64,000 bases of DNA from Amniculibacterium aquaticum. GTDB taxonomy: Bacteria; Bacteroidota; Bacteroidia; Flavobacteriales; Weeksellaceae. The notes under the pieces were generated by a model, which worked only from the letters and a program-made list of their open reading frames with translations, had not been told where the DNA came from and did not search any database. Made by a program: the position numbers and the translations under genes. The stretch is from assembly GCF_003852705.1 (NCBI RefSeq), contig NZ_REFA01000012.1, positions 1-64,000 on the forward strand. Reading direction: 5' to 3'. This document shows, one piece after another, positions 1-64,000 of this stretch (within the stretch, counting starts at the first letter, position 1; every line of letters begins with the position of its first letter).

Positions 1-156
1 GAACGCTTGGATAGATAGCTTTAAAGCGCTATTAATACGATATGAAACTAAAGAAAAACATTGGAGGGATTTTCATCTGCTCGCATTCTGTTGTATTTTG
101 ATTAGGAAACATTAAACAAGTTCATTGTTTAAATTAAATATCTAAAATTAATTCCG
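1..156. other. Leader region without a recognised gene
   Basis: AT-rich sequence upstream of the ecotin gene. I find no conserved reading frame. A weak palindrome (ATAGC...GCTAT) lies around 17-34, and no convincing two-box promoter was found. Confidence 0.5.
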
Positions 157-639
157 ATGAAAAAATTAGCATTATTTTTAGCCGCTTTTGCATTTGCCAC
201 TCCTGCTTTTGCACAAAAAAAAGTTACAAAAGACATACAATCTGAAATTAAAATGTTTCCTAAAGCCAAACCGGGATACAAGCAAGTGTACATCAAAGTT
301 CCTGCGATGAAAAATGAAAACGACTATAAAGTAGAAGTTTTTGCAGGAAAAACCATGTTGGTCGATTGCAACAACCATAGAATGATGGGCGACATTGATG
401 ACAAAAACCTTGATGGTTGGGGTTATACCTATTATGAGGTAGAAAGCAACGGACAATCTACAAGCACCATGATGGGATGTCCGGATCAGACAAAAACAAA
501 AAAATTCATCTATATGCAACCGGAATTGTTGAGATACAACAGCAAATTGCCCATCGTAATCTACGCTCCGAAGGATATGGAAGTAAAATATAGAATTTGG
601 AAAGCCGATTCAAAATTCCAAAATTCGAAATCGCTTTAA
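157..639 (+). CDS. eco: Ecotin, periplasmic serine protease inhibitor
   Basis: A 160-residue exported protein that should inhibit trypsin-fold serine proteases in the periplasm as a dimer. Residues 1-19 form a signal peptide (charged MKK, hydrophobic core, AFA before Q20). The ecotin signature is clear: C71 and C108 correspond to the disulfide of the E. coli protein, and the reactive-loop segment STMMGC places Met105 at P1, matching Met84 of mature E. coli ecotin. The C-terminal block LRYNSKLPIVIYAP and the VKYR-WKA ending are also near-identical to ecotin. It is monocistronic, followed by a strong hairpin terminator. Family assignment is secure; the target protease is unknown. Confidence 0.96.
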   Translation: MKKLALFLAAFAFATPAFAQKKVTKDIQSEIKMFPKAKPGYKQVYIKVPAMKNENDYKVEVFAGKTMLVDCNNHRMMGDIDDKNLDGWGYTYYEVESNGQSTSTMMGCPDQTKTKKFIYMQPELLRYNSKLPIVIYAPKDMEVKYRIWKADSKFQNSKSL

Positions 640-663
640 TTCATATTAACTATTTTTCAAAAT

Positions 664-700
664 AAAACCGTTGCACTCCATGTACAACGGTTTTTATTTA
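664..700 (+). terminator. Terminator between ecotin and DGC genes
   Basis: Stem AAAACCGTTG at 664-673 pairs with CAACGGTTTT at 685-694 and is followed by T-rich sequence. The complement also ends in a T run, so it can serve both convergent genes. Confidence 0.85.
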
Positions 701-711
701 ACTATATTCAC

Positions 712-1080
712 TCAGATTTCAGAGATCATTTTTTCTATTTCTTGAATGAGTTCTTGAGCTTGTTCTGGATCAAAATCTTCGTGTTGAGATTTTTTCACAC
801 CTAATTTTGACAAGTCGATATGAATATCCGGTTGGATGTCGTGGTTATTGAGACAAGCTTTGGAGCAGGTTAAAGGACAACCGTCAATCACGATCATTTT
901 TCTTTGAGATTTGGCTGTTTTCACCAACTTTTTCACATTGCCGCCAACTCCTGCAATGCACGACATTTCTGCCACTTGCATTCTATCCAATTTTATAGCA
1001 ATGTAATTGGCCATTTGTGCCGCACTTGAACACCCTGAACAAGAATACACCAAGGGAAGATCTTGATATTTCGTCTTCAT
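712..1080 (-). CDS. DGC-domain putative zinc-binding protein
   Basis: A 122-residue cytoplasmic protein of the DGC family, named for a conserved Asp-Gly-Cys. The motif appears as DGCPLTCSKAC, with further cysteines in the N-terminal YSCSGCSS and in MSCIAGVGG, giving seven cysteines suited to binding zinc or another metal. There is no signal peptide. Function is not established for the family; links to metal or redox handling are speculative. It is convergent with the ecotin gene, shares its terminator, and lies downstream of the malic enzyme gene, whose own terminator separates the two. Confidence 0.85.
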   Translation of the reverse strand: MKTKYQDLPLVYSCSGCSSAAQMANYIAIKLDRMQVAEMSCIAGVGGNVKKLVKTAKSQRKMIVIDGCPLTCSKACLNNHDIQPDIHIDLSKLGVKKSQHEDFDPEQAQELIQEIEKMISEI

Positions 1081-1140
1081 TATACCTTATTTTTCTAACA
1101 GGACAAATTTATCCTTTTATATTGAGATAAACGAAATAAT

Positions 1141-1173
1141 ACCAAAAAATCCGCCAAATAAGTTTGACGGATT
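1141..1173 (-). terminator. Terminator of the malic enzyme gene
   Basis: On the minus strand, AATCCGTCAAA and TTTGGCGGATT (1148-1158 and 1163-1173) pair with one G-U and are followed by six T, just after the malic enzyme stop. Confidence 0.88.
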
Positions 1174-1184
1174 CTATATTAAAA

Positions 1185-3473
1185 TTAACCTTGTTCTCTT
1201 CGTTGTGCGTCCAACACGGCAATGGTTGCGAGATTTACAATTTCATCAACGCTTGCACGCATCTGTATTACATGCACCGGTTGTTTCAGTCCCATCAAGA
1301 TTGGACCAACGACCTGTGCGACCTTCATCCCTCGAATAATTTTATACGAAAGATTGGCGCTTTCTAGGTTTGGAAAGATGAAAGTATTGGCGGGTGTATT
1401 TCCTAATTTAGAGAAGGAATAATCCTGAAGTTGATCCGGATTCATGGCAAAGTCCGGTTGAATTTCGCCATCTACAATCATTTTAGGGAATTTTTCGTGT
1501 AAAACTTTTACCGCTTTAGCCATTTTTTTGGAAGTCTCGGAATTGTTGGAGAAGTTTTCATACGACAACATTGCAATTCTCGGTTCTACACCAAAGGTTT
1601 TAACGGTTAGCTCAGCCATTTTTGCAATACTCACCAACTCGTCCACATTGGGATTGGGTTGTATGGCGGCATCGGCAAAGAAATATTGTTTTTTATCGCT
1701 CAGGATCATCATCATGGCGGCAATTTTATCGACACTGTTGTCTTTTTCTATCACTTCCATAACCGGTTTCAGTACGGTTCTGTAGTTTTTAGAATATCCC
1801 ACAACCAATGCATCGGTATCGCCATGCTTCAGCATAAGAGGTCCAAAATAATCCCTTTGTCTTACCAATCTTTTTGCGATATACTCGTTCACACCTTTTC
1901 GGCTACGAAGCTCCCAAAGGGTTTTACGATACTTTGCTCTACATTCTTTAGACTCGTCGCTGTTGGGGTCAATAATGGGTACATTGATATCGATCCCAAA
2001 TTCTTCCATTTTTTGTTTGATGAATTTTTCCTCACCTAACAAAATGGGCTTAGCAATTCCTTCTTCCAATAAAATTTGAGCCGCTTTCAGCACATTATAT
2101 TCTTCGGCATTTCCTAGAGTTACTCTTTTAGGATTGGCTTTTGCACGGTTTTGCATCATTCGGATCAGTTTTTCATCACGACCCATTCTATCCAATAAAG
2201 CATTTTCATACGCTGCGAAATCTTCAATGGGTTTACCAGCTACTCCACTGTCCATAGCTGCTTTTGCCACTGCGATAGATACTCTTGTCAGCAATCTGTT
2301 GTCAAAAGGTTTTGGAATAAAATACTCTCGACCGAAGGACAACTGCTTAAGATTATAGGCCAGGATTACCATTTCCGGTACCGGTTCTTTGGCCAAATTG
2401 GCAATTGCACGAACGGCAGCCAACTTCATCTCTTCATTGATGGTGGACGATTGCACATCCAAAGCACCACGGAAAATATAAGGAAAACCAAGTACATTGT
2501 TCACCTGGTTAGGAAAATCGCTTCGCCCTGTTGCCATGATCACATCTTTTCTGGTACTGATGGCCAGGTCATAATCAATTTCTGGAGTCGGATTGGCAAG
2601 TCCAAAAACAATAGGATTTTCGGACATGGAAAGCAACATTTCAGGACTCATAACATCTCCTTTAGAAAGCCCAACAAAAACATCGGCGCCCTTCACGGCA
2701 TCTTCTAAAGTGTCGATATCGGTATCTACTGCGAAGTCTATTTTTTCAGGAGTAAGGTTGCTTCTTTTTTTATTGATCACCCCTTTGGAGTCGCACATTA
2801 AAATATTCTGAGCTTGCAAACCAAGCGCCATATACAGTTTGGTACAAGCAATGGCTGCCGCTCCGGCGCCATTAACCACGACTTTTACTTCTTCAATTTT
2901 TTTCCCGGCAAGCTCTAAAGCATTGAGCAATGCAGCAGCAGAAATAATTGCGGTACCGTGTTGATCATCGTGCATCAAAGGAATGTCCAACTCTTCCTTC
3001 AGGCGGTTTTCTATGTAAAAAGCTTCAGGAGCTTTGATATCTTCCAAATTAATTCCGCCAAAAGTAGGTGCAATTCCTTTTACGATATCTATAAATTTGT
3101 CCGGATCCTTTTCGTTGATTTCGATGTCAAATACATTGATATCTGCAAAAATTTTGAACAACAAACCTTTTCCTTCCATCACAGGTTTTGAAGCTTCGGC
3201 ACCGATATCGCCCAAACCAAGAACGGCTGTACCGTTAGAAATTACGGCAACCAAATTTCCTTTTCCGGTATATTCGTAGGCCGTTTTAGGATCCTTTTCT
3301 ATTTCTAAACAAGGGATGGCTACACCAGGCGAATACGCCAATGACAAATCTCTTGCGGTAGAATGGGGTTTGGAAGGTATTACCTCTATTTTCCCTTTGG
3401 GTTCCATTTGGTGGTATTCCAAAGCGGCTTTATTAAAATTTTTCTCGTCTCTATTGTTATTATATTCAGGCAT
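1185..3473 (-). CDS. maeB: NADP-dependent malic enzyme with phosphotransacetylase-like C-terminal domain
   Basis: A 762-residue multidomain malic enzyme converting malate to pyruvate, CO2 and NAD(P)H. Residues 1 to about 420 are the malic enzyme part: GTAVLGLGDIGAEASKPVMEGK-type substrate segment, HDDQHGTA metal-site region, and the Rossmann motif VVNGAGAAAIA. The remaining 330 residues resemble phosphate acetyltransferase, which in the E. coli MaeB family is catalytically silent and mediates regulation by acetyl-CoA. Full length for the family. It has its own terminator and no operon partner. Confidence 0.96.
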   Translation of the reverse strand: MPEYNNNRDEKNFNKAALEYHQMEPKGKIEVIPSKPHSTARDLSLAYSPGVAIPCLEIEKDPKTAYEYTGKGNLVAVISNGTAVLGLGDIGAEASKPVMEGKGLLFKIFADINVFDIEINEKDPDKFIDIVKGIAPTFGGINLEDIKAPEAFYIENRLKEELDIPLMHDDQHGTAIISAAALLNALELAGKKIEEVKVVVNGAGAAAIACTKLYMALGLQAQNILMCDSKGVINKKRSNLTPEKIDFAVDTDIDTLEDAVKGADVFVGLSKGDVMSPEMLLSMSENPIVFGLANPTPEIDYDLAISTRKDVIMATGRSDFPNQVNNVLGFPYIFRGALDVQSSTINEEMKLAAVRAIANLAKEPVPEMVILAYNLKQLSFGREYFIPKPFDNRLLTRVSIAVAKAAMDSGVAGKPIEDFAAYENALLDRMGRDEKLIRMMQNRAKANPKRVTLGNAEEYNVLKAAQILLEEGIAKPILLGEEKFIKQKMEEFGIDINVPIIDPNSDESKECRAKYRKTLWELRSRKGVNEYIAKRLVRQRDYFGPLMLKHGDTDALVVGYSKNYRTVLKPVMEVIEKDNSVDKIAAMMMILSDKKQYFFADAAIQPNPNVDELVSIAKMAELTVKTFGVEPRIAMLSYENFSNNSETSKKMAKAVKVLHEKFPKMIVDGEIQPDFAMNPDQLQDYSFSKLGNTPANTFIFPNLESANLSYKIIRGMKVAQVVGPILMGLKQPVHVIQMRASVDEIVNLATIAVLDAQRREQG

Positions 3474-3545
3474 AATGATTATTATGGGTTAATGAATTTA
3501 GTTAACTGAAATGTTTTTGCTTCAAACAAAAGCGGACAAAGTTAG

Positions 3546-4412
3546 CTAATCTAAAATATCCGACAAAAGATAATTGACATGATAATTCACCAAACTTTCT
3601 ATGGGCTTTTTGACAACTGTACCCACTTTTAGGTTGAGATCGGCGGCGGCAGCTCGAATTATATCTTCATAAATGTAGGACACAAAACCTATGAAATTAA
3701 TTTCGACAATGGAAGCTTCTGGATAGGGAAGTACTTGGTATTCAAAAAAATGTTTCATTTCTTCGAAAACTAAATTTTGAAAATAGGGATGTTCTTTTCT
3801 TTCTGAAATAAATTGATTGAACTCTCCTAAATATGCATTGGCTCTAGGATTGTGATACATATTTTTCAGGGCATCTTCTATGGTCAAATGATAGGTGGCA
3901 ACAAATTCTTGTTCCAGATCGTGAGGAAGTTTTTTCATGAAGAACTTCTTCAGTAAAAGTTTTCCGAAAGCCGATCCGCTTCCTTCATCGCCTATTAAAA
4001 ATCCAAGTGAAGGCAAATCTCTACGAATGGAGATGCCATCAAAATAACAAGAATTGGATCCTGTGCCCAAAATACAAACAATTGCCGGATGTCCGGTGTA
4101 GGCAGCATAAGCCGCAGCCGTCATATCTTCTTTGACCGTAACTTTAGCATTGCTGAAGAATTTCTGAAATTCTTGGTACACCATCGCTGCATTTCTATCG
4201 ATACCGCAACCCGAACCGTAAAAAAACAAATGCGATATTTTGAATTTTATGTGTTCGATTTCAGGATTTTTTGCCAATTCAACCGAAATAAGTTCCGCTT
4301 GAATGATGTTGGGATTGAATCCTGTAGTTGTTGTCCTTTGTACGATTTCTCCTTTACGATCCAAGATTACCCAATCGCACTTTGTAGAGCCACCATCGAC
4401 TATTGCAATCAT
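3546..4412 (-). CDS. BadF/BadG-type ATPase, N-acetylglucosamine-kinase-like
   Basis: A 288-residue ASKHA-fold protein. The N-terminal phosphate-1 loop reads VDGGSTKCDWV, and a second nucleotide-binding motif LGTGSNSCYFDG lies mid-protein, followed by a GDEGSGSAFG segment. Length and motifs fit the N-acetylglucosamine-kinase-like branch of the BadF/BadG/BcrA/BcrD family common in Bacteroidota, so phosphorylation of an amino sugar or a muropeptide-derived sugar is likely but unproven. It stands alone between the malic enzyme and a small unknown gene. Confidence 0.85.
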   Translation of the reverse strand: MIAIVDGGSTKCDWVILDRKGEIVQRTTTTGFNPNIIQAELISVELAKNPEIEHIKFKISHLFFYGSGCGIDRNAAMVYQEFQKFFSNAKVTVKEDMTAAAYAAYTGHPAIVCILGTGSNSCYFDGISIRRDLPSLGFLIGDEGSGSAFGKLLLKKFFMKKLPHDLEQEFVATYHLTIEDALKNMYHNPRANAYLGEFNQFISERKEHPYFQNLVFEEMKHFFEYQVLPYPEASIVEINFIGFVSYIYEDIIRAAAADLNLKVGTVVKKPIESLVNYHVNYLLSDILD

Positions 4413-4532
4413 ATTTTACGAGTTTTGATGTGCTAAAATAGGGAAATATTCAGTAAATGTCTTCAAAGAAAGAACCGTTTGTCAAAATTGGTTCAAGAAT
4501 TAACTGAAAAATTCTGATCACGCACTATAAAA

Positions 4533-4775
4533 CTACTGCTCTTCACCTTGCAACCAATGCTCTATTTGCTCTTCAAGATAATTGGTTTGCAACCGGAAAG
4601 AGTCTAAAAAATCATCGGTTACCGAAGTTTTTTCTTCGTTTTCTAGATCCCACAATTCTTCGGACATACATTCGTATTCGGTGTACATCCTTTTAAATTG
4701 GTTGTTGTTTTGCTCCAACTCTTGGATTTTTTTTTGCTGAAACTGAAACTTTCTATAGGGTCTGGAGTTTTTCAT
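4533..4775 (-). CDS. Conserved-looking small hypothetical protein
   Basis: An 80-residue acidic, probably helical protein without signal peptide or membrane segment; heptad-like Gln/Glu/Leu runs suggest a coiled coil. I do not recognise a family. I chose the internal start at 4775 (MKNSRPYRKF) because the 15 residues added by an upstream ATG at 4820 come from very AT-rich, intergenic-like sequence. Gene reality is moderately supported: the codon pattern is normal for the region and no competing gene exists. Confidence 0.5.
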   Translation of the reverse strand: MKNSRPYRKFQFQQKKIQELEQNNNQFKRMYTEYECMSEELWDLENEEKTSVTDDFLDSFRLQTNYLEEQIEHWLQGEEQ

Positions 4776-4961
4776 GTCAAATAAGTCGTTAAAATTATTT
4801 ATTAATAGTAAATTTTTCACACAATTCTTTACTTAATTGCATTGTTTTCATACAATTTAGTCTTAATATCAATACATTTCATTTGGATAGTTAAAATTAT
4901 TAATTATTTCCACATGCCAACTTTTTTTATAAAACTTTAATCAAACTTTAACATTTAATTA

Positions 4962-4969
4962 TAAATTTG
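4962..4969 (+). promoter_or_regulatory. Candidate -7 box upstream of gtrA
   Basis: TAAATTTG matches the Bacteroidota -7 consensus TAnnTTTG, 16 bases before the GtrA start. The -33 box is not clear. Confidence 0.45.
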
Positions 4970-4985
4970 CAGTCCTATTCGTTTT

Positions 4986-5444
4986 ATGAAAAAACTATTA
5001 CTCAGACAGAAACAGGTATTGCTTTTTATCCTTGCTGGAGGGCTAAGCGCTATCATAGAAATAGGAACTTTCAAACTATTCAGCAGCATTATCCCTCAAT
5101 ATTTCCCACAAGAAACCAACCTTTGGGGCATACACTTTCCTTTCAGCAACATACTCTCTACCACATGCGGCATTGTATCGAATTATTTTTTCAGCATTTG
5201 GTTTGTGTTTGAAAGGGGCAAGCATTCAAAAAGAAGAGAATTTGTTTATTTCATGGGATTGTCGGCAGCATCTACCCTTTTTAGTTTAGCATTTTTTCAG
5301 TTGTTTTTCAGATACATCTTCCACACTTATTTGGATTTGGTATTTTTCACTTTTAGCCAAGAAATGTTGAGTAAAATTGCTGCCATAGTTGTGGTCTCTG
5401 TTTTAAACTATTCCTTAAAAAAAAGAATCATTTTCAACGGGTAA
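4986..5444 (+). CDS. GtrA family membrane protein
   Basis: A 152-residue protein with four predicted transmembrane helices, matching the GtrA family (FILAGGLSAIIEIGTFKLF at the first helix; SNYFFSIWFVF in the middle; NYSLKKRIIF at the end). Family members are thought to help move lipid-linked sugars (undecaprenyl-phosphate glucose and relatives) across the inner membrane, or to act in cell-wall arabinogalactan and O-antigen modification. It precedes the PlsC gene by 39 bases on the same strand, so a membrane-lipid or envelope role is plausible. Substrate unknown. Confidence 0.88.
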   Translation: MKKLLLRQKQVLLFILAGGLSAIIEIGTFKLFSSIIPQYFPQETNLWGIHFPFSNILSTTCGIVSNYFFSIWFVFERGKHSKRREFVYFMGLSAASTLFSLAFFQLFFRYIFHTYLDLVFFTFSQEMLSKIAAIVVVSVLNYSLKKRIIFNG

Positions 5445-5483
5445 ATATCAATAAATTTGATATTTTTGAGTTTTTCTTAAAAG

Positions 5484-6215
5484 ATGATTGCAAAAACACT
5501 TAACTACCTTTGGAGGATTTGGTTTATTTTATTGGCCTTTGTATTACTCCTCATCTGTTTTGTACCTGTATTTTTACTTTCGTTTAAAAAAAAACATTAC
5601 CAATACGCCTATTGGTGGATGCGATTGTTCTGCCTGATCCTATTCTACGGGATGGGTTTTCGTTATACTTTTCAATCGTTGACGGAGAAGAAAATAGATC
5701 CGAAATTGCAGTATGTGATTATCGCCAATCATACCTCCATCATGGACATCATGCTTACCGTAGTACTTTTCCCACACCATCCCTTGTGTTTTGTTGGTAA
5801 AAAAGAATTGGAAAAAATACCTCTGTTTGGGATGATTTACAAAAGAATTTGTGTTTTGGTTGACAGAAGCTCTCCCAGAAGCCGAGCCAGAGTGTACCAA
5901 CTTTGTTCTGACCGCATGGACGAGGGCGACAGCATTGTGATTTTCCCAGAAGGCGGTGTCCCGGACGATACGACTGTCATCTTGGACAATTTCAAAGACG
6001 GGCCGTTTATTTTGGCCCACAAACATAAACATCCTTTGGTCGTTTTGACCTATGTTGGTCTAAAAGAACGATTTCCGTTTGACAACGGTAAGGGAAAACC
6101 TGGAAAAATAAAAGTATTTCTAAATGACATCCTTGAGCCCACACCAACAGCTTCTGAACTAAAAAAGGATTCTTTTGATAAAATATTAACAATTTTAAAT
6201 AAATATTATCAATAA
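5484..6215 (+). CDS. plsC: 1-acyl-sn-glycerol-3-phosphate acyltransferase
   Basis: A 243-residue lysophosphatidate acyltransferase making phosphatidic acid at the inner membrane. Two N-terminal hydrophobic segments are followed by the catalytic NHTSIMD (HX4D) block and the phosphate-binding FPEGG block, in the usual order and spacing for PlsC. Two TAnnTTTG boxes (5452-5459 and 5461-5468) precede the start, so it may have its own promoter as well as read-through from gtrA. Acyltransferase assignment is secure; glycerolipid rather than ornithine-lipid substrate is likely but inferred. Confidence 0.9.
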   Translation: MIAKTLNYLWRIWFILLAFVLLLICFVPVFLLSFKKKHYQYAYWWMRLFCLILFYGMGFRYTFQSLTEKKIDPKLQYVIIANHTSIMDIMLTVVLFPHHPLCFVGKKELEKIPLFGMIYKRICVLVDRSSPRSRARVYQLCSDRMDEGDSIVIFPEGGVPDDTTVILDNFKDGPFILAHKHKHPLVVLTYVGLKERFPFDNGKGKPGKIKVFLNDILEPTPTASELKKDSFDKILTILNKYYQ

Positions 6216-6220
6216 AATAA

Positions 6221-6228
6221 TATTTTTG
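6221..6228 (+). promoter_or_regulatory. Candidate -7 box upstream of the sugar transporter
   Basis: TATTTTTG fits TAnnTTTG, 26 bases before the transporter start. No good -33 box was seen. Confidence 0.4.
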
Positions 6229-6253
6229 CATAACATTAAATTAAACAATAAAC

Positions 6254-7699
6254 ATGTCAGATTATTCTAAGCAAACCAATTGGGGGCAATTCATACCTCT
6301 TGTTACGGTTTTTTTCTTTTGGGGATTTGTTGCAGCCAGTAACGATATTTTAATTCCGGTTTTCAAAAAAGAGTTCAATCTCAGCCAAGGGCAGAGCCAA
6401 TTGGTATCTTTGGCCTTCTACATTGCTTATACGGTAGGTTCACTCATCTATATGTTTATTTCAAAAGGCATCAAACAAGATTTGATCAACAAAATCGGTT
6501 ACAAAAACGGGTTAATCTACGGTTTGCTGATCTCCGCATCCGGGACTTTGTTGTTTTATCCTGCAGCCAATATGGGATCGTTCGTCTTAATGATTACCGG
6601 ACTTTTTATAGTTGGCCTAGGATTTTCATTACAACAAATTGTCGCCAACCCTCTTTCCATAGAGGTTGGTCCAAAAGAAACCGGCTCACAGCGATTGACC
6701 ATGGCCGGAGGAATTAACAATCTTGGAACGACAATTGGACCGTTAATTGTGTCTTTTGCAATCTTTGGATCTGCAACTGCCAGCAACACAGAAGCCAGTA
6801 TAGAATCGGTAAAAATCCCGTATCTAATTCTTGGAGTTGCCTTTATTTTGGTTGCAATTTTATTAAAATTCTCCTCACTTCCTGCCGTAAGGCCAACCAA
6901 TTTGGAAAATACAGACGACAAAGAAGAAGGACATCACAAAACCTCGGCACTTCAGTATCCGCAATTAATTTTAGGGATGATTGCCATATTCCTTTATGTT
7001 GGTGTTGAAGTATCAACAGCCAGTAACCTACCGGCATATATGGAGAACAGTTTGGGATTCGAAACCAAAGAGATTGCTCCTTTCGTATCTTTATATTGGG
7101 CTTCTTTGATGATTGGCCGATGGACAGGAGCCGTTGAAGCTTTCGATTTCAGTTTAAATCTAAAAAAAGTTTTAAGATTTCTAGCTCCGTACTTGGCTTT
7201 TTCAGTGTTTTTATTGGTTAATGCCATTGCAAAGCACGATTTGTCTCATTTTTATGTGTACGGATGGATTATTTTAGCCATTATTATTTGCGACATCTTA
7301 AGCAAGGGCAACCCAGCAAGAATGTTGCTTATATTTTCGATTGCCGGCATTACAGCACTGATTATTGGGATGATGAGCAGCGGAATGACTTCCGTATATG
7401 CATTTACCAGCGTTGGGCTTTTCTGTTCTACACTTTGGCCATGTATTTTTGCTTTGGCCATAAACGGATTAGGAAAACACACCAACCAAGGATCCGGATT
7501 GTTGATTATGATGATTATGGGAGGTGGGTTTATCTCTTGGCTACAAGGAACGATAGCCGATGCAACCAGCATACATTTTTCTTATATTGTTGGGGTTATT
7601 TGTTTTGCTTACCTCGCGTTTTACGCCATACAGGTTACAAAAATCTTAAAAAAACAAGGAATAGAATTAGAAAATGCCAGCGTAAAAAATGGACATTAA
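6254..7699 (+). CDS. MFS sugar:proton symporter, FucP/GluP type
   Basis: A 481-residue inner-membrane transporter with about 12 hydrophobic segments. The N-terminal stretch with AASNDILIPVFKKEF and LSQGQSQLVSLAFY is typical of the fucose/glucose/galactose FucP-type MFS group of Bacteroidota. It should import a neutral hexose with protons; the specific sugar cannot be read from the sequence. Its last 11 bases overlap the start of the DUF3810 gene, implying co-transcription. Confidence 0.9.
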   Translation: MSDYSKQTNWGQFIPLVTVFFFWGFVAASNDILIPVFKKEFNLSQGQSQLVSLAFYIAYTVGSLIYMFISKGIKQDLINKIGYKNGLIYGLLISASGTLLFYPAANMGSFVLMITGLFIVGLGFSLQQIVANPLSIEVGPKETGSQRLTMAGGINNLGTTIGPLIVSFAIFGSATASNTEASIESVKIPYLILGVAFILVAILLKFSSLPAVRPTNLENTDDKEEGHHKTSALQYPQLILGMIAIFLYVGVEVSTASNLPAYMENSLGFETKEIAPFVSLYWASLMIGRWTGAVEAFDFSLNLKKVLRFLAPYLAFSVFLLVNAIAKHDLSHFYVYGWIILAIIICDILSKGNPARMLLIFSIAGITALIIGMMSSGMTSVYAFTSVGLFCSTLWPCIFALAINGLGKHTNQGSGLLIMMIMGGGFISWLQGTIADATSIHFSYIVGVICFAYLAFYAIQVTKILKKQGIELENASVKNGH

Positions 7700-8777
7700 A
7701 AACACATATTTTAAATACAATACATTAATTTGGGCAGGTCTTTTACTTGCCCAAATTTGTTTCTTTTACTTCATATCGAAAAGTCAAAAATTATTAAGTT
7801 TTCACATTTATTTTTTTGAATGGCAAAAGGCCGTCCATCAGAAGATATTTTCATGGATCCCTTTCTCCATCGGAGATGTATTTTACATCATTTTAGGAGT
7901 ATACATTCTGGGCATCTTCATAAAGTCATTTAAAAATAGAAAGAAATCCTTCAAACAGATTTGTATTTTATTGAACATCTGCTACCTCATCTATCAACTC
8001 ATTTGGGGCTTGTTGTATTTTCAACCACCGATTATTGAAAAACTGCCTGAAGGTAAAAGCAACTTGAATGACATAAAAAGATTAACTGAAATATATTTTA
8101 ATAAATGCATTGCCGATCGAGCCTTGATCCACGAGAATCATGCTGGAGTTTTTAAAATTAAAAATATAGACTCTATAAAAAAAGAGATATTAAACTCACA
8201 AAAATCAATTCCAAAAAAATTAATCAACCTATCAACTACGGAAGTAAAAAGTATAAAACCCAGTCTATTTGCAGAGTTCATGAGCTATACCGGTATTTTG
8301 GGTTATTACAATCCTTTTACCGCCGAGGCGCAGTTCAATAACAATATCCCAGACACACAAATCCCTTTTACCCTGTCCCATGAAAGCGCACATCAGCTTG
8401 GTATTGCAAGAGAAGAAGAAGCCAATTTTGCAGCATTTTTAATGGGAAAAAACAGCCAAAACAATGAACTGAGGTACAGCACCCATTATTTTGTTCTGAA
8501 AAACCTATTAATTCATCTACAAAATTACGACCCGGAGTATGTAAAGAAAATGGTATCTGAATTTCCTGTTGGGCTAGAGAAAGATTTTATGGAAGAAAAA
8601 GCGTTCTATAAAAAGCATGAAGGCTTATTAAACACTGTATTTTACACCACCAATGACTGGTTTCTAAAAAGCAATCAACAAGATGGAAGCATTAGTTATT
8701 CGTACTTCATAGAACTCTTCATCAGGTACGAAACAAAAGAACTGCGTTTCACAACGCAGTTCCAAAAACACAAATGA
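7689..8777 (+). CDS. DUF3810 membrane-anchored putative zinc metallopeptidase
   Basis: A 362-residue protein with about three N-terminal hydrophobic helices (residues 12-30, 60-80, 90-112) and an extracytoplasmic C-terminal domain. H231-E232-x-x-H235 followed by E243/E244 (HESAHQLGIAREEE) forms a gluzincin-like zinc site, although the family is only named DUF3810. It overlaps the sugar transporter gene by 11 bases. Its last codons coincide with a perfect inverted repeat (8739-8762) that I read as the terminator of a small RNA on the opposite strand. Peptidase activity is inferred from the motif. Confidence 0.85.
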   Translation: MDIKNTYFKYNTLIWAGLLLAQICFFYFISKSQKLLSFHIYFFEWQKAVHQKIFSWIPFSIGDVFYIILGVYILGIFIKSFKNRKKSFKQICILLNICYLIYQLIWGLLYFQPPIIEKLPEGKSNLNDIKRLTEIYFNKCIADRALIHENHAGVFKIKNIDSIKKEILNSQKSIPKKLINLSTTEVKSIKPSLFAEFMSYTGILGYYNPFTAEAQFNNNIPDTQIPFTLSHESAHQLGIAREEEANFAAFLMGKNSQNNELRYSTHYFVLKNLLIHLQNYDPEYVKKMVSEFPVGLEKDFMEEKAFYKKHEGLLNTVFYTTNDWFLKSNQQDGSISYSYFIELFIRYETKELRFTTQFQKHK

Positions 8778-8819
8778 TGAAAAAAAAATTTATTGCTTTA
8801 AGAACAATAGCTTTAAAGC
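8732..8819 (-). ncRNA. Putative small RNA, copy A of a three-member family
   Basis: Minus-strand unit with a -33 box (CAAA on the plus strand, 8852-8855), a 20-base spacer and a -7 box TAATTTTG (8824-8831). The predicted RNA of about 88 bases has a 5' stem GCTTTAA/TTAAAGC, then a U-rich core (nine T, CATCATTTGTG, five T) and a perfect 8-bp terminator stem GAACTGCG/CGCAGTTC with a T-rich tail. Its 3' half is antisense to the last 46 bases of the DUF3810 gene. Core and layout are shared with copies at 9007-9099 and 33680-33757. Ends are estimates. Confidence 0.6.
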
Positions 8820-8823
8820 ACTC

Positions 8824-8855
8824 CAAAATTACAACATATATTCATATCTTCCAAA
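8824..8855 (-). promoter_or_regulatory. Promoter of small RNA copy A
   Basis: Minus-strand TTTG (8852-8855), 20-base spacer, TAATTTTG (8824-8831), a good fit to TTTG-N19/20-TAnnTTTG. Nothing but the small RNA lies downstream on this strand. Confidence 0.6.
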
Positions 8856-9006
8856 TAAAAAATATGAATGAAAATTATAGCATTTCCTTAATTAAGACTT
8901 TTTCATCCTTATGACAGAACTATTCAAACTAATTATCTTTTTTCATTTGAAATAATTCATTAAAACCTCAATTAAGAGGTATTATATTTTTTTGATAAAA
9001 TTAAAT

Positions 9007-9099
9007 AAAAAAAGAATCACGTTTCACAACGCAATTCCAAAACACAAATGATGAAAAAAAATTTATAGTCTGGAAATATTTAACTATCCCCATTTGACT
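9007..9099 (-). ncRNA. Putative small RNA, copy B of a three-member family
   Basis: A minus-strand unit of about 93 bases driven by a two-box promoter at 9104-9134. A weak 5' stem ATAGT/ACTAT leads into the same core (eight T, CATCATTTGTG, four T). The terminator stem GAATTGCG/CGTGATTC differs from copy A at several positions yet still pairs over eight positions through G-U wobbles, and is followed by seven T. Retained pairing despite changed bases argues for a functional RNA hairpin. Copy A and B cores lie about 275 bases apart in the same orientation, suggesting tandem duplication. Confidence 0.65.
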
Positions 9100-9103
9100 A
9101 CAG

Positions 9104-9134
9104 CAAATATAAAAGAAATAATGAACAAAACAAA
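9104..9134 (-). promoter_or_regulatory. Promoter of small RNA copy B
   Basis: Minus-strand TTTG (9131-9134), exactly 19 bases, then TATATTTG (9104-9111). It fits the Bacteroidota consensus and has no protein gene downstream. Confidence 0.65.
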
Positions 9135-9458
9135 TAGTTTTATCAAAAATATTCAAAGAAAAAATAAATAATTAGGAACATATGATTCAGAACACAAAAG
9201 CTCAGACCGTACTATTTTCATCAAAACACGAATAATTTAGAATAGACTCATTATTTAACCTCCCTCAACGAGTATAAAATAAGCATAAGAATATCACAAG
9301 TAAGAAAAATAGTATTTTATAAACATGATCTGCAAATTTCATTTCGTTTTTACACAAAGAATTAAATTTTCACATTACCAAAAAATAGGAAGTACTGTAG
9401 AACGACTATTCGAATACCTGGTACTGAAACTTGGCCGATATTCATCAAAATAAGAAAC

Positions 9459-9487
9459 AAAAAAAGACTTCCTAAATATAGAAAGTC
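9459..9487 (-). terminator. Terminator of tRNA-Met
   Basis: On the minus strand GACTTTC (9481-9487) pairs with GGAAGTC (9466-9472), followed by a T run, immediately downstream of the tRNA. Confidence 0.8.
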
Positions 9488-9492
9488 CTTTG

Positions 9493-9566
9493 TAGCGAAG
9501 ACGGGAATTGAACCCGTGACCTCAGGGTTATGAATCCTGCGCTCTAACCAACTGAGCTACCTCGCC
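9493..9566 (-). tRNA. tRNA-Met (anticodon CAT)
   Basis: A 74-base cloverleaf on the minus strand. Acceptor GGCGAGG pairs with CTTCGCT using G-U pairs, the D stem is GCTC/GAGC, the anticodon loop is TTCATAA with CAT, and the T arm is ACGGG-TTCAATT-CCCGT. A73 is present and CCA is not encoded. The closing pair of the anticodon stem is an A-C mismatch. CAT could also denote an isoleucine tRNA modified at C34; elongator methionine is the more likely reading. Confidence 0.92.
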
Positions 9567-9606
9567 TCGGTTTTGAGTGGTGCAAATGTAGAAACTTTTT
9601 TTTAAT

Positions 9607-10905
9607 CTACAAAGCTTTTTTTAAATTAAAATACTTCAAAACATCCTGAACATGGTCAGGTTTATCAACAATCTTATTATTTTCATCCAGAATGAAGAAT
9701 GTTGGCGTTGCATGCACATTATAGGTTTGTACAAATTCGCTATTCCAACCTTTTAGTTCTGAAGTATTTACCCATGGAAACACAGAAGCTTTTTGCAAAT
9801 ACACCGCTTTATCAGCATCTAATGAAAAAGCGATAACTTCGATATTCATTTTTTTCAAATTATTATACTCTGCATATAAAACTGGCAATTCCGTCTCACA
9901 ATGCGAGCAAGTCGATGACCAAAAAACGATTACTTTATGCTTTGCTTTAACTTGATGCAAAGATTTCTCATTAGAATTTAGTGTATTTTGAAAAACATAA
10001 TCTGGAAACACAGCACCCATCTCTGTATTTTTATTGAGTTTTAAAGTCGTCGCCAACCGGTCGGTTATGGTACACTTAAGATTTGCAGCTTGTGTGAGGT
10101 ACTTTTCCTTTAGAGCCGACATCCCGTACACATCAAACAGATCGATCAATTCTGATAACACCACCTGACCTCTAGTTGTTTCTACATTTAATTTTAAAAG
10201 CAGTTTGTCTATAGCTGAGTCCACATTGGTTTTAGAACCGGAATTAAGAAACAACAGTAAAATTGGCCTTAGTAACGATGAACTTTCGAGATAATCACTT
10301 GAGTTTATTATAAAATGCGCCAGATCATCTTGAGAATTTATTTTACCCGCTGGATCTTTAAGTACATATTTATGATAATTAGTATTATAATACGCTACAA
10401 AAGGGTGGGAAGCAGCATCTATATCCATTTTACCATTAAGACGGTTTATTTCCTTGTCTATTGCCGTTTTAAAATCTGATTTTTGGGTATAATACTCTCC
10501 CATTTGATATAAAGCCGGAAGTATAATTTCTCTTTTCTGTTCAACTTCTTGTACTTGATCCATCAGTTTGTTAGACGCATCATTATAAAATACCTGTTTT
10601 ATTTTTTGCTGATCCGAATCAAAATTTAAATCAACATTCTTGTTTTCAGAGATCATGTTTAAAGAGGCATTTACTTCAGGGAAATATACTTTGAGCATTC
10701 CTGTATATGCTTGTGGCACAGAAAAAGACCATTGGTTATTCTTTTTTATGGTTTTACCAACAATAACATCCTTAGACCCACTAAGCGTGTACAATATAGC
10801 TTCTTTAGCAGAAAACTTCTCTGGTGCTTTGACATCCACTTTAAACTGAGAAAATAGTGTCAAACTCATTAATCCAAATAATCCCGTAAATATTTTTCTT
10901 TTCAT
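9607..10905 (-). CDS. Exported thioredoxin-like (TlpA/AhpC-type) protein
   Basis: A 432-residue protein with signal peptide (residues 1-20, ending LFSQ). The first 300 residues match the long N-terminal regions seen in Bacteroidota thiol-disulfide proteins. The C-terminal 120 residues form a thioredoxin fold with active site WSSTCSHC and the cis-Pro segment HATPTFFILD. It probably reduces or isomerises disulfides in the periplasm or at the surface. It lies downstream of the PID-CTERM-like gene and the T9SS cargo gene, but a terminator at 10938-10963 separates it, so the link is positional rather than a firm operon. Confidence 0.85.
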   Translation of the reverse strand: MKRKIFTGLFGLMSLTLFSQFKVDVKAPEKFSAKEAILYTLSGSKDVIVGKTIKKNNQWSFSVPQAYTGMLKVYFPEVNASLNMISENKNVDLNFDSDQQKIKQVFYNDASNKLMDQVQEVEQKREIILPALYQMGEYYTQKSDFKTAIDKEINRLNGKMDIDAASHPFVAYYNTNYHKYVLKDPAGKINSQDDLAHFIINSSDYLESSSLLRPILLLFLNSGSKTNVDSAIDKLLLKLNVETTRGQVVLSELIDLFDVYGMSALKEKYLTQAANLKCTITDRLATTLKLNKNTEMGAVFPDYVFQNTLNSNEKSLHQVKAKHKVIVFWSSTCSHCETELPVLYAEYNNLKKMNIEVIAFSLDADKAVYLQKASVFPWVNTSELKGWNSEFVQTYNVHATPTFFILDENNKIVDKPDHVQDVLKYFNLKKAL

Positions 10906-10937
10906 TTTTAATACTTAATTTTCTAATTTGTAAATAT

Positions 10938-10963
10938 AAAAAAACCCACAGTAAACTATGGGT
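10938..10963 (-). terminator. Terminator after the PID-CTERM-like gene
   Basis: Minus-strand stem ACCCATAG/CTGTGGGT (10956-10963 and 10944-10951, one G-U) followed by seven T. Confidence 0.8.
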
Positions 10964-10985
10964 TTTATAATAGAATTAACAAACT

Positions 10986-11207
10986 TTATGCTTTATTAAT
11001 TTTCATTCGTTTGGTAAAAACTAAGATTAGAACAAAAGCAACAAATCCTAGAATTAACAAATACATATCAATCGGCGATGCTGGTGCACCTGGTGTTGTC
11101 GGACCGCCCCCCCCTGATGGTGGTGGTGGTGGTGCTTTATAAAAGTCAACACAAAATACTATAGCCAGTAAACTAAGAAATAGTTTATTAAATATTTTTT
11201 TCATCAT
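10986..11207 (-). CDS. Small surface-sorting protein with PID-CTERM-like tail
   Basis: A 73-residue protein with an N-terminal signal peptide, a proline run, a glycine run, then TPGAPASPIDMY before a single hydrophobic helix and a basic tail (KRMKINK). This tripartite end (motif, helix, basic residues) is the layout of CTERM protein-sorting signals; the PID-Met-Tyr motif corresponds to what is called PID-CTERM in Bacteroidota, as far as I recall. The mature part is only about 20 residues. It starts 9 bases after the T9SS cargo stop, so the two are likely co-expressed. Start codons ATGATG are followed by AAAAAAA. Confidence 0.75.
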   Translation of the reverse strand: MMKKIFNKLFLSLLAIVFCVDFYKAPPPPPSGGGGPTTPGAPASPIDMYLLILGFVAFVLILVFTKRMKINKA

Positions 11208-11216
11208 AATGGTATT

Positions 11217-13196
11217 TTATCTTATTATTTTCGCATTTACTTTTACTCCACTCTCAGATATTACGGAAACAACATATGCTTTATTTCCTCTTGCCAATTC
11301 AATAACAAAATCTTTATTTGCATTAACTTTATTAGAAGTAATTACCAATTTACCACTCATATCATACACTTTAACATCCGCAGTTTTCCAACTTGGGTCA
11401 AATCTCACAATAAAGTTATCAATTTCAGGGTTATAAATTACTTTAGTTCTTGAGTGCTTAACATCAGCATCATTTACTGCTAGCGAACTTGTCGGTGCTC
11501 CGTAGTACAAACTAACATCGCTTCCTATGGTAGGGTTAACCGTTACAGGTATTGTTTGACCTTGTGTAATTTGCTGTGCCGTACCATTTTCTAATTTATA
11601 ATAAAACGCTAAACCGGTAGACAATAAAGATGAACCCATTGGAATGTATTGACCTTCTTCTTTTACCCAAAACCTAAGTGATTTCACTAATGAACCGTAC
11701 AAGGCCATTGGAATTGCTTTCCCCGTAAAATTAAGTTCATTTGCTTCGTTGATATACAACCAATAAGCACTGTTATAATTCAAGTCGTAACCTCCATTTA
11801 CAGGATCTTCTTCAAAAGTTCCAATTACATTAGTATTTGCTGCGGCAACCTGCATTGTCGTATTACTCGAGTGTCCGGTAACCGCATTGGGAGTCACCAC
11901 ATAGTAAGTTCTTCCGATTTCTTTCCCAAATTCATCAAGGGCAGCAACCGCCAACTCTTTAGTTGTTCCAGGATTATTTGTTCTGGATGCAGTAACATCA
12001 TAAGTTGATGCCGTTCTAGGTAGATATCCGAATCTTCTTAAATTATCAAAATTAATAGAAGAACCCGCATTGTTATTTTTTAATTTAATAGAAAAAACAC
12101 TCATCGGTCTAATAACTGCCCAATCGGAGTCTCCAACCAATGAAGATCCACTCCAAGTTACAAATTTAAACAAACCAGAACCACCACCTACACTTGGAGA
12201 ATAGGAAACTGTTCCTTCTGATTGTTCTAAACGAATTCCGTAAATATTGGGTATGTAATTAGGATCTCCACTTACAAAAAGTCCTTTCAAATCCAAATTG
12301 GTCATATAAGGATTACCAAATTGGTACAAGTTTCTACCGTAATTACCTTGCCAAGCAGTTCCTCCAATTGCAGCTTGCAATTCAAAACCATCTTGAACAT
12401 AAGTATTGTACTTTTCGTTATAGGCATTAATATTATTACCTCCTGCTCCCCAAACTATTCCATTACCCGCGTTTTGCAATGTAACAGAGGTTGAGTTATT
12501 CGCATAAGGTCTACCAACAATGGTTTTTACATTATTAAAATTAATTGAAGTGTTTTTATTCCCTAAAATATAGTAAGCTGAAGGATCCGATGTCAATGTT
12601 GCAATAGGAGCTCCATCAAAAACCACATTGGCATTATTGTACTTCAATATTTCATTCATCGACCATCTTTGATCGGCAAAAGTCTTATTCAATTCAGTAC
12701 CAGAGGATAAAGATTTCAATTCTTTACCGAAAAATGGCATTGCTACCTGTTGATAAGTACCGTGATTCACATTGGCGTGTTCTTGGTTGACAACCCCTTG
12801 TACATTCGCTTGAGTTAATCCTTGAACATACAATTGTCCGTAGGTGTATTGATCAGGAAGCAATGAGTTATTAGGCAAAGCATAATTGGCAGGCGTATTC
12901 AGTTTATTCTCAAAAACACCTCCTGCATTATAACCACTTCCTGTAGTATATACTCGATTGTTTCCAGAAGCGTCCAATGTTTTGAAAACATCAGTACTTG
13001 TCCCCACCAACATCACATCTCCATGGTTTTCCCAATTACCTGTATCTTTCAATTGAAGACCTCCACCGTTGTAAAACAAGGCTCCTTTACCAACATATAC
13101 CTTCCCCGCTTTGTCCACATGGGTGAGTACTTGCGCTTGTGCTAAAGCTGACAGTCCTATTGTCAGAAGACCGATAGCAAATAAAATTCTTTTCAT
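11217..13196 (-). CDS. Large secreted protein with C-terminal T9SS sorting domain
   Basis: A 659-residue exported protein. Signal peptide 1-19 (ALAQA), then a long Asn/Gly/Ser/Thr-rich beta region without a recognised enzyme motif. The last 75 residues (NPEIDNFIVRF ... VKVYDMSGKLV ... KIIR) form the beta-sandwich typical of type IX secretion sorting domains, so it should cross the outer membrane and be surface-attached or released. A strong TTTG-N19-TAAATTTG promoter lies upstream, and the PID-CTERM-like gene follows by 9 bases. Molecular role unknown; adhesin or surface-layer function is a guess. Confidence 0.85.
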   Translation of the reverse strand: MKRILFAIGLLTIGLSALAQAQVLTHVDKAGKVYVGKGALFYNGGGLQLKDTGNWENHGDVMLVGTSTDVFKTLDASGNNRVYTTGSGYNAGGVFENKLNTPANYALPNNSLLPDQYTYGQLYVQGLTQANVQGVVNQEHANVNHGTYQQVAMPFFGKELKSLSSGTELNKTFADQRWSMNEILKYNNANVVFDGAPIATLTSDPSAYYILGNKNTSINFNNVKTIVGRPYANNSTSVTLQNAGNGIVWGAGGNNINAYNEKYNTYVQDGFELQAAIGGTAWQGNYGRNLYQFGNPYMTNLDLKGLFVSGDPNYIPNIYGIRLEQSEGTVSYSPSVGGGSGLFKFVTWSGSSLVGDSDWAVIRPMSVFSIKLKNNNAGSSINFDNLRRFGYLPRTASTYDVTASRTNNPGTTKELAVAALDEFGKEIGRTYYVVTPNAVTGHSSNTTMQVAAANTNVIGTFEEDPVNGGYDLNYNSAYWLYINEANELNFTGKAIPMALYGSLVKSLRFWVKEEGQYIPMGSSLLSTGLAFYYKLENGTAQQITQGQTIPVTVNPTIGSDVSLYYGAPTSSLAVNDADVKHSRTKVIYNPEIDNFIVRFDPSWKTADVKVYDMSGKLVITSNKVNANKDFVIELARGNKAYVVSVISESGVKVNAKIIR

Positions 13197-13239
13197 TTCA
13201 ATATGTATTTGTGTTAATAACTACACTATATTCCACTGA

Positions 13240-13270
13240 CAAATTTACTCATATTTTTGAAAATCACAAA
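13240..13270 (-). promoter_or_regulatory. Promoter of the T9SS cargo gene
   Basis: Minus-strand TTTG (13267-13270), exactly 19 bases, TAAATTTG (13240-13247), with a leader of about 40 bases to the start. A textbook fit to the phylum consensus. Confidence 0.75.
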
Positions 13271-13277
13271 AATATTT

Positions 13278-14459
13278 TCATATTTTCACATTATCCTTTG
13301 TTAAAATGATTTCATCTACTTCATCAATATTGAACATATACTCTTCCAATACTTTTTCAGTAGTACCTCTTAATCCTCTTGCTCCAAGTCCTTTTTCAAT
13401 GGTTTCTTCTACAATTTTTTCAATGGCTTCATCAGAAAATTCGAGTTTTACCCCATCCATTTTGAACAATTCTACAAATTGATTAACGATAGAGTTTTTG
13501 GGCTCTTTCATAATTCTCACCATCGTTTCTTTGGTTAGTTTATCCAAATAAGTAATGATAGGGAAACGCCCTAAAAGCTCCGGTATCAATCCAAAAGAGC
13601 GAAGATCTATCGCATTAATCTGACTTAAAATATACTCTTCTTCGTCGGTTTTATTGATTTTTTCAGAAGAAAATCCAATCGCTTGCTTGTTCAGTCTTCT
13701 TTCGATGATTTCTTTGATCCCGTCAAAAGCACCTCCAGCAATAAACAGAATATTCTGCGTATTTACCTGAATGTATTTTTGATCCGGATGCTTCCTTCCT
13801 CCTTGTGGTGGCACATTAACAATGCTTCCTTCCAAAAGCTTCAACAACCCTTGCTGAACGCCCTCCCCAGAAACATCTCTTGTTATACTTGGATTGTCCG
13901 ATTTTCTAGCAATTTTATCAATTTCATCAATGAAAACAATACCTTTTTCTGCTTTTTCCACATCGTAGTCGGCTACCATCAAAAGTCTGGACAAAATACT
14001 TTCCACATCCTCACCCACATAACCCGCTTCTGTAAGTATGGTCGCATCTACGATACAAAACGGAACATTCAATTCTTTGGCTATGGTTTTGGCTAAAAGT
14101 GTTTTACCTGTACCGGTCTCACCAATCATGATGATGTTGGACTTTTCAATTTCTACCTCTCTATTTTCATCTGCAGCATGCAACAATCTTTTGTAATGGT
14201 TATACACTGCGATAGACAATTGTTTTTTCGCCTGATCTTGCCCAATAACATAATGATCTAAAAAAGTTTTGATCTCTTTGGGTTTCTTTAGATCTGCCAA
14301 ACTTTTTGCAGGAGCAAATCCGGACTTAGAATTGTTTTCTAAAACGATGGAATGCGCTTGCTCTATACAGTTTTCACAAATAAAGCCATTTTGTCCCGAA
14401 ACCAGCATTTGTACATCTTTTCTTTTTCGTCCACAAAATGAACATTGATTTGAATTCAT
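13278..14459 (-). CDS. clpX: ATP-dependent Clp protease ATP-binding subunit ClpX
   Basis: A 393-residue AAA+ unfoldase that feeds proteins to ClpP. It has the N-terminal C4 zinc-binding domain (CSFCGRKR ... CENC), Walker A GETGTGKT, the pore loop GYVGED, Walker B IVFIDEID, and the RKH loop GGRKHPDQ. I start it at 14459 (MNSNQCSFCG), where the family begins; an in-frame ATG at 14495 would add 12 unlike residues. No clpP is adjacent. The HIT gene terminator lies upstream, so it has its own promoter. Confidence 0.97.
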   Translation of the reverse strand: MNSNQCSFCGRKRKDVQMLVSGQNGFICENCIEQAHSIVLENNSKSGFAPAKSLADLKKPKEIKTFLDHYVIGQDQAKKQLSIAVYNHYKRLLHAADENREVEIEKSNIIMIGETGTGKTLLAKTIAKELNVPFCIVDATILTEAGYVGEDVESILSRLLMVADYDVEKAEKGIVFIDEIDKIARKSDNPSITRDVSGEGVQQGLLKLLEGSIVNVPPQGGRKHPDQKYIQVNTQNILFIAGGAFDGIKEIIERRLNKQAIGFSSEKINKTDEEEYILSQINAIDLRSFGLIPELLGRFPIITYLDKLTKETMVRIMKEPKNSIVNQFVELFKMDGVKLEFSDEAIEKIVEETIEKGLGARGLRGTTEKVLEEYMFNIDEVDEIILTKDNVKI

Positions 14460-14560
14460 ATAATTATTAATGATATTATTATTTACCCACCACAATCCGT
14501 GGAATCTGGATTCAATTATTCTACAAAATTATTAAAAAAATATCTTTCCGTTAGGCCATT

Positions 14561-14592
14561 AACAATAAAAACCAGAGGTTAGTCTGGTTTTT
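14561..14592 (-). terminator. Terminator of the greA-HIT unit
   Basis: Stem AAAAACCAGA/TCTGGTTTTT (14567-14576 and 14583-14592) directly after the HIT stop, followed on the minus strand by T-rich sequence. Confidence 0.8.
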
Positions 14593-14595
14593 ATT

Positions 14596-14985
14596 TTAGT
14601 AATTTAGTATCTTATTTTGAATTTCAACATATTCTGAATCACTAAATTTCAATCTTGAATTAGCAAAATTAAGATCTGCCATTTTTTCTATAGGCACCAG
14701 ATGGATATGAGCATGCGGCACTTCTAAACCGACCACTGCGACAGCAATTCTTTTGTCGGGATAGGTCTTTTGCAATTTTTTCGCTACTTGTTGCGCATAA
14801 CCCCACAAATTTTTAAAATCTTCATTTTCCAAATCAAAAATCAGATCCACCTCTTGTTTTGGGATTACTAAAGTGTGCCCTTCAACCAAAGGCATTGCAT
14901 CCAAAAAAGCCAAGTGCTTTTCGTCTTCGGCAATTTTATAAGAAGGAATATCGCCTTTTATAATTTTTGTGAAAATGCTGCTCAT
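14596..14985 (-). CDS. HIT family nucleotide-binding protein
   Basis: A 129-residue histidine-triad hydrolase. The catalytic triad motif HAHIHLVP sits near the C-terminus, and the N-terminal IFTKIIKGDIPSYKI is typical of the HinT/PKCI branch, which cleaves purine nucleoside phosphoramidates and adenylates. It follows greA by 14 bases on the same strand and a terminator lies right after its stop, so greA and this gene form a two-gene unit. Confidence 0.92.
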   Translation of the reverse strand: MSSIFTKIIKGDIPSYKIAEDEKHLAFLDAMPLVEGHTLVIPKQEVDLIFDLENEDFKNLWGYAQQVAKKLQKTYPDKRIAVAVVGLEVPHAHIHLVPIEKMADLNFANSRLKFSDSEYVEIQNKILNY

Positions 14986-14999
14986 ATCAATTTGTGAAT

Positions 15000-15470
15000 T
15001 TACAATAAAATTTCTAAAACTTCGAAAGAAAGTTTATTTCCATTGGGCAAGGAAATCTCAGCCGTCTCACCGACCGCTTTTCCCAACAATCCCTTTGCAA
15101 TTGGTGTATTAATAGATATTTTACCCGATTTCAAATCACTCTCATTATCCGGAACCAAGGTGAATTTTTGCTCGGCTTTGGTAGCGTTATTCATCAATCG
15201 AACCGTGGTCAATATGGAAACCTTTGATGTGTCCAATTGTGTTTCATCAATTACTTTAGAATTGGCGATCATATCCTTCAGTTTAGAAATTTTCATTTCC
15301 AACATGCCTTGTGCTTCTTTTGCTGCATCGTATTCAGCATTTTCCGACAAGTCGCCTTTATCTCTAGCCTCTGCAATTTGCTGGGTAACTTTTGGTCTTT
15401 CTACACGCTCCAATTGTTCTAGTTCTACTTTCATTTTTTCCAGACCTTCATTAGTAACATAAGTTGCCAT
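15000..15470 (-). CDS. greA: Transcription elongation factor GreA
   Basis: A 156-residue protein with the N-terminal coiled coil (GLEKMKVELEQLERVERP, DLSENAEYDAAKE with the acidic tip residues) and the C-terminal FKBP-like domain (PIAKGLLGKAVGE, ISLPNG). It binds the secondary channel of RNA polymerase and stimulates cleavage of backtracked transcripts. Normal family length and start. First gene of a pair with the HIT gene. Confidence 0.96.
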   Translation of the reverse strand: MATYVTNEGLEKMKVELEQLERVERPKVTQQIAEARDKGDLSENAEYDAAKEAQGMLEMKISKLKDMIANSKVIDETQLDTSKVSILTTVRLMNNATKAEQKFTLVPDNESDLKSGKISINTPIAKGLLGKAVGETAEISLPNGNKLSFEVLEILL

Positions 15471-15573
15471 AATAATAAAATATTTTCAGTGTGTATAAAA
15501 AAATAATCCGACATTTGCCGGACAATGTATCTGTTGTTTCAATTTGTTTCACAAAGATATAAATTATTTTCAA

Positions 15574-16023
15574 ATGAAAAAATTAAGCACCTCATTATTC
15601 TTTTTATTTTTTTTGATTTTCAGCACCTTAAACCACAGTTCTTGCAGCAGAACCCAAGAAACGGTAAGCTGTTTCCCGGAGGTTAACATACAGGTTATGC
15701 TCAACCTAAATCTTCCGGCCTACTATCCTTTGCAAAATGTTGGTGGATGGATCTATGTGAATGAACAAAGCGCCGGAACCCGAGGGCTAATTGTGGTTAG
15801 GACTTCAACAGGATTCAAAATTTACGATAGAAATGCGCCACACATTTGTCCGGACAGCAGCACCACATTGGAAGTGAAAGACAACATCAAAATCCTTTGT
15901 CCAAAAGACGGTGCCGAATGGATTTTATTGACCGGTCAACCGACGAACATTTCTTCTGTCCCCCCAAAAACCTACCATTATAACTACGACAGCAGTTCGA
16001 ACATTTTAAATATTTTTAACTAA
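15574..16023 (+). CDS. Lipoprotein with degenerate Rieske-like fold
   Basis: A 149-residue putative lipoprotein: basic start, hydrophobic segment, and lipobox-like NHSSC with C24. The later part resembles a Rieske domain in order (HICPDS around residue 90, then LCPKDGAEW at 108-116, then GQPTN), but the two Cys-His ligand pairs are not intact: H90/C92 and C109 remain without the usual partner residues. It probably does not hold a 2Fe-2S cluster. I use the start at 15574, since the ATG/upstream extension to 15544 weakens the signal peptide. It precedes dtd by 3 bases, so likely one unit. Confidence 0.65.
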   Translation: MKKLSTSLFFLFFLIFSTLNHSSCSRTQETVSCFPEVNIQVMLNLNLPAYYPLQNVGGWIYVNEQSAGTRGLIVVRTSTGFKIYDRNAPHICPDSSTTLEVKDNIKILCPKDGAEWILLTGQPTNISSVPPKTYHYNYDSSSNILNIFN

Positions 16024-16026
16024 AAC

Positions 16027-16476
16027 ATGAAGGCCGTTATACAACGCGTAAGCGAAGCGCAAGTTAGGGTTGATGGAAAAATTGTTGGCGAGATCCGTCA
16101 CGGATTGGCTCTACTTATAGGCATTGAAGAGAAAGACACAAAAACCGATGCCGATTGGCTCATACAGAAAATTATTAATCTAAGAGTTTTTGGTGATGAA
16201 AAAGGAAAACTAAATCTTTCCGCACTCGATTGCAACGGTGAGATCCTGTGCATCAGCCAATTCACCCTTATTGCCGACTACAAAAAAGGAAACCGTCCTT
16301 CCTTTATCCGAGCTGCCAAACTCGATATTGCCATTCCCCTATTTGATTATTTTAAACAAGAAATTTCAAAATCAGGATTAAAAATAGAAAGCGGAATCTT
16401 TGGTGCCGATATGAAAGTCTCATTGATTAATGACGGACCGGTCACCATTGTAATGGACAGCCAAACAAAATCGTAA
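16027..16476 (+). CDS. dtd: D-aminoacyl-tRNA deacylase
   Basis: A 149-residue DTD enzyme that removes D-amino acids and mis-charged glycine from tRNA. Hallmarks are the SQFTL motif (Thr is part of the active site) and the Gly-cisPro motif NDGPVTI near the C-terminus. The start MKAVIQRVSEAQV is canonical. The gene begins 3 bases after the Rieske-like lipoprotein. Confidence 0.96.
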   Translation: MKAVIQRVSEAQVRVDGKIVGEIRHGLALLIGIEEKDTKTDADWLIQKIINLRVFGDEKGKLNLSALDCNGEILCISQFTLIADYKKGNRPSFIRAAKLDIAIPLFDYFKQEISKSGLKIESGIFGADMKVSLINDGPVTIVMDSQTKS

Positions 16477-16505
16477 TATTTTTTATACCATCTAAAAAAA
16501 ATCAA

Positions 16506-16513
16506 TATTTTTG
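16506..16513 (+). promoter_or_regulatory. Candidate -7 box upstream of the FKBP gene
   Basis: TATTTTTG fits TAnnTTTG, 36 bases before the start. No clear -33 box was found. Confidence 0.4.
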
Positions 16514-16548
16514 TTCACTTTAATAATTCAAATTAACCAATATTATAT

Positions 16549-17325
16549 ATGAAAAAGACCGTTCTAGTTTTATCGATTATGGTTAGTGCAATTTCTTGCG
16601 CACAAAACTCTAAGACCCCTGAAAAAACAAACATTGCAGCTCTTGATCCAGCAACGATGACCGATGACCAAAAAGTATCGTATTATCTAGGTATGAATGT
16701 TGCCGAAAGCTTCAAAAACCAAGGATTAAATGTTGACCCTGAAATTTTTGCACAAGCTTTTAAAGACCAACAAACGGGTGCTAAAAAACTTTTAGACCCT
16801 GCTGGCATGAACAGTTTCATGATGGAGTTCTCCAAAAAAATGAACGATAAAAAAATTGCTGAACAAAAAGTAAAAGCCGAAGAAAACCAAAAGAAAGCTG
16901 TAGAAATTCTTGAGAAAAACAAGAAAAATCCAGCCATAAAAACGACGGCTTCTGGCTTGCAATACGAAGTTATCAAAAAAGGAACCGGTAAAGAAACTCC
17001 AAAAGCATCCGACTTGGTAAAAGTACTTTACACCGGAAAATTACCTGACGGAACGGTTTTCGACTCCACAGACAACAGAGGAAAACAACCTTCTGAATTT
17101 GCTTTGGGAGGCGTTATAAAAGGATGGACAGAAGGAATACAATTGATGAACAAAGGTTCTCAGTATCGTTTTTACATCCCTGCTAATTTGGCCTATGGCG
17201 ACAACGGTGCAGGCGGCGTTATCCCTCCTGGTGCTCTTTTGATTTTTGATGTCGAGTTATTGGACTTCAACTCAGGAAACCCTCCAACTACTCCACCACC
17301 ACCAGCAACTCCAGCTAAAAAATAA
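16549..17325 (+). CDS. FKBP-type peptidyl-prolyl isomerase, lipoprotein
   Basis: A 258-residue envelope protein. Lipobox-like AISC places the lipidated cysteine at about residue 17. An FKBP N-terminal dimerisation segment (DQKVSYYLGMNVAESF) and a long helix (residues 90-125) precede a complete FKBP domain with GTVFDSTDNRG, GVIKGWTEGIQLM and YGDNGAGGVIPPGALLIFDVELL. It should catalyse proline isomerisation on outer-membrane or periplasmic proteins. The C-terminal proline-rich tail is unusual but not domain-like. Monocistronic, with a strong terminator. Confidence 0.93.
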   Translation: MKKTVLVLSIMVSAISCAQNSKTPEKTNIAALDPATMTDDQKVSYYLGMNVAESFKNQGLNVDPEIFAQAFKDQQTGAKKLLDPAGMNSFMMEFSKKMNDKKIAEQKVKAEENQKKAVEILEKNKKNPAIKTTASGLQYEVIKKGTGKETPKASDLVKVLYTGKLPDGTVFDSTDNRGKQPSEFALGGVIKGWTEGIQLMNKGSQYRFYIPANLAYGDNGAGGVIPPGALLIFDVELLDFNSGNPPTTPPPPATPAKK

Positions 17326-17331
17326 AAAATA

Positions 17332-17367
17332 AGCCCTATTCTATTTGTCTGAATAGGGCTTTTAAAT
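17332..17367 (+). terminator. Bidirectional terminator between FKBP and crotonase genes
   Basis: Perfect stem AGCCCTATTC (17332-17341) and GAATAGGGCT (17351-17360) followed by T-rich sequence; the complement also ends T-rich and serves the convergent crotonase gene. Confidence 0.88.
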
Positions 17368-17368
17368 T

Positions 17369-18133
17369 TTATTTCGCTCTCAACCTTTCCTTGATGGCGG
17401 TGATGTTTTTCTTGGCCGAATCTTCCAAAATCAAACTCGCTGACATGTGTATTCTTGCCGGCATCAGTTCATCAAAATGATCCGTTCCTTCCCAAGATAC
17501 TTTTTTGATTAACGCCAAAGCATCTTCACTTCTGCTGGATAATCGCGTCATGAATTTTTCCAATTCGGCATCCATTTCTGCAATATCTTTACCTACAAAA
17601 TGATAAATATTGTGCTGTTCTGCCCAATTTGCAGATCTAAATCCTGCATCGATTGCCATGGCTGAAAACTGAGATTTCCCAATTTTTCTCTCCACATACG
17701 GACCGATCACAAAAGGGCCAATTCCTAAATTGATCTCGGTTAAAGCCAAAGCCGAACTTTCGGTGGCAAAGCAATAATCGGCACCGCAAGCAATACCAAC
17801 GCCACCTCCTGTGGTTTTTCCTTGAACTCTTACCACCACAATTTTCCCACAATTTCTCATGGCGTTCAAAACTTTGGCAAAACCTCCGAAGAATTTTTTA
17901 GAAGTTTCAAGGTCTTCAATTTCCAAAAGTTCGTCAAAACTAGCTCCAGCACAAAAAGCTTTCTCACCAGCCGATTTCAACAAAATGGCTTTCACTTCTT
18001 TTTTTGCACCTTCTTCCAAAATGGTGGTAGCTAATTTTTCTAAAATTGCTCCCGGCAAAGCGTTACTTTTCGCAGTCCCAAAGGTAATTTCGGCAATGTT
18101 ATTCTTAAATTCTGATTGTACAAAATCTTCCAT
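17369..18133 (-). CDS. Enoyl-CoA hydratase/isomerase family protein, probable PaaF-like role
   Basis: A 254-residue crotonase-fold protein. The oxyanion segments are visible (FCAGASFDEL and GGGVGIACGAD). Of the two catalytic glutamates of hydratases, the first is replaced by glycine (GGGVGIAC in place of GGGCELA), while the second is kept (LTEINLGIGP). It is the last gene of the phenylacetate run, downstream of the glycosylase gene, and might supply the PaaF step, but the missing glutamate makes simple hydration doubtful; isomerase or lyase activity is possible. Confidence 0.75.
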   Translation of the reverse strand: MEDFVQSEFKNNIAEITFGTAKSNALPGAILEKLATTILEEGAKKEVKAILLKSAGEKAFCAGASFDELLEIEDLETSKKFFGGFAKVLNAMRNCGKIVVVRVQGKTTGGGVGIACGADYCFATESSALALTEINLGIGPFVIGPYVERKIGKSQFSAMAIDAGFRSANWAEQHNIYHFVGKDIAEMDAELEKFMTRLSSRSEDALALIKKVSWEGTDHFDELMPARIHMSASLILEDSAKKNITAIKERLRAK

Positions 18134-18159
18134 ATTTTTCTTTTAGTTCTTATAATTTT

Positions 18160-18849
18160 TTAAATCTGTCCTGTTAGTGTCAATAGATATCGGTCGATAT
18201 ACATTTCTTTTTCCTTGGATTTGTATTGTTGTATGTATCGTGGATGATCCAAAACCTTCAGCGCTCCAAAGAGTTTTTCTTCTTGATTAATTTTTTTTAG
18301 AAATTCGGCATTCTTTTTTCCCAAACAATAAACCGTGTCCGTCTCCAACCCCAAAGCGATGTGCTTTTTAATGCTTTCTATCATGAAGGGTTTTACAGCG
18401 GCAAAAAGCTCTTTGTCATCGTAATAATTGGCATTTACCCAATCGGTTTTGGATTTTCTGACAATGGCCAACGGAAAAGGAGAATTGATGTAAAAATCTG
18501 CATAAAATTTTTCGGGACCTCCAAAGGCTTCTATCATATCGTATAGAAAAACCGATGAAACCTCATGCGTCCTTGCCGATTTCATCGTTATCCCACAAAC
18601 CGTCTCCAATCTTTTGGTATCGGTAAACGGAACGCCCGTCACACCGGCACCGTGCCTGCTGGGATTGATCCCAATGATGAATTTTCGATGTTGATGATCG
18701 TTGTAAAATTTTTTGTAGAACGCTTCCATCACCATCAAAGTTTCGGGATTGTCCAAATACGGATTGAGCACCCCAAAACCCTCAGGTAGTTCATCATGAA
18801 ATTCTAAATTCTTGTTGAATGCTACAACTTTTTCCCCAAATGTTTTCAT
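18160..18849 (-). CDS. SMUG2-type uracil-DNA glycosylase family protein
   Basis: A 229-residue protein of the UDG superfamily, resembling SMUG2 (formerly DUF4918). The motif-1 region reads IIGINPSRHGAGVTGVPFTD and the motif-2 region LDHPRYIQQY. It should excise uracil or deaminated bases from DNA. I start at 18849 (MKTFGEKVVAF); an upstream start at 18900 adds 17 unlikely residues. It sits between paaZ (57 bases upstream) and the crotonase gene (26 bases downstream), an odd neighbour for a catabolic operon. Confidence 0.8.
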   Translation of the reverse strand: MKTFGEKVVAFNKNLEFHDELPEGFGVLNPYLDNPETLMVMEAFYKKFYNDHQHRKFIIGINPSRHGAGVTGVPFTDTKRLETVCGITMKSARTHEVSSVFLYDMIEAFGGPEKFYADFYINSPFPLAIVRKSKTDWVNANYYDDKELFAAVKPFMIESIKKHIALGLETDTVYCLGKKNAEFLKKINQEEKLFGALKVLDHPRYIQQYKSKEKEMYIDRYLLTLTGQI

Positions 18850-18906
18850 TGAATAACACCAAAACCTTGTCGAAAGAACCTCCAACAAGGTTTTTAGCAT
18901 TTATTT

Positions 18907-21399
18907 TTAGATTAGACCAAATTGTTCGAAATGATGGGTGAAATGTTTTCTGTGGAACAATTCCATCATTTCTTTATTCAATTTACCAAAGACAAAATGC
19001 AGATGTTCAGCCTGTGGATGTTCTCTGTAATACACCAAAAACTCTTGCACTGCGGTCATGAAAGCTGTTTTTGAAGCATCCAAGTTTTTGTATTTCAAAG
19101 CGGGTAAAGAGCCATCCTCTGGCAAGAAAGGAGCAGGATAGTCTTTTGGCATCTTCCTGAAAGTGTACAAAGAATCTTGGAATTTTTCCAATTGTTCTTC
19201 AGGGGTATAGCAAGTTTGCACTTCTGGTTTTCCCATACTGTACAACAAAGTTTCTTCCAAATGTTCCAGCATTTGCTGAGCCGTCATTTTTCCCCAAAGC
19301 GGTTGGGTGTTATCCGTCAATCCATTAATAATTTTTTGGATCTTGTCTTTTTTGAAATCAACAAAAGGAGATTTTTTAGCCACCAAAGTTAGAATTGTTG
19401 CAACGCAAACCACCTCATCTCTTTGGTTCACCACTTCTACCAACCATTTTACCACACCACTTGGGATGTTTCTGCCTTTTACACCGCGGTTAATTTTTTC
19501 TTTTGCCGTAAGATATACCGTGATGGTATCACCGGCATAAACAGGCTTGAAGAACGAACAATTTTCTAGACCATAATTGGCAATTACCGGTCCTTTTTTT
19601 CCGGAGACAAACAAACCGGCAGCAGCAGAAAGGATAAAATATCCGTGAGCAACGGTTTTGTCGAAAATGGTATTGTTGAGTGAAGTTGCATCCGTGTGTG
19701 CATAGAAATGATCCCAAGACACATTGGAAAAATTCACAATATCGGCATCGGTAACCGTTCTACCGGCAGTTTCCAAAGAATCTCCAACTTCAACTTCTTC
19801 AAAGTATTTTTGGAAAGGATGCTTGTCTGCATATTTTTTCTCGGCACCTTGAGTGTAAATTTTTGTAATGGCGGTAAGCACATCCGGAGAACCTTGAACG
19901 GCTGTTTTTTGTAGGAAAAAATGCAGACCGTTCAGTCCGCCCATTTCCTCGCCACCACCGGCTCTTCCCGGTCCACCGTGCATCAAAGTCGGTAATGGAG
20001 AACCGTGACCTGTACTTTCTTTGGCATTGTCTCTGTTCAGCACGAAAATTCTACCGTGCGAAGAAGCCATTTTCCAAGAAGTTTCGGCGATAAATTGGTC
20101 ATCGTGAGAAATGATGGATCCCACCAAACTTCCCTTTCCTCTTTTGGCAAGAGCAGCCGCTTCTTCTGCATCTTTGTACGGCATGATGGTAGAAACCGGC
20201 CCGAATGCTTCCACATCGTGGGAAATATTTTTAGAAAAAGGACTGTCGTTCAGGAATAATTTTGGAGTCATGAAGGAGCCATTTTCATAATCGGCATCTA
20301 TCAAATCGTGCTTTCCATCGTAGATCAGTTCGGTTTCGGATTTTAGGAGGTTAATTTTTTCCAGCACCTCGTTGTATTGGTCTTTCCCCGCCAAAGCACC
20401 CATTCGGGTTTCTCGGTTGAGTGGATTTCCTATTTTTACTTTGTCCAATTCTTTAGAAAGTGCAGATTGCACATCGCCCACTAAGTTTTCCGGAACAATA
20501 ATTCTACGGATGGCGGTACATTTTTGTCCAGATTTTGTGGTCATTTCGTTTTTCACCTCACGGATGAATAAGTCGAATTCTGGTGTGCCGGGTTTGGCAT
20601 CTTTACCCAAAATAGAACAATTGAGGGAGTCGGCTTCCATGTTGAATCTAACGGCATTTCCTGAAATGGATGGCATGGCTTTCAGTTTTTTTCCGGTGGA
20701 TGCCGAACCTGTAAACAATACCGAATCTCCGTCTTGCATAAAATCGAGCATATTGCCGGCGCTACCGCAGATAAGTTGAATGGCTCCTTCCGGTAAAATG
20801 CCACTCTCAATCATATCTTGGAAAACCGCATGGGTAAGATACGATGTTGGTGTTGCGGGTTTTACAATACTCGGAACACCGGCCAAGAGCGAGGTTGAAA
20901 GTTTCTCCAACATGCCCCAAACCGGGAAGTTGTATGCGTTAATCTGTACCGAAACCCCTTCGGAAGGAGTTAAAATATGAGTGCCCAAATGCGTACCGTT
21001 GGCTGAAATTTTCTGCACATCGCCGTCCACCCAGAAAGGAGTGTTGGGCAACATTCTTTTTGCCAAACCCGAATAGGTAAAAAAAGTTCCCAATCCGCCT
21101 TCGATATCCACCCAAGAGTCGGTGTGTGTTGCTCCGGTTTTGTAGGAAATTTCGTAGTATTTTTTCTTTCTTTCCAGAAGATAGAGGGCAACTTTTTTCA
21201 GCATTTCGCCACGATCGTAAAAGGTCATGGAAGCCAAATTTTTGTAGCCAACGGTTCGGCCATACTCCAGAACTTGGCTGAAGTTGATGCCGCTGGTATC
21301 TGCGATGGCTACTTGCTCTCCGGTTACGGAATTGAAGAGCGTTGTGCCTTCTTTATTTCCTTCGGTCCATTGTCCGTAGGTATAGTTATTAAGTTTCAT
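18907..21399 (-). CDS. paaZ: PaaZ ring-opening hydrolase/aldehyde dehydrogenase with extra C-terminal DinB/DUF1569-like domain
   Basis: An 830-residue fusion. Residues 1 to about 520 are the aldehyde dehydrogenase part (nucleophile region GQKCTAIRR) and about 540-685 are the MaoC-type hydratase part (SWDHFYAHTD, VAHGYFILSAAAGLF). Together these hydrolyse oxepin-CoA and oxidise the resulting semialdehyde. E. coli PaaZ stops here at about 680 residues. This protein adds roughly 145 residues resembling DUF1569/DinB-type four-helix domains (MTAQQMLEHLEET and HRKHFTHHFEQFGL). Start at 21399 (MKLNNYTYGQW). A hairpin repeat separates it from paaI. Confidence 0.93.
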   Translation of the reverse strand: MKLNNYTYGQWTEGNKEGTTLFNSVTGEQVAIADTSGINFSQVLEYGRTVGYKNLASMTFYDRGEMLKKVALYLLERKKKYYEISYKTGATHTDSWVDIEGGLGTFFTYSGLAKRMLPNTPFWVDGDVQKISANGTHLGTHILTPSEGVSVQINAYNFPVWGMLEKLSTSLLAGVPSIVKPATPTSYLTHAVFQDMIESGILPEGAIQLICGSAGNMLDFMQDGDSVLFTGSASTGKKLKAMPSISGNAVRFNMEADSLNCSILGKDAKPGTPEFDLFIREVKNEMTTKSGQKCTAIRRIIVPENLVGDVQSALSKELDKVKIGNPLNRETRMGALAGKDQYNEVLEKINLLKSETELIYDGKHDLIDADYENGSFMTPKLFLNDSPFSKNISHDVEAFGPVSTIMPYKDAEEAAALAKRGKGSLVGSIISHDDQFIAETSWKMASSHGRIFVLNRDNAKESTGHGSPLPTLMHGGPGRAGGGEEMGGLNGLHFFLQKTAVQGSPDVLTAITKIYTQGAEKKYADKHPFQKYFEEVEVGDSLETAGRTVTDADIVNFSNVSWDHFYAHTDATSLNNTIFDKTVAHGYFILSAAAGLFVSGKKGPVIANYGLENCSFFKPVYAGDTITVYLTAKEKINRGVKGRNIPSGVVKWLVEVVNQRDEVVCVATILTLVAKKSPFVDFKKDKIQKIINGLTDNTQPLWGKMTAQQMLEHLEETLLYSMGKPEVQTCYTPEEQLEKFQDSLYTFRKMPKDYPAPFLPEDGSLPALKYKNLDASKTAFMTAVQEFLVYYREHPQAEHLHFVFGKLNKEMMELFHRKHFTHHFEQFGLI

Positions 21400-21440
21400 A
21401 TTGTTTTTTGATTTTATATTCTTGTTATTTTGTGAAGCTT

Positions 21441-21549
21441 GTTGCACCCCGACCTGAGTGGAGCTCTTTTATTTTTTTTTGTTTGGAACTTGCATGGGCA
21501 AAAAAAATAAAAAGCGGGAACGGAGGGCGGAATAGGTGCCCAAAAAAAA
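21441..21549. repeat. Intergenic hairpin repeat, copy 1
   Basis: A long imperfect inverted repeat. The left arm runs from TTGCACCCCGACCTGAGTGG through a T tract (21442-21480), the right arm from an A tract through GCGGGAACGGAGGGCGG to GGTGCCC. Both arms recur nearly unchanged at 38690-38802, but the loop is different. It lies between paaI and paaZ. Probably a short non-autonomous repeat family. Confidence 0.8.
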
Positions 21550-21963
21550 TTATAACTCGGTTACTTTTTTGTTAATTTTATAAACGGTCCCTCGGAAGGA
21601 TGCCATTAGATCTTTGTTTTGGTTGGTGATTTTGATGTCATAAATTCCTGTTTTTCGGGTATCGGATATCAAAATGCTTTCGGCAAAAAGGACATCGCCT
21701 TCGCGAACGGCTTTTGTAAAATTGATGTTGCAATTGAGCGCCACCGAAGCGTCGTTGGTGTTGTTGGAAGAAAATGCCAATGCTGTGTCTGCGAAGGAGA
21801 ATGTGACACCGCCGTGTACCGTACGGAGTCCGTTGAGCATTTCTGTACGAATGGGCATTTGCAGAAGGCAGTATTTTTCGCGTGCTTCAAGGATTTCTAC
21901 CCCCATCCATTGGGAGAAATGATCTTGGGCGAGCATGTATTTTGCTATTTCTAAGGGATTCAT
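21550..21963 (-). CDS. paaI: PaaI hydroxyphenylacetyl-CoA thioesterase
   Basis: A 137-residue hot-dog-fold thioesterase. The typical segment LNGLRTVHGGVTFSFADTALAFSSN contains the catalytic-loop HGG and the Asp of the central helix. It salvages coenzyme A from dead-end phenylacetyl-CoA products. It begins 10 bases after the paaH stop, and a hairpin repeat follows it before paaZ. Confidence 0.93.
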   Translation of the reverse strand: MNPLEIAKYMLAQDHFSQWMGVEILEAREKYCLLQMPIRTEMLNGLRTVHGGVTFSFADTALAFSSNNTNDASVALNCNINFTKAVREGDVLFAESILISDTRKTGIYDIKITNQNKDLMASFRGTVYKINKKVTEL

Positions 21964-21973
21964 TTTGTTTATT

Positions 21974-23119
21974 TTATAATTTACGAAGAAGTGGACTTTG
22001 CCTGTATCGTTCTTCTTGGTATTCTTGGTACAAGTTTTCTAAAGTTTGTGAGATTTTTTCGTATCCTATTTCTTTGGCCCAAGCCAAAAGCCCTTTTGGA
22101 TAATTGACTCCTTTTTGCATGGCAAGCTCTATGTCTTGGTCGGAGGCGATTTTCAGTCTTTTGGCTTCCACAGCTTCGTTGATGAGCATGGAAATGATCC
22201 TCATAAAAATCTGTTGGTACAAGTCATCGTCTTTTTCAGCTGTTGGATTTACGGCATTATCCGAATAATCGTAAAATCCTTTTCCGGTTTTTCTGCCGTG
22301 CAATTTGGCTTCGGACATTCTTTGTTGCAGGAGGCTGGGTTTGTATTTTGGGTCGTAAAAATAATCCTTGTACACCGTGGTGGTTACGGAAAAATTGACA
22401 TCGACACCGATGAGATCCATCAGTTCGAAAGGTCCCATACGAAAGCCGCCCAAAGATTTCATAGCCTGATCTACTTGCTGGGGAGTAGCGATGTTTTCTT
22501 CGACCAATCGTAGGGCTTCGCCGTAATAAGGTCGGGCAATTCGGTTGACGATAAAGCCTGGAATGTCTTTGGCAATGACGGGAACTTTGCCCCAAGATTT
22601 CATTAAATTATACATTTCATCGGCCAAAGTATTATGGGTTAACAATCCTGGTATAACCTCTACCAAAGGCATGATGGGAGCCGGATTGAAGAAGTGTATC
22701 CCGATAAAACGGCTTGGTTGCTTCAGTATTGAAGAAATGGATGTTATGGATATGGATGAAGTGTTGGATGCCAAAACACAATTTTCTGAAACGATATTTT
22801 CTAAATCTGAAAATACTTTTTGCTTGATTTCTTTGTTTTCGACAATGGCTTCGATGACCAAATCGCAATTTTTAAAATCGGAGAGCTCGGTACAGAATTT
22901 TATTCTGTTAAAAATATCTTCGGCTTCTTGGAAGGATATTTTTTCTTTTTGAGCGAGTTTTTGTAATGTATTTTCAAGGTTATGCAAAGACTTTTGGGTT
23001 AGTTCTTCATTAACATCGAAAAGGCAAACCTGACAACCGTTGCTGGCTGCTACCTGCACGATGCCAATGCCCATGGTGCCAGAGCCGATGACCCCTACGG
23101 TTTTTATTTTATTTTCCAC
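21974..23119 (-). CDS. paaH: 3-hydroxyadipyl-CoA dehydrogenase PaaH
   Basis: A 381-residue 3-hydroxyacyl-CoA dehydrogenase. The NAD-binding Rossmann motif VGVIGSGTMGIGIV is at the N-terminus; the catalytic region HFFNPAPIMPLVEVI and the second domain (GFIVNRIARPYYGEA) follow. It should oxidise 3-hydroxyadipyl-CoA in the beta-oxidation part of phenylacetate breakdown. It lies 102 bases downstream of paaG and 10 bases upstream of paaI. Confidence 0.94.
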   Translation of the reverse strand: MENKIKTVGVIGSGTMGIGIVQVAASNGCQVCLFDVNEELTQKSLHNLENTLQKLAQKEKISFQEAEDIFNRIKFCTELSDFKNCDLVIEAIVENKEIKQKVFSDLENIVSENCVLASNTSSISITSISSILKQPSRFIGIHFFNPAPIMPLVEVIPGLLTHNTLADEMYNLMKSWGKVPVIAKDIPGFIVNRIARPYYGEALRLVEENIATPQQVDQAMKSLGGFRMGPFELMDLIGVDVNFSVTTTVYKDYFYDPKYKPSLLQQRMSEAKLHGRKTGKGFYDYSDNAVNPTAEKDDDLYQQIFMRIISMLINEAVEAKRLKIASDQDIELAMQKGVNYPKGLLAWAKEIGYEKISQTLENLYQEYQEERYRQSPLLRKL

Positions 23120-23221
23120 TATTGATAAAGTTTCTTTTGATTTTTGAGTTTCTAAAGATACAAAAAAAGATAGTTTTGAAAAATCAAAACCATCTTTAAC
23201 TTATTCATTGAAATTGTTGAA

Positions 23222-24025
23222 TTATTTCCCTTTGAAAACGGGTTTTCTCTTTTCCAAAAATGCATCGATTCCTTCTTTGAAATCTTCAGATCTTGCGGCT
23301 TCGGCTTGGTAAACGCTTTCCAAGTCCAATTGTTCTTTCAGGCTATAACGATACGATTTTCTTAGTGCTTTTTTGGTTAACCCAAGAGCTTTGGTCGGCA
23401 TATTTACCAAACCTTCTAACATTTCCATGGATTTTGCAGAAAAATCTTCATCGGAAAACACATCAGCAACAATTCCTAAATCTTTTGCTTCGTCGGCAGA
23501 AAGTTTCTTACCGGTATAAGTTAGGTAGTGCGCCATTTGTCTGTTCATAATTTTTGGAAGAAAGTAAGTACCTCCGGTATCGGGGATGAGTCCAATATTG
23601 GAGAATCCAAAAGAAAAGTACGCGGATTTGGCCACCAATGAGAAGTCGCAAATCAGTGCCAAAACAGCGCCGGCGCCCACAGCCAAACCGTTCACCAAAG
23701 AAACAATTGGTTTGCTGGAATAATTGATGGCATTGACCAAAGGATTATAGAATTCGGTAACTATTTTTTGCACTTCTCTTCCTATATTAACATTGGGATC
23801 CAACAATTGCTCGTCCAACATTTGTCCAGAACAAAACGCTTTGCCTTTGCCTGCGATTACAATACAACGGGTGTCTTGGTCTTTCTCATAAAATTCTATA
23901 AACTCTCTCAATTCCAAGAGTAATGCTTTATTGAGTGCATTGAGGGTTTCCGGTTGGTTAAGATAGGCTATTTTCAGTTTTCCTTGAAAATGAGATTCTA
24001 CATCAAATTGTGAATATACATACAT
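23222..24025 (-). CDS. paaG: PaaG, ring-1,2-epoxyphenylacetyl-CoA isomerase
   Basis: A 267-residue crotonase-fold enzyme. It keeps the oxyanion segments (AFCSGQMLDEQ and VGAGAVLALICD) but lacks both hydratase glutamates; instead GLIPDTGGTY carries the aspartate typical of PaaG isomerases. It should convert the ring epoxide to the oxepin that PaaZ opens. Position between paaD and paaH agrees. Ends with KRKPVFKGK, the common family ending. Confidence 0.92.
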   Translation of the reverse strand: MYVYSQFDVESHFQGKLKIAYLNQPETLNALNKALLLELREFIEFYEKDQDTRCIVIAGKGKAFCSGQMLDEQLLDPNVNIGREVQKIVTEFYNPLVNAINYSSKPIVSLVNGLAVGAGAVLALICDFSLVAKSAYFSFGFSNIGLIPDTGGTYFLPKIMNRQMAHYLTYTGKKLSADEAKDLGIVADVFSDEDFSAKSMEMLEGLVNMPTKALGLTKKALRKSYRYSLKEQLDLESVYQAEAARSEDFKEGIDAFLEKRKPVFKGK

Positions 24026-24064
24026 AGTGAAATGGTTTTAATCTTGGTATAAAGATAGTTAATT

Positions 24065-24529
24065 TTAATGACATTTGAAATAGTCAAAAGGCTCTAAACA
24101 GTCGTTGCATTGGTATGAAGCTTTGCAAAGTGTGGATCCGAACCTGCTGATCATCTTGGTATTGGTAGAATTGCACCTTGGACAACGAATGGGGATGTTC
24201 AAATGATTTTCGTCATGTCCTTTTTCGGGAGGTACAATTCCGTAGTTTTTCAATTTTTCTCGAGCTTCATCCGTGAGCCAATCCGTGGTCCAAACAGGAA
24301 ACAATTGTGTAGTTACTTTGACTTTTATGTTATTTTCTTGAAATAATTTTACAATATCTTCTTCGATATTGAACATGGCAGGACAAGCGGAATAAGTTGG
24401 GGTAATGACCACCTCTACGGTGTTATCTTCCAACTCATTTATCATTCTTACAATACCGAGTTCAACAATATCAATGACTGGGATTTCGGGATCGGGTATG
24501 CTTTTCAGAAGCTGAATGTATTTCGACAT
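24065..24529 (-). CDS. paaD: PaaD, epoxidase maturation protein
   Basis: A 154-residue protein with an N-terminal MIP18/DUF59 domain (SIPDPEIPVIDIVELGIV, PTYSACPAM) and a cysteine-rich C-terminus (CPRC ... CKASYQCNDC ... CH) that likely binds zinc. PaaD is thought to help assemble or repair the metal centres of the epoxidase complex. It sits in the canonical place between paaC and paaG. Confidence 0.94.
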   Translation of the reverse strand: MSKYIQLLKSIPDPEIPVIDIVELGIVRMINELEDNTVEVVITPTYSACPAMFNIEEDIVKLFQENNIKVKVTTQLFPVWTTDWLTDEAREKLKNYGIVPPEKGHDENHLNIPIRCPRCNSTNTKMISRFGSTLCKASYQCNDCLEPFDYFKCH

Positions 24530-24611
24530 CTTCTTTTTAATAATTTAAAAAAATAAAACCCCTCCTTTTTGAAGAACGAAGAGGTTAAATTAAGACAATT
24601 TGATTTTAATA

Positions 24612-25352
24612 TTACCAAACACAATCCGGATAAGTCCTCTGCATGTATTGCAATTCGCAAAGAATGTACCCAAAGTATTCGGTATGAATGCCTATTCTAC
24701 TGCCTTTTTGCATAAAAGGATCTGTTGGAATTTCGATTTCTATGGTTGTGAAGAAGTTTTTAATTTGAGCATTCCATTCGGCATAAATTTCTTTTGAAGA
24801 AGGTATTAATCCTAAGGCAACCCATTCGGACTCGCCATCCACCTCATCAAACAATCCACCTGTGTATTCCCAAACGGCTTCTACTGCGGCAAGCAATCTG
24901 CTTTTACTTTCATCGGTTCCTTGTGCGAATACTTTCATCCAAGTTTCGGTATGAGTCACATGGTATTTTACTTCTTTCAAAGATTTTATGGCGATGGCTT
25001 TCAGATCTTCATCTGCAGACTGGCTAAGTTGCGAGTAAAGAATTTTTTGATACACCGCAAAAAAATAGGCTTTAAGAATGGTCTGCGCATAGTCTCCATT
25101 CGGTATTTCTACCAATTGAGCGTTAAGATATTCTTTTTCTGCTCTTAGCATAGCAAAGTCATCAACGGAGCAGCCGTCGTTAAAAAACTTAACCGCAAGA
25201 TTGTATAAATTATTGGCTTGTCCCAACTGGTCTAGAGCAATGTTGATCAGGGCGATATCCTCTTCCAGATAGGGTCCTTTTCCGCACCATTCTGCCAATC
25301 TTTGTCCCATAATTAGGGAGTCATCGGCCAATTTTAAGATATAGTTTTTCAT
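24612..25352 (-). CDS. paaC: PaaC, epoxidase structural subunit
   Basis: A 246-residue ferritin-like subunit of the phenylacetyl-CoA epoxidase, without full di-iron ligands, pairing with PaaA. The segments LADDSLIMGQRLAEWCGKGPYLEEDIALINI and HVTHTETWMKVFAQG are family-typical (the first is split here by helix ends). It is followed 82 bases later by paaD and preceded 69 bases by paaB. Confidence 0.94.
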   Translation of the reverse strand: MKNYILKLADDSLIMGQRLAEWCGKGPYLEEDIALINIALDQLGQANNLYNLAVKFFNDGCSVDDFAMLRAEKEYLNAQLVEIPNGDYAQTILKAYFFAVYQKILYSQLSQSADEDLKAIAIKSLKEVKYHVTHTETWMKVFAQGTDESKSRLLAAVEAVWEYTGGLFDEVDGESEWVALGLIPSSKEIYAEWNAQIKNFFTTIEIEIPTDPFMQKGSRIGIHTEYFGYILCELQYMQRTYPDCVW

Positions 25353-25421
25353 TTTTATTATGGATTTGAAACCGAATACTTCAGAAATAAAATTTCTAAA
25401 ATCATCAATTCCGAGTCTATT

Positions 25422-25703
25422 TTACATATTTTTCACATCGTTCGGAATCTGATAAAATGTAGGATGTCTGTACAATTTATCGTCTGCAGGGTCAAAGAAA
25501 GCCTCTTTATCCACGCCTTCGCTGGTTACGATATACTTGCTAGGCACCACCCAAATAGAGGTTCCTTCCATTCTTCTGGTATAGACATCTCTGGCATTTT
25601 GCAAAGCCATTTCTGCAGTTGCAGCCTGTACAGTCCCTGCATGCTTGTGGGACAATCCCGGTTTTGTTTGTATAAATACTTCCCAAACTTCTAAATTACT
25701 CAT
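25422..25703 (-). CDS. paaB: PaaB, epoxidase subunit
   Basis: A 93-residue subunit needed for full epoxidase activity. The segment WEVFIQTKPGLSHKHAG is diagnostic. I choose the start at 25703 (MSNLEVWEVF): the longer frame from 25763 would overlap paaA by 32 bases and adds a lysine-rich stretch unlike the family. Confidence 0.95.
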   Translation of the reverse strand: MSNLEVWEVFIQTKPGLSHKHAGTVQAATAEMALQNARDVYTRRMEGTSIWVVPSKYIVTSEGVDKEAFFDPADDKLYRHPTFYQIPNDVKNM

Positions 25704-25731
25704 TATATTTTGTTGAATTAGAGTTAAATAA

Positions 25732-26670
25732 TTACGATACTTTTTCGTTTTGTTTTTTGGCAAAAGCTACGGCAGCTTCTTTTACCCAAGCATTTTCTTG
25801 TTGTGCTTTTCTTTTGGTTTCCAATCTTTTTTTATTGCAAGGGCCGTTTCCTTTTAGCACTTCCATAAATTCGTCCCAAGGAAGTTCAGAAAATTCATAA
25901 TGACCGGTTTCTTCATTGAATTTCAAATTTTTGTCCGGTACTTTTAGTCCTAAAAATTCAGCCTGAGGTACGGTAACATCTATAAATCTCTGGCGAAGGG
26001 AGTCGTTACTTTCCCTTTTCACACGATAGTTCATGGATTTTTGAGAGTTAGGAGAAGCCTCATCGTTTGGACCAAACATCATGAGTGCTGCCCACCAAAA
26101 TCTATCCAATGCATCTTGCGCCAGTTGTTTTTGCTCTTTTGTTCCACGACAAAGCGTCATAAGGATTTCGTAGCCTTGCCTTTGATGAAAGGATTCTTCT
26201 TTACAAATCCTTACCATTGCTCTGGAATAAGGCCCATAAGAATTCCCCATTAACATCACTTGGTTCATAATAGCTGCGCCATCTACCAGCCAACCGATTG
26301 CCCCAATATCTGCCCAAGAGAGGGCAGGATAGTTAAATATTGAAGAATATTTGGCTTTTCCCGAAAGCATATCTTGGTACACAGAATCTCTATCTGCATT
26401 CAAACTCCCATCGTTAAGGGTTTCTGTTGCAGCATAAAGATACAATCCATGACCGGCTTCGTCTTGTATTTTAGCCAACAAAGCCATTTTTCTTCTTAAA
26501 GACGGGGCACGAGTAATCCAATTGGCTTCCGGCAACATTCCCACAACTTCGGAATGGGCGTGTTGGGAGATTTGTCGTACGAGGAGCTTTCTGTAATCCT
26601 CCGGCATCACATCCTTTGGTTCTACTTTATTTTCGGCCTGTACATATTCTAAAAACTTGTTTGTATCCAT
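25732..26670 (-). CDS. paaA: PaaA, catalytic di-iron epoxidase subunit
   Basis: A 312-residue ferritin-like oxygenase subunit that forms the ring epoxide on phenylacetyl-CoA. Di-iron ligand motifs are visible as [14 protein letters not shown] and [12 protein letters not shown]. Length matches the family. It is preceded by an 84-residue unknown gene and followed by paaB. Confidence 0.96.
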
Positions 26671-26709
26671 AGTTTGAATCTCAAAACCATTAAAATGGTT
26701 TTACTAATA

Positions 26710-26964
26710 TTAAATTATTTTGTCGGTTTCTTCTTTAAGATAAATTCCCATTTTTCCGTTGCTAAACTCTCCGGCTACGAAATATACGGTTTGATCATTA
26801 TGTGCAATAGAATACTCTTTGAAAATATAAATTTCTCTTTCAGAAGGTTCTATTACCTCGATGTTACGATCTGAGCAGTGCCAATCGTGATTCCAAATAT
26901 TAATCCCTTTTACTTTGTACTCTTTATCGGTTTCGATAATAGATGCGAATTTCCAATGTGCCAT
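26710..26964 (-). CDS. Small unknown protein within the paa operon
   Basis: An 84-residue cytoplasmic protein with a probable all-beta pattern (alternating hydrophobic residues; KFASIIETDKEYKVKGINIW, VYFVAGEFSNGKMGIYL). I do not recognise a family. It lies between paaE (34 bases) and paaA (39 bases), same strand and spacing as the enzymes, so co-expression is nearly certain. No cysteine-rich or nucleotide-binding motif. A small accessory factor of the epoxidase is possible. Confidence 0.75.
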   Translation of the reverse strand: MAHWKFASIIETDKEYKVKGINIWNHDWHCSDRNIEVIEPSEREIYIFKEYSIAHNDQTVYFVAGEFSNGKMGIYLKEETDKII

Positions 26965-26998
26965 AATGAAATCGTTTTTAATTGTTAGAAATTGTTAA

Positions 26999-28087
26999 TT
27001 ATACATCATAAGTCAGCATCACCACATTGGTTGTAGGGTGACATTGACAGGTCAGTACCATTCCTCTTTCTACTTCTTCTTCAGTAAGAGCAAAATTTTT
27101 CTCCATAAACACTTCTCCTTCTAGGACTTGAGCTTTACAAGTACAGCAAACGCCTCCTTTGCAGGCAAAAGGTAAAGGCAAATTTTCTTTTAACCCTTTG
27201 TCCAAGATGCTTTCTTTCTTGGAGTTGAGGTGGATAGAATACTCATCGTCATCAATAATCAAAGTTACAAAACTTTCGATGTTTGGTATTTTCTTAAACT
27301 CTTCACTTCTTTCGGAATTTTCCTCATCATCAGGAGCTGCATAATACTCATACATCACCTGCAACGATGGGACTTTTTTATCATTTTTCAGATAATTAGA
27401 AACCTCTTTAATCATCTCGGTTGGTCCGCAGATGAAAAATGTAGTTTCCGATGCAGGAATTTCTGGAAAATGCTGCAACAAAGCTTCTAGTTTTTGAGGA
27501 CCAATCCTTCCTTCGAACAATGGATTATCGGTATGTTTTTCTCTGGACAGGAGGTAGACAACTTTCAATCGACCGTTGAAATGTTGTTCCAAATCATCAA
27601 TTTGTTGTTTGAAAATAATATCCTGGCAGCTCTTGTTACTGAAAAACAAATACGCCTTGCTATTTGGCTCTTGATAAAGAGCTTCTTTTATGTTGGACAA
27701 GATGGGCGAAATGCCACTACCAGCAGCTAATCCCACATATACTTTCTCATTAGACGAATGAAAATTGGTGAAAAAATGCCCTTGAGGGGCTAAAACCTCG
27801 ATCGTATCTCCTTCCTTTAGTTGTTGATTAAGATAAGTAGAAACCTTTCCATCCTCCAGGTGTTTCACTAAAATTTCCAGTTGATGATTTCCTTCTGATG
27901 GTGCATTTACAATAGAATAAGACCTTCTTAGGTCTTCATCGTTCATGATAAACCGAACATTAAGATATTGCCCTTGTTTAAATTGGAATTCATGTTGAAG
28001 ATGTTGTGGAATTTCCAAAGTAATGTGCACAGAATCATTGGTTTCTTTTTTTACTTTTATTGCTTTTAATGAGTGAAAATGATGCAT
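26999..28087 (-). CDS. paaE: PaaE, epoxidase reductase subunit
   Basis: A 362-residue flavoprotein passing electrons from NADPH to PaaA. In order: FAD-binding RRSYSIVNAP, NAD(P)-binding GLAAGSGISPILSN, and a C-terminal plant-type 2Fe-2S domain (CKGGVCCTC then a distant LTCQC). Start at 28087 (MHHFHSLKAIKV), because the upstream extension to 28123 is not family-like. First gene of the paa run here; E. coli has it after paaD. Confidence 0.94.
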   Translation of the reverse strand: MHHFHSLKAIKVKKETNDSVHITLEIPQHLQHEFQFKQGQYLNVRFIMNDEDLRRSYSIVNAPSEGNHQLEILVKHLEDGKVSTYLNQQLKEGDTIEVLAPQGHFFTNFHSSNEKVYVGLAAGSGISPILSNIKEALYQEPNSKAYLFFSNKSCQDIIFKQQIDDLEQHFNGRLKVVYLLSREKHTDNPLFEGRIGPQKLEALLQHFPEIPASETTFFICGPTEMIKEVSNYLKNDKKVPSLQVMYEYYAAPDDEENSERSEEFKKIPNIESFVTLIIDDDEYSIHLNSKKESILDKGLKENLPLPFACKGGVCCTCKAQVLEGEVFMEKNFALTEEEVERGMVLTCQCHPTTNVVMLTYDV

Positions 28088-28110
28088 TGTTATTCTTAAA
28101 CTGTTTTCAA

Positions 28111-28118
28111 CAAATATA
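28111..28118 (-). promoter_or_regulatory. Candidate -7 box of the paa operon
   Basis: Minus-strand TATATTTG 24 bases upstream of paaE. The expected -33 position holds only a T run (TTTTC), so the call is tentative. No clear operator palindrome seen. Confidence 0.45.
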
Positions 28119-28185
28119 AACAAATTCTAAAGAATTGAAAACCATACTTGAAAACTATTCTATTTTCGTCATTCCTCTCACTTTA

Positions 28186-29481
28186 TCATCGACCTCCGCA
28201 AGACATATCAATCCTGCCAATATTCTCTGAGTAGTACCTGTTTTTCTCCACTATACTTTTAGCTGTATTAGAAGCATAAACCCTTTCTATAGCTCTAAGT
28301 TCGGATTCCATAACACCTAATTTACTTACCGCTTCCAATAAACATTGTTTTTTCATCAATGCCTTTTCTTTATTTCGATTATCACCTGGCCGGTTCAAGC
28401 TGTTGTTAATATGACAAATTTTAAGTTTCAATTTTAATTTTTTCAACATCACTTGATCAATGACATCAGCACCTTCGGCTAAAATATTCATCAAGGCTTG
28501 GTTATTGGTTCTAATGGAATTGGATCTGGCCAATCGATTGGCTTTTTCTTCTTTTTCTAAAATACTTTTTTCCAATTCTACAATTAATCGACTTTCCACA
28601 CAAAGGGATTGAGTTGCATTTGCTGCTTGATTTTCCAATTTTTTCTTTTTCTCTTCGGCCAAATCATTTTCAATTCGAGCCGACTCCTCTACCTGATCAA
28701 TAAATGAAGAACCATCAAAACATTCAGCAACATCAACAATCTTATCAATTCGAATATAATTTTGTGGATCTGAGTCCAGCAACATCGATATTACGGTATT
28801 TCCATTTTCATCTTCATAATACCCCGTTCCGAATACTCCTAAGTAGTTATGCACTTTTAGTTCTGGCTTAATTTCGGATGTGAAAAGATAGTACACGGCT
28901 CTTTGCGAAGATCCATTGATATGATATTGAAGAGTGGGCACATTTTGATCACCAATTTTCTCAAACGCCAAATGTGTAATACTTGCCATAGAGGTAATCA
29001 CAAATTTTACTTCATAATCCAATAAAGTTTCCATTGCTGGAATTTTATAAAATAGTTTATTCCCTTTTTTATCCATAACATAATTATAGGAATCGCCTTG
29101 CATGGAATAAATTTCTAATTCGAATCCAGGTTGAAAATCACCTATCGATCCGCAACTTTTATTAAAGTCTGAAACCTTGGCAATAAGTCCATTATGGGTG
29201 TCTACAAAATAACATCCTGAAGCAGGCTTGTTGTTAATAAGTCCTGAAAAATAGAATTTCTTATTAAAACAATTGGTTTCTTTAGGATACAACTTTTTCT
29301 CTTCCAGATTTCTAAATACAGAACCCCTACCAACAAGATCCCGATACTCTGAACATAAAGAAGCATTTTTCCTACAAAGAGAATCCAAGCGCAAACTGTC
29401 TTTTTTCCTTTGTTCCCTACTTTGAGCTTGCGATAAATGAAATGCTCCAAAAAGGAGCATTATATAAATTAAAGCTTTCAT
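28186..29481 (-). CDS. Exported hypothetical protein, partner of the OmpA-family gene
   Basis: A 431-residue protein with signal peptide (residues 1-19, ending SQAQ). The mature part has a Lys/Arg-rich start, a central region with beta-type segments, and a coiled-coil stretch near residues 265-315 (DLAEEKKKKLENQAANATQ). I recognise no domain. It begins 3 bases after the OmpA-family gene stop, so the two form an operon and are probably both in the periplasm or outer membrane. Confidence 0.75.
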   Translation of the reverse strand: MKALIYIMLLFGAFHLSQAQSREQRKKDSLRLDSLCRKNASLCSEYRDLVGRGSVFRNLEEKKLYPKETNCFNKKFYFSGLINNKPASGCYFVDTHNGLIAKVSDFNKSCGSIGDFQPGFELEIYSMQGDSYNYVMDKKGNKLFYKIPAMETLLDYEVKFVITSMASITHLAFEKIGDQNVPTLQYHINGSSQRAVYYLFTSEIKPELKVHNYLGVFGTGYYEDENGNTVISMLLDSDPQNYIRIDKIVDVAECFDGSSFIDQVEESARIENDLAEEKKKKLENQAANATQSLCVESRLIVELEKSILEKEEKANRLARSNSIRTNNQALMNILAEGADVIDQVMLKKLKLKLKICHINNSLNRPGDNRNKEKALMKKQCLLEAVSKLGVMESELRAIERVYASNTAKSIVEKNRYYSENIGRIDMSCGGR

Positions 29482-29484
29482 AAT

Positions 29485-30777
29485 TTAATTAATTTTCACA
29501 AATTCAACCCTTCTATTTTGTGCTTTTCCAAAAGCGGAATTATTCTCAGCAACCGGGTCAGACTCTCCTTTTCCATCGGTTTCCATTCGGTTGGATGAAA
29601 TACCCATAGTCGACAATTTCATTTTTACTGCATTGGCTCTTTTTTTACTGAGTGCAAGATTAGAAGCATCATCACCTTCATTGTCTGTATGCCCAATAAT
29701 TTTAATTCTCATATCGGGAGCTTGGCTCAATGCGTCTTTAATTTGGTTGAGCACTGTTGTACTTTCACTTTGGATTTTATCGGAACCGGTTGCAAACAAT
29801 ATGGCAGTGGTCGAGAAGCTTCCTTTTTCCATCAAATCTTTCAATACGCTACTTCTTTCATCTTTTCCTGTCTCAGCAATTGTCAAATTTCCGATATAGA
29901 AATAAGCATCTGCTGTTTCTGCCCAACCACTGGTTATTGAAGTAAAAAAAAGCGACTTTCTATATTCAGGTTTGAACTGAGTGGGTAAATCCACTTTTTT
30001 ATTACCATCGACAAACATTCTGATTCTTTTACCATTGACTTCAAATGCGATTTTGATGATTTTATCCAAAGGGGCTACATAATCAACCTCTTCCTTTCCA
30101 TAGCCTAAAGATTTCTCGGAATAATAAATCAAATTATAATTTTGACTTCCTTTTGATGCTGACATAATATCAAATGTCACAGCAGTTTTTGAACCCAATA
30201 AATAATCCAACTTTTCAGGCTTATTTCCAAATCCCACCCCCATCCTTCGATACGGATGTGCTGAGGGATACACCAAATCAAACTCTACTGTAAAATTATC
30301 AGGCAATGGCTTAGTCAGCTCCGGATAAACCAGATTATCAGCTGAAATTTTTAAAAATTTACCCATATTTTTAAGGCTTTTCACCTCACCTCCTTTGTTG
30401 GTGCTCCATTTTGCAGGAAAATCACCAATTGCATCTTTAGAAAAATCATCTTGAAAAATCACCCTTGTTCCTCTTTTAAAACCAACAGCATTGTCTCCTT
30501 CTTCAGACAAAGAACCCCCTCCATCTTCTAAACCATTTGTTTTTTTTGACGATTTATTTTTGGACGAAGCCCCTTCAGAACTCGAATTCTTACTCTTATT
30601 TCCTAAAACTTTATCCATGGCATCGTCTGTAGTTCGTCTGGATTTTTCCTCTACTTTTCTCTCAACCGTTCTTTCAGCCTCTCGCTTTGCAGACTTCATT
30701 AACTTATCTAAAAACTGTGCTTGTAAAGCATTGAATATTAGCATAAAAAAAGCCAAAATCATTATCTTAGTTTTCAT
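29485..30777 (-). CDS. OmpA-family protein with LamG-like middle domain
   Basis: A 430-residue exported protein. Signal peptide ends near NALQAQ; a charged Lys/Glu/Ser region (residues 20-90) follows, then a domain beginning IFQDDFSKDAIGDFPAKW that looks like a jelly-roll LamG/concanavalin fold, and a C-terminal OmpA domain (LFATGSDKIQ, IIGHTDNEGDD, ALSKKRANAVK) that should bind peptidoglycan. Start at 30777, as the 18 residues upstream precede the signal peptide. Likely anchors an outer-membrane complex to the wall; partner gene downstream. Confidence 0.85.
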   Translation of the reverse strand: MKTKIMILAFFMLIFNALQAQFLDKLMKSAKREAERTVERKVEEKSRRTTDDAMDKVLGNKSKNSSSEGASSKNKSSKKTNGLEDGGGSLSEEGDNAVGFKRGTRVIFQDDFSKDAIGDFPAKWSTNKGGEVKSLKNMGKFLKISADNLVYPELTKPLPDNFTVEFDLVYPSAHPYRRMGVGFGNKPEKLDYLLGSKTAVTFDIMSASKGSQNYNLIYYSEKSLGYGKEEVDYVAPLDKIIKIAFEVNGKRIRMFVDGNKKVDLPTQFKPEYRKSLFFTSITSGWAETADAYFYIGNLTIAETGKDERSSVLKDLMEKGSFSTTAILFATGSDKIQSESTTVLNQIKDALSQAPDMRIKIIGHTDNEGDDASNLALSKKRANAVKMKLSTMGISSNRMETDGKGESDPVAENNSAFGKAQNRRVEFVKIN

Positions 30778-31028
30778 AACACTTATTTTTATTGCTATCA
30801 AAATTACTATTAAATATTGTTTAAAATCCAAGGAAAATCACTGAACAACACCTGTGCGAATCGGAAAAAATGTCAGATAAACAGTAAAACCAATTGCATT
30901 TAAACGGAAATTTTGTCTTTAATACAATTGAAAAAATAGGCATTATTTCTTGAAAATTGAATTTTAATAACGAATGCATGATTTTTGAAAAGAACAATTC
31001 AAATCACCATAAAAAACCAACATCTAAT

Positions 31029-33620
31029 ATGAACCTAAATCAATTTACACTAAAATCTCAGGAAGCGATACAGAAAGCTCAACAAATCGCAATGGAGTTC
31101 AGTAACCAAAGCATTGAACCTCAACATATTTTGGAGGGCATCTTCCAAACCGACGAAGTCATTTCTTCCTTTTTAATAAAAAAATCCGAAGCCGATGCTT
31201 CCCTTATCCGTGAAAGAAACAGAACCCTGATCGAAACCCTACCAAAAGTAGAAGGCGGCGATATGTACCTGTCCCAGAATTCGAACAAAATTCTCCTAGA
31301 AGCCCTGAACATAGCTAAAAAAATGGGAGACGAATTTGTTACCATCGAACACCTGTGGTTGGGATTAATAGAAATCCAGTCCAATGTCTCCAAACTCTTG
31401 AAAGACATGGGCATAACAAAAAACCTCCTAGAAGCCGGCATTAATGAAATAAGAAAAGGAGCCAAAGCCACCTCATCCAGTTCAGAAGAAAGCTACCAAA
31501 GCTTGAGCAAATATGCAAAAAACCTCAACGAATTGGCAGCTGAAGGCAAGCTAGATCCTGTCATTGGAAGAGACGAAGAAATCCGTAGAGTTTTGCAAAT
31601 TCTATCCAGAAGAACCAAAAATAACCCCATCCTCATCGGAGAACCCGGCGTTGGTAAAACCGCCATTGCCGAGGGAATTGCCCACAGAATCATTTCACAA
31701 GATGTTCCCGAAAATCTAATGGACAAAACTTTGTTTTCTCTAGACATGGGAGCTTTGATTGCCGGAGCCAAATACAAGGGCGAGTTTGAAGAGCGATTGA
31801 AATCTGTAGTCAACGAAGTGATACAATCTGAAGGACAAATTATTCTTTTCATTGACGAAATTCACACTTTGGTTGGCGCAGGAGGTGGTGAAGGTGCCAT
31901 GGATGCAGCAAATATTTTAAAACCTGCCCTTGCAAGAGGCGAGCTGAGAGCCATTGGTGCAACCACCCTGAACGAGTATCAAAAATATTTCGAAAAAGAC
32001 AAAGCCCTTGAAAGACGATTCCAAAAAGTGATGGTGGAAGAACCGGATACAGAATCTGCCATTTCCATCCTGAGAGGAATTAAAGACAAATACGAAGCCC
32101 ACCATAAAGTGAGAATTAAAGACGAAGCCATTATTGCAGCGGTAGAAATGTCTCAACGATACATTTCAGACCGTTTTTTACCGGACAAGGCCATTGATCT
32201 TATTGATGAAGCATCTGCAAAATTGAGAATGGAAATCAACTCCAAACCCGAAGAATTGGATGTTTTGGACAGAAAAATCATGCAGATGGAAATAGAATTA
32301 GCAGCAATTTCCAGAGAAAATGACGAAATGAAAATTAGCCACCTCAAAGAAGACATTTCTAAACTCAACGAACAAAGAAACGAAATCAATGCTAAATGGT
32401 TACAGGAAAAGCAAAAATCCGAAGACCTAACCCAAATTAAAAAAGAAATAGAAACGCTGAAATTGGAGTACGACAAGGCAACCCGATCAGGAGACTATGC
32501 CAAAGCATCCGAGATCCAATATGGAAGGTTAAAAGAAAAAGAAGCCGACCTGGAAAAACTGGAATTGGAAATGCAAAACCATCAAAACGAATTGATTAAA
32601 GAAGAAGTCACTGCTGAAAATATTTCCGAAATTATCTCCAAATGGACCGGTATCCCAGTAACCAAGCTATTGCAAAGCGAAAGAGAAAAACTCCTTCATT
32701 TGGAAAACGAACTCCACAAACGAGTGGTAGGACAAGAAGAAGCCATAGAAGCCGTTTCCGACGCCATCCGCAGAAATAGAGCTGGACTGAATGACGATAA
32801 AAAACCCATCGGAAGTTTCTTATTTTTAGGAACAACAGGGGTCGGAAAAACAGAACTTGCAAAAGCCTTGGCCGAATTGCTTTTCGATGACGAAAACAAC
32901 ATGACCCGAATAGACATGAGCGAATACCAAGAAAGACATTCCGTTTCGAGATTGGTAGGAGCGCCTCCAGGATATGTGGGTTATGACGAAGGCGGACAAC
33001 TGACCGAAGCGGTTAGAAGAAGACCCTATTCGGTTGTCCTTTTGGATGAAATCGAAAAAGCACATCCTGATGTTTTCAATACCTTATTGCAGGTTTTGGA
33101 TGATGGCCGCCTTACGGACAACAAAGGAAGAGTGGTGAATTTTAAAAACACCATCATCATCATGACTTCCAATTTGGGCTCGCCAATTATTCAGGAAAAT
33201 TTTGAAAATATTACGGAAGAAAATTCAGTTTCAATTGTAGAAAAAACCAAAGTAGAAGTTTTCGAATTGTTGAAACAAACTTTAAGACCTGAATTCATCA
33301 ATAGAATAGATGAAATTGTGCTGTTCCAACCGTTGAACAAAAAAGAAATTGGAAAAATTGTGAAATACCAACTGTCTGGATTCAACAAAATGTTGGAGAA
33401 AAAAGGGATTGTATTAACCGCTACGGAAGATGCTATCGAATACCTAATGAATAAAGGCTACCAACCTGCATTTGGAGCAAGACCTTTGAAAAGAGTTTTG
33501 CAACAAGAAGTATTAAACCAACTTTCCAAGGAAATCCTTGCTGGAAAAGTACACGACAACGATAGAATTACTTTGGATTATTTTGAAGAAACCGGATTAA
33601 TTTTTAGACCTACAGAATAA
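31029..33620 (+). CDS. clpB: Chaperone ClpB
   Basis: An 863-residue AAA+ disaggregase working with DnaK. It has the N domain (residues 1-145), Walker A GEPGVGKTA in the first module, a coiled-coil middle domain (about 400-520), and second-module motifs GTTGVGKTE and VVLLDEIEKAHPDVF. I start at 31029 (MNLNQFTLKSQE), the family start; an upstream ATG at 30957 adds 24 unlike residues. Immediately downstream is small RNA copy C, whose hairpin may also end this transcript. No heat-shock operator was found. Confidence 0.97.
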   Translation: MNLNQFTLKSQEAIQKAQQIAMEFSNQSIEPQHILEGIFQTDEVISSFLIKKSEADASLIRERNRTLIETLPKVEGGDMYLSQNSNKILLEALNIAKKMGDEFVTIEHLWLGLIEIQSNVSKLLKDMGITKNLLEAGINEIRKGAKATSSSSEESYQSLSKYAKNLNELAAEGKLDPVIGRDEEIRRVLQILSRRTKNNPILIGEPGVGKTAIAEGIAHRIISQDVPENLMDKTLFSLDMGALIAGAKYKGEFEERLKSVVNEVIQSEGQIILFIDEIHTLVGAGGGEGAMDAANILKPALARGELRAIGATTLNEYQKYFEKDKALERRFQKVMVEEPDTESAISILRGIKDKYEAHHKVRIKDEAIIAAVEMSQRYISDRFLPDKAIDLIDEASAKLRMEINSKPEELDVLDRKIMQMEIELAAISRENDEMKISHLKEDISKLNEQRNEINAKWLQEKQKSEDLTQIKKEIETLKLEYDKATRSGDYAKASEIQYGRLKEKEADLEKLELEMQNHQNELIKEEVTAENISEIISKWTGIPVTKLLQSEREKLLHLENELHKRVVGQEEAIEAVSDAIRRNRAGLNDDKKPIGSFLFLGTTGVGKTELAKALAELLFDDENNMTRIDMSEYQERHSVSRLVGAPPGYVGYDEGGQLTEAVRRRPYSVVLLDEIEKAHPDVFNTLLQVLDDGRLTDNKGRVVNFKNTIIIMTSNLGSPIIQENFENITEENSVSIVEKTKVEVFELLKQTLRPEFINRIDEIVLFQPLNKKEIGKIVKYQLSGFNKMLEKKGIVLTATEDAIEYLMNKGYQPAFGARPLKRVLQQEVLNQLSKEILAGKVHDNDRITLDYFEETGLIFRPTE

Positions 33621-33644
33621 AAAAAGAAAAACTTTTCAATTTAT

Positions 33645-33675
33645 TTTGCATTTAACATAACATTGATTAAATTTG
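33645..33675 (+). promoter_or_regulatory. Promoter of small RNA copy C
   Basis: TTTG (33645-33648), exactly 19 bases, TAAATTTG (33668-33675). It sits after the clpB stop and before a terminator, with no protein gene between. Confidence 0.7.
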
Positions 33676-33679
33676 CGCG

Positions 33680-33757
33680 TTGTTTTAGTACAATAATTTT
33701 TTTTCATCATTTGTGTTTTTGCCTTGGCTTAGATTTATTCTAGGCCAAGGTTTTTTT
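33680..33757 (+). ncRNA. Putative small RNA, copy C of a three-member family
   Basis: A predicted RNA of about 78 bases in the clpB 3' intergenic region, opposite in orientation to copies A and B. A short 5' stem TTGT/ACAA is followed by the same core (eight T, CATCATTTGTG, five T) and a terminator stem CCTTGGC (33722-33728) / GCCAAGG (33744-33750) with seven T. The hairpin sequence is unrelated to those of copies A and B, while the core is identical over 23 bases, so the core, not the hairpin, is conserved. It also may terminate clpB transcripts. Ends are estimates. Confidence 0.68.
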
Positions 33758-33784
33758 ATAACGCCCATCAATAGAGGCTTCACC

Positions 33785-33994
33785 TCAATGATGATCTCCT
33801 CTGAAATTATTTTTTTCCAATTCTATAATTTTAAAAATGGAAATCTCAGACTTGATTTCCTGCTCCGATTGAAATTGAACAATATTCAAAGCCGGATAAA
33901 ACTTGATCATTTTCAAATTTAGCTTTTCCAAAAATTTTTCAGCTTCTTTTTGACTCACTCCTTCTTTCAAAATTCCAAAATAAACTTTCATCAT
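33785..33994 (-). CDS. 69-residue protein resembling a free subtilase propeptide (I9-like)
   Basis: A small cytoplasmic-looking protein starting one base after the subtilase stop. Length and predicted beta-alpha-beta-beta-alpha-beta order (VYFGILKEG, SQKEAEKFLEKL, MIKFYPALNIVQFQ, SEQEIKSEI, FKIIELEKN) resemble inhibitor I9 propeptides, which block subtilases by placing their C-terminus in the active site. Similarity is by pattern, not by a definite motif. Last gene of the five-gene operon; it could restrain or fold the protease, or be unrelated. Confidence 0.6.
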   Translation of the reverse strand: MMKVYFGILKEGVSQKEAEKFLEKLNLKMIKFYPALNIVQFQSEQEIKSEISIFKIIELEKNNFRGDHH

Positions 33995-33995
33995 A

Positions 33996-35255
33996 CTAAT
34001 CCTTTATTTGCACCAATCCATTTCCCACATCTCTATATTTTAACCCTTCGAGAAGGCGAGCATTTTTCTCCAATACTTTCCAAATTTCCAACGCAGTTAG
34101 ATGGGGATATTTCTCCATATAAAGCGCCACTATCCCAGCGACATGAGGCGTTGCCATACTGGTTCCGTTTTTTAGCATGTACCCTTCAACTACGAGACTT
34201 TTCGGAAACGAACTCAGCACATCGACCCCTGGAGCACAAACATTTATAACACCACCCGTTGCAGCATTCAGTCCACCGTTTGAGAAGGTTGCAACGCGCA
34301 TTTGTCCATCGATTGCACCTACAGCCATAATGGACTCTGAATTGGCAGGTATTGAAACCGGTTGTGGCAAAGCCGGTCTTTGACTGTCGTTACCCGCTGC
34401 TGCAATGAGGAGACAATTGTTGTCCAATGCTTTTTTCCCTACCATTTCAAAAATTGGAGAGGGAGCCTCGTTGAGCTGTACCGGTGCCGAAAGCGACATG
34501 GATATCACACGGACTTTTTTAGAGATAGCCCAATCTATGGCATCTACAATACTGCTTGTTGTGCCGCTTCCATCATTTGCCAAAGCTTTTGCTATTTTCA
34601 AATTGGCATTTTTTGCAATACCGTATCTTTTTCCGGTGTCTAATCGGACATTTCCAGCGGCTGTCCCTGCACAATGCGTTCCGTGACCTTTCAAGTCGAT
34701 ATCCCATGCTTCTCCAGAAATAAAAGACTTACCCTCAATGGTTCTTCCTAAAAAATCGGGATGGGTAACATCAAACCCTGTATCTAGAATACACAGATCC
34801 ACTCCTTTACCGGTCAACTGTGTGGTATCGAGCCCTACAGCCTTCAGTCCCCATTCGAAATCGGTGGTCACTTTTGAAGGTTTCTTTACTTTTTTCTTGA
34901 GCTCAGTTTCCAATTCTAATAATTTTTGCTCCATTTCCGAAACCGAAACCTGCAAGGATTTCACAATTTCTAAAGCGCCATCGATGTAAAAAGTTCTTTC
35001 TTTTTCAAAATGAATAATGGGATTGCTACCATCGTTGACCGCTGACATCAATTGATCTTCATCCATTTTATCAACCACCATTACATTTAGATTTTTGTAT
35101 AGCACACCATTTTTATCATCAATCAAATCAAAAGAACGATTATCCTTGGAAAGAAACTCAGACGATGTTAACTTAAGTTGAAATTCTTTTTCAACAGATT
35201 TCAAGGTTTTAGAGTCTTGATTTTCCAGTAGCACAATGTATTTTTCAGATTTCAT
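33996..35255 (-). CDS. S8 family serine peptidase (subtilase) without signal peptide
   Basis: A 419-residue subtilase. The catalytic triad is complete: D158 (ILDTG), H191 (GHGTHCAG) and S366 (GTSMATPHVAG), with N289 (AAAGND) for the oxyanion hole. Residues 1-92 look like an I9-type prodomain and 98-125 form a charged coiled coil. There is no signal peptide or transmembrane segment, so it is cytosolic or exported by another route. The fourth gene of the DUF2589 operon, 12 bases after the unknown 192-residue gene. Its substrate is unknown. Confidence 0.9.
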   Translation of the reverse strand: MKSEKYIVLLENQDSKTLKSVEKEFQLKLTSSEFLSKDNRSFDLIDDKNGVLYKNLNVMVVDKMDEDQLMSAVNDGSNPIIHFEKERTFYIDGALEIVKSLQVSVSEMEQKLLELETELKKKVKKPSKVTTDFEWGLKAVGLDTTQLTGKGVDLCILDTGFDVTHPDFLGRTIEGKSFISGEAWDIDLKGHGTHCAGTAAGNVRLDTGKRYGIAKNANLKIAKALANDGSGTTSSIVDAIDWAISKKVRVISMSLSAPVQLNEAPSPIFEMVGKKALDNNCLLIAAAGNDSQRPALPQPVSIPANSESIMAVGAIDGQMRVATFSNGGLNAATGGVINVCAPGVDVLSSFPKSLVVEGYMLKNGTSMATPHVAGIVALYMEKYPHLTALEIWKVLEKNARLLEGLKYRDVGNGLVQIKD

Positions 35256-35267
35256 AATGTTTTGAAT

Positions 35268-35846
35268 TTAACTCATGTTTCCAATAATTTTTTCAATCAA
35301 CAGGTACATATCTTCCCTGGTCACCTGAAGTTTCATTTTTTTGTCCAGTAAAGCTATGGAGGCATTCTGTTTTACGATTTCCGTCCACAACAATTCTATT
35401 TTTGCTACGGAATCCAACTTTTTCAACTCTTGATTGTTGAGAATTCCATTTTGAATTAAACTTAAAAAAGTATTGGACAACAAGTCTTCCGCTTCATCCA
35501 ATTTTTGCCTTTCTTTTGTTAAGATATCCTCTATCATTTTTTTCACCTCTTCAACAACATGAAAAGCAATCCCCCAATAAAATTCTCTTCTACTGACCGG
35601 CAACCTTTCCAATTTAATCGGATCAAAACCTTTCTTTACTACTTGTAACAGCCCTTGCAATCGTAAAACGTCTGATTCTTTTGAACCGTCTTTAATACTT
35701 TTAAAATAGGTTTGCAAGTCCGTCAAAAGATCATTAAATTCAGTTTCGAATCGAAAAGAACGCTCTATAAAGAGCGATTGAACCTTAATAAGTTTTGAAA
35801 GAAAACCTTCAGCGACTTTTATTTTATGATGTACAAATTCAACCAT
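35268..35846 (-). CDS. Helical unknown protein of the DUF2589-subtilase operon
   Basis: A 192-residue protein without signal peptide, rich in Leu, Lys and Glu, predicted almost entirely helical with several coiled-coil-like stretches (KVAEGFLSKLIKVQSLF, EEVKKMIEDILTKERQKLDE). I recognise no family. Its start overlaps the preceding gene's stop by one base and the subtilase follows after 12 bases, so translation is probably coupled. A scaffold or adaptor role is a guess. Confidence 0.75.
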   Translation of the reverse strand: MVEFVHHKIKVAEGFLSKLIKVQSLFIERSFRFETEFNDLLTDLQTYFKSIKDGSKESDVLRLQGLLQVVKKGFDPIKLERLPVSRREFYWGIAFHVVEEVKKMIEDILTKERQKLDEAEDLLSNTFLSLIQNGILNNQELKKLDSVAKIELLWTEIVKQNASIALLDKKMKLQVTREDMYLLIEKIIGNMS

Positions 35847-36619
35847 TATTCAAAAGTTATTTCTTCTATAGAATTGCCTTTATCGTCCTGAATTCTCACC
35901 AATCGGATTCCTTCTTCTTCCATTTCAACATGAAGGTTAAGGAACAATTTATCTTTGTCATCATTTTTCGAAGTATCCGGATCGATATAAATGGTGTTTA
36001 ATTTGGATGAAACCAATTTATAACGCGACTCCAAAGATTCTGATACCAAATTCCGAAGTTCCACACTTTCATTGTCTGTCGTCGTTGGCAAAGGTTTAAA
36101 ATATTTGATGTCTAATGACTTCACGATCCCGGTAACATTGATGGGTTTCACCATCTTAAAATTCGAAGGATTAGTAACCTCTGAAATATTCAGTACACTC
36201 GGGTTAACAGGAACTCGAATCGGCACATTAAAAACGGGCATTGTTGGCTTCTTAATCGTAGGATTCTCCATGGATTTGAAAAAGCCAAGCATTCCTGGCG
36301 AATTGAAAAACTGATCCGTCAACGGTGGAATGTTCATTTTTTTTTCAATGTTCAACCTTAGAATTTTATCGTTCACCTCGGTTAGAAGTTGTTTTCTATC
36401 GACTTCAAATTCGTATTTATCCTCCGTATCGATATCCGAAATTTTTATGGGCACATCCATTTTGATGCTTGGCATGGAATATCGAGGTACTCGAAAATAC
36501 TTTAGTTGTGGATGATCCGCATACATTTTTGCAACTCGTATGGCATTTTCATCAGCCATTTTACGAGCTTGGATTATCTCGTTATTAAGATAATCCAAGT
36601 AGTCCGATAATTTTATCAT
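35846..36619 (-). CDS. Second DUF2589-like protein of the operon
   Basis: A 257-residue protein without signal peptide. The N-terminal part (helix, then HPQLKYFRVPRYSMPSIKMDVPIKI) has the layout of DUF2589 proteins, in which a helix is followed by a proline-containing beta segment and pairs of hydrophobic strands. The middle has repeats of short strands separated by Pro/Asn. The C-terminus (IEEGIRLVRIQD) is strand-rich. Similarity is by pattern and weaker than for the first gene. It overlaps the downstream gene by one base. Confidence 0.65.
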   Translation of the reverse strand: MIKLSDYLDYLNNEIIQARKMADENAIRVAKMYADHPQLKYFRVPRYSMPSIKMDVPIKISDIDTEDKYEFEVDRKQLLTEVNDKILRLNIEKKMNIPPLTDQFFNSPGMLGFFKSMENPTIKKPTMPVFNVPIRVPVNPSVLNISEVTNPSNFKMVKPINVTGIVKSLDIKYFKPLPTTTDNESVELRNLVSESLESRYKLVSSKLNTIYIDPDTSKNDDKDKLFLNLHVEMEEEGIRLVRIQDDKGNSIEEITFE

Positions 36620-36639
36620 ACTCGTAAAATTTTTAGATA

Positions 36640-37536
36640 TTATTCAGAAAGCAATCCCAAAACTTTTTCTAAACCTGCTGGCATTTCGTCATTGGTTGCT
36701 CTAACTTTGATACCTAATGAGTATTCCTTTTCAACTTTTACACCGGTTGTTGTGGATCGTTTAGCAGAAATGGATACGCTGAAACTGGCTTTAGCAAAAA
36801 GATTGGAAAGTCCGCTTGTTCCACCGCTTGCATTGGAGGCAAAGCTGAAATCCGTTTTGGTTGTTTCTGTAAATGTAGAGTTCAATTTTACATTGAAGTC
36901 GATATCACAACTTTCAATTCTGATGCTTGGTATATTGAGTAAAGCTACAAAAGGAACAATGATTTCCACATCTTGTATTTTCATTTTTGGATTGGCTGCA
37001 CTTTCTGGTTTTGAACTGTCAAAATCCGGATTAGGTCCGTTCTTTTTGTATTTAAACTCGGCCATCCTTAGGGTTTTCTTACCGTCGGCAGCTACTTCGA
37101 AACCTACATTGTTGATAAAATTGAGCGTACTCATGGAAGCCGAAGCCTGAGCTCTCACACAAGCCAACAAAGGCGCACCAATAATTTTTGCGAAATCTAT
37201 CGATCCCAATTCGGCTGCAAAATTAGCTGAAGCCGCATCTGCCGCAGTAAATCGCAATGGATCTACGGCTTGTATTCCCATGAGTAAATTAAGTGCTGTT
37301 GTTGTGGCTTTCGCCATGGCATTTTCCCAAGAAGCATCGAATTTGGTTTTAAATAAAGATAAAATATCCGCCACCTCTTTTTTTGATAAATCTTGCATCT
37401 CATTGGGATCCACTCCGGTTATTTTCCCGTATTCACCCGAACCAATGGTTTCTTTGATACCGGAGATGATGTCAATTAATTCTGATTTGGTTTTTTTAGA
37501 ATAATCTTTTTCTAAAATGGATTTTAAAGTTGCCAT
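36640..37536 (-). CDS. DUF2589 domain-containing protein
   Basis: A 298-residue protein, first gene of the operon. The family-typical region runs from about residue 100: FAKIIGAPLLACVRAQASAS, then MAEFKYKK, and VEIIVPFVALLNIPSIRIESCDIDFNVKL. The N-terminal 95 residues are helical and lack a signal peptide. DUF2589 has no established function as far as I know. Its neighbours are a second DUF2589-like protein, a helical protein, a subtilase and a propeptide-like protein, 1-20 bases apart. Confidence 0.85.
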   Translation of the reverse strand: MATLKSILEKDYSKKTKSELIDIISGIKETIGSGEYGKITGVDPNEMQDLSKKEVADILSLFKTKFDASWENAMAKATTTALNLLMGIQAVDPLRFTAADAASANFAAELGSIDFAKIIGAPLLACVRAQASASMSTLNFINNVGFEVAADGKKTLRMAEFKYKKNGPNPDFDSSKPESAANPKMKIQDVEIIVPFVALLNIPSIRIESCDIDFNVKLNSTFTETTKTDFSFASNASGGTSGLSNLFAKASFSVSISAKRSTTTGVKVEKEYSLGIKVRATNDEMPAGLEKVLGLLSE

Positions 37537-37636
37537 AATAATGTGTTTTTAGGTTAGTTAAATTTTTCCTATACAATATTACAATCCTAATTGTCATAGT
37601 TTTAAAGGCTTTTTCCTATTTATCAACCAAAAACAA

Positions 37637-37666
37637 TAAAAAAAAGCCAATTCTATCCGAATTGAC
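37637..37666 (-). terminator. Terminator of the SDR gene
   Basis: Minus-strand stem GTCAATTC/GAATTGGC (37659-37666 and 37646-37653, one G-U) followed by eight T. Confidence 0.82.
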
Positions 37667-37692
37667 TTTTACATTTTTAAATCTAATAAAAA

Positions 37693-38571
37693 TTATTGTG
37701 CTTTTTTTGCTTTGATCATCGCCTCTAGCATGTCCCACATTTCTTGAGGAATTTGCTCCAACATATTGAACTCACCAGCACCTTGCAACCACTCTCCACC
37801 ATCGATGGTTACGACTTCTCCATTGATGTACGCGGAAAAATCCGACACCAAATAGGCTGCAAGATTGGCCAATTCCTGATGCTCTCCTACCCTTTTGAGT
37901 GGTACTTTTTTTCTCATATCAAATTTTTCTGCCAAATCTCCAGGTAGTAATCTTTCCCAAGCTCCTTTTGTAGGGAAAGGTCCTGGTGCAATGGCATTGA
38001 ACCTTATCTTGTATTTGGCCCATTCTACAGCTAAAGATCGGGTCATGGCAAGTACTCCAGCCTTGGCACAAGCCGATGGAACGACATAGGCAGAGCCCGT
38101 CCAAGAATAGGTGGTCACGATATTAAGAACTGTACCCGGGACTTTGTTGTCTATCCAATATTTTCCGATGGAAAGTGTACAATTTTTTGTCCCTTTCAGT
38201 ACGATATCCAACACCGAATCGAAGGCGGAATGGGTCAATCTTTCGGTTGGTGAGATAAAATTGCCGGCAGCATTGTTCAATAAAATATCGATTTTTCCGA
38301 ATTCTTTCAGGGTTGCTTCCTTCATTGCTTCTACCTCGTCCCAATTTCTCACATCACATGCGACACAGAGGACTTTGCCTCCTGTTTCTTCTTCCAATTC
38401 CTTGGCGGTATTTTGCAATTTTTCTAAATTTCTGGAGGTGATGACCACTTTGGCTCCCAATTCTAAGAAATATTTGGTCATGGCTTTTCCCAAACCACTT
38501 CCACCACCGGTTACTACGATTACTTTATCGTTCAGCGCTCCTTCTCGAAGCATGGGTTTTGTATAATTCAT
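37693..38571 (-). CDS. SDR oxidoreductase, probable 2,4-dienoyl-CoA reductase
   Basis: A 292-residue short-chain dehydrogenase with TGGGSGLGKA for NADP binding. The classical YxxxK is replaced by SxxxK: S166 and K170, with Y155 eleven residues earlier. This exact spacing matches human DECR1 (Y199, S210, K214), as I recall it, so reduction of 2,4-dienoyl-CoA esters in unsaturated fatty acid oxidation is likely. I start at 38571 (MNYTKPMLRE); upstream residues from 38649 look non-coding. Stands alone between two terminators. Confidence 0.85.
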   Translation of the reverse strand: MNYTKPMLREGALNDKVIVVTGGGSGLGKAMTKYFLELGAKVVITSRNLEKLQNTAKELEEETGGKVLCVACDVRNWDEVEAMKEATLKEFGKIDILLNNAAGNFISPTERLTHSAFDSVLDIVLKGTKNCTLSIGKYWIDNKVPGTVLNIVTTYSWTGSAYVVPSACAKAGVLAMTRSLAVEWAKYKIRFNAIAPGPFPTKGAWERLLPGDLAEKFDMRKKVPLKRVGEHQELANLAAYLVSDFSAYINGEVVTIDGGEWLQGAGEFNMLEQIPQEMWDMLEAMIKAKKAQ

Positions 38572-38689
38572 GGGTGATTTTTTATATTTTTTAAAAGTAC
38601 AAAATATTTGAAGGCGAGGGATTAAAAAATAGTATTCAGCACTTAGCAAATGATGAAGTAAATGTCTCGAGAAAACAAATGATCCCTGC

Positions 38690-38802
38690 GTTGCACCCCG
38701 ACTTGAGTGGAGCTCTTTTTATTTTTTTGATTCCCGAGCGAAAGCGAAGGGAGAAAAAATAAAAAAGCGGGAACGGAAGGCGGAAAAGGTGCCCAAAAAA
38801 AA
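38690..38802. repeat. Intergenic hairpin repeat, copy 2
   Basis: Same arms as copy 1 (21441-21549): TTGCACCCCGACTTGAGTGG plus T tract on the left, A tract plus GCGGGAACGGAAGGCGG and GGTGCCC on the right, with a few substitutions. The loop is GC-rich (CCC...GGG) and unrelated to copy 1. It abuts the terminator of the M16 gene. Confidence 0.8.
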
Positions 38803-38828
38803 ACTGCCCAACAAAAAAGTTGGACAGT
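38794..38828 (-). terminator. Terminator of the M16 peptidase gene
   Basis: Minus-strand stem ACTGTCCAAC (38819-38828) and GTTGGGCAGT (38803-38812) with a six-T loop and a nine-T tail. Confidence 0.92.
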
Positions 38829-38852
38829 TAAATGTATAATAACCGGGCGAAA

Positions 38853-41774
38853 TTAGTATCCGAAAATTTCTTCTAAAGAAAGGACTTTCAGTTCTCCTAA
38901 TTTTTGCATGTCTTCGGTTTTCACTTTCTTATCCGATGCTACAATGGCGTAGGTATAAGGCTTGTTTGCTAAATTGTCGTGGTGTAATTTTTGCAAATCG
39001 GCAAATGATATGGTATCGACATTGGCATAGACCGACTTTCGAATGTCGTCTTTCAGTCCCAATTGTTTTGCTGCAAGGTAGTTGAAAATAATTCCGTCTT
39101 GGGTAATTCTTTCGGTTTCGATGTCTTTTTTGGCACCGCCTTTTGCCAATTCTAAATTTTTTGGAAGATAAGGCAGGTTGTTCAGCAATTCATTCATGCC
39201 AACGGTTGCCTCGTTAAATTTATCCGACTGGCTGCCCACATAGGCGATAACTCCGTATTTTTCATTGGCTTTTGCCGGACTCACATACCTTGCAAAAGTA
39301 CTGTATGCCAAGGCTTTACTCTCCCTAATGGTTTGGAAAACAATGGCACCCATACCACCTCCGAAATAATTATTGAACACATCGATAAGCCCTGTTTGTG
39401 CTGGATTGTACGGTGTGGTATTTCTTACCCAACGAGTTTCTGCCTGCACCATATCGTAGTTGGCAAATAAAACTTGGTTTTTCTTTTGCTCGATTTGGGT
39501 AAAGACTTTCGCCGGAGTTGGTGTGGCAAACTTCGCAGGAACCGTATGCAAAGCTTTCAAATCAGAGACCAGGGTTTTCAATTTTTCTGGGCCGTAATAG
39601 ATGACGGTTTGCTCGTATTGGTTCAGTCCTTTTATTCTATCCACCAATTCTTGCGCAGTGATGGCATTGATTTCTTGATCGGTTAGGGTATTGTTGAATT
39701 TATTTTTGGCTCCGTATTGTGCGTAGCTGGTCAATCCTTGTAAGATAGCGCCTTTGTTGGCTTTAGCATCTTTTCTGGATTTGAACAATCTGGCTTTTAG
39801 GTTGGCCAATGCTTTGTCGTCGGCTTTTACATTCTGGATCAGGTTTTCGTACAATGCCACGGCTTTTTTGAAGTTTTCTTGCAGACCTTCTATGGTTACT
39901 GTGGTATATTCTTCGCCCGTACCCACAGAGAAAGAACTGGCAATTTTATAAAATTCTTTAGAAATATCTTCGGAAGATTTTTTGTCCGTTCCTAAAAACT
40001 GCAGATACATGGACGCATACGATTGCTTGAGATCGTTGGTCGAGCCAATTTTATATCGGTATCTGAGACGGAAAAGCTGATTGTCCGTATTGGGTACATA
40101 CAAAATTTCGGCATTTCCTAATTTGGATTTTTGAATGTCCTTATTGTAATCCAAAAACACGGGTTTCGATGGGATGTTGGGCATATCATCCACCATTTTC
40201 ACGAAAGGAGATTGCTTGTCGGCATTGGTCTCTACCGGTGTGATTTCCGGTTTTTCAATTTTGGCTGTTTTTTCGGCTTCTCCTTTTTTCTTCAGGATTG
40301 CGACATAGTTATTTCCCAAATACTTGTTGGCAAAATCGACCACTTGTTGTTTGGTGATTTTTGAGAGGTTATCGACATAGGCCACCTGATCTTTCCAATC
40401 TTGCTCGGAGGTGAAAGTGTCCATCAAATCGTTGGCTCTGTTGCTGTACTTTTCAGATCCTTGGATCTTGTATTTTTTAATGTTATTGATGATGGAGGTG
40501 ATCAAATCATCATCGAAATTGCCTTTTTTCAGGTTTTCAATTTCACCAAGAACCAAGGCTTTTACATCGTCTAAAGACTGTCCATTGGTTGGTTTTGCAG
40601 AAATATACAAAACACCATGATCGATCAGGGTAAAAGCAGAAGCACTTGCCGACAATAATTTTTGTTTTTTCACCAAGTTAAGATCCAACAATCCGGCCTT
40701 TCCGTTGGTCAATATAGAACCTACCAAATCGGCCAACAAAACATCTTTGTCTTTGTTCCCCGGCAAACGATAGCCCATGGTTAGACTTTCGGAATCCGGA
40801 CCTACAACCTCTTTGACAACGGGTGCTGTCAAAGGTGCTTCCGGTTGGAATGTATATTTAGGTACAGGATGAGGCTTCATGCTTCCGAACTGGGCATCAA
40901 TTTTCTTGATGACTTCATCCGGATTAAAATCTCCTGACATAACTATCCCCATATTGTTGGGCACATAATAGGTGTTGAAATACTTTCTAATCTCCACCAA
41001 AGAAGGATTTTTCAAATGCTCAACCGTACCAATGGTGGTTTGTTTTCCGTAATTGTGATTTTTAAAAAGCGTACCGAACAGCTCTTCGAATACTTTGGAT
41101 CCGTCGGAATCTAAACTTCTGTTTTTTTCTTCATAAACCGCTTCTAGTTCGGTGTGGAAAATCCTAAGAACCGGATTTCTGAATCGTTCGGATTGTACTG
41201 CCAAATATTTATCCAAAGCCGAGCTGGGCACATCGTCGGTATAGACCGTTTGTTCAAATGAAGTGAAGGCATTGGTCCCTTGAGCTCCCATGGCAGACAT
41301 CATTTTGTCGTACTCATTGGCAATGGCAAATTTGGAAGCCACCCCAGAAATAGAGTCTATTTTATGATAAATTGCCTTTCTTTTGGCCTCGTCTTTTGTT
41401 TTGTTGTACTCTTCGTACAAGGCATCAATCTTATCCAATTGTACTTTTTCTTTAGCAAAATCCAAAGAGCCGTATTTATCCGTTCCTTTGAACATCATGT
41501 GCTCTAGATAATGCGCCAAACCGGTATTGGTTGAAGGATCGGTTTTACTACCTGCTTTTACCGCAATGTACGCTTGTACCCTAGGATCTTTGTTGGTTGG
41601 ACTCAAAATTACGGTGAGTCCATTTTTCAGGGTGTAAAATCTTGCTTTTGTAGGATCGTTGGTCACAAATTTGTAGGTGTACCCTCCACTTTCTGCTGTT
41701 TTCCATTCTGCTTTTTGGGCAAAAGACGACAAGGATATTGACAATGCCGAAACCAGAAAAATTCTTTTAATCAT
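38853..41774 (-). CDS. M16 family zinc peptidase, exported
   Basis: A 973-residue protein of the pitrilysin/insulysin family made of paired M16 domains. Signal peptide 1-20 (SFAQ). The inverted zinc motif HYLEH lies at 88-92; the later glutamate ligand falls within the segment around residues 160-175 (LEAVYEEKNRSLD type). The second half (from about 530) lacks a zinc motif, as usual for non-catalytic halves. It likely degrades peptides in the periplasm. Separate transcription unit with a strong terminator. Confidence 0.92.
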   Translation of the reverse strand: MIKRIFLVSALSISLSSFAQKAEWKTAESGGYTYKFVTNDPTKARFYTLKNGLTVILSPTNKDPRVQAYIAVKAGSKTDPSTNTGLAHYLEHMMFKGTDKYGSLDFAKEKVQLDKIDALYEEYNKTKDEAKRKAIYHKIDSISGVASKFAIANEYDKMMSAMGAQGTNAFTSFEQTVYTDDVPSSALDKYLAVQSERFRNPVLRIFHTELEAVYEEKNRSLDSDGSKVFEELFGTLFKNHNYGKQTTIGTVEHLKNPSLVEIRKYFNTYYVPNNMGIVMSGDFNPDEVIKKIDAQFGSMKPHPVPKYTFQPEAPLTAPVVKEVVGPDSESLTMGYRLPGNKDKDVLLADLVGSILTNGKAGLLDLNLVKKQKLLSASASAFTLIDHGVLYISAKPTNGQSLDDVKALVLGEIENLKKGNFDDDLITSIINNIKKYKIQGSEKYSNRANDLMDTFTSEQDWKDQVAYVDNLSKITKQQVVDFANKYLGNNYVAILKKKGEAEKTAKIEKPEITPVETNADKQSPFVKMVDDMPNIPSKPVFLDYNKDIQKSKLGNAEILYVPNTDNQLFRLRYRYKIGSTNDLKQSYASMYLQFLGTDKKSSEDISKEFYKIASSFSVGTGEEYTTVTIEGLQENFKKAVALYENLIQNVKADDKALANLKARLFKSRKDAKANKGAILQGLTSYAQYGAKNKFNNTLTDQEINAITAQELVDRIKGLNQYEQTVIYYGPEKLKTLVSDLKALHTVPAKFATPTPAKVFTQIEQKKNQVLFANYDMVQAETRWVRNTTPYNPAQTGLIDVFNNYFGGGMGAIVFQTIRESKALAYSTFARYVSPAKANEKYGVIAYVGSQSDKFNEATVGMNELLNNLPYLPKNLELAKGGAKKDIETERITQDGIIFNYLAAKQLGLKDDIRKSVYANVDTISFADLQKLHHDNLANKPYTYAIVASDKKVKTEDMQKLGELKVLSLEEIFGY

Positions 41775-41834
41775 GTTTGTTTTATTTTTTTAATTCTTGT
41801 TGCTTTCTTTGAGCCTGTTTAAATTTCAATTAAT

Positions 41835-43169
41835 TTATCGATCGAATCTCAATCGTTCACCAAATTTATTTTCATTGACCACTCCGTTTTCATATGCCAA
41901 ATGTCCATTAACAAAAGTATGGGTCACCTTTGTGCTAAATTCTGTCCCTTCTAGTGGACTCCAACCGCATTTGTATAAAATATTTTCTTTGGCCACAGTC
42001 CATTTTTTTTCAGGATCAATCAATACCAAATCGGCTTTGTAGCCTTCTTTTATGAAACCTCTTTTCTCTATTTGAAATAGAATTGCCGGGTTGTGACACA
42101 TTTTTTCTACCACCTTTTCAATAGAAATTTTTCCATTTTTATAATTTTCCAACATCACGGTTAAAGAATGCTGCACCAAAGGCGCTCCTGATGGACAAGA
42201 GGTATAGGGATTTTGTTTTTCTTCCCAAGTGTGTGGTGCGTGATCGGTTGCAATGACATCTATCCTATCGTCCAGAAGTGCTTTCCAAAGTTCGTCTTTG
42301 TCGGCTTGGGTTTTTACGGCAGGATTCCATTTAATGAGTGCCCCTTTTTTAGCATAATCGTCATTGGTAAACGAAAGGTGATGGACACAAACCTCAGCAG
42401 TTATTTTTTTATCTTTTAACGGAATATCATTCGAGAAAAGCGACATTTCTTTGGCTGTGGAAAGGTGGTAAATATGCAATCTTGCTCCGGTTTTTTTTGC
42501 CAGTTCAATCGCTTTGGAGCTTGACAGATAACACGCTTCTTCACTTCTTATCAAATGATGAAAATCCATCGGGATGTTATCGCCATATTTTGCTTTGTAG
42601 TCTTCAGTATTTTTTTGGATGGTGGCTTCGTCTTCGCAATGCACACAGATAATCATCTTGGTTTTGCTGAAGATATTTTCCAAAGTTTCGGGGTTGTCCA
42701 CCAGCATATTTCCTGTTGAAGAGCCTAAAAACAATTTGATGGCTGCCACTTCTTTGGGGTTGGTTTTCAGGACTTCGTCCAAATTATCGTTGGTTCCGCC
42801 CATAGAAAAGGAATAATTGGCAAAGGATTTTTCCGCTCCAAGTTGGTATTTTTCTTCTAACAATTCTTGAGTTACCGCATTGGGTACGGTGTTGGGTTGG
42901 TCGATAAAACTGGTTGTACCACCGGCAATGGCTGCTTTGGACTCGGACTCTAAATCGCCTTTGTGTGTAAGTCCAGGATCTCTGAAATGCACCTGATCGT
43001 CAATAACTCCAGGGATAAGAAATTTTCCGGTACCGTCAATTATTAAATCTGCTGCTTCCGAGTTAAGGTCTTTTCCTATTTTACAAATAAGGTCATTTTC
43101 TATCAAAACATCCCATTGAGAAATGGAATTTTCATTAACCACTTTGGCATTTTTTATTAATGTTCTCAT
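41835..43169 (-). CDS. pyrC: Dihydroorotase
   Basis: A 444-residue amidohydrolase forming dihydroorotate in pyrimidine synthesis. The metal motif is H61-x-R63 (DDQVHFRDPGLTHKGDLE), a histidine is at ICVHCED and another at HIYHLSTA, and the metal aspartate is in ATDHAPH. Length and motifs fit the class I type. No other pyr gene is adjacent. Upstream is the divergent flippase gene. Confidence 0.93.
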   Translation of the reverse strand: MRTLIKNAKVVNENSISQWDVLIENDLICKIGKDLNSEAADLIIDGTGKFLIPGVIDDQVHFRDPGLTHKGDLESESKAAIAGGTTSFIDQPNTVPNAVTQELLEEKYQLGAEKSFANYSFSMGGTNDNLDEVLKTNPKEVAAIKLFLGSSTGNMLVDNPETLENIFSKTKMIICVHCEDEATIQKNTEDYKAKYGDNIPMDFHHLIRSEEACYLSSSKAIELAKKTGARLHIYHLSTAKEMSLFSNDIPLKDKKITAEVCVHHLSFTNDDYAKKGALIKWNPAVKTQADKDELWKALLDDRIDVIATDHAPHTWEEKQNPYTSCPSGAPLVQHSLTVMLENYKNGKISIEKVVEKMCHNPAILFQIEKRGFIKEGYKADLVLIDPEKKWTVAKENILYKCGWSPLEGTEFSTKVTHTFVNGHLAYENGVVNENKFGERLRFDR

Positions 43170-43236
43170 TGTTTACTTTAAGTAAAAATTAATTTCAAAC
43201 AAATGTAAAGTTTTAATCACAATTTAATACCAAGAA

Positions 43237-43268
43237 TTGACAATTACCCATCGAAATAATTACTTTTG
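43237..43268 (+). promoter_or_regulatory. Promoter of the flippase gene
   Basis: TTG (43237-43239), 21-base spacer, TACTTTTG (43261-43268). The start codon (TTG, 43289) is 20 bases further. Confidence 0.65.
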
Positions 43269-43288
43269 CAATTAAAATAAAATAAAAA

Positions 43289-44740
43289 TTGTATAAAAAA
43301 TTATTAGGCCAAACAGCCGTGTACGGACTAAGTTCGGTATTGGTGAGGATATTTCCATTTCTTATTGCTCCCATTGTTACCAAAGCTTTCGGCCCAACAG
43401 CCTCTTCACCTTTTGTAGATTGGTATTCCATTGCAGGAGTGATCACCGTTTTGCTGACCCACGGTATGGAAACATCATTTTTCCGATTTGCTCAGGAAAA
43501 AGACATCGATAAGAAAACATTGGTTTCTACAACTTCATTGAGCATCATCAGCATTGGTCTCATCTATCTTATCCTTGGATATGTTTTCAGACAATCCCTT
43601 GCCAATGCTTTCGAAACACCGGATCAGGTAAACTTTTTGGTTTTATTTTTATTCATCCTTTCTTTTGATGCTTTTGCTACCATTCCTTCGGCCATATTGC
43701 GATTGGAAGGCAAACCGATACTGTACATGCTTTCAAAAGTGTTGGGGTCTTTGGTTTATTTTTTCCTGGTGGTCTTCTTCATCAAATGGCTCCCACAAAT
43801 GCCCGATGGTATTTTGGGATTAAAGTACAATCCGGAAATTGGTGTAGGTTATGTTTTTATTGCCAATTTGGTGCAAAGCATTGTTACCCTTGCCATTGTT
43901 GGAAAAGAATTCGTGAACTTCAGCATAAAAAAATTCGATTTTTTGCTTTGGAAAAGGATCATGAATTACTCTTGGCCGGTCATGGTTGCGGGACTTGCAG
44001 GAGTGGTCAATCAGACTTTGGATCGACAGTTTCTGAAATACCTTTTACCGGAAGGCGAAGCCAAACATCAGATTGGAGTTTACGGAGCTGTTTATAAAAT
44101 AGCCACTTTCATCACCGTTTTCAGACAAGCCTATCAACTGGGTATTGAGCCTTATTTTTTCAGCAGTTTCAAAGACAAAAACAATCATAAAACCTATGCT
44201 GTACTCATGGACATTTTTGTCATTTGCAATTGCCTAATCTACATGGGACTGATGGCTAATTTGCAATGGATTTCCGAAAAATACTTAAGAAACCCCTTGT
44301 ACTACGAAGGTATTGAAATTATCCCCATGGTGATGTTGGGTGCTTTGTTTTTAGGCATCTACCTCAACCTTTCCATTTGGTACAAATTATCGGACAGGAC
44401 ACGAGTTGGACTGTACATTTCGCTCATCGGAGCAGCCATCACCATCGGCATCAACTTTATCTTCATACCAGAATTTGGTTATTGGGCCAGTGCAAGTGCC
44501 GCACTGATCACCTTCACCAGCATGATGGTCATTTCCTATATTTGGGGACAACGCGTGTATCCCATCCATTACCATGTCGGAAAACTCTCCATGTACCTTT
44601 TCCTTTCCATTTCGCTCTCCTTACTTTCATTTTACTTTTTTAGAACCAATTATTTCATTGGAAATTTATTTTTATTGTTATTTTTGGGCTTCGTATTGTA
44701 TCAAGAAAAAAACATTGTTAAAAAGATTTTAAAAAAATAA
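43289..44740 (+). CDS. Polysaccharide flippase (Wzx/MATE-like), TTG start
   Basis: A 483-residue inner-membrane protein with about 12-14 hydrophobic helices, matching lipid-linked oligosaccharide flippases (TAVYGLSSVLVRIFPFLIAPIVTKAF at the first helix pair). It should flip an undecaprenyl-linked glycan for surface polysaccharide assembly. No ATG lies near the family start; TTG at 43289 is used, 20 bases after a good promoter. It is followed 16 bases later by a sugar nucleotidyltransferase, consistent with a polysaccharide role. Confidence 0.88.
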   Translation: MYKKLLGQTAVYGLSSVLVRIFPFLIAPIVTKAFGPTASSPFVDWYSIAGVITVLLTHGMETSFFRFAQEKDIDKKTLVSTTSLSIISIGLIYLILGYVFRQSLANAFETPDQVNFLVLFLFILSFDAFATIPSAILRLEGKPILYMLSKVLGSLVYFFLVVFFIKWLPQMPDGILGLKYNPEIGVGYVFIANLVQSIVTLAIVGKEFVNFSIKKFDFLLWKRIMNYSWPVMVAGLAGVVNQTLDRQFLKYLLPEGEAKHQIGVYGAVYKIATFITVFRQAYQLGIEPYFFSSFKDKNNHKTYAVLMDIFVICNCLIYMGLMANLQWISEKYLRNPLYYEGIEIIPMVMLGALFLGIYLNLSIWYKLSDRTRVGLYISLIGAAITIGINFIFIPEFGYWASASAALITFTSMMVISYIWGQRVYPIHYHVGKLSMYLFLSISLSLLSFYFFRTNYFIGNLFLLLFLGFVLYQEKNIVKKILKK

Positions 44741-44756
44741 AAAATTAATAAACTAT

Positions 44757-45779
44757 ATGAAAATTATTGTTCCTATGGCCGGTAGAGGCTCCAGACTAAG
44801 ACCTCACACACTGACTGTACCTAAGCCACTAATCCCAATCGGTGGGAAACCAATTGTACAAAGATTGGTTGAAGACATCGCAAAAGTGGCCAATGAAAAA
44901 ATAGATGAAATTGCTTTCATAATCGGAGATTTCGGTGATGAAGTGAAAGAATCCTTAATAAAAATAGCAGAAAAACTAGGTGCAAAAGGAAGTATATACA
45001 CTCAAGACGAACCTTTAGGAACGGCACATGCCATAAAATGCGCCGAGCAATCCATGACCGGAGATGTTGTGGTTGCTTTTGCGGACACCCTTTTCCGTGC
45101 CGATTTCGTTTTGGATAAAAACTCTGACGGTGTGATTTGGGTGAAAAAAGTTGCCGACCCTTCGGCTTTTGGAGTTGTAAAATTGGACGACTACGGTTTC
45201 ATCACTGATTTTGTTGAAAAACCTAAAGAATTTGTTTCCGATCTTGCGATTATTGGCATCTACTATTTTCAGTCGGCGGAGAAATTAATGGCCGAAATCA
45301 ACCACATCATGGACAACAACATCATGGTAAGTGGCGAGTACCAACTAACAACAGCTCTTGACAACCTAAGAGACAAAGGTGCAAAATTCTCCCTCGGAAA
45401 AGTGGACGATTGGATGGATTGTGGAAATAAAAATGCCACTGTGGAAACCAACGGTAAAATATTGGAATACGAAAAAGAAGAATTTGCTGTTTTCCCGGCA
45501 TCTTCAAAAATCGAAAATTCCTTGATTATCCCACCGTGTTTTATTGGTGAAGGAGTAGAAATCCACAACTCTAAAATTGGACCTTTCGTATCCTTAGGAA
45601 ACGGAACCAAGATTTGCAATTCCAACATCGACAACTCGTTGATACAAGAAAAAACCATCATCAACCACGGAAATTTGAGCAATTCCATGATCGGTAATTT
45701 CGCACAATACAGAGGAGTTTCCAGAGAAATTTCATTGGGAGATTATTCGGTTTTGGACTTCTTATCCGATAACAAATAA
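44757..45779 (+). CDS. Sugar-phosphate nucleotidyltransferase
   Basis: A 340-residue enzyme with the N-terminal nucleotidyltransferase fold: MAGRGSRLRPHTLTVPKPLIPIGGKP is the family signature (nucleotide loop and lysine). The C-terminal part (residues 245-335) has a left-handed beta-helix pattern (EGVEIHNSKIGPFVSLGNGTKICNS). It likely activates glucose-1-phosphate or mannose-1-phosphate as dTDP- or GDP-sugar; the sugar is not readable. Second gene of the flippase unit, ended by a terminator. Confidence 0.88.
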   Translation: MKIIVPMAGRGSRLRPHTLTVPKPLIPIGGKPIVQRLVEDIAKVANEKIDEIAFIIGDFGDEVKESLIKIAEKLGAKGSIYTQDEPLGTAHAIKCAEQSMTGDVVVAFADTLFRADFVLDKNSDGVIWVKKVADPSAFGVVKLDDYGFITDFVEKPKEFVSDLAIIGIYYFQSAEKLMAEINHIMDNNIMVSGEYQLTTALDNLRDKGAKFSLGKVDDWMDCGNKNATVETNGKILEYEKEEFAVFPASSKIENSLIIPPCFIGEGVEIHNSKIGPFVSLGNGTKICNSNIDNSLIQEKTIINHGNLSNSMIGNFAQYRGVSREISLGDYSVLDFLSDNK

Positions 45780-45800
45780 GCATTAATCAAGCCTTCACAA

Positions 45801-45840
45801 CCAACCACACACTTTTGTTGTGTGGTTTGGCTTTATTATT
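45801..45840 (+). terminator. Terminator of the flippase-nucleotidyltransferase unit
   Basis: Stem CCAACCACACA with TGTGTGGTTTGG (45801-45811 and about 45819-45830), then T-rich sequence. It also rules out the start at 45815 proposed for the next gene. Confidence 0.85.
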
Positions 45841-45865
45841 GCAACATTGCCATAAAAAACAAACA

Positions 45866-46795
45866 ATGACAAAGGAAATTTTCAAAAGCAATATCATCTT
45901 TCAGAAAAAGAAAATTATAAACTTGACCTGCATTTTATTTGTGGGTTTATTTCTTTTGTCTTGTAAAACCAAAACGGCTGTAGAAAGCTCTAACAACAAA
46001 GACAGCTTGGTTGTTGATAGCCTTTTGATGGACTCCATCAAGTTGGACAAAAGTTCTTCTCTGCCTAAAGATGCCAATGCCAACCTATCCATAAATGAGC
46101 GAGTTGACTTTTACGAACATGCTTTGATTCATCCAAAATTTGAGCATCTGAAAATGAAGAGTACCATAAAAATAGAAACTGGAAATTCCATACCGACTCT
46201 GGATGCTCTTATTTACATAGAAAACAATCAGAAAATATGGATGAACCTATCGTTCATCGTCAATGCTGCGAGGGGAATTGCAACTCCCGAAGGGATAAAG
46301 GCCTATGAAAAATACAACAGAACCTATATTGATTCTGATTTTGATTATCTGAACAATTTGTTAAACATCGACTTCATCAACTATCCTACTCTGCAAAAAT
46401 TATTGATGGGGCGAACCTTCATCCCAATAAGAGATTCGCAATACATACTTTCCAAAAACATGGAAGGGTATTACATGGTTTCCAGAAAAACCCAAACCAT
46501 AGGAAGCCCGACAGCTGACCGACCAAGCCGAGAGTATAGAGTTTTTTTAAAATATTCCGATTCTTTTGACTTAATGGAAGTTGAACTTCTGGATCCTGTC
46601 TCTGGAGATGAGTTGCAAATAAATTATGAAAACTGGCAAAACTTCAGCAATTACAGAATGCCGGAATATGTTAAAATAATTATAAAAGGAAGCAAAACAG
46701 GGCAAATTTTAATCGAAAATACGAAATTTGAAGATTTGAAAATTCAGACACCGTATTCGGTACCCAAAAACTACACGAAAATTGAAATTCAATGA
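45866..46795 (+). CDS. DUF4292 lipoprotein
   Basis: A 309-residue lipoprotein. A hydrophobic segment ends with the lipobox FLLSC. The mature region has a Ser/Asn/Asp-rich linker, then beta segments typical of DUF4292, a Bacteroidota family likened to LolA/LolB-type folds. Role unknown; in the order DUF4292 then EnvC-like gene (overlap of 4 bases) this is a usual flavobacterial arrangement. I use the ATG at 45866, since upstream codons lie in the terminator. Confidence 0.85.
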   Translation: MTKEIFKSNIIFQKKKIINLTCILFVGLFLLSCKTKTAVESSNNKDSLVVDSLLMDSIKLDKSSSLPKDANANLSINERVDFYEHALIHPKFEHLKMKSTIKIETGNSIPTLDALIYIENNQKIWMNLSFIVNAARGIATPEGIKAYEKYNRTYIDSDFDYLNNLLNIDFINYPTLQKLLMGRTFIPIRDSQYILSKNMEGYYMVSRKTQTIGSPTADRPSREYRVFLKYSDSFDLMEVELLDPVSGDELQINYENWQNFSNYRMPEYVKIIIKGSKTGQILIENTKFEDLKIQTPYSVPKNYTKIEIQ

Positions 46796-48348
46796 GTAAA
46801 AACACCCATATCATATTGGCATTAATAACTTTTGGCTTTTCCTTTGGACAACAAAAGAAAGAACAACTCCAAAAGCAAAATTCCGAGCTCAAAAAAGAAA
46901 TTGCCTCCATCAACAAAGCCATTTCTCAATCTCAAAAAGAGTCCAAACTTTCCATTGCCTATCTGGACAATGTGAATAAAAAGATTGTCTTGAGGGAAAA
47001 AGTGTACAACAATACTCAGAAAGAAAAAAGATTTATAGAAGACGACATCTATCTACGCCAATTGGAAATCAACCGACAAAATCGCGAATTGGCTGTGCTT
47101 AGGAAAAACTACGCCAAAGTTCTCGTCAATGCCTACAAAAACAAAGGGATACAAAACAAAGTCACCTTCATCCTTTCATCTAAAAGTTTTGGTGAAGCCA
47201 TTCGTAGGGTGCAATATCTGAAGCTATACTCTGAATTTCAAGAAAAAAAAGCAGCTGAGATCACCGATGCAGCAAGGTTGTTAAAAGAATCCATTCAACA
47301 AAAAGAAAAATCCGTAAAAGAAAAAGAAACATTACTCAACAATCAAAAAATTGAGTTGGCAACCATCAATGCTGATAGACAACAAAAAGAAGATTTGGTA
47401 AAAGAGTTCAAAGCCAACGAAGGAAAGCTTACTGCCGAATTAAGACAAAAACAAGCAAAATCCAAAGCTTTAGAAGGACAAATCCGATCCATCATCGCAG
47501 AGGAAATTAGAATAGCCAAAGCAGAAGCAGCAGCAAAAAAAGCAGCAGAAGCCGAAAAAATACGATTGGCAAAAATAGCTGCCGACAAAGAAAAAGCTAG
47601 AATTGATGCCGAAAACAGAGCTCGTGCTGAAGCCCTTGAGCGAGAAAGAAAAGAAGCGGAAGAAGCGGTAAGAAAAGCCAATGAATTGGCAGCAAAAAAA
47701 GCAGCAGAAGAAAAGAAAAGAGCTGATGATGCATCAAAAGCCGATGCCGATGCCAGAGCTTTGGCCCGTAAAGAAGCAGCTGCAAAAGAAGCTATCGATG
47801 CGGCTAACAGAGCCAAAGAAGCCGCCAATAAACTCGCAGAAGCTAAGGCTGCAGAAGCTGCTTTGGAGAAGAAAAACAACGAAGCCAAAAAAGCAGCTGA
47901 AAATAAAGCACTTACCAACTTTGGCGTAACCACCGATGCTGGAGCCGGTTTTGCTAACAACAAAGGCAAACTTTCCATGCCGGTTTACGGAACCATCACC
48001 CATAGATTTGGGAGACAATCGCATCCTATTTTCAAAAATATTGTTGAAGAAAACAACGGAATAAAAATTGCGGTAACCAAAGGAACCGTTGCCAAATGCG
48101 TTTTCCCAGGTCAAGTCACCAAGATCCTTCAAGCCAACGATGGGACCAAAACGGTCATGGTAAAACACGGAGACTACTTCACCGTATATACCAACCTGGC
48201 GAATACCATGGTCAACACCAATCAAAATGTATCTGCAGGAACAGCTATTGGTGCTGTAGGTCTCGATTTCGACGGCACTTACACCCTTGATTTCCAAATA
48301 TATAACAGCAATGGAACTGCTGTTGACCCAATGGGTTGGGTAAATTAA
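46792..48348 (+). CDS. EnvC-like murein hydrolase activator with long Ala/Lys/Glu coiled coil
   Basis: A 518-residue exported protein. Signal peptide 1-20; N-terminal coiled coil (residues 20-240); a TolA-like Ala-Lys-Glu stretch (about 240-375); and a C-terminal LytM/M23 fold (about 395-518). The M23 zinc ligands look broken: NNGIKIAV replaces HxGxDI-type, and YTNLA replaces YxHL, while HGD is kept. So, like E. coli EnvC, it probably activates amidases rather than cutting wall itself. Its start overlaps the DUF4292 stop by 4 bases. Confidence 0.88.
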   Translation: MSKNTHIILALITFGFSFGQQKKEQLQKQNSELKKEIASINKAISQSQKESKLSIAYLDNVNKKIVLREKVYNNTQKEKRFIEDDIYLRQLEINRQNRELAVLRKNYAKVLVNAYKNKGIQNKVTFILSSKSFGEAIRRVQYLKLYSEFQEKKAAEITDAARLLKESIQQKEKSVKEKETLLNNQKIELATINADRQQKEDLVKEFKANEGKLTAELRQKQAKSKALEGQIRSIIAEEIRIAKAEAAAKKAAEAEKIRLAKIAADKEKARIDAENRARAEALERERKEAEEAVRKANELAAKKAAEEKKRADDASKADADARALARKEAAAKEAIDAANRAKEAANKLAEAKAAEAALEKKNNEAKKAAENKALTNFGVTTDAGAGFANNKGKLSMPVYGTITHRFGRQSHPIFKNIVEENNGIKIAVTKGTVAKCVFPGQVTKILQANDGTKTVMVKHGDYFTVYTNLANTMVNTNQNVSAGTAIGAVGLDFDGTYTLDFQIYNSNGTAVDPMGWVN

Positions 48349-48366
48349 AAATTTAGATTAATTTTG
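48336..48366 (+). promoter_or_regulatory. Promoter of the tatA-DUF4254 unit
   Basis: TTG (48336-48338), 20-base spacer, TAATTTTG (48359-48366). The -7 box overlaps a TTG that could be read as an early tatA start, supporting the ATG at 48382. Confidence 0.55.
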
Positions 48367-48381
48367 CAAAAAATAAATATT

Positions 48382-48582
48382 ATGTTAACCACATTTTTAG
48401 CACTTTCAGCATCGCATATTATTATTGCTGCTATTGTCATTTTATTATTATTTGGTGGTAAAAAAATCCCTGAATTGATGAAAGGCTTGGGTAGCGGTAT
48501 CAAAGAATTTAAAGACGCTGTAAAGGAAGAAGACAAAAAAACTCCTGAAAACAACGATTCTCCAAACAATATCAATCAATAA
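48382..48582 (+). CDS. tatA: Sec-independent translocase subunit TatA
   Basis: A 66-residue TatA/E protein: one N-terminal transmembrane helix, then the hinge [21 protein letters not shown] and an acidic tail. It should help move folded proteins across the inner membrane. I start at the ATG 48382 (MLTTFLALS); the TTG at 48364 would fall within the promoter. DUF4254 starts 12 bases later. Confidence 0.92.
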
Positions 48583-48593
48583 AAATATTGACC

Positions 48594-49205
48594 ATGAGTT
48601 TTAGTCAGGAGGCTTGGACAATTTTCAATCAATCCATTGAAGATTACCATGTTCATGATCATGTCGATCAACCCATCAACAATCCCTATCCAAAAGAGAG
48701 TTTGGAACATCTTTTGTATACTAAAAATTGGATTGACACCGTTCAGTGGCATTTTGAAGACATTATTCGTGATGAAAACATCGATCCCACAGAGGCATTG
48801 AAACTTAAACGAAGAATAGACGCCTCCAACCAACAGAGAACCGACTTGGTAGAATATGTGGACTCTTGGTTTTTGAATAAATATCAAAGTACAGCACCAA
48901 AAGCAGATGCGAAAATAAATAGTGAAACTCCAGCTTGGGCAATCGACAGATTATCCATTTTGGCATTAAAAGTATATCACATGGCTTTGGAAGCCAATAG
49001 AGATAGCGCTGGTGATGATCATAGAGCCAAATGCCAGGAAAAATTAAATGTTTTACTGGAGCAACACAAAGACCTCAGCACTGCCATCGATCAACTTCTT
49101 TTGGATATTGAAAACGGTGTGGTTAAGATGAAGGTGTACAAACAGATGAAAATGTACAACGACGAAAGCCTTAACCCAATCCTTTATCAAAAAGGAAATA
49201 AATAA
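48594..49205 (+). CDS. DUF4254 protein
   Basis: A 203-residue cytoplasmic protein of the DUF4254 family, common in Bacteroidota and of unknown function. Helical, with conserved WHFEDIIRD and PAWAIDRLSILALKVYHM segments. ATG at 48594 is used, not the in-frame TTG at 48588. It overlaps the following lipoprotein gene by one base (TAATG), so translation coupling is likely. Confidence 0.85.
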   Translation: MSFSQEAWTIFNQSIEDYHVHDHVDQPINNPYPKESLEHLLYTKNWIDTVQWHFEDIIRDENIDPTEALKLKRRIDASNQQRTDLVEYVDSWFLNKYQSTAPKADAKINSETPAWAIDRLSILALKVYHMALEANRDSAGDDHRAKCQEKLNVLLEQHKDLSTAIDQLLLDIENGVVKMKVYKQMKMYNDESLNPILYQKGNK

Positions 49206-49660
49206 TGACGAAGACTCTTTTTTTAATTTTTACATTAACCCTATTTGTTTCATGCGCAACGGAAAAGGCCAACATGTCGCCCATTGCAAATGCCTATTCC
49301 GAAAGCAGCATAAGTACCGAAAAGATCTCGACCAGTTTTAACAGATCGGTGGTGGCCAATGCTTATGCTTCTGAGCTCACGAATACTTGTTCGCTTTTCC
49401 CAAAGTTTAAAAACAAGGCTCTAAATTCTGAAATTGTTAGCTTAAAAACCAATATTCAGAATTATGTGTATGCTTTGGAGGCCAACAACAAAATGGGCAA
49501 AACGAGAGAATTAAAAAAAGTAGAAAAATCGTACATTAATATACAAAAATTGAGAAAGGATCTTCCAAAATTGGAAGATGAAAAACTCAATTCCATTTTG
49601 GTTAGAATAAAAAGAAACATCACCTTCTTAGAAGCCAATTATTCTAATCCTAAAAAATAA
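49205..49660 (+). CDS. Small lipoprotein of unknown function
   Basis: A 151-residue protein with a hydrophobic start and lipobox LFVSCA (C at about 17). The mature part is Asn/Ser/Lys-rich, helical toward the end (KLRKDLPKLEDEKLNSILVRIKRNI). I recognise no family. Start overlaps the DUF4254 stop by one base; ribA follows 14 bases later on the same strand. Confidence 0.75.
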   Translation: MTKTLFLIFTLTLFVSCATEKANMSPIANAYSESSISTEKISTSFNRSVVANAYASELTNTCSLFPKFKNKALNSEIVSLKTNIQNYVYALEANNKMGKTRELKKVEKSYINIQKLRKDLPKLEDEKLNSILVRIKRNITFLEANYSNPKK

Positions 49661-49674
49661 AAAGAGAACCAATT

Positions 49675-50277
49675 ATGATAAAACTTCAGGCGGAAGCCAA
49701 TGTTCCTACTCAATATGGATCTTTCCGAATGATTGCTTTTTCTGACGATGTCGAAGATTGGATGCCGCACATGGTACTCATTGCAGAAAATACGGATTTC
49801 TCCAAACCCATCAATGTTCGTTTTCACTCAGAGTGCATTACCGGAGAGGTTTTTCATTCTTTAAAATGCGAATGCGGACAACAATTGGATGCGGCTATGG
49901 AATACATCCAAAAACACGGTGGTTTGATTATTTACCTTAGACAAGAAGGTAGAAATATAGGCATCATCAACAAACTAAAAGCCTATGCCCTACAAGAAAA
50001 AGGACTGGATACGGTACAAGCAAATTTAGAATTGGGATTACCGGCAGACGATAGAGATTTTCAAGTTGCAATTGAAATTCTTAAAAAATTGAATGTACAC
50101 GAAATTCGACTGCTTACTAATAATCCGGACAAAATAAAATTTGTAGAAAACAGCGACATTAAGCTGGTCGAAAGAATTCCTCTACAAATAAAAGCCAATA
50201 AAAATTCTAAGGAATATTTAAAAACCAAAAAAAATTATTTTGGTCACCTACTCGAAGACAATATCGATACCGAATAA
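49675..50277 (+). CDS. ribA: GTP cyclohydrolase II
   Basis: A 200-residue enzyme opening GTP for riboflavin synthesis. Zinc ligands CITGEVFHSLKCEC (C-x10-C-x-C) and the catalytic segment LRQEGRNIGI-NK are present, as is DTVQANLELG. No DHBP synthase domain is fused, unlike many bifunctional RibBA proteins. It follows the small lipoprotein gene by 14 bases; a bidirectional terminator comes next. Confidence 0.94.
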   Translation: MIKLQAEANVPTQYGSFRMIAFSDDVEDWMPHMVLIAENTDFSKPINVRFHSECITGEVFHSLKCECGQQLDAAMEYIQKHGGLIIYLRQEGRNIGIINKLKAYALQEKGLDTVQANLELGLPADDRDFQVAIEILKKLNVHEIRLLTNNPDKIKFVENSDIKLVERIPLQIKANKNSKEYLKTKKNYFGHLLEDNIDTE

Positions 50278-50302
50278 AAAAACACCAAAAGGTGTTTTTT
50301 TA
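50276..50302. terminator. Bidirectional terminator between ribA and DUF4126
   Basis: AACACC AAAA GGTGTT stem (50281-50296), flanked by A and T runs. Confidence 0.85.
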
Positions 50303-50896
50303 TGTTTTTGAGATTGATAATTTACGCCACAATTTCCTGCCGTAAACCAATACCGTCAGTACCAAAACAACGGAAACGACAACCGCAATTATAGGTAAAG
50401 CCAAAGCCAGCGCAGACATAAGTCCAGCACCTGCAGTTTCGCTTGTGGCAACAACAGAATTTCCCAAACCTCCTGTTGTAGCAGTAGAAACCGCCCTAAC
50501 TCCGGCAAAGCCAGAACTTATCGTTGCGGCAGTACCTCCGCCAGCGATTAAAGCCAAGGCCCAAAGTGGGAAAGCATCCAACCCTGTAAATTGACTGGCA
50601 AATAAAACCGCACCCGCAACAGTAGCCATGGGAACGGATAACGAATCCAAAAGATGATCGACATAAGGTATGTAATACGCAAAAATTTCAACAACTGTTG
50701 CAATTCCTGTTGCAATTACCGTGGGCAAACCGGTTAACCAAGAGAAATTTTCACCGATCGGTATCCATCCTAAATACGAAGCCAAACTAACGACAAACAT
50801 CGGCAGAAAAACCCTAAAACCGGATGCTGCAGCCAAGCCAACACCTACGAACGCTCCTAATAAATAATGCAAATAAGGCCAATTTTCTAACATCAT
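50300..50896 (-). CDS. DUF4126 membrane protein
   Basis: A 198-residue inner-membrane protein with about five hydrophobic stretches, alanine/glycine-rich (LAAASGFRVFLPMFVVSLA, SGFAGVRAVSTATTGG). The DUF4126 family has no known function. I start at 50896 (MMLENWPYLHY): the longer frame to 50989 contains a terminator hairpin and is not likely translated. Convergent with ribA. Confidence 0.82.
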   Translation of the reverse strand: MMLENWPYLHYLLGAFVGVGLAAASGFRVFLPMFVVSLASYLGWIPIGENFSWLTGLPTVIATGIATVVEIFAYYIPYVDHLLDSLSVPMATVAGAVLFASQFTGLDAFPLWALALIAGGGTAATISSGFAGVRAVSTATTGGLGNSVVATSETAGAGLMSALALALPIIAVVVSVVLVLTVLVYGRKLWRKLSISKT

Positions 50897-50948
50897 TTCG
50901 TTTTTTCTGTTTTTATAAATTAAAAGTACATATTTTTCTTTTAATACT

Positions 50949-50990
50949 TCAAAAAAAATGAAGCTCAAAAACTTGGTTTTCAGCTTCATT
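50949..50990 (-). terminator. Terminator of deoD
   Basis: Minus-strand stem AATGAAGCT/AGCTTCATT (50982-50990 and 50957-50965), then six or more T. It lies within an N-terminal extension of the DUF4126 frame, which argues against that extension. Confidence 0.85.
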
Positions 50991-51013
50991 AAGAATTATA
51001 AAAAAACAACAAA

Positions 51014-51718
51014 TTAAGAAATAGCTGTTTCTAATGCAAGAGTTATCATTTTCTTGAGAGCCGTTTCTCGTTGATCGGCAGAGATTTTCTCACCCGTTGG
51101 GATCACATCAGAAACCGTCAGGATGGTGGCTGCATTTTTCTTCAGGTATTGAGCATTGGCGAATAGAGCAAAAGCTTCCATCTCAACTGCTGGACAATTG
51201 TTTTCTTTAGCAATTGCAGGTACATCCAAATCTTTTCTGTAAAAAATATCGCTGGTATGGATGTTCACCGATTTCACAGGCAAATCCAATGCTACGGCCG
51301 TTTCATTAATTTTAGAAAAGACATTTCCTTGGTGACCAATTCCTTCTCCTTCTATTCCCCAAGCAAATTTTGCATAAGTCGATTCGCTGTAGGATTTTTC
51401 CACATTCAAGATGTCATAGACTTGTAGATCGGTCGTATAGGCACCACAAGTACCAATTCTGATAATGGTTTCCACCTCGTATTCTGTAAAAAGTTCAAAA
51501 GAATAAATCCCAATACTTGGCGCACCCATTCCGCTGGCACCAACAGAAATCCTTCTCCCTTTGTAAGTTCCTGTGTAGAAAAAAATATTTCTTGTTTGGC
51601 TGACTAATTTCACCTCATCTAAAAAATGATCGGCAATAAATTTGGCTCTTAGCGGATCTCCCGGCATAAGAACGATAGGAGCTATCTCTCCTTTTTGGGC
51701 TGCAATATGAACGCTCAT
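51014..51718 (-). CDS. deoD: Purine nucleoside phosphorylase, DeoD type
   Basis: A 234-residue hexameric phosphorylase converting purine nucleosides and phosphate to base and ribose-1-phosphate. Phosphate-binding MPGDPLRAK and the conserved RIGTCGAYTTDLQVYD and VEMEAFALFANA segments are clear; the last carries the ribose-binding Met-Glu. Start at 51718 (MSVHIAAQ), since a -7 box falls within the longer frame. Single gene with its own terminator. Confidence 0.93.
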   Translation of the reverse strand: MSVHIAAQKGEIAPIVLMPGDPLRAKFIADHFLDEVKLVSQTRNIFFYTGTYKGRRISVGASGMGAPSIGIYSFELFTEYEVETIIRIGTCGAYTTDLQVYDILNVEKSYSESTYAKFAWGIEGEGIGHQGNVFSKINETAVALDLPVKSVNIHTSDIFYRKDLDVPAIAKENNCPAVEMEAFALFANAQYLKKNAATILTVSDVIPTGEKISADQRETALKKMITLALETAIS

Positions 51719-51736
51719 AATTTCTATTTTATGATG

Positions 51737-51744
51737 CAAAAGTA
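51737..51744 (-). promoter_or_regulatory. Candidate -7 box of deoD
   Basis: Minus-strand TACTTTTG, 19 bases before the start at 51718. The -33 box is not certain. Confidence 0.45.
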
Positions 51745-51856
51745 ATCATTTAGAAGTCAAATAAAAGTGTACGGCAATTAGAAATCTCTTTATGTTGAAT
51801 TTAACTTCAGACAAGAAAAGCAATCCTATCAATAAATCAATTAATAATTTACCGAT

Positions 51857-52249
51857 ATGAAAAAAGCAATCGTATGTGCAGTCCTAGGAATTGGATCTTT
51901 GATGATGGCACAACAAACTCCCAACAGACAAGAAGCTCGAGAGCAAAAAAGAATTGAAAATCAAAAAGCCAACTTGGACAAAATGAAACAAGAATTGGGT
52001 CTGAATGATGCTCAGGTAGCGAAAATAAAAGACATTAGAGATCGTGAATTTCAGTTGAGGAAAACCAAAATGGAGCAAGAAAAAGCAGAACGAAAAGCAC
52101 GAATGGAAAAGCACGATTCTGAAATGAAAAACATCCTTAGCACCGATCAATACAACAAATGGAAAGCCAACAGAATGGAGAAAATGGAGAGAATGAAAAA
52201 TGAAAAAATGAAAAGACACAGAAAAATGCGTCCAGAAAAAACAATTTAA
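51857..52249 (+). CDS. Exported Spy/CpxP-like charged protein
   Basis: A 130-residue protein with signal peptide (residues 1-18, MMAQ). The mature part is almost all Lys/Glu/Arg/Met helix, with NLDKMKQELGLNDAQVAKIKDI resembling the LTxxQ-type repeats of the Spy/CpxP family (periplasmic chaperone or metal-sensing). The second repeat (ILSTDQYNKWKANRMEKM) is also similar. Small and low-complexity, so family membership is suggestive. Single gene with a terminator. Confidence 0.72.
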   Translation: MKKAIVCAVLGIGSLMMAQQTPNRQEAREQKRIENQKANLDKMKQELGLNDAQVAKIKDIRDREFQLRKTKMEQEKAERKARMEKHDSEMKNILSTDQYNKWKANRMEKMERMKNEKMKRHRKMRPEKTI

Positions 52250-52254
52250 AAATG

Positions 52255-52283
52255 AAGTCCACTTTTGCGGTGGACTTTTATTT
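52255..52283 (+). terminator. Terminator between the Spy-like gene and rsmE
   Basis: Stem AAGTCCAC (52255-52262) with GTGGACTT (52270-52277) and T-rich tail; also usable by the convergent rsmE gene. Confidence 0.85.
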
Positions 52284-52285
52284 TC

Positions 52286-52990
52286 TTAAGATTTTAAAAA
52301 AGATTTGGAATAAAACCAAGCCGAAACAAAAACACCAGCCGTTTCCGTTCTCAACCGTTGGTGTCCCAAGGAAATGGCTTTCACTCCTAAATCCGAGAGT
52401 TGTTGAATTTCTTTTGCGCTAAAATCCCCTTCTGGGCCGATCAAAATGGTAAGCGATTCTTTAACATCCAAGATGTCCAATGACGATCTTTCAAAAGCAT
52501 CATCGCAATGGGCAACAAAAGTTTTTTGTGGAACGCTGTTTTTAATAAAATCCGAAAACTTTTGCACATCATTAATTTTTGGAAAACGAAAACGATGACT
52601 TTGCTTGGAAGCAGAAATGCTTTGTTTGATGATCTTATCGACATTCAAATGTTTTCTTTCTGTTTTTTCAGTTTGCAAAAAAGAAATTTCTGCAATTCCC
52701 ATTTCAGTCGCTTTTTCAACAAAAAAATCGATCCTGTCCATATTTTTTGTCGGAGCTATCGCGATATGAAGCTGAAGGTTGGGGTTGGGCAATTCTTTTT
52801 GAATTTCAACAACTTTCAACACGGCTTTTTTACCTTCAAAATAAAGAGATCCTTTGGCTAGATTACCTTTACCATCGGTTACAAAAAGCTCCTCGCCCTC
52901 CTTCATCCTTAGAACTTTTGCAATATGCTGTTGTTCTTCAGGATCAATGAGCACTTCATTTTCTAAAATTTCTCCGTAAAATAATTTCAT
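52286..52990 (-). CDS. rsmE: 16S rRNA (uracil-1498-N3)-methyltransferase RsmE
   Basis: A 234-residue SPOUT-type methyltransferase. N-terminal PUA-like part (QHIAKVLRMKEGEELFVTDGKG) and the SAM-binding knot with IGPEGDFSAKEI and LGHQRLRTETAG are typical. It methylates U1498 of 16S rRNA. It starts 2 bases after the tsaD stop, in the same direction, so the two are co-transcribed. Confidence 0.94.
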   Translation of the reverse strand: MKLFYGEILENEVLIDPEEQQHIAKVLRMKEGEELFVTDGKGNLAKGSLYFEGKKAVLKVVEIQKELPNPNLQLHIAIAPTKNMDRIDFFVEKATEMGIAEISFLQTEKTERKHLNVDKIIKQSISASKQSHRFRFPKINDVQKFSDFIKNSVPQKTFVAHCDDAFERSSLDILDVKESLTILIGPEGDFSAKEIQQLSDLGVKAISLGHQRLRTETAGVFVSAWFYSKSFLKS

Positions 52991-52992
52991 GC

Positions 52993-54027
52993 TTACTTTT
53001 TAAAATCTTCTTCGATATCGTATCTTGCAGTTGCTGAAATCGACAAATCTGCAAACTCACCCCTCTCGTATTTCAGTTGGGCGACCATCGCAATCATCGC
53101 AGCGTTATCTGTTGTATATTCAAATTTTGGTATAAACACTTCCCAACCTTTTCTTTCTACATTGGCCAACATTGCGTTTCTAAGCGCTGAATTGGCTGAA
53201 ACTCCACCTGCAATCGCTATTTGATTGATGTTAAAATCTGCTGCTGCTTTTTCCAATTTTTTCATCAACACCGAAATGATGGTTGCTTGTACAGAAGCAC
53301 AAAGATCATTCAGATTTTCTTTGACAAAGTCTGGATTCTTCTTTAATTCTTTTTGAACAAAATAAAGCACGGAAGTTTTTACCCCACTGAAAGAATAATT
53401 GTAGGCTTCCAATTTGGGCTTGCCAAACTCAAACGCTTTTGGATTTCCTTCTTTAGCCAATCGGTCAATAATAGGACCGGCAGGATAGTCAAGGTTAAAG
53501 ATTTTCCCAATTTTATCAAACGCTTCGCCGGCAGCATCGTCTATGGTTTTACCGACAATTTCCATGTCAAAATAATCTTTGACCAAAACAATCATGGTAT
53601 GTCCTCCAGAAACGGTAAGACAGAGAAACGGAAATTTTGGTGGATTGGGATTGGCATCGTCAATAAAATGCGCTAAAATATGAGCCTGAAGATGGTTGAC
53701 CTCTATCAGCGGAACTTGCAAACTCATGGACAATGACTTGGCAAAAGATGTCCCCACAAGCAACGAGCCTAAAAGTCCAGGTCCTCTTGTAAAACCTATG
53801 GCAGCAATTTGATTTTGTTGTATATTTGCTTGGCTGAATGCTTTTTGCACTACGGGAATAATGTTTTGCTGATGTGCTCTGGAAGCCAATTCCGGAACAA
53901 CACCACCGTATTCTATATGGATTTTTTGGTTGGCAGCAATATTAGAAAGGATTTTGTTTCCACAGATAATGGCTGCAGAAGTATCATCACATGAGGACTC
54001 GATTCCTAAAATAATTTTTTCGCTCAT
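52993..54027 (-). CDS. tsaD: TsaD, tRNA threonylcarbamoyladenosine transferase subunit
   Basis: A 344-residue ASKHA-fold enzyme that, with TsaB and TsaE, puts threonylcarbamoyl on A37 of ANN-decoding tRNAs. GIESSCDDTSAAI at the N-terminus, metal site NHLQAHILAH, SGGHTMIVLV and AGGVSANSALR are all present. Start at 54027 (MSEKIILGIESS), the family start; the longer frame from 54318 reads into tamB and is excluded. Its start lies 4 bases from that of divergent tamB. Confidence 0.96.
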   Translation of the reverse strand: MSEKIILGIESSCDDTSAAIICGNKILSNIAANQKIHIEYGGVVPELASRAHQQNIIPVVQKAFSQANIQQNQIAAIGFTRGPGLLGSLLVGTSFAKSLSMSLQVPLIEVNHLQAHILAHFIDDANPNPPKFPFLCLTVSGGHTMIVLVKDYFDMEIVGKTIDDAAGEAFDKIGKIFNLDYPAGPIIDRLAKEGNPKAFEFGKPKLEAYNYSFSGVKTSVLYFVQKELKKNPDFVKENLNDLCASVQATIISVLMKKLEKAAADFNINQIAIAGGVSANSALRNAMLANVERKGWEVFIPKFEYTTDNAAMIAMVAQLKYERGEFADLSISATARYDIEEDFKK

Positions 54028-54031
54028 AATA

Positions 54032-57000
54032 ATGGCAAATTTAGAGAATAATAACGACAACCAAAATAATAAATCCAATCCAAAGAAATCCGCTGTGTCT
54101 TTGGGGAAAGAAAAAATATCCGAAGGGCTAAAAGAAGCTGAGGACTTTACGAATGATGCCATCCACCATCCTTTAGAAACCGCAGAAGCCGTGGCAAAAC
54201 AAGCCGGAAAAGATGTTGTTAGTGTAAAATGGTGGGCACGATTACTGCAAATTCTTTTTTGGACCGTACTGTCTATTTTCGTCCTAATTTTTGTGATCAT
54301 CAGTTTGCCGGCAACCAAAAATTACGCAGCTCAAAAGGTAATTGCGATGTTGAATAAAGATTTGAAATCTCAAATTTCTTTTCAGGATGTCGAAATCAAC
54401 TATTTTGGAGATGTTACCATCCATCGTGTACAAGCCAAAGACAATAGAAATTTTCCTTTTATAAAAATTGAAAAAGTATATGCCGACTCCAACTGGTTTT
54501 CATTGATTTTCAACTCCAGAAACATTCGTTTTCAATCGATTGCATTGGATCATTTGGACATGAAGGTCATCACCTACAAAGGCGACAGCATATCCAATTT
54601 CGTACGGTTTGTAGAATTGTTTGATGACGGCAAACCCAGGGATCCGAAAAGACCACCGTTTGAATTGAAGTCCAGAATTATGGTCACCAATTCTACAGTT
54701 TCCATCGTAAACCAAAACAGTCCTGGAGATGCCGGAAAATGGTTGGATGCCAAAAATCTTAGTTTAACAATTCCTGAACTAAAAGTAAAAGGAGCCGATG
54801 TCCATGCACAGATCAACAATCTGAGATTCACGACCAATCGTTGGAATAAAAACCATTATGTAGAAACATTTTCTGGCGATTTTTTCTATTCGAAAAAGGC
54901 TTTAGAGATTAAAGACCTTACCTTCAACACTCCGCATTCTTTGTTGCAGGGCGGTATCAAATTCAACATAAACAACGGTTCTTGGGCAGACTTTAACAAC
55001 AAAGTAAAAATGGAGCTCGACTTCGTACAAGGAAGTCAACTGAGCGGTTACGATCTGAGCTATTTTGTCACCAATTGGGACAACCATAAGCCGGTAAAAA
55101 TTTCGGGACAACTTGCAGGACCTCTGAACAGCATGGTGCTGAAAAATTTTGTTTTGGGCAATTCATTATTTAGCTTCAATACAAAAAAATTGAGCCTAAA
55201 CAAGATCACAAATCCTGAAAAATTCACCATCCAAAGTGAAGGCATCTCGACCGACTTCACTTATCAAGATTTGAAATCGGCCATGCCTACCTTTATTTCC
55301 AAAAAACTTAAAAACTTTGCGGATAATTTTGGTAGAATGAAATACAACGGCTCGATCAAAGTGCAGCCTCATGAAATTTTTGTAGAAAAAGGACAAGCAA
55401 TTACCGGAATTGGACAAGCCACAATCTCTCAGTTCTACCTTAGCGATTACAGCACCAACATGCCTAAATATCGCGGTTATGCCGAAGTAAAAGACCTGAA
55501 CACTTCAGTAATTACAAAAAGCAAACAAGTCGGATTGCTTTCTGGAAAATTTAAAGTGGACGGTAGAAGTTTTGATGTGAACACCATGGTCCTGAACACC
55601 CAATCTCAGGTAGAAAAAATTGAAATTGCCGGTAAAACCATCCACAATATCAATCTTGATGGTCGTTTGGATCACAAAAAATATTTCGGGAAAATAGACA
55701 TTAACGATCAAGCTGCAAAGCTTACCGTAGAGGGTTTAATCGACTTTAGCACGCCGAAATTGAAAGCAGATATTGAGAGCAACATCCAACATTTGCAACT
55801 TAATTATTTCACCAATACCAGCACTCCACAAATAGTAAGCGGCAAGTTAAAAGGAAAGATCCTATTTACCAACATGAACGATATGCATTTGGAAACGGAT
55901 ATCGATCATTTGTCGGTATTTAACGGAAAAGAAAAAATCCTGATTCCAGCTTCGCAAATAAAAATTTATAACGAAACCAGCAATAAAATAATCGCTGTTA
56001 ACGCACCATCCGTTTTGCAAGGAGAACTACGAGGTCAGTACAACCTTTCCGACCTTGGTGGCATGCTACAAAATGGACTGAATAAAATTTTGGTGGGACC
56101 GCATCCAAAAAAATTATACAGAAACCAATATTTTGATGCCAATTTCACAATTCAACAAAACATCATCAACTATTTTGCACCTGAATTAAAACTAAAAAAA
56201 GGAGCACACATCGTTGCGAAGTACGATGGAAATAGCAATAACCTTAAGCTGAATGCGCAAGCCGAATCTTTAAAATACATGATGACCAAAACCGAGGACA
56301 TCACCGATGCTGAGCTGGAACTTGCCAAACAAAACCCCAATTATCACCCAAAACCCAAAGTGGTAAAAGACAGTATTGTGGCAGATCAGCTTGCGATTAC
56401 CATAGATACTTCAAAACTAGAAAATCAAATCGTTGCTAAACTTGAACATTTGGAGTACGGTGAAAATAAATTTAAAAACATAGAAATACACGGAGAAAAC
56501 GAGGACGATAGAAACCTGCATGTGACCACCAACTTTAAAGTTGACAACAACGATGTGGAAGGCAAGGAATATCAAATTGCTTTCGACCAAACCATCAACT
56601 CCAACGGTGATTTTGTTTTTCGTTTTGAACCCACACAGATTGATTATAAAAATGTTAAATGGAACATCGACACCAATCACGATTTGGAGCATACCATCAC
56701 CTATAAAAAAGCAACCGGGGAAATTGACATTAGAAACCTAAAAATATTTTCTGACGATAGCGAGATTGTGCTGAATCGATTTAACTTTAAATCCGGAAAA
56801 GAATATGAAGCCGATGCGGTGGTACAAAATTTAGAAATTTCCAAAATACTTCAAATGATTGGTGGCGAAAAGCCCATTGATGCAGAAGGGTTAGCAAACG
56901 GTAATCTCCATATAAAAATGGACAAAAACACCATAAAACCACTGATCGATATCGACTTCAGTAACCTAAAAATGAACGGTAAAGAAATGGGTAATGCCGA

Positions 57001-58801
57001 AGTTATTATAGAAAATTCCGAACACCCAAACATCTATAAAGTATCTACCGTAATAAAAAGAGCTCAACTCTTGGGCGAAAACCCTTTGGATATCAGCGGT
57101 ACTATTGACAATACCGGAAAAAAAGCAATACTAAACCTTTCGGCTCAGCTCAAAGACTTTGAATTGGGATTTGCCAATGAATTTGTGAAAGGAATTTTTA
57201 GCAATCTGAGAGGTAAAGCCAACGGAGAATTGAAAATCACAGGGCCTCTGAACGACATTGACTACAGTGGAGACATTGCCTTGAAAAAGTTCGGACTGAA
57301 ATTGGACTTTACAGGGGTAGATTACAATATGGACGACTGTGTCATAAACCTTTCCAAAGGATTGGCCATTCTGAATGACATTGGCATAAAGGACGGCAGA
57401 AAAAACTCAAGTGGAACCATTTCAGGAGCCATACAATTCCAAACACTTTCTTCAATGGGCGTCAACTTGGTAATGAGAGCCGACAATCTACTCATGTTAA
57501 ACACGACCCAAAAAGATTTCGATTTATTCTGGGGAATGGTTTATGGACAAGGCACGCTCTTTGTCGATGGTCCCGTTTCTGCGTTAAACATTTCTACACC
57601 CGACATGAAAGCCCTGAACAACAGTACCTTCACCTTCAACTCCTCCTCTGCGGGATCCGTAGAAGAATTCAAATTATTGAGGTTCTTAAAAACCGATCAA
57701 ACCGGAATTATTTCTGAAGAAATGAAGAAAAAATCAGGTGCCAATATGGACATCGATTTCAATCTAAGTGTTGACAAAGGTACCACAGTAAATGTTTTGG
57801 TTGGCGACGGCATGGGAGATATTTCCGTACACGGTCACTCCAACAGTTTACGATTCCAGATGAGCAGACAAGGCGTTGTAGAAATGAACGGTACCTATGT
57901 GGTAGACAACGGAACTTTTATTTCCAAAGAAATCCTGAACCGTACTTTCCAAATTGTAAAAGGAAGTAACATCCGTTGGGACGGAGAAGCCATGACCCCC
58001 GAATTGGACATAAAAGCCAATTATCCAAGAATGGTCACCAACGCCGGTGCCTACCTTGGGATGACTTCTATACCTCCAATCAATATGTTGTTGGAAACCA
58101 AAATTACCGGTACCCTTAACAAACCCGAATTGGGATTTGGTATTTCCGCATTGGATGTCTCCACTCAAGTTAAAGAAGCATTAGCGGCGAAAATAAACCA
58201 ACAAGACGAAAAGGTAATTCAGTTCGGATCCATATTGGTACTCAGCAATTTTAATGTCCAAAACACGGCATTTGACATTGGCAATATGGGAAGTTTTGCC
58301 GAAAGTTCGGGATACAACCTATTATTCAAACAATTGGGATCGGTACTAAACACCATCAGCAACCAAGTACAAATTGACTTGAATTATGTAAAAGGAGATC
58401 AAGCCTCGCAAATGGGAGACCGAGCCAATGCCGGTGTCAACTTCAGCGTATCTCCAAGAATAACCATTAAGACCGGGATGGGTATCCCGCTCACCAAAGG
58501 TACAGCAAGTGCAGCTGTAAATTATTTGTCCGCCGAGGGAACCTTAGAATACGATGCCTCTAAAATGAACGACGGCAGCTTCATCATCCGTGGATACTCT
58601 AAACCATCCAATATTGGTATGATCGGTACACAAGGGGTAACCAACGGAATGGCCAACCAAACTTATGGAGTGGGTGCGGTTTGGACCAAAAGTTTTCAAA
58701 CATTGTTTAAACGAAAAAGTAAAGCAAAAAAATCAGAGAAAAACAATGACAAAACTCATACTATCGTAAATGATTCCATCAAAAAAGACAGTATTAAATA
58801 A
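54032..58801 (+). CDS. tamB: TamB-like translocation and assembly protein
   Basis: A 1589-residue protein. N-terminal Asn/Lys-rich cytoplasmic part, one transmembrane helix at about 70-95 (LLQILFWTVLSIFVLIFVI), then a very long repetitive beta-strand region that forms a lipid-carrying taco, and a C-terminal DUF490/TamB domain. It should move phospholipids or help outer-membrane assembly, spanning inner to outer membrane. Starts at 54032 (MANLENNND), divergent from tsaD with 4 bases between start codons. No tamA in the window. Confidence 0.9.
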   Translation: MANLENNNDNQNNKSNPKKSAVSLGKEKISEGLKEAEDFTNDAIHHPLETAEAVAKQAGKDVVSVKWWARLLQILFWTVLSIFVLIFVIISLPATKNYAAQKVIAMLNKDLKSQISFQDVEINYFGDVTIHRVQAKDNRNFPFIKIEKVYADSNWFSLIFNSRNIRFQSIALDHLDMKVITYKGDSISNFVRFVELFDDGKPRDPKRPPFELKSRIMVTNSTVSIVNQNSPGDAGKWLDAKNLSLTIPELKVKGADVHAQINNLRFTTNRWNKNHYVETFSGDFFYSKKALEIKDLTFNTPHSLLQGGIKFNINNGSWADFNNKVKMELDFVQGSQLSGYDLSYFVTNWDNHKPVKISGQLAGPLNSMVLKNFVLGNSLFSFNTKKLSLNKITNPEKFTIQSEGISTDFTYQDLKSAMPTFISKKLKNFADNFGRMKYNGSIKVQPHEIFVEKGQAITGIGQATISQFYLSDYSTNMPKYRGYAEVKDLNTSVITKSKQVGLLSGKFKVDGRSFDVNTMVLNTQSQVEKIEIAGKTIHNINLDGRLDHKKYFGKIDINDQAAKLTVEGLIDFSTPKLKADIESNIQHLQLNYFTNTSTPQIVSGKLKGKILFTNMNDMHLETDIDHLSVFNGKEKILIPASQIKIYNETSNKIIAVNAPSVLQGELRGQYNLSDLGGMLQNGLNKILVGPHPKKLYRNQYFDANFTIQQNIINYFAPELKLKKGAHIVAKYDGNSNNLKLNAQAESLKYMMTKTEDITDAELELAKQNPNYHPKPKVVKDSIVADQLAITIDTSKLENQIVAKLEHLEYGENKFKNIEIHGENEDDRNLHVTTNFKVDNNDVEGKEYQIAFDQTINSNGDFVFRFEPTQIDYKNVKWNIDTNHDLEHTITYKKATGEIDIRNLKIFSDDSEIVLNRFNFKSGKEYEADAVVQNLEISKILQMIGGEKPIDAEGLANGNLHIKMDKNTIKPLIDIDFSNLKMNGKEMGNAEVIIENSEHPNIYKVSTVIKRAQLLGENPLDISGTIDNTGKKAILNLSAQLKDFELGFANEFVKGIFSNLRGKANGELKITGPLNDIDYSGDIALKKFGLKLDFTGVDYNMDDCVINLSKGLAILNDIGIKDGRKNSSGTISGAIQFQTLSSMGVNLVMRADNLLMLNTTQKDFDLFWGMVYGQGTLFVDGPVSALNISTPDMKALNNSTFTFNSSSAGSVEEFKLLRFLKTDQTGIISEEMKKKSGANMDIDFNLSVDKGTTVNVLVGDGMGDISVHGHSNSLRFQMSRQGVVEMNGTYVVDNGTFISKEILNRTFQIVKGSNIRWDGEAMTPELDIKANYPRMVTNAGAYLGMTSIPPINMLLETKITGTLNKPELGFGISALDVSTQVKEALAAKINQQDEKVIQFGSILVLSNFNVQNTAFDIGNMGSFAESSGYNLLFKQLGSVLNTISNQVQIDLNYVKGDQASQMGDRANAGVNFSVSPRITIKTGMGIPLTKGTASAAVNYLSAEGTLEYDASKMNDGSFIIRGYSKPSNIGMIGTQGVTNGMANQTYGVGAVWTKSFQTLFKRKSKAKKSEKNNDKTHTIVNDSIKKDSIK

Positions 58802-58880
58802 TTATAATCGACTAAGTATGTTAAAAATTATAAATTTTTGTTAATATTTATGTATTTTTTTCAATTTTAAGATATTGTTG

Positions 58881-58888
58881 TAAATTTG
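58881..58888 (+). promoter_or_regulatory. Candidate -7 box of the Lrp-type gene
   Basis: TAAATTTG 44 bases before the start; the -33 region is only T-rich. Confidence 0.4.
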
Positions 58889-58931
58889 CAGAATAATTAA
58901 AATGTTATTAACAAATTTATAATATAGCAAA

Positions 58932-59402
58932 ATGAATTACCAACTAGATGAAATTGATAAGAAAATTCTTGATTTTTTAGTAGAAAACACAAGAATGCCT
59001 TTCACAGAAATTGCAAAGCAAATGGATGTATCTGCCGGTACGATCCATGTGAGAGTAAAGAAAATGGAGGATGCAGGAATTATTTTGGGGTCTTCACTCA
59101 TTATAGATTACAGTAAACTGGACTACCATTTTACTGCTTTCATCGGGATTTTACTAACAAAATCCAACAGAACACAAGATGTATTGAAAGAACTAGCAGA
59201 GATACCAAATGTTATCGAAGCTTCCGTAATCTCTGGTAAATACAACATTTTCTGTAAGGTAAAAGCAAAAAACACAGACGATGCTAAGAGAATCATCTAC
59301 CAAATCGACGACATCCAAGATGTTATGCGCACGGAAAGTATGATCTCTATGGAAGAGTTCTTGTCAGACAAAAACAGATTAATCAAGGCCATTCCTGTTT
59401 AA
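58932..59402 (+). CDS. Lrp/AsnC family transcription regulator
   Basis: A 156-residue regulator. An N-terminal helix-turn-helix (residues 5-50; LDEIDKKILDFLVENTRMPFTEIAKQMDVS) and a C-terminal RAM/ligand domain (residues 60-150) are typical. It should sense an amino acid or related small molecule; ligand and targets unknown. Monocistronic, followed by a strong terminator. The divergent side holds tamB's end, so no obvious target is adjacent. Confidence 0.92.
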   Translation: MNYQLDEIDKKILDFLVENTRMPFTEIAKQMDVSAGTIHVRVKKMEDAGIILGSSLIIDYSKLDYHFTAFIGILLTKSNRTQDVLKELAEIPNVIEASVISGKYNIFCKVKAKNTDDAKRIIYQIDDIQDVMRTESMISMEEFLSDKNRLIKAIPV

Positions 59403-59428
59403 TCTTCGTTAATCGATATTTTCAATGA

Positions 59429-59459
59429 AACTTTTGGATTTCTATCCAAAAGTTTTTTT
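59429..59459 (+). terminator. Terminator of the Lrp-type gene
   Basis: Stem AACTTTTGGAT (59429-59439) with ATCCAAAAGTT (59444-59454) and a T run. Confidence 0.9.
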
Positions 59460-59472
59460 CTATTTTTGAAGC

Positions 59473-59847
59473 ATGGAAAACCAATATTTTGGAGAAGTAA
59501 AAAAAAGAAGTCTTTCTTTTTATTTGGCACTTGCAATAACATTTATATTTTACATCCTTATGCTGAATACGGACATGGCTCAGTATTCTCAGCACCATGA
59601 GACCGGAGTTCCGTCCTGGTTTATTTCCGTATTATTTGGCGTAGATGCTATCATTTTGGTTTCATTAATTTTGGTTTATTTTTTCAAAAAAATTGGAGTA
59701 TATTTACTTCCGTTATTTGTCATGGTACACCATTTGTTATACGAGTTTTATCTATCAACAACCCTTTTAGCGGGGCTACATCTCCTATTTGTTTTCCTAA
59801 CTGCAGGATTATTGGTGATTATCCCTCGTTGGAAATTATTTAAATAA
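59473..59847 (+). CDS. Small integral membrane protein of the Rrf2 unit
   Basis: A 124-residue protein with four hydrophobic helices (about residues 14-32, 49-68, 70-88, 95-115) and very few soluble residues. I recognise no family. A His pair (YSQHHETG) in the first loop and MVHHLLYE in the third helix could bind metal or heme, but that is speculative. It precedes the Rrf2 gene by 5 bases, so they are co-transcribed, which links it to iron-sulfur or NO stress by context only. Confidence 0.7.
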   Translation: MENQYFGEVKKRSLSFYLALAITFIFYILMLNTDMAQYSQHHETGVPSWFISVLFGVDAIILVSLILVYFFKKIGVYLLPLFVMVHHLLYEFYLSTTLLAGLHLLFVFLTAGLLVIIPRWKLFK

Positions 59848-59852
59848 GATTT

Positions 59853-60287
59853 ATGTTTTCAAAAGCTTGTGAATACGCAATAAAATCTTCCATATACATT
59901 GCCCAAAGCAGCATAGCCGGCAAAAGAGTCAATGTAAAAGAAGTATCCAAAGCTGTGGATGCTCCAGAGGCATTTACTGCAAAAATCCTGCAACAACTTT
60001 GCCGTGAAGGCATCATGGAATCCATCCGAGGCAAACAAGGTGGTTTTATTTTTTCTGAAGAAAAACTCTCAGAAATCAAAATTTACGACATCGTAAAAGT
60101 GATTGATGGAGATGCCATACTGTACCAATGCGGCTTGGGTCTGAAGGAATGTTCGGATACCAATCCATGTCCTGTACACGACACTTATAAAATCATCAAA
60201 GAAAATCTGATGGTTATGGTGAAAAAATATTCTCTGAAAGATTTAGCCGAACGATCAGAACAAGGACTTTTCCGATTGAAAGTATAA
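59853..60287 (+). CDS. Rrf2-family iron-sulfur transcription regulator
   Basis: A 144-residue winged-helix repressor. Three cysteines C93, C100 and C106 (C-x6-C-x5-C) in the loop suit a 2Fe-2S or 4Fe-4S cluster, as in NsrR and IscR. Winged helix covers residues 1-80 (KVNVKEVSKAVDAPEAFTAKILQQL). The next gene is ric, so an NsrR-type NO response is a reasonable inference; isc-type regulation is an alternative as no isc genes are here. Confidence 0.85.
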   Translation: MFSKACEYAIKSSIYIAQSSIAGKRVNVKEVSKAVDAPEAFTAKILQQLCREGIMESIRGKQGGFIFSEEKLSEIKIYDIVKVIDGDAILYQCGLGLKECSDTNPCPVHDTYKIIKENLMVMVKKYSLKDLAERSEQGLFRLKV

Positions 60288-60311
60288 TTTTTTGTTAATA
60301 AATAAGATAAA

Positions 60312-60343
60312 TTTGTCCGCATAACTTTTATTCTATAAATTTG
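60312..60343 (+). promoter_or_regulatory. Promoter of ric, with a direct repeat
   Basis: TTTG (60312-60315), 20-base spacer, TAAATTTG (60336-60343). ATAAATTTG occurs at both boxes and each copy is followed within 1-3 bases by GCAT, giving a direct repeat spaced about 28 bases, a possible operator for the Rrf2 protein. Confidence 0.7.
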
Positions 60344-60365
60344 CGGCATCAATTTATCCTATATT

Positions 60366-61088
60366 ATGACAACGATAAATAAAACCATCGGAGAAATGGT
60401 TGCTGAAGATTTTAGAACAGCAGCTGTATTCAAAAAATTTGGCATTGATTTTTGCTGTAAAGGTAACAGAAGCATTGAAGAAGCTTGTGAGCCACAAAAT
60501 ATTAACACAGAAGAACTGTACGCAGCTCTAGAAAATTTGAATACCGAAAACAGTGCTGGAGGCGATTTCAATACTTGGCCATTGGATTTATTGGCCGATT
60601 ATGTAGAAAAAGTACACCACTCTTATGTTGCTGAAAAAACTCCTGTATTACTACAATTCCTCAACAAAGTTAGCCGTGTACACGGAGAAAGACATCCCGA
60701 ATTGGTCGAAATATACCAACTGTTCGAAGACTCTGCCCAAGACTTAGCGGCACACATGAAAAAGGAGGAATTAATCCTTTTCCCTTTCATCAAAAAAATG
60801 ATGCACGCCGAGAAAAACAATATTGAATTGGACAATCCTCATTTTGGTTCTGTAGAAAATCCAGTTGCCATGATGAAACACGACCACGAAATGGAAGGCG
60901 AAAGATTCAGAAAAATTGCAGAACTGAGCGACAATTACCAATTTCCGGAAGATGCTTGCAATACTTACAGAGTGACCTACCAAATGTTGGAAGATTTCGA
61001 AAACGATTTGCACAAACACATCCACCTAGAAAACAACATCCTTTTTCCAAAAGCTGTAGCTTTGGAACTTAAACTTAGGAATAATTAA
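60366..61088 (+). CDS. ric: Ric/ScdA di-iron iron-sulfur cluster repair protein
   Basis: A 240-residue hemerythrin-like protein that repairs iron-sulfur clusters damaged by NO or peroxide. The N-terminal ScdA_N domain (GEMVAEDFRTAAVFKKFGIDFCCKGN) is followed by the di-iron helical domain with histidines and glutamates in HHSYV, HMKKEE, KHDHEMEGE and HIHLENN. Own promoter after the Rrf2 gene, terminator behind. Confidence 0.93.
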   Translation: MTTINKTIGEMVAEDFRTAAVFKKFGIDFCCKGNRSIEEACEPQNINTEELYAALENLNTENSAGGDFNTWPLDLLADYVEKVHHSYVAEKTPVLLQFLNKVSRVHGERHPELVEIYQLFEDSAQDLAAHMKKEELILFPFIKKMMHAEKNNIELDNPHFGSVENPVAMMKHDHEMEGERFRKIAELSDNYQFPEDACNTYRVTYQMLEDFENDLHKHIHLENNILFPKAVALELKLRNN

Positions 61089-61119
61089 TATATCCATATT
61101 GTTATCACTTTTGATTTTT

Positions 61120-61145
61120 GCCCCTGTTTTTCAGGGGCTTTTTCA
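61120..61145 (+). terminator. Terminator of ric
   Basis: GCCCCTG (61120-61126) pairs with CAGGGGC (61132-61138), followed by TTTTT. Confidence 0.88.
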
Positions 61146-64000
61146 TGGAATATAGATTACTTTCTGAGCTTTTATATTTTTTCCTAATTTCGTCAAAATA
61201 TTGCAATAGGTATCAATCTGTACTTGGTGCTCCGGTTTTTCAACTCCGGTTTTAAAATCAACCACCATCCACTCATCCGATGGCGTTTTCATCAAGCGAT
61301 CCGGCCTAAAAATAGGACTGTCACCGTCCGAAGAAATCATAAGTTCCCTTTCATTCAAAACTTCCAAATCATCAGAGAAAAAGTCCTCGTTCTGACTAAT
61401 AATTTCTATAATTTCTTTTTCTAAAAGTTTCGCTTCGGAAATTGTAAGCAATCCGTTGAGTAAATAATCATTTAGCACCACTTCCACATCTTTTTGTGTT
61501 TCTATTTTCGAAAGTACATCGTGGATGAAAATCCCCCTTCTCACCTTTTCATTTCTATGCTGATAATTTTTAGAAGGAGTTGCTATTTTCAACTCAGAGA
61601 TGGATTGATGTTTAGGAAAAACCGTATCGATTTTTTGGGTATTAAATCCGCCTTTGGTTTCAATAATTTTCTTTGAAAAATCTCCGGGATACAGATCAAA
61701 ATCGTCCAAGTTATTTGTATTAAATTGCTTAACAAAATCGATAATTCCCAAGTTTTTTTTAGGCGAATCGTCCTTAGACTCTTTGTGTTTTTCAAGATAC
61801 AAAAACAACTGCTCTACCGGTCGGGTTGTGGCAACATATTGCACACAAAGATCATCAACAATCGCTTCATAACCGTTTTCTTCATTAAATTGTTCGGCTT
61901 GTTGATCGTATCGAGCAATTTCTGAACTGAATTTTTTAACATACACCGAAGACAGGACGGGATCATCAAAATCCAACCAATTGTTAAAACTTTTTTCGGC
62001 TTTATTTTTTAAAGGATAAAACACCACAGGAAACTCCAGTCCTTTCGCCTTATGAACCGTCATCAATTGTACGGCATCAATATTATCCGAAGCTTGAATG
62101 GAAGAATCTGCACCTTCGTCATTCCAGAATTGAATAAAATCTTTGAGGATAAGACCAGAACTTTGCGAAAAGGCATGAAGAATTTCGAGGAAATTCAAGA
62201 TAAAGTCCGTTTCTTTTTCTTCCACAGAAAATTCTTTCAGATAAAACTCAACAAAATTGTAGAGGTTAAGTTGTGGAATGTCCTTGTGGTCCAAATTAAG
62301 TTGATATTTCCCTTCAATAGCATCCACCAAAAGCGAATCTTTTTTAATGGTAAACAATTGAGATAATTCTTCGGAAAAATCGGAAAAATTAATCCGACCC
62401 AACTGTCCCAGCCAGTACAACGCTTCAGCAAGATACCTTCTATTTTGGGTATTCACTTTCCATTCCAGAAAACAGACAACCGCTTTTAGAGTCAACGACA
62501 GATTTAGGGTCAAGCCTTTTTCCGAAAGGGTTTTTATAAACACTTCTTGTCCTGAATAATTTACTTTTTTTTGTCCCAAAAGTTTGGAAAAATCTAAAAT
62601 TTCATCATTTCCACGACACAAAATACAGATATCAGAAAAAGAAAAACCATTGTCCAAACACTGCTGTATGTCCTGATGCATTTTATCCGCCACCTCTTCA
62701 AAAAAAACAGAACGATTTGCATTTTCGAGCAAATGAACACGAACCCGTCCGTCAACATTCGTTTTTCTGGGATTTTGCGAGGCATCTTTACCAAAAACTT
62801 TCTGATGTTCTACCTTCAAATCGCGGGAGAGAAAGTCGTACAAAGCATTGTTAAATTCAACAATATTTTTGGCACTTCGCCAGTTGTCTTCCAAAACGAA
62901 GACATCGGCAAAAACTGGTGTTTGTTCGGTTTTATTGATGATGTCCAACATCAATTGGCTGTCGCCACCACGAAAGCGGTAGATGCTTTGCTTGGGATCG
63001 CCCACAACGGTAAAAGCGGTATCGTCCATAGAAACCGCATGATCACGAAGCGGCACAAAGTTTTGCCACTGCATTTTGGAAGTATCTTGAAACTCATCGA
63101 AGAAAAAATACTGGAATTTGGTTCCTATTTTTTCGTAAATGAAAGCCGAGGGCTCGTTTTGTAAATTTTCTTTGATTAGGGTATTAAATTTCGACAGAAA
63201 AACCAAGTCGTTTTCATCTTCAATTTTCTGCAGTTCGTCCTGTATGTCCTTATTTACCTTGAGTGGGAGCAGTGCAGAAAGTATGCTTTTATTTTTGAGT
63301 TGTGCAATTTCATTGTTGATAATCGTCCGTCTGGATTCCAGTAAATATTCCAAAATCTCACGAACATCCGCTTCTCGAGATTTGGATTTTGTCGAACATA
63401 ATTTTTCAAAATTCAAAACAGCAGATTCTTCATCTTTCGGAAAAGGAAACTTATCGTTAATACCTCGATAAAATTTGGAAACTTTATCAAAGAAAAGTGC
63501 GATACCGTTTCGTGCTCCGCCATAAAAATCTTCAATGGAAAGGTCTTTGGTTTTCAACAAATCCAACACAGAGTTTGCTCTTTCTAAAGAATCTTTTTTC
63601 AAGCGTTTTATTTCGGCTCTCAACAATTTGGTTTTGTCTATGTATTGATGTATGTCGAAATTTTTATTTTTTTGAAGGTTTTCATAATGTTTGTCCCCTA
63701 AAAAATCTTTGCTTTTCAGAAACAATTCATCGTTCAGCTTGGTACTTCCGGTATTTTCAAACTGATAATTCATATAATCCAAAAAGAGATCCGTATAAAA
63801 TTCGTCATCACCAATATGATCCAAAAGTTGATCGATGGCTTCTTTTAGATACGGATCTGAATTGATTTCCAGATTAAAATTTTTTGCCAGCCCCAATTCA
63901 TTAGAAAAACTCCTTACCAAACGGGTATTAAACTTATCAATGGTACTGATATTTAGGATGGAATAATGATGAAGGATGTAGTCCAACAATTTTTTGGATC
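61143..64000 (-). CDS. RecB/AddA-type helicase-nuclease, 5' end outside the window
   Basis: At least 950 codons of a UvrD-like superfamily I helicase with a C-terminal nuclease. Visible motifs: Walker B FFDEFQDTS, motif III VGDPKQSIYRFRGGD, motif V VQLMTVHKAKGLEFP, motif VI TTRPVEQLFLYL, then a PD-(D/E)xK-type domain with FRPDRLM and VVDFKTG. Walker A is missing because the frame is open through the window end; a TTG at 63989 is not the real start. It should process double-strand breaks with an AddB-type partner, not seen here. Confidence 0.9.
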   Translation of the reverse strand, partial: SKKLLDYILHHYSILNISTIDKFNTRLVRSFSNELGLAKNFNLEINSDPYLKEAIDQLLDHIGDDEFYTDLFLDYMNYQFENTGSTKLNDELFLKSKDFLGDKHYENLQKNKNFDIHQYIDKTKLLRAEIKRLKKDSLERANSVLDLLKTKDLSIEDFYGGARNGIALFFDKVSKFYRGINDKFPFPKDEESAVLNFEKLCSTKSKSREADVREILEYLLESRRTIINNEIAQLKNKSILSALLPLKVNKDIQDELQKIEDENDLVFLSKFNTLIKENLQNEPSAFIYEKIGTKFQYFFFDEFQDTSKMQWQNFVPLRDHAVSMDDTAFTVVGDPKQSIYRFRGGDSQLMLDIINKTEQTPVFADVFVLEDNWRSAKNIVEFNNALYDFLSRDLKVEHQKVFGKDASQNPRKTNVDGRVRVHLLENANRSVFFEEVADKMHQDIQQCLDNGFSFSDICILCRGNDEILDFSKLLGQKKVNYSGQEVFIKTLSEKGLTLNLSLTLKAVVCFLEWKVNTQNRRYLAEALYWLGQLGRINFSDFSEELSQLFTIKKDSLLVDAIEGKYQLNLDHKDIPQLNLYNFVEFYLKEFSVEEKETDFILNFLEILHAFSQSSGLILKDFIQFWNDEGADSSIQASDNIDAVQLMTVHKAKGLEFPVVFYPLKNKAEKSFNNWLDFDDPVLSSVYVKKFSSEIARYDQQAEQFNEENGYEAIVDDLCVQYVATTRPVEQLFLYLEKHKESKDDSPKKNLGIIDFVKQFNTNNLDDFDLYPGDFSKKIIETKGGFNTQKIDTVFPKHQSISELKIATPSKNYQHRNEKVRRGIFIHDVLSKIETQKDVEVVLNDYLLNGLLTISEAKLLEKEIIEIISQNEDFFSDDLEVLNERELMISSDGDSPIFRPDRLMKTPSDEWMVVDFKTGVEKPEHQVQIDTYCNILTKLGKNIKAQKVIYIP

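Follow-up and report, generated by a model that had tools for sequence, protein, structure and literature searches.

Does the window, that is, the whole stretch of 64,000 nucleotides from Amniculibacterium aquaticum analysed here, encode small RNAs (sRNAs) that act in trans, and if so, on what would they act and what would control them? The question arises from three short units, A, B and C, which had been proposed to constitute a small-RNA family. All three were confirmed at the predicted places, each with a promoter of the Bacteroidota type and a terminator. The promoters, read from the sequence, are of the −33/−7 consensus type of Bacteroidota and comprise TTTG (8855-8852), a spacer of 20 nt and TAATTTTG (8831-8824) for unit A (8824-8855, minus strand), TTTG (9134-9131), a spacer of 19 nt and TATATTTG (9111-9104) for unit B (9104-9134, minus strand), and TTTG (33645-33648), a spacer of 19 nt and TAAATTTG (33668-33675) for unit C (33645-33675, plus strand). 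The units also share, as claimed, an identical core of 23 bases, T8 CATCATTTGTG T4, which lies at 8787-8765 (A, putative seed) and 9061-9039 (B) on the minus strand and at 33697-33719 (C) on the plus strand. A scan of the window with 22 core bases, allowing up to three mismatches, returned exactly three places, namely A, B and C; dinucleotide shuffles of the window gave a mean of 0.03 matches, and none of 100 shuffles reached three.

Unit A (about 86 nt; 8735-8820, minus strand) consists of a 5' hairpin, an open core and an intrinsic terminator with an 11-bp stem (8735-8763), the latter based on sequence, fold and an alignment of orthologs. Its ends are inferred and have not been mapped. Units B (about 90-95 nt; 9005-9099, minus strand) and C (about 76 nt; 33680-33757, plus strand) were delimited by sequence and fold, with terminators at 9005-9038 and 33721-33757, respectively. 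Predicted folding energies of the whole units were -25.2 (A), -19.4 (B) and -22.0 kcal/mol (C). A hairpin and a T-run follow each core as proposed, and the terminator stem of C is indeed unrelated to the others. The original prediction of a weak 5' stem in every unit was borne out for A and B but not for C, and the hairpin of B, said to keep eight pairs by wobble changes, folds with 11 pairs, of which some are wobble pairs. The core is predicted to be unpaired in A, where it lies between two hairpins, and to be partly within a weak helix in B and C.

Unit A is convergent with a DUF3810 gene (7689-8777, plus strand; PF12725, E = 2.8e-78) whose TGA stop lies within the complement of the core, so that the gene ends inside unit A (window positions 8735-8777) and the terminator of A doubles as coding sequence. 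In G002, a second genome, the DUF3810 gene stops before the hairpin, as judged by eye. A tRNA gene (9493-9566, minus strand; Rfam) is located upstream of the A/B pair, and unit C sits downstream of a gene for a ClpB-like AAA+ protein.

Flavo-1 is a short RNA motif of Flavobacteria, and membership of the units in it had been left undecided. At gathering scores, Rfam matches in the window and in 14 related loci were confined to tRNA, and a search of 8600-9400 with E values up to 10 gave nothing sensible; an identity with Flavo-1 thus found no support.

The distribution of the core was determined across genomes. With at most one mismatch it occurred in 248 of 296 Weeksellaceae genomes, representing 23 of 33 genera, whereas the backwards control gave no match. 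Counts reached 13 per genome, and these include some sponge sites (see below) and chance matches. In a sample of the order, the core (at most one mismatch) was present in 45 of 49 genomes of the same family versus one of 247 genomes from other families. Since the backwards control had three matches in two of these 247 genomes, the lone match outside the family is at noise level. Core carriers among the matches listed are Chryseobacterium, Kaistella, Epilithonimonas, Elizabethkingia, Halpernia and Cloacibacterium; the groups g20 and g23, referred to below, are inferred to be mostly Chryseobacterium and Elizabethkingia, respectively. The tandem A/B pair was found in all three genomes examined of the genus to which the window belongs, and unit C was present also in G002. 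The genome containing the window (hereafter, the source genome) has one further exact match to a 20-base part of the core, which does not represent a fourth unit and falls within the candidate sponge. No match to unit A was found in a plasmid collection. In a viral collection the exact core occurred in a single contig (IMGVR_UViG_2645727825, L395, 11919-11940, minus strand), and phage spread is therefore not an obvious main route.

Among 110 unique copies, a terminator hairpin followed the core in 109 (controls: 20, 27 and 7 of 110), beginning at a median of 5 nt past the core and having a median stem of 11 bp. A −7 box, TAnnTTTG, was located within 110 bases upstream in 49 copies (controls: 17, 7 and 2), in 19 of them exactly 15 nt ahead of the T-run, and was combined with a TTTG or TTG −33 box in 18 copies (controls: 0, 0 and 0). 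The simple −7 box is absent from the 110 upstream bases in over half of the copies. The copies listed have the core in common but not the 5' parts and stems; invariance of the core among copies, including alignment A1, is there by construction, as copies were fetched by the core. The copies at L062, L130, L133 and L141 resemble 3'-UTR products of one gene type, having an ORF end like ...TNGFYKN and a small hairpin ahead of the core.

In all 55 examined loci that have a DUF3810 gene, the core lies convergently after that gene, and the DUF3810 proteins beside A-type copies are about 40-66% identical to the one encoded in the window. These loci overlap and had been retrieved through the core or its complement; they demonstrate synteny of A, not universality. 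Of 16 stem pairs in 17 aligned A-type units, 13 change on both sides, a value reached by none of 500 shuffles, and 94.5% of cells pair in the consensus fold compared with 33-57% for slid structures. One of five covariation measures, that of further pair types, was unexceptional (128 of 500 shuffles as high), and the 17 units had been selected via the core. Taken together, the assignment of A, B and C to a large, apparently uncatalogued multicopy sRNA family of Weeksellaceae is strongly supported, in the absence of transcript data. The proposal that the family acts in trans is sustained on computational grounds by the multiple copies, the order of core and terminator, the excess of promoter boxes, the compensatory stem changes and the complementary RNAs encoded in trans that are described below.

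Some genomes of the family contain an opposite-sense RNA in which the complement of the core (anti-core) occurs 1 to 11 times. In the source genome this candidate sponge is located on another contig and encloses the fourth core match on its other strand. It has a promoter-like box, anti-core copies (two at up to one mismatch, three at up to three mismatches), a strong terminator and a diverged dyad of the kind described below. Its relatives in G001 and G002 have a conserved terminator and diverged sites, and G004 (g3) combines three anti-core sites with a terminator but shows no obvious dyad. Two close anti-core copies were found in 13 of 296 genomes, and in none with the backwards control. 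The case of G008 was dropped as a coding coincidence, since it lies inside coding sequence. The number of sites in the other 12 genomes (six g9, six g20) ranges from 2 to 11, and CAGAGCCGAAAGGCTCTG-type hairpins separate the sites in several of them; g11 and g32 have one site only. No long ORF is predicted in seven sponge transcripts including that of G122 (g9), the longest ATG ORF being 7-38 aa. The array ends in a terminator in the sponges measured other than those of G054, G077 and G094 (all g9), where the stretch from the last close site to the start of the following gene contains no run of five T, and these three arrays could instead be leaders. At L205, L206, L207, L214 and L215 (g9), the array is followed by a small gene of about 150 aa whose product starts MKIxNR/QKxx... 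and looks membrane-like by eye; in several genomes this gene has a CACAAAT-like start region of its own. Given a layout of repeated sites in one transcript versus single-site genes in trans, the anti-core RNA is read as a decoy, and its inferred role as a sponge for the sRNAs is well supported, although neither transcript nor interaction data were available.

Pairing between the core and the sponge of the source genome was predicted at -24.6 kcal/mol (z = -5.7), with none of 200 shuffles as low. The core paired with the sponges of the source genome, G001, G002 and G077 better than 200 of 200 shuffles in each case. With whole sRNAs the outcome of the 12 combinations was mixed: for A and B, 0-2 of 200 shuffles were as low against the sponges of the source genome, G001 and G077, and 9 (A) and 1 (B) against that of G002; for C the numbers for the four sponges were 5, 22, 28 and 1.

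Predicted pairing extends to the flank of the sites. TTCT, the complement of AGAA with which the common sRNA stem (AGAATC) starts, was present within 16 bases upstream of 28 of 71 anti-core sites versus a background of 10.9%, and at 23 of 46 array sites of the 11 loci with the double pattern; tandem sites are not independent in these counts. In the genus of the window, the stems of A and B start with GGAA or GGAG, and TTCC was found in the sponges of G001 and G002, TTCT in none of the three sponges. The looser AGTTCCAATTACACAAA of the source-genome sponge (an AGTTCC site) failed the strict TTCC pattern. In g7, g9 and g20, TTCT occurred in 9 of 18 genomes and TTCC in none; in eight other genomes (g3, g11, g23, g32) the only TTCT match, in G046, was not at an anti-core site. 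These sequences suggest that sponge flank and sRNA stem changed in step, essentially as one contrast between genera and not within them, which may reflect one event. Apart from this contrast, no other changes in step between core and anti-core were found.

Seven of the 12 sponges with two or more sites lie directly after genes for a histidine kinase and a LuxR-type response regulator. Another (G110) is located about 4 kb after the regulator and one (G155) at a contig end, and no kinase-regulator pair was found adjacent to the sponges of G147, G248 and G263. In G001, the sponge precedes the kinase-regulator pair. Pfam was run on the G077 and G001 pairs only, and the other pairs were assigned by sequence likeness. 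A dyad composed of TAGATAAATATCTA and, about 22 bp further on, CGATATATATCTA resembles a regulator site. A search for the regulator at E ≤ 1e-45 gave matches in 33 of 100 genomes, covering 12 of the 33 genera. Thirty regulator loci were read and the regulator end was located in 28, leaving L243 and L251 unscored; anti-core matches are present at L243 (G059). The 800 bases after the regulator contained the anti-core in 19 of 28 loci at up to two mismatches and in 17 of 28 at up to one mismatch, compared with none on the other strand and with one (up to two mismatches) or none (up to one) for the backwards motif. The matches in G000 (the source genome) and G055 were set aside because they lie inside neighbouring genes, and 17 of the 19 were judged to be real anti-core loci. 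The dyad TAGATAAATATCTA (up to two mismatches) was found after the regulator end in 21 of 28 loci, but in none of the 28 when the preceding 800 bases were scanned. In all DNA examined, which is enriched for these loci, 17 of 21 distinct dyads had anti-core sites within the next 600 bases. Tandem units occurred at regulator loci as two units in four g23 genomes and as four in G081.

The linkage is not universal. G045 and G071 had no anti-core at up to one mismatch at their regulator loci, the contig of the latter genome ending near the regulator. The source genome has kept the regulator, preceded by a kinase-like gene, on another contig, and neither there nor in G002 is the sponge beside it. 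G053 (g5, L250) has both core and regulator, yet no sponge after the regulator. In four g10 genomes without the core (G055, G068, G078, G087), the regulator is followed by a glycosyltransferase-like gene (by eye) and no sponge. The loci at which a glycosyltransferase-like gene takes the place of the sponge after this type of regulator are L249, L252, L253 and L254 (g10) and L250 (g5), with a dyad-like site at L249, L253 and L254. A joint loss of core and sponge in g10 was considered and not retained as a clean case, since G053 shows this arrangement although it has the core. Overall, the case is strengthened by the controls on the regulator side and weakened by circular sampling.

As for potential targets, a start region that reads AAAACACAAAUGAUGAAAAAAAA / AAAACACAAATGATGAAAAAAAA is exactly complementary to the core. 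The pattern AAACACAAATHATGA was found at 38 places in 60 g20 genomes (backwards control: 4), and one permuted pattern with the same dinucleotides at 8 places (backwards control: 3). AAACACAAATHATGA excludes exact core copies, and some of the 38 places are variants of sRNAs or sponges. An ORF of at least 90 aa begins at 17 of 30 loci read versus three of eight for the permuted pattern; about half of the 17 ORFs carry an export signal or a lipoprotein box (by eye), and three pairs are orthologs. Complementary gene starts in the sampled DNA gave a weak signal when pooled (18 versus 9.2 expected; 100 of 2000 permutations as high). The sole outlier was G043 with 9 versus 1.6 (0 of 1000 permutations), its nine starts being mixed by eye. 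Values elsewhere were 4 versus 2.9 (source genome), 1 versus 1.3 (G061), 0 versus 1.2 (G010) and 4 versus 2.3 (named loci), and 1 versus 0.9 and 1 versus 1.2 in genomes lacking the core. Individual cases include exported proteins at L181, L375 and L377 and, in two genomes, a lipoprotein (L363 and L364) whose start also matches the sRNA stem. The 30 gene-start matches listed are illustrative only, as much of the DNA was fetched by motif. Pairing of the sRNAs at start codons is likely, a regulon has not been established, and the target side of the model is only partly supported. At L245 (G061), a gene start at 290 (plus strand) has a perfect anti-core (MKKSKKTECDFC...), and an anti-core-like site at 507 (plus strand) resembles the complement of an Elizabethkingia-type sRNA stem and is followed by a hairpin.

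Other readings of the core and of the arrays have to be weighed. The core might not be a seed but an element of the 3' end, serving either as a binding site for a protein that recognises U-rich RNA or as a signal for processing or stability that travels with the terminator. Its position at a median of 5 nt before the hairpin in 109 of 110 copies fits such a role, as do the copies at L062, L130 and L141, which by eye resemble 3' UTRs directly behind the end of an ORF, and the presence of an RRM protein (see below). However, separate RNAs bear arrays of its exact complement behind a dyad of their own, some of them matching the terminator stem as well. Because a protein site needs no complement, these arrays speak against a mere 3'-end element, which we consider quite improbable. 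That the core is part of a dispersed repetitive DNA element which includes a terminator by chance and has no RNA function would be in line with the many copies per genome, some of them in tandem and with differing flanks; yet A-type copies remain beside DUF3810 genes at the protein identities given above and show compensatory stem changes, and what copies share is the core plus an adjacent hairpin of differing sequence instead of fixed ends. We see next to no room for this explanation.

The arrays, in turn, might be leaders of regulated mRNAs with many sites, or the array RNA might regulate the core RNAs. The g9 arrays of G054, G077 and G094, with no run of five T before the next gene, are compatible with leaders. 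The other measured arrays, in contrast, end in a terminator and lack any long ORF in the seven transcripts mentioned, and a transcript with many sites, set against trans-encoded genes with one site each, is laid out like a decoy. This alternative therefore appears unlikely, and we prefer the interpretation as seed-bearing sRNAs with a sponge.

A helper protein may be involved. Hfq gave no match in the source genome, the one genome searched. One RRM match was obtained there, in a protein of 104 aa with a Gly/Arg-rich tail (G000:C13:65073-65282, L366), and this protein is inferred to be the likely helper because no Hfq was found in that genome. RbpB of Bacteroides is an RRM protein. The situation would be similar to that in Bacteroides, where RbpB is described as binding FopS sRNAs (PMC11697453).

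According to the same paper, the FopS (GibS) sRNAs of Bacteroides thetaiotaomicron comprise 14 paralogs, with 12-15 copies in named relatives, have a seed that is conserved and single-stranded, with an intrinsic terminator behind it, and pair near the start codons of mRNAs for surface proteins; RbpB acts as their antagonist, and their structure is stated to be deposited in Rfam (PMC11697453). The units studied here are likewise multicopy, with a seed, a terminator and start-codon targets, the last partly supported here. They differ from FopS in having no Rfam match (presence of the FopS model in the Rfam copy used is unconfirmed) and in belonging to another bacterial family. The antagonist, a protein in the FopS case, is here putatively an RNA beside a two-component system, and the accessible part of PMC11697453 names no sponge for FopS. 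Membership of the units in the FopS family has not been shown. Rfp18 of Flavobacterium psychrophilum, an sRNA conserved in Flavobacteriales, is predicted to target secreted proteases and an adhesin; in contrast to the units, its pairing region is described as the third stem-loop (PMC9723704), and the core of the units is, unlike Rfp18, essentially absent outside the family of the window.

A limited search of open-licence PMC papers found no RNA sponge in Bacteroidota, and no counterpart of a decoy RNA beside a two-component system was found in such papers. In Vibrio cholerae, an RNA sponge (QrrX) reportedly restrains the trans-acting sRNAs of quorum sensing (Qrr). The candidate sponge would resemble it as an RNA that holds trans-acting sRNAs in check; it differs in that the Vibrio case belongs to another phylum and involves Hfq, whereas up to 11 sites, often after a LuxR-type response regulator, are found here.

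In the model we propose, the sRNAs would work through the U-rich core, 5'-UUUUUUUUCAUCAUUUGUGUUUU-3', which is mostly unpaired and has a variable 5' portion on one side and the intrinsic terminator on the other. The sRNAs are inferred to pair over the start codons of mRNAs, a considerable share of which encode exported proteins, and to block initiation, which is partly supported. An active LuxR-type regulator may switch the sponge on, an inference from linkage and dyad only; the sponge would then titrate the sRNAs and release their targets, and the single RRM-domain protein might serve as helper. We regard it as probable that seed sRNAs block translation starts like ACACAAATNATGAAA and are antagonised by a sponge under two-component control; transcript, end and interaction data are lacking. 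The more far-reaching view, held with only slightly better than even confidence, is that a two-component system runs an sRNA regulon via an evolvable sponge: acting on the dyad, the regulator would control up to 11 decoys that vary between species and track the sRNA stems, thereby derepressing ACACAAATNATGAAA starts of genes for exported proteins without Hfq.

The pieces are short and separable, so that seed, sponge and target pairing are directly testable. If the model is true, Chryseobacterium, Elizabethkingia and their relatives would possess a family-wide sRNA regulon with a defined seed, a predicted rule for start-codon targets, a candidate chaperone and a dedicated decoy with multiple sites that is linked to a two-component system, and this regulon would operate in genomes where Hfq may be missing (one genome searched).
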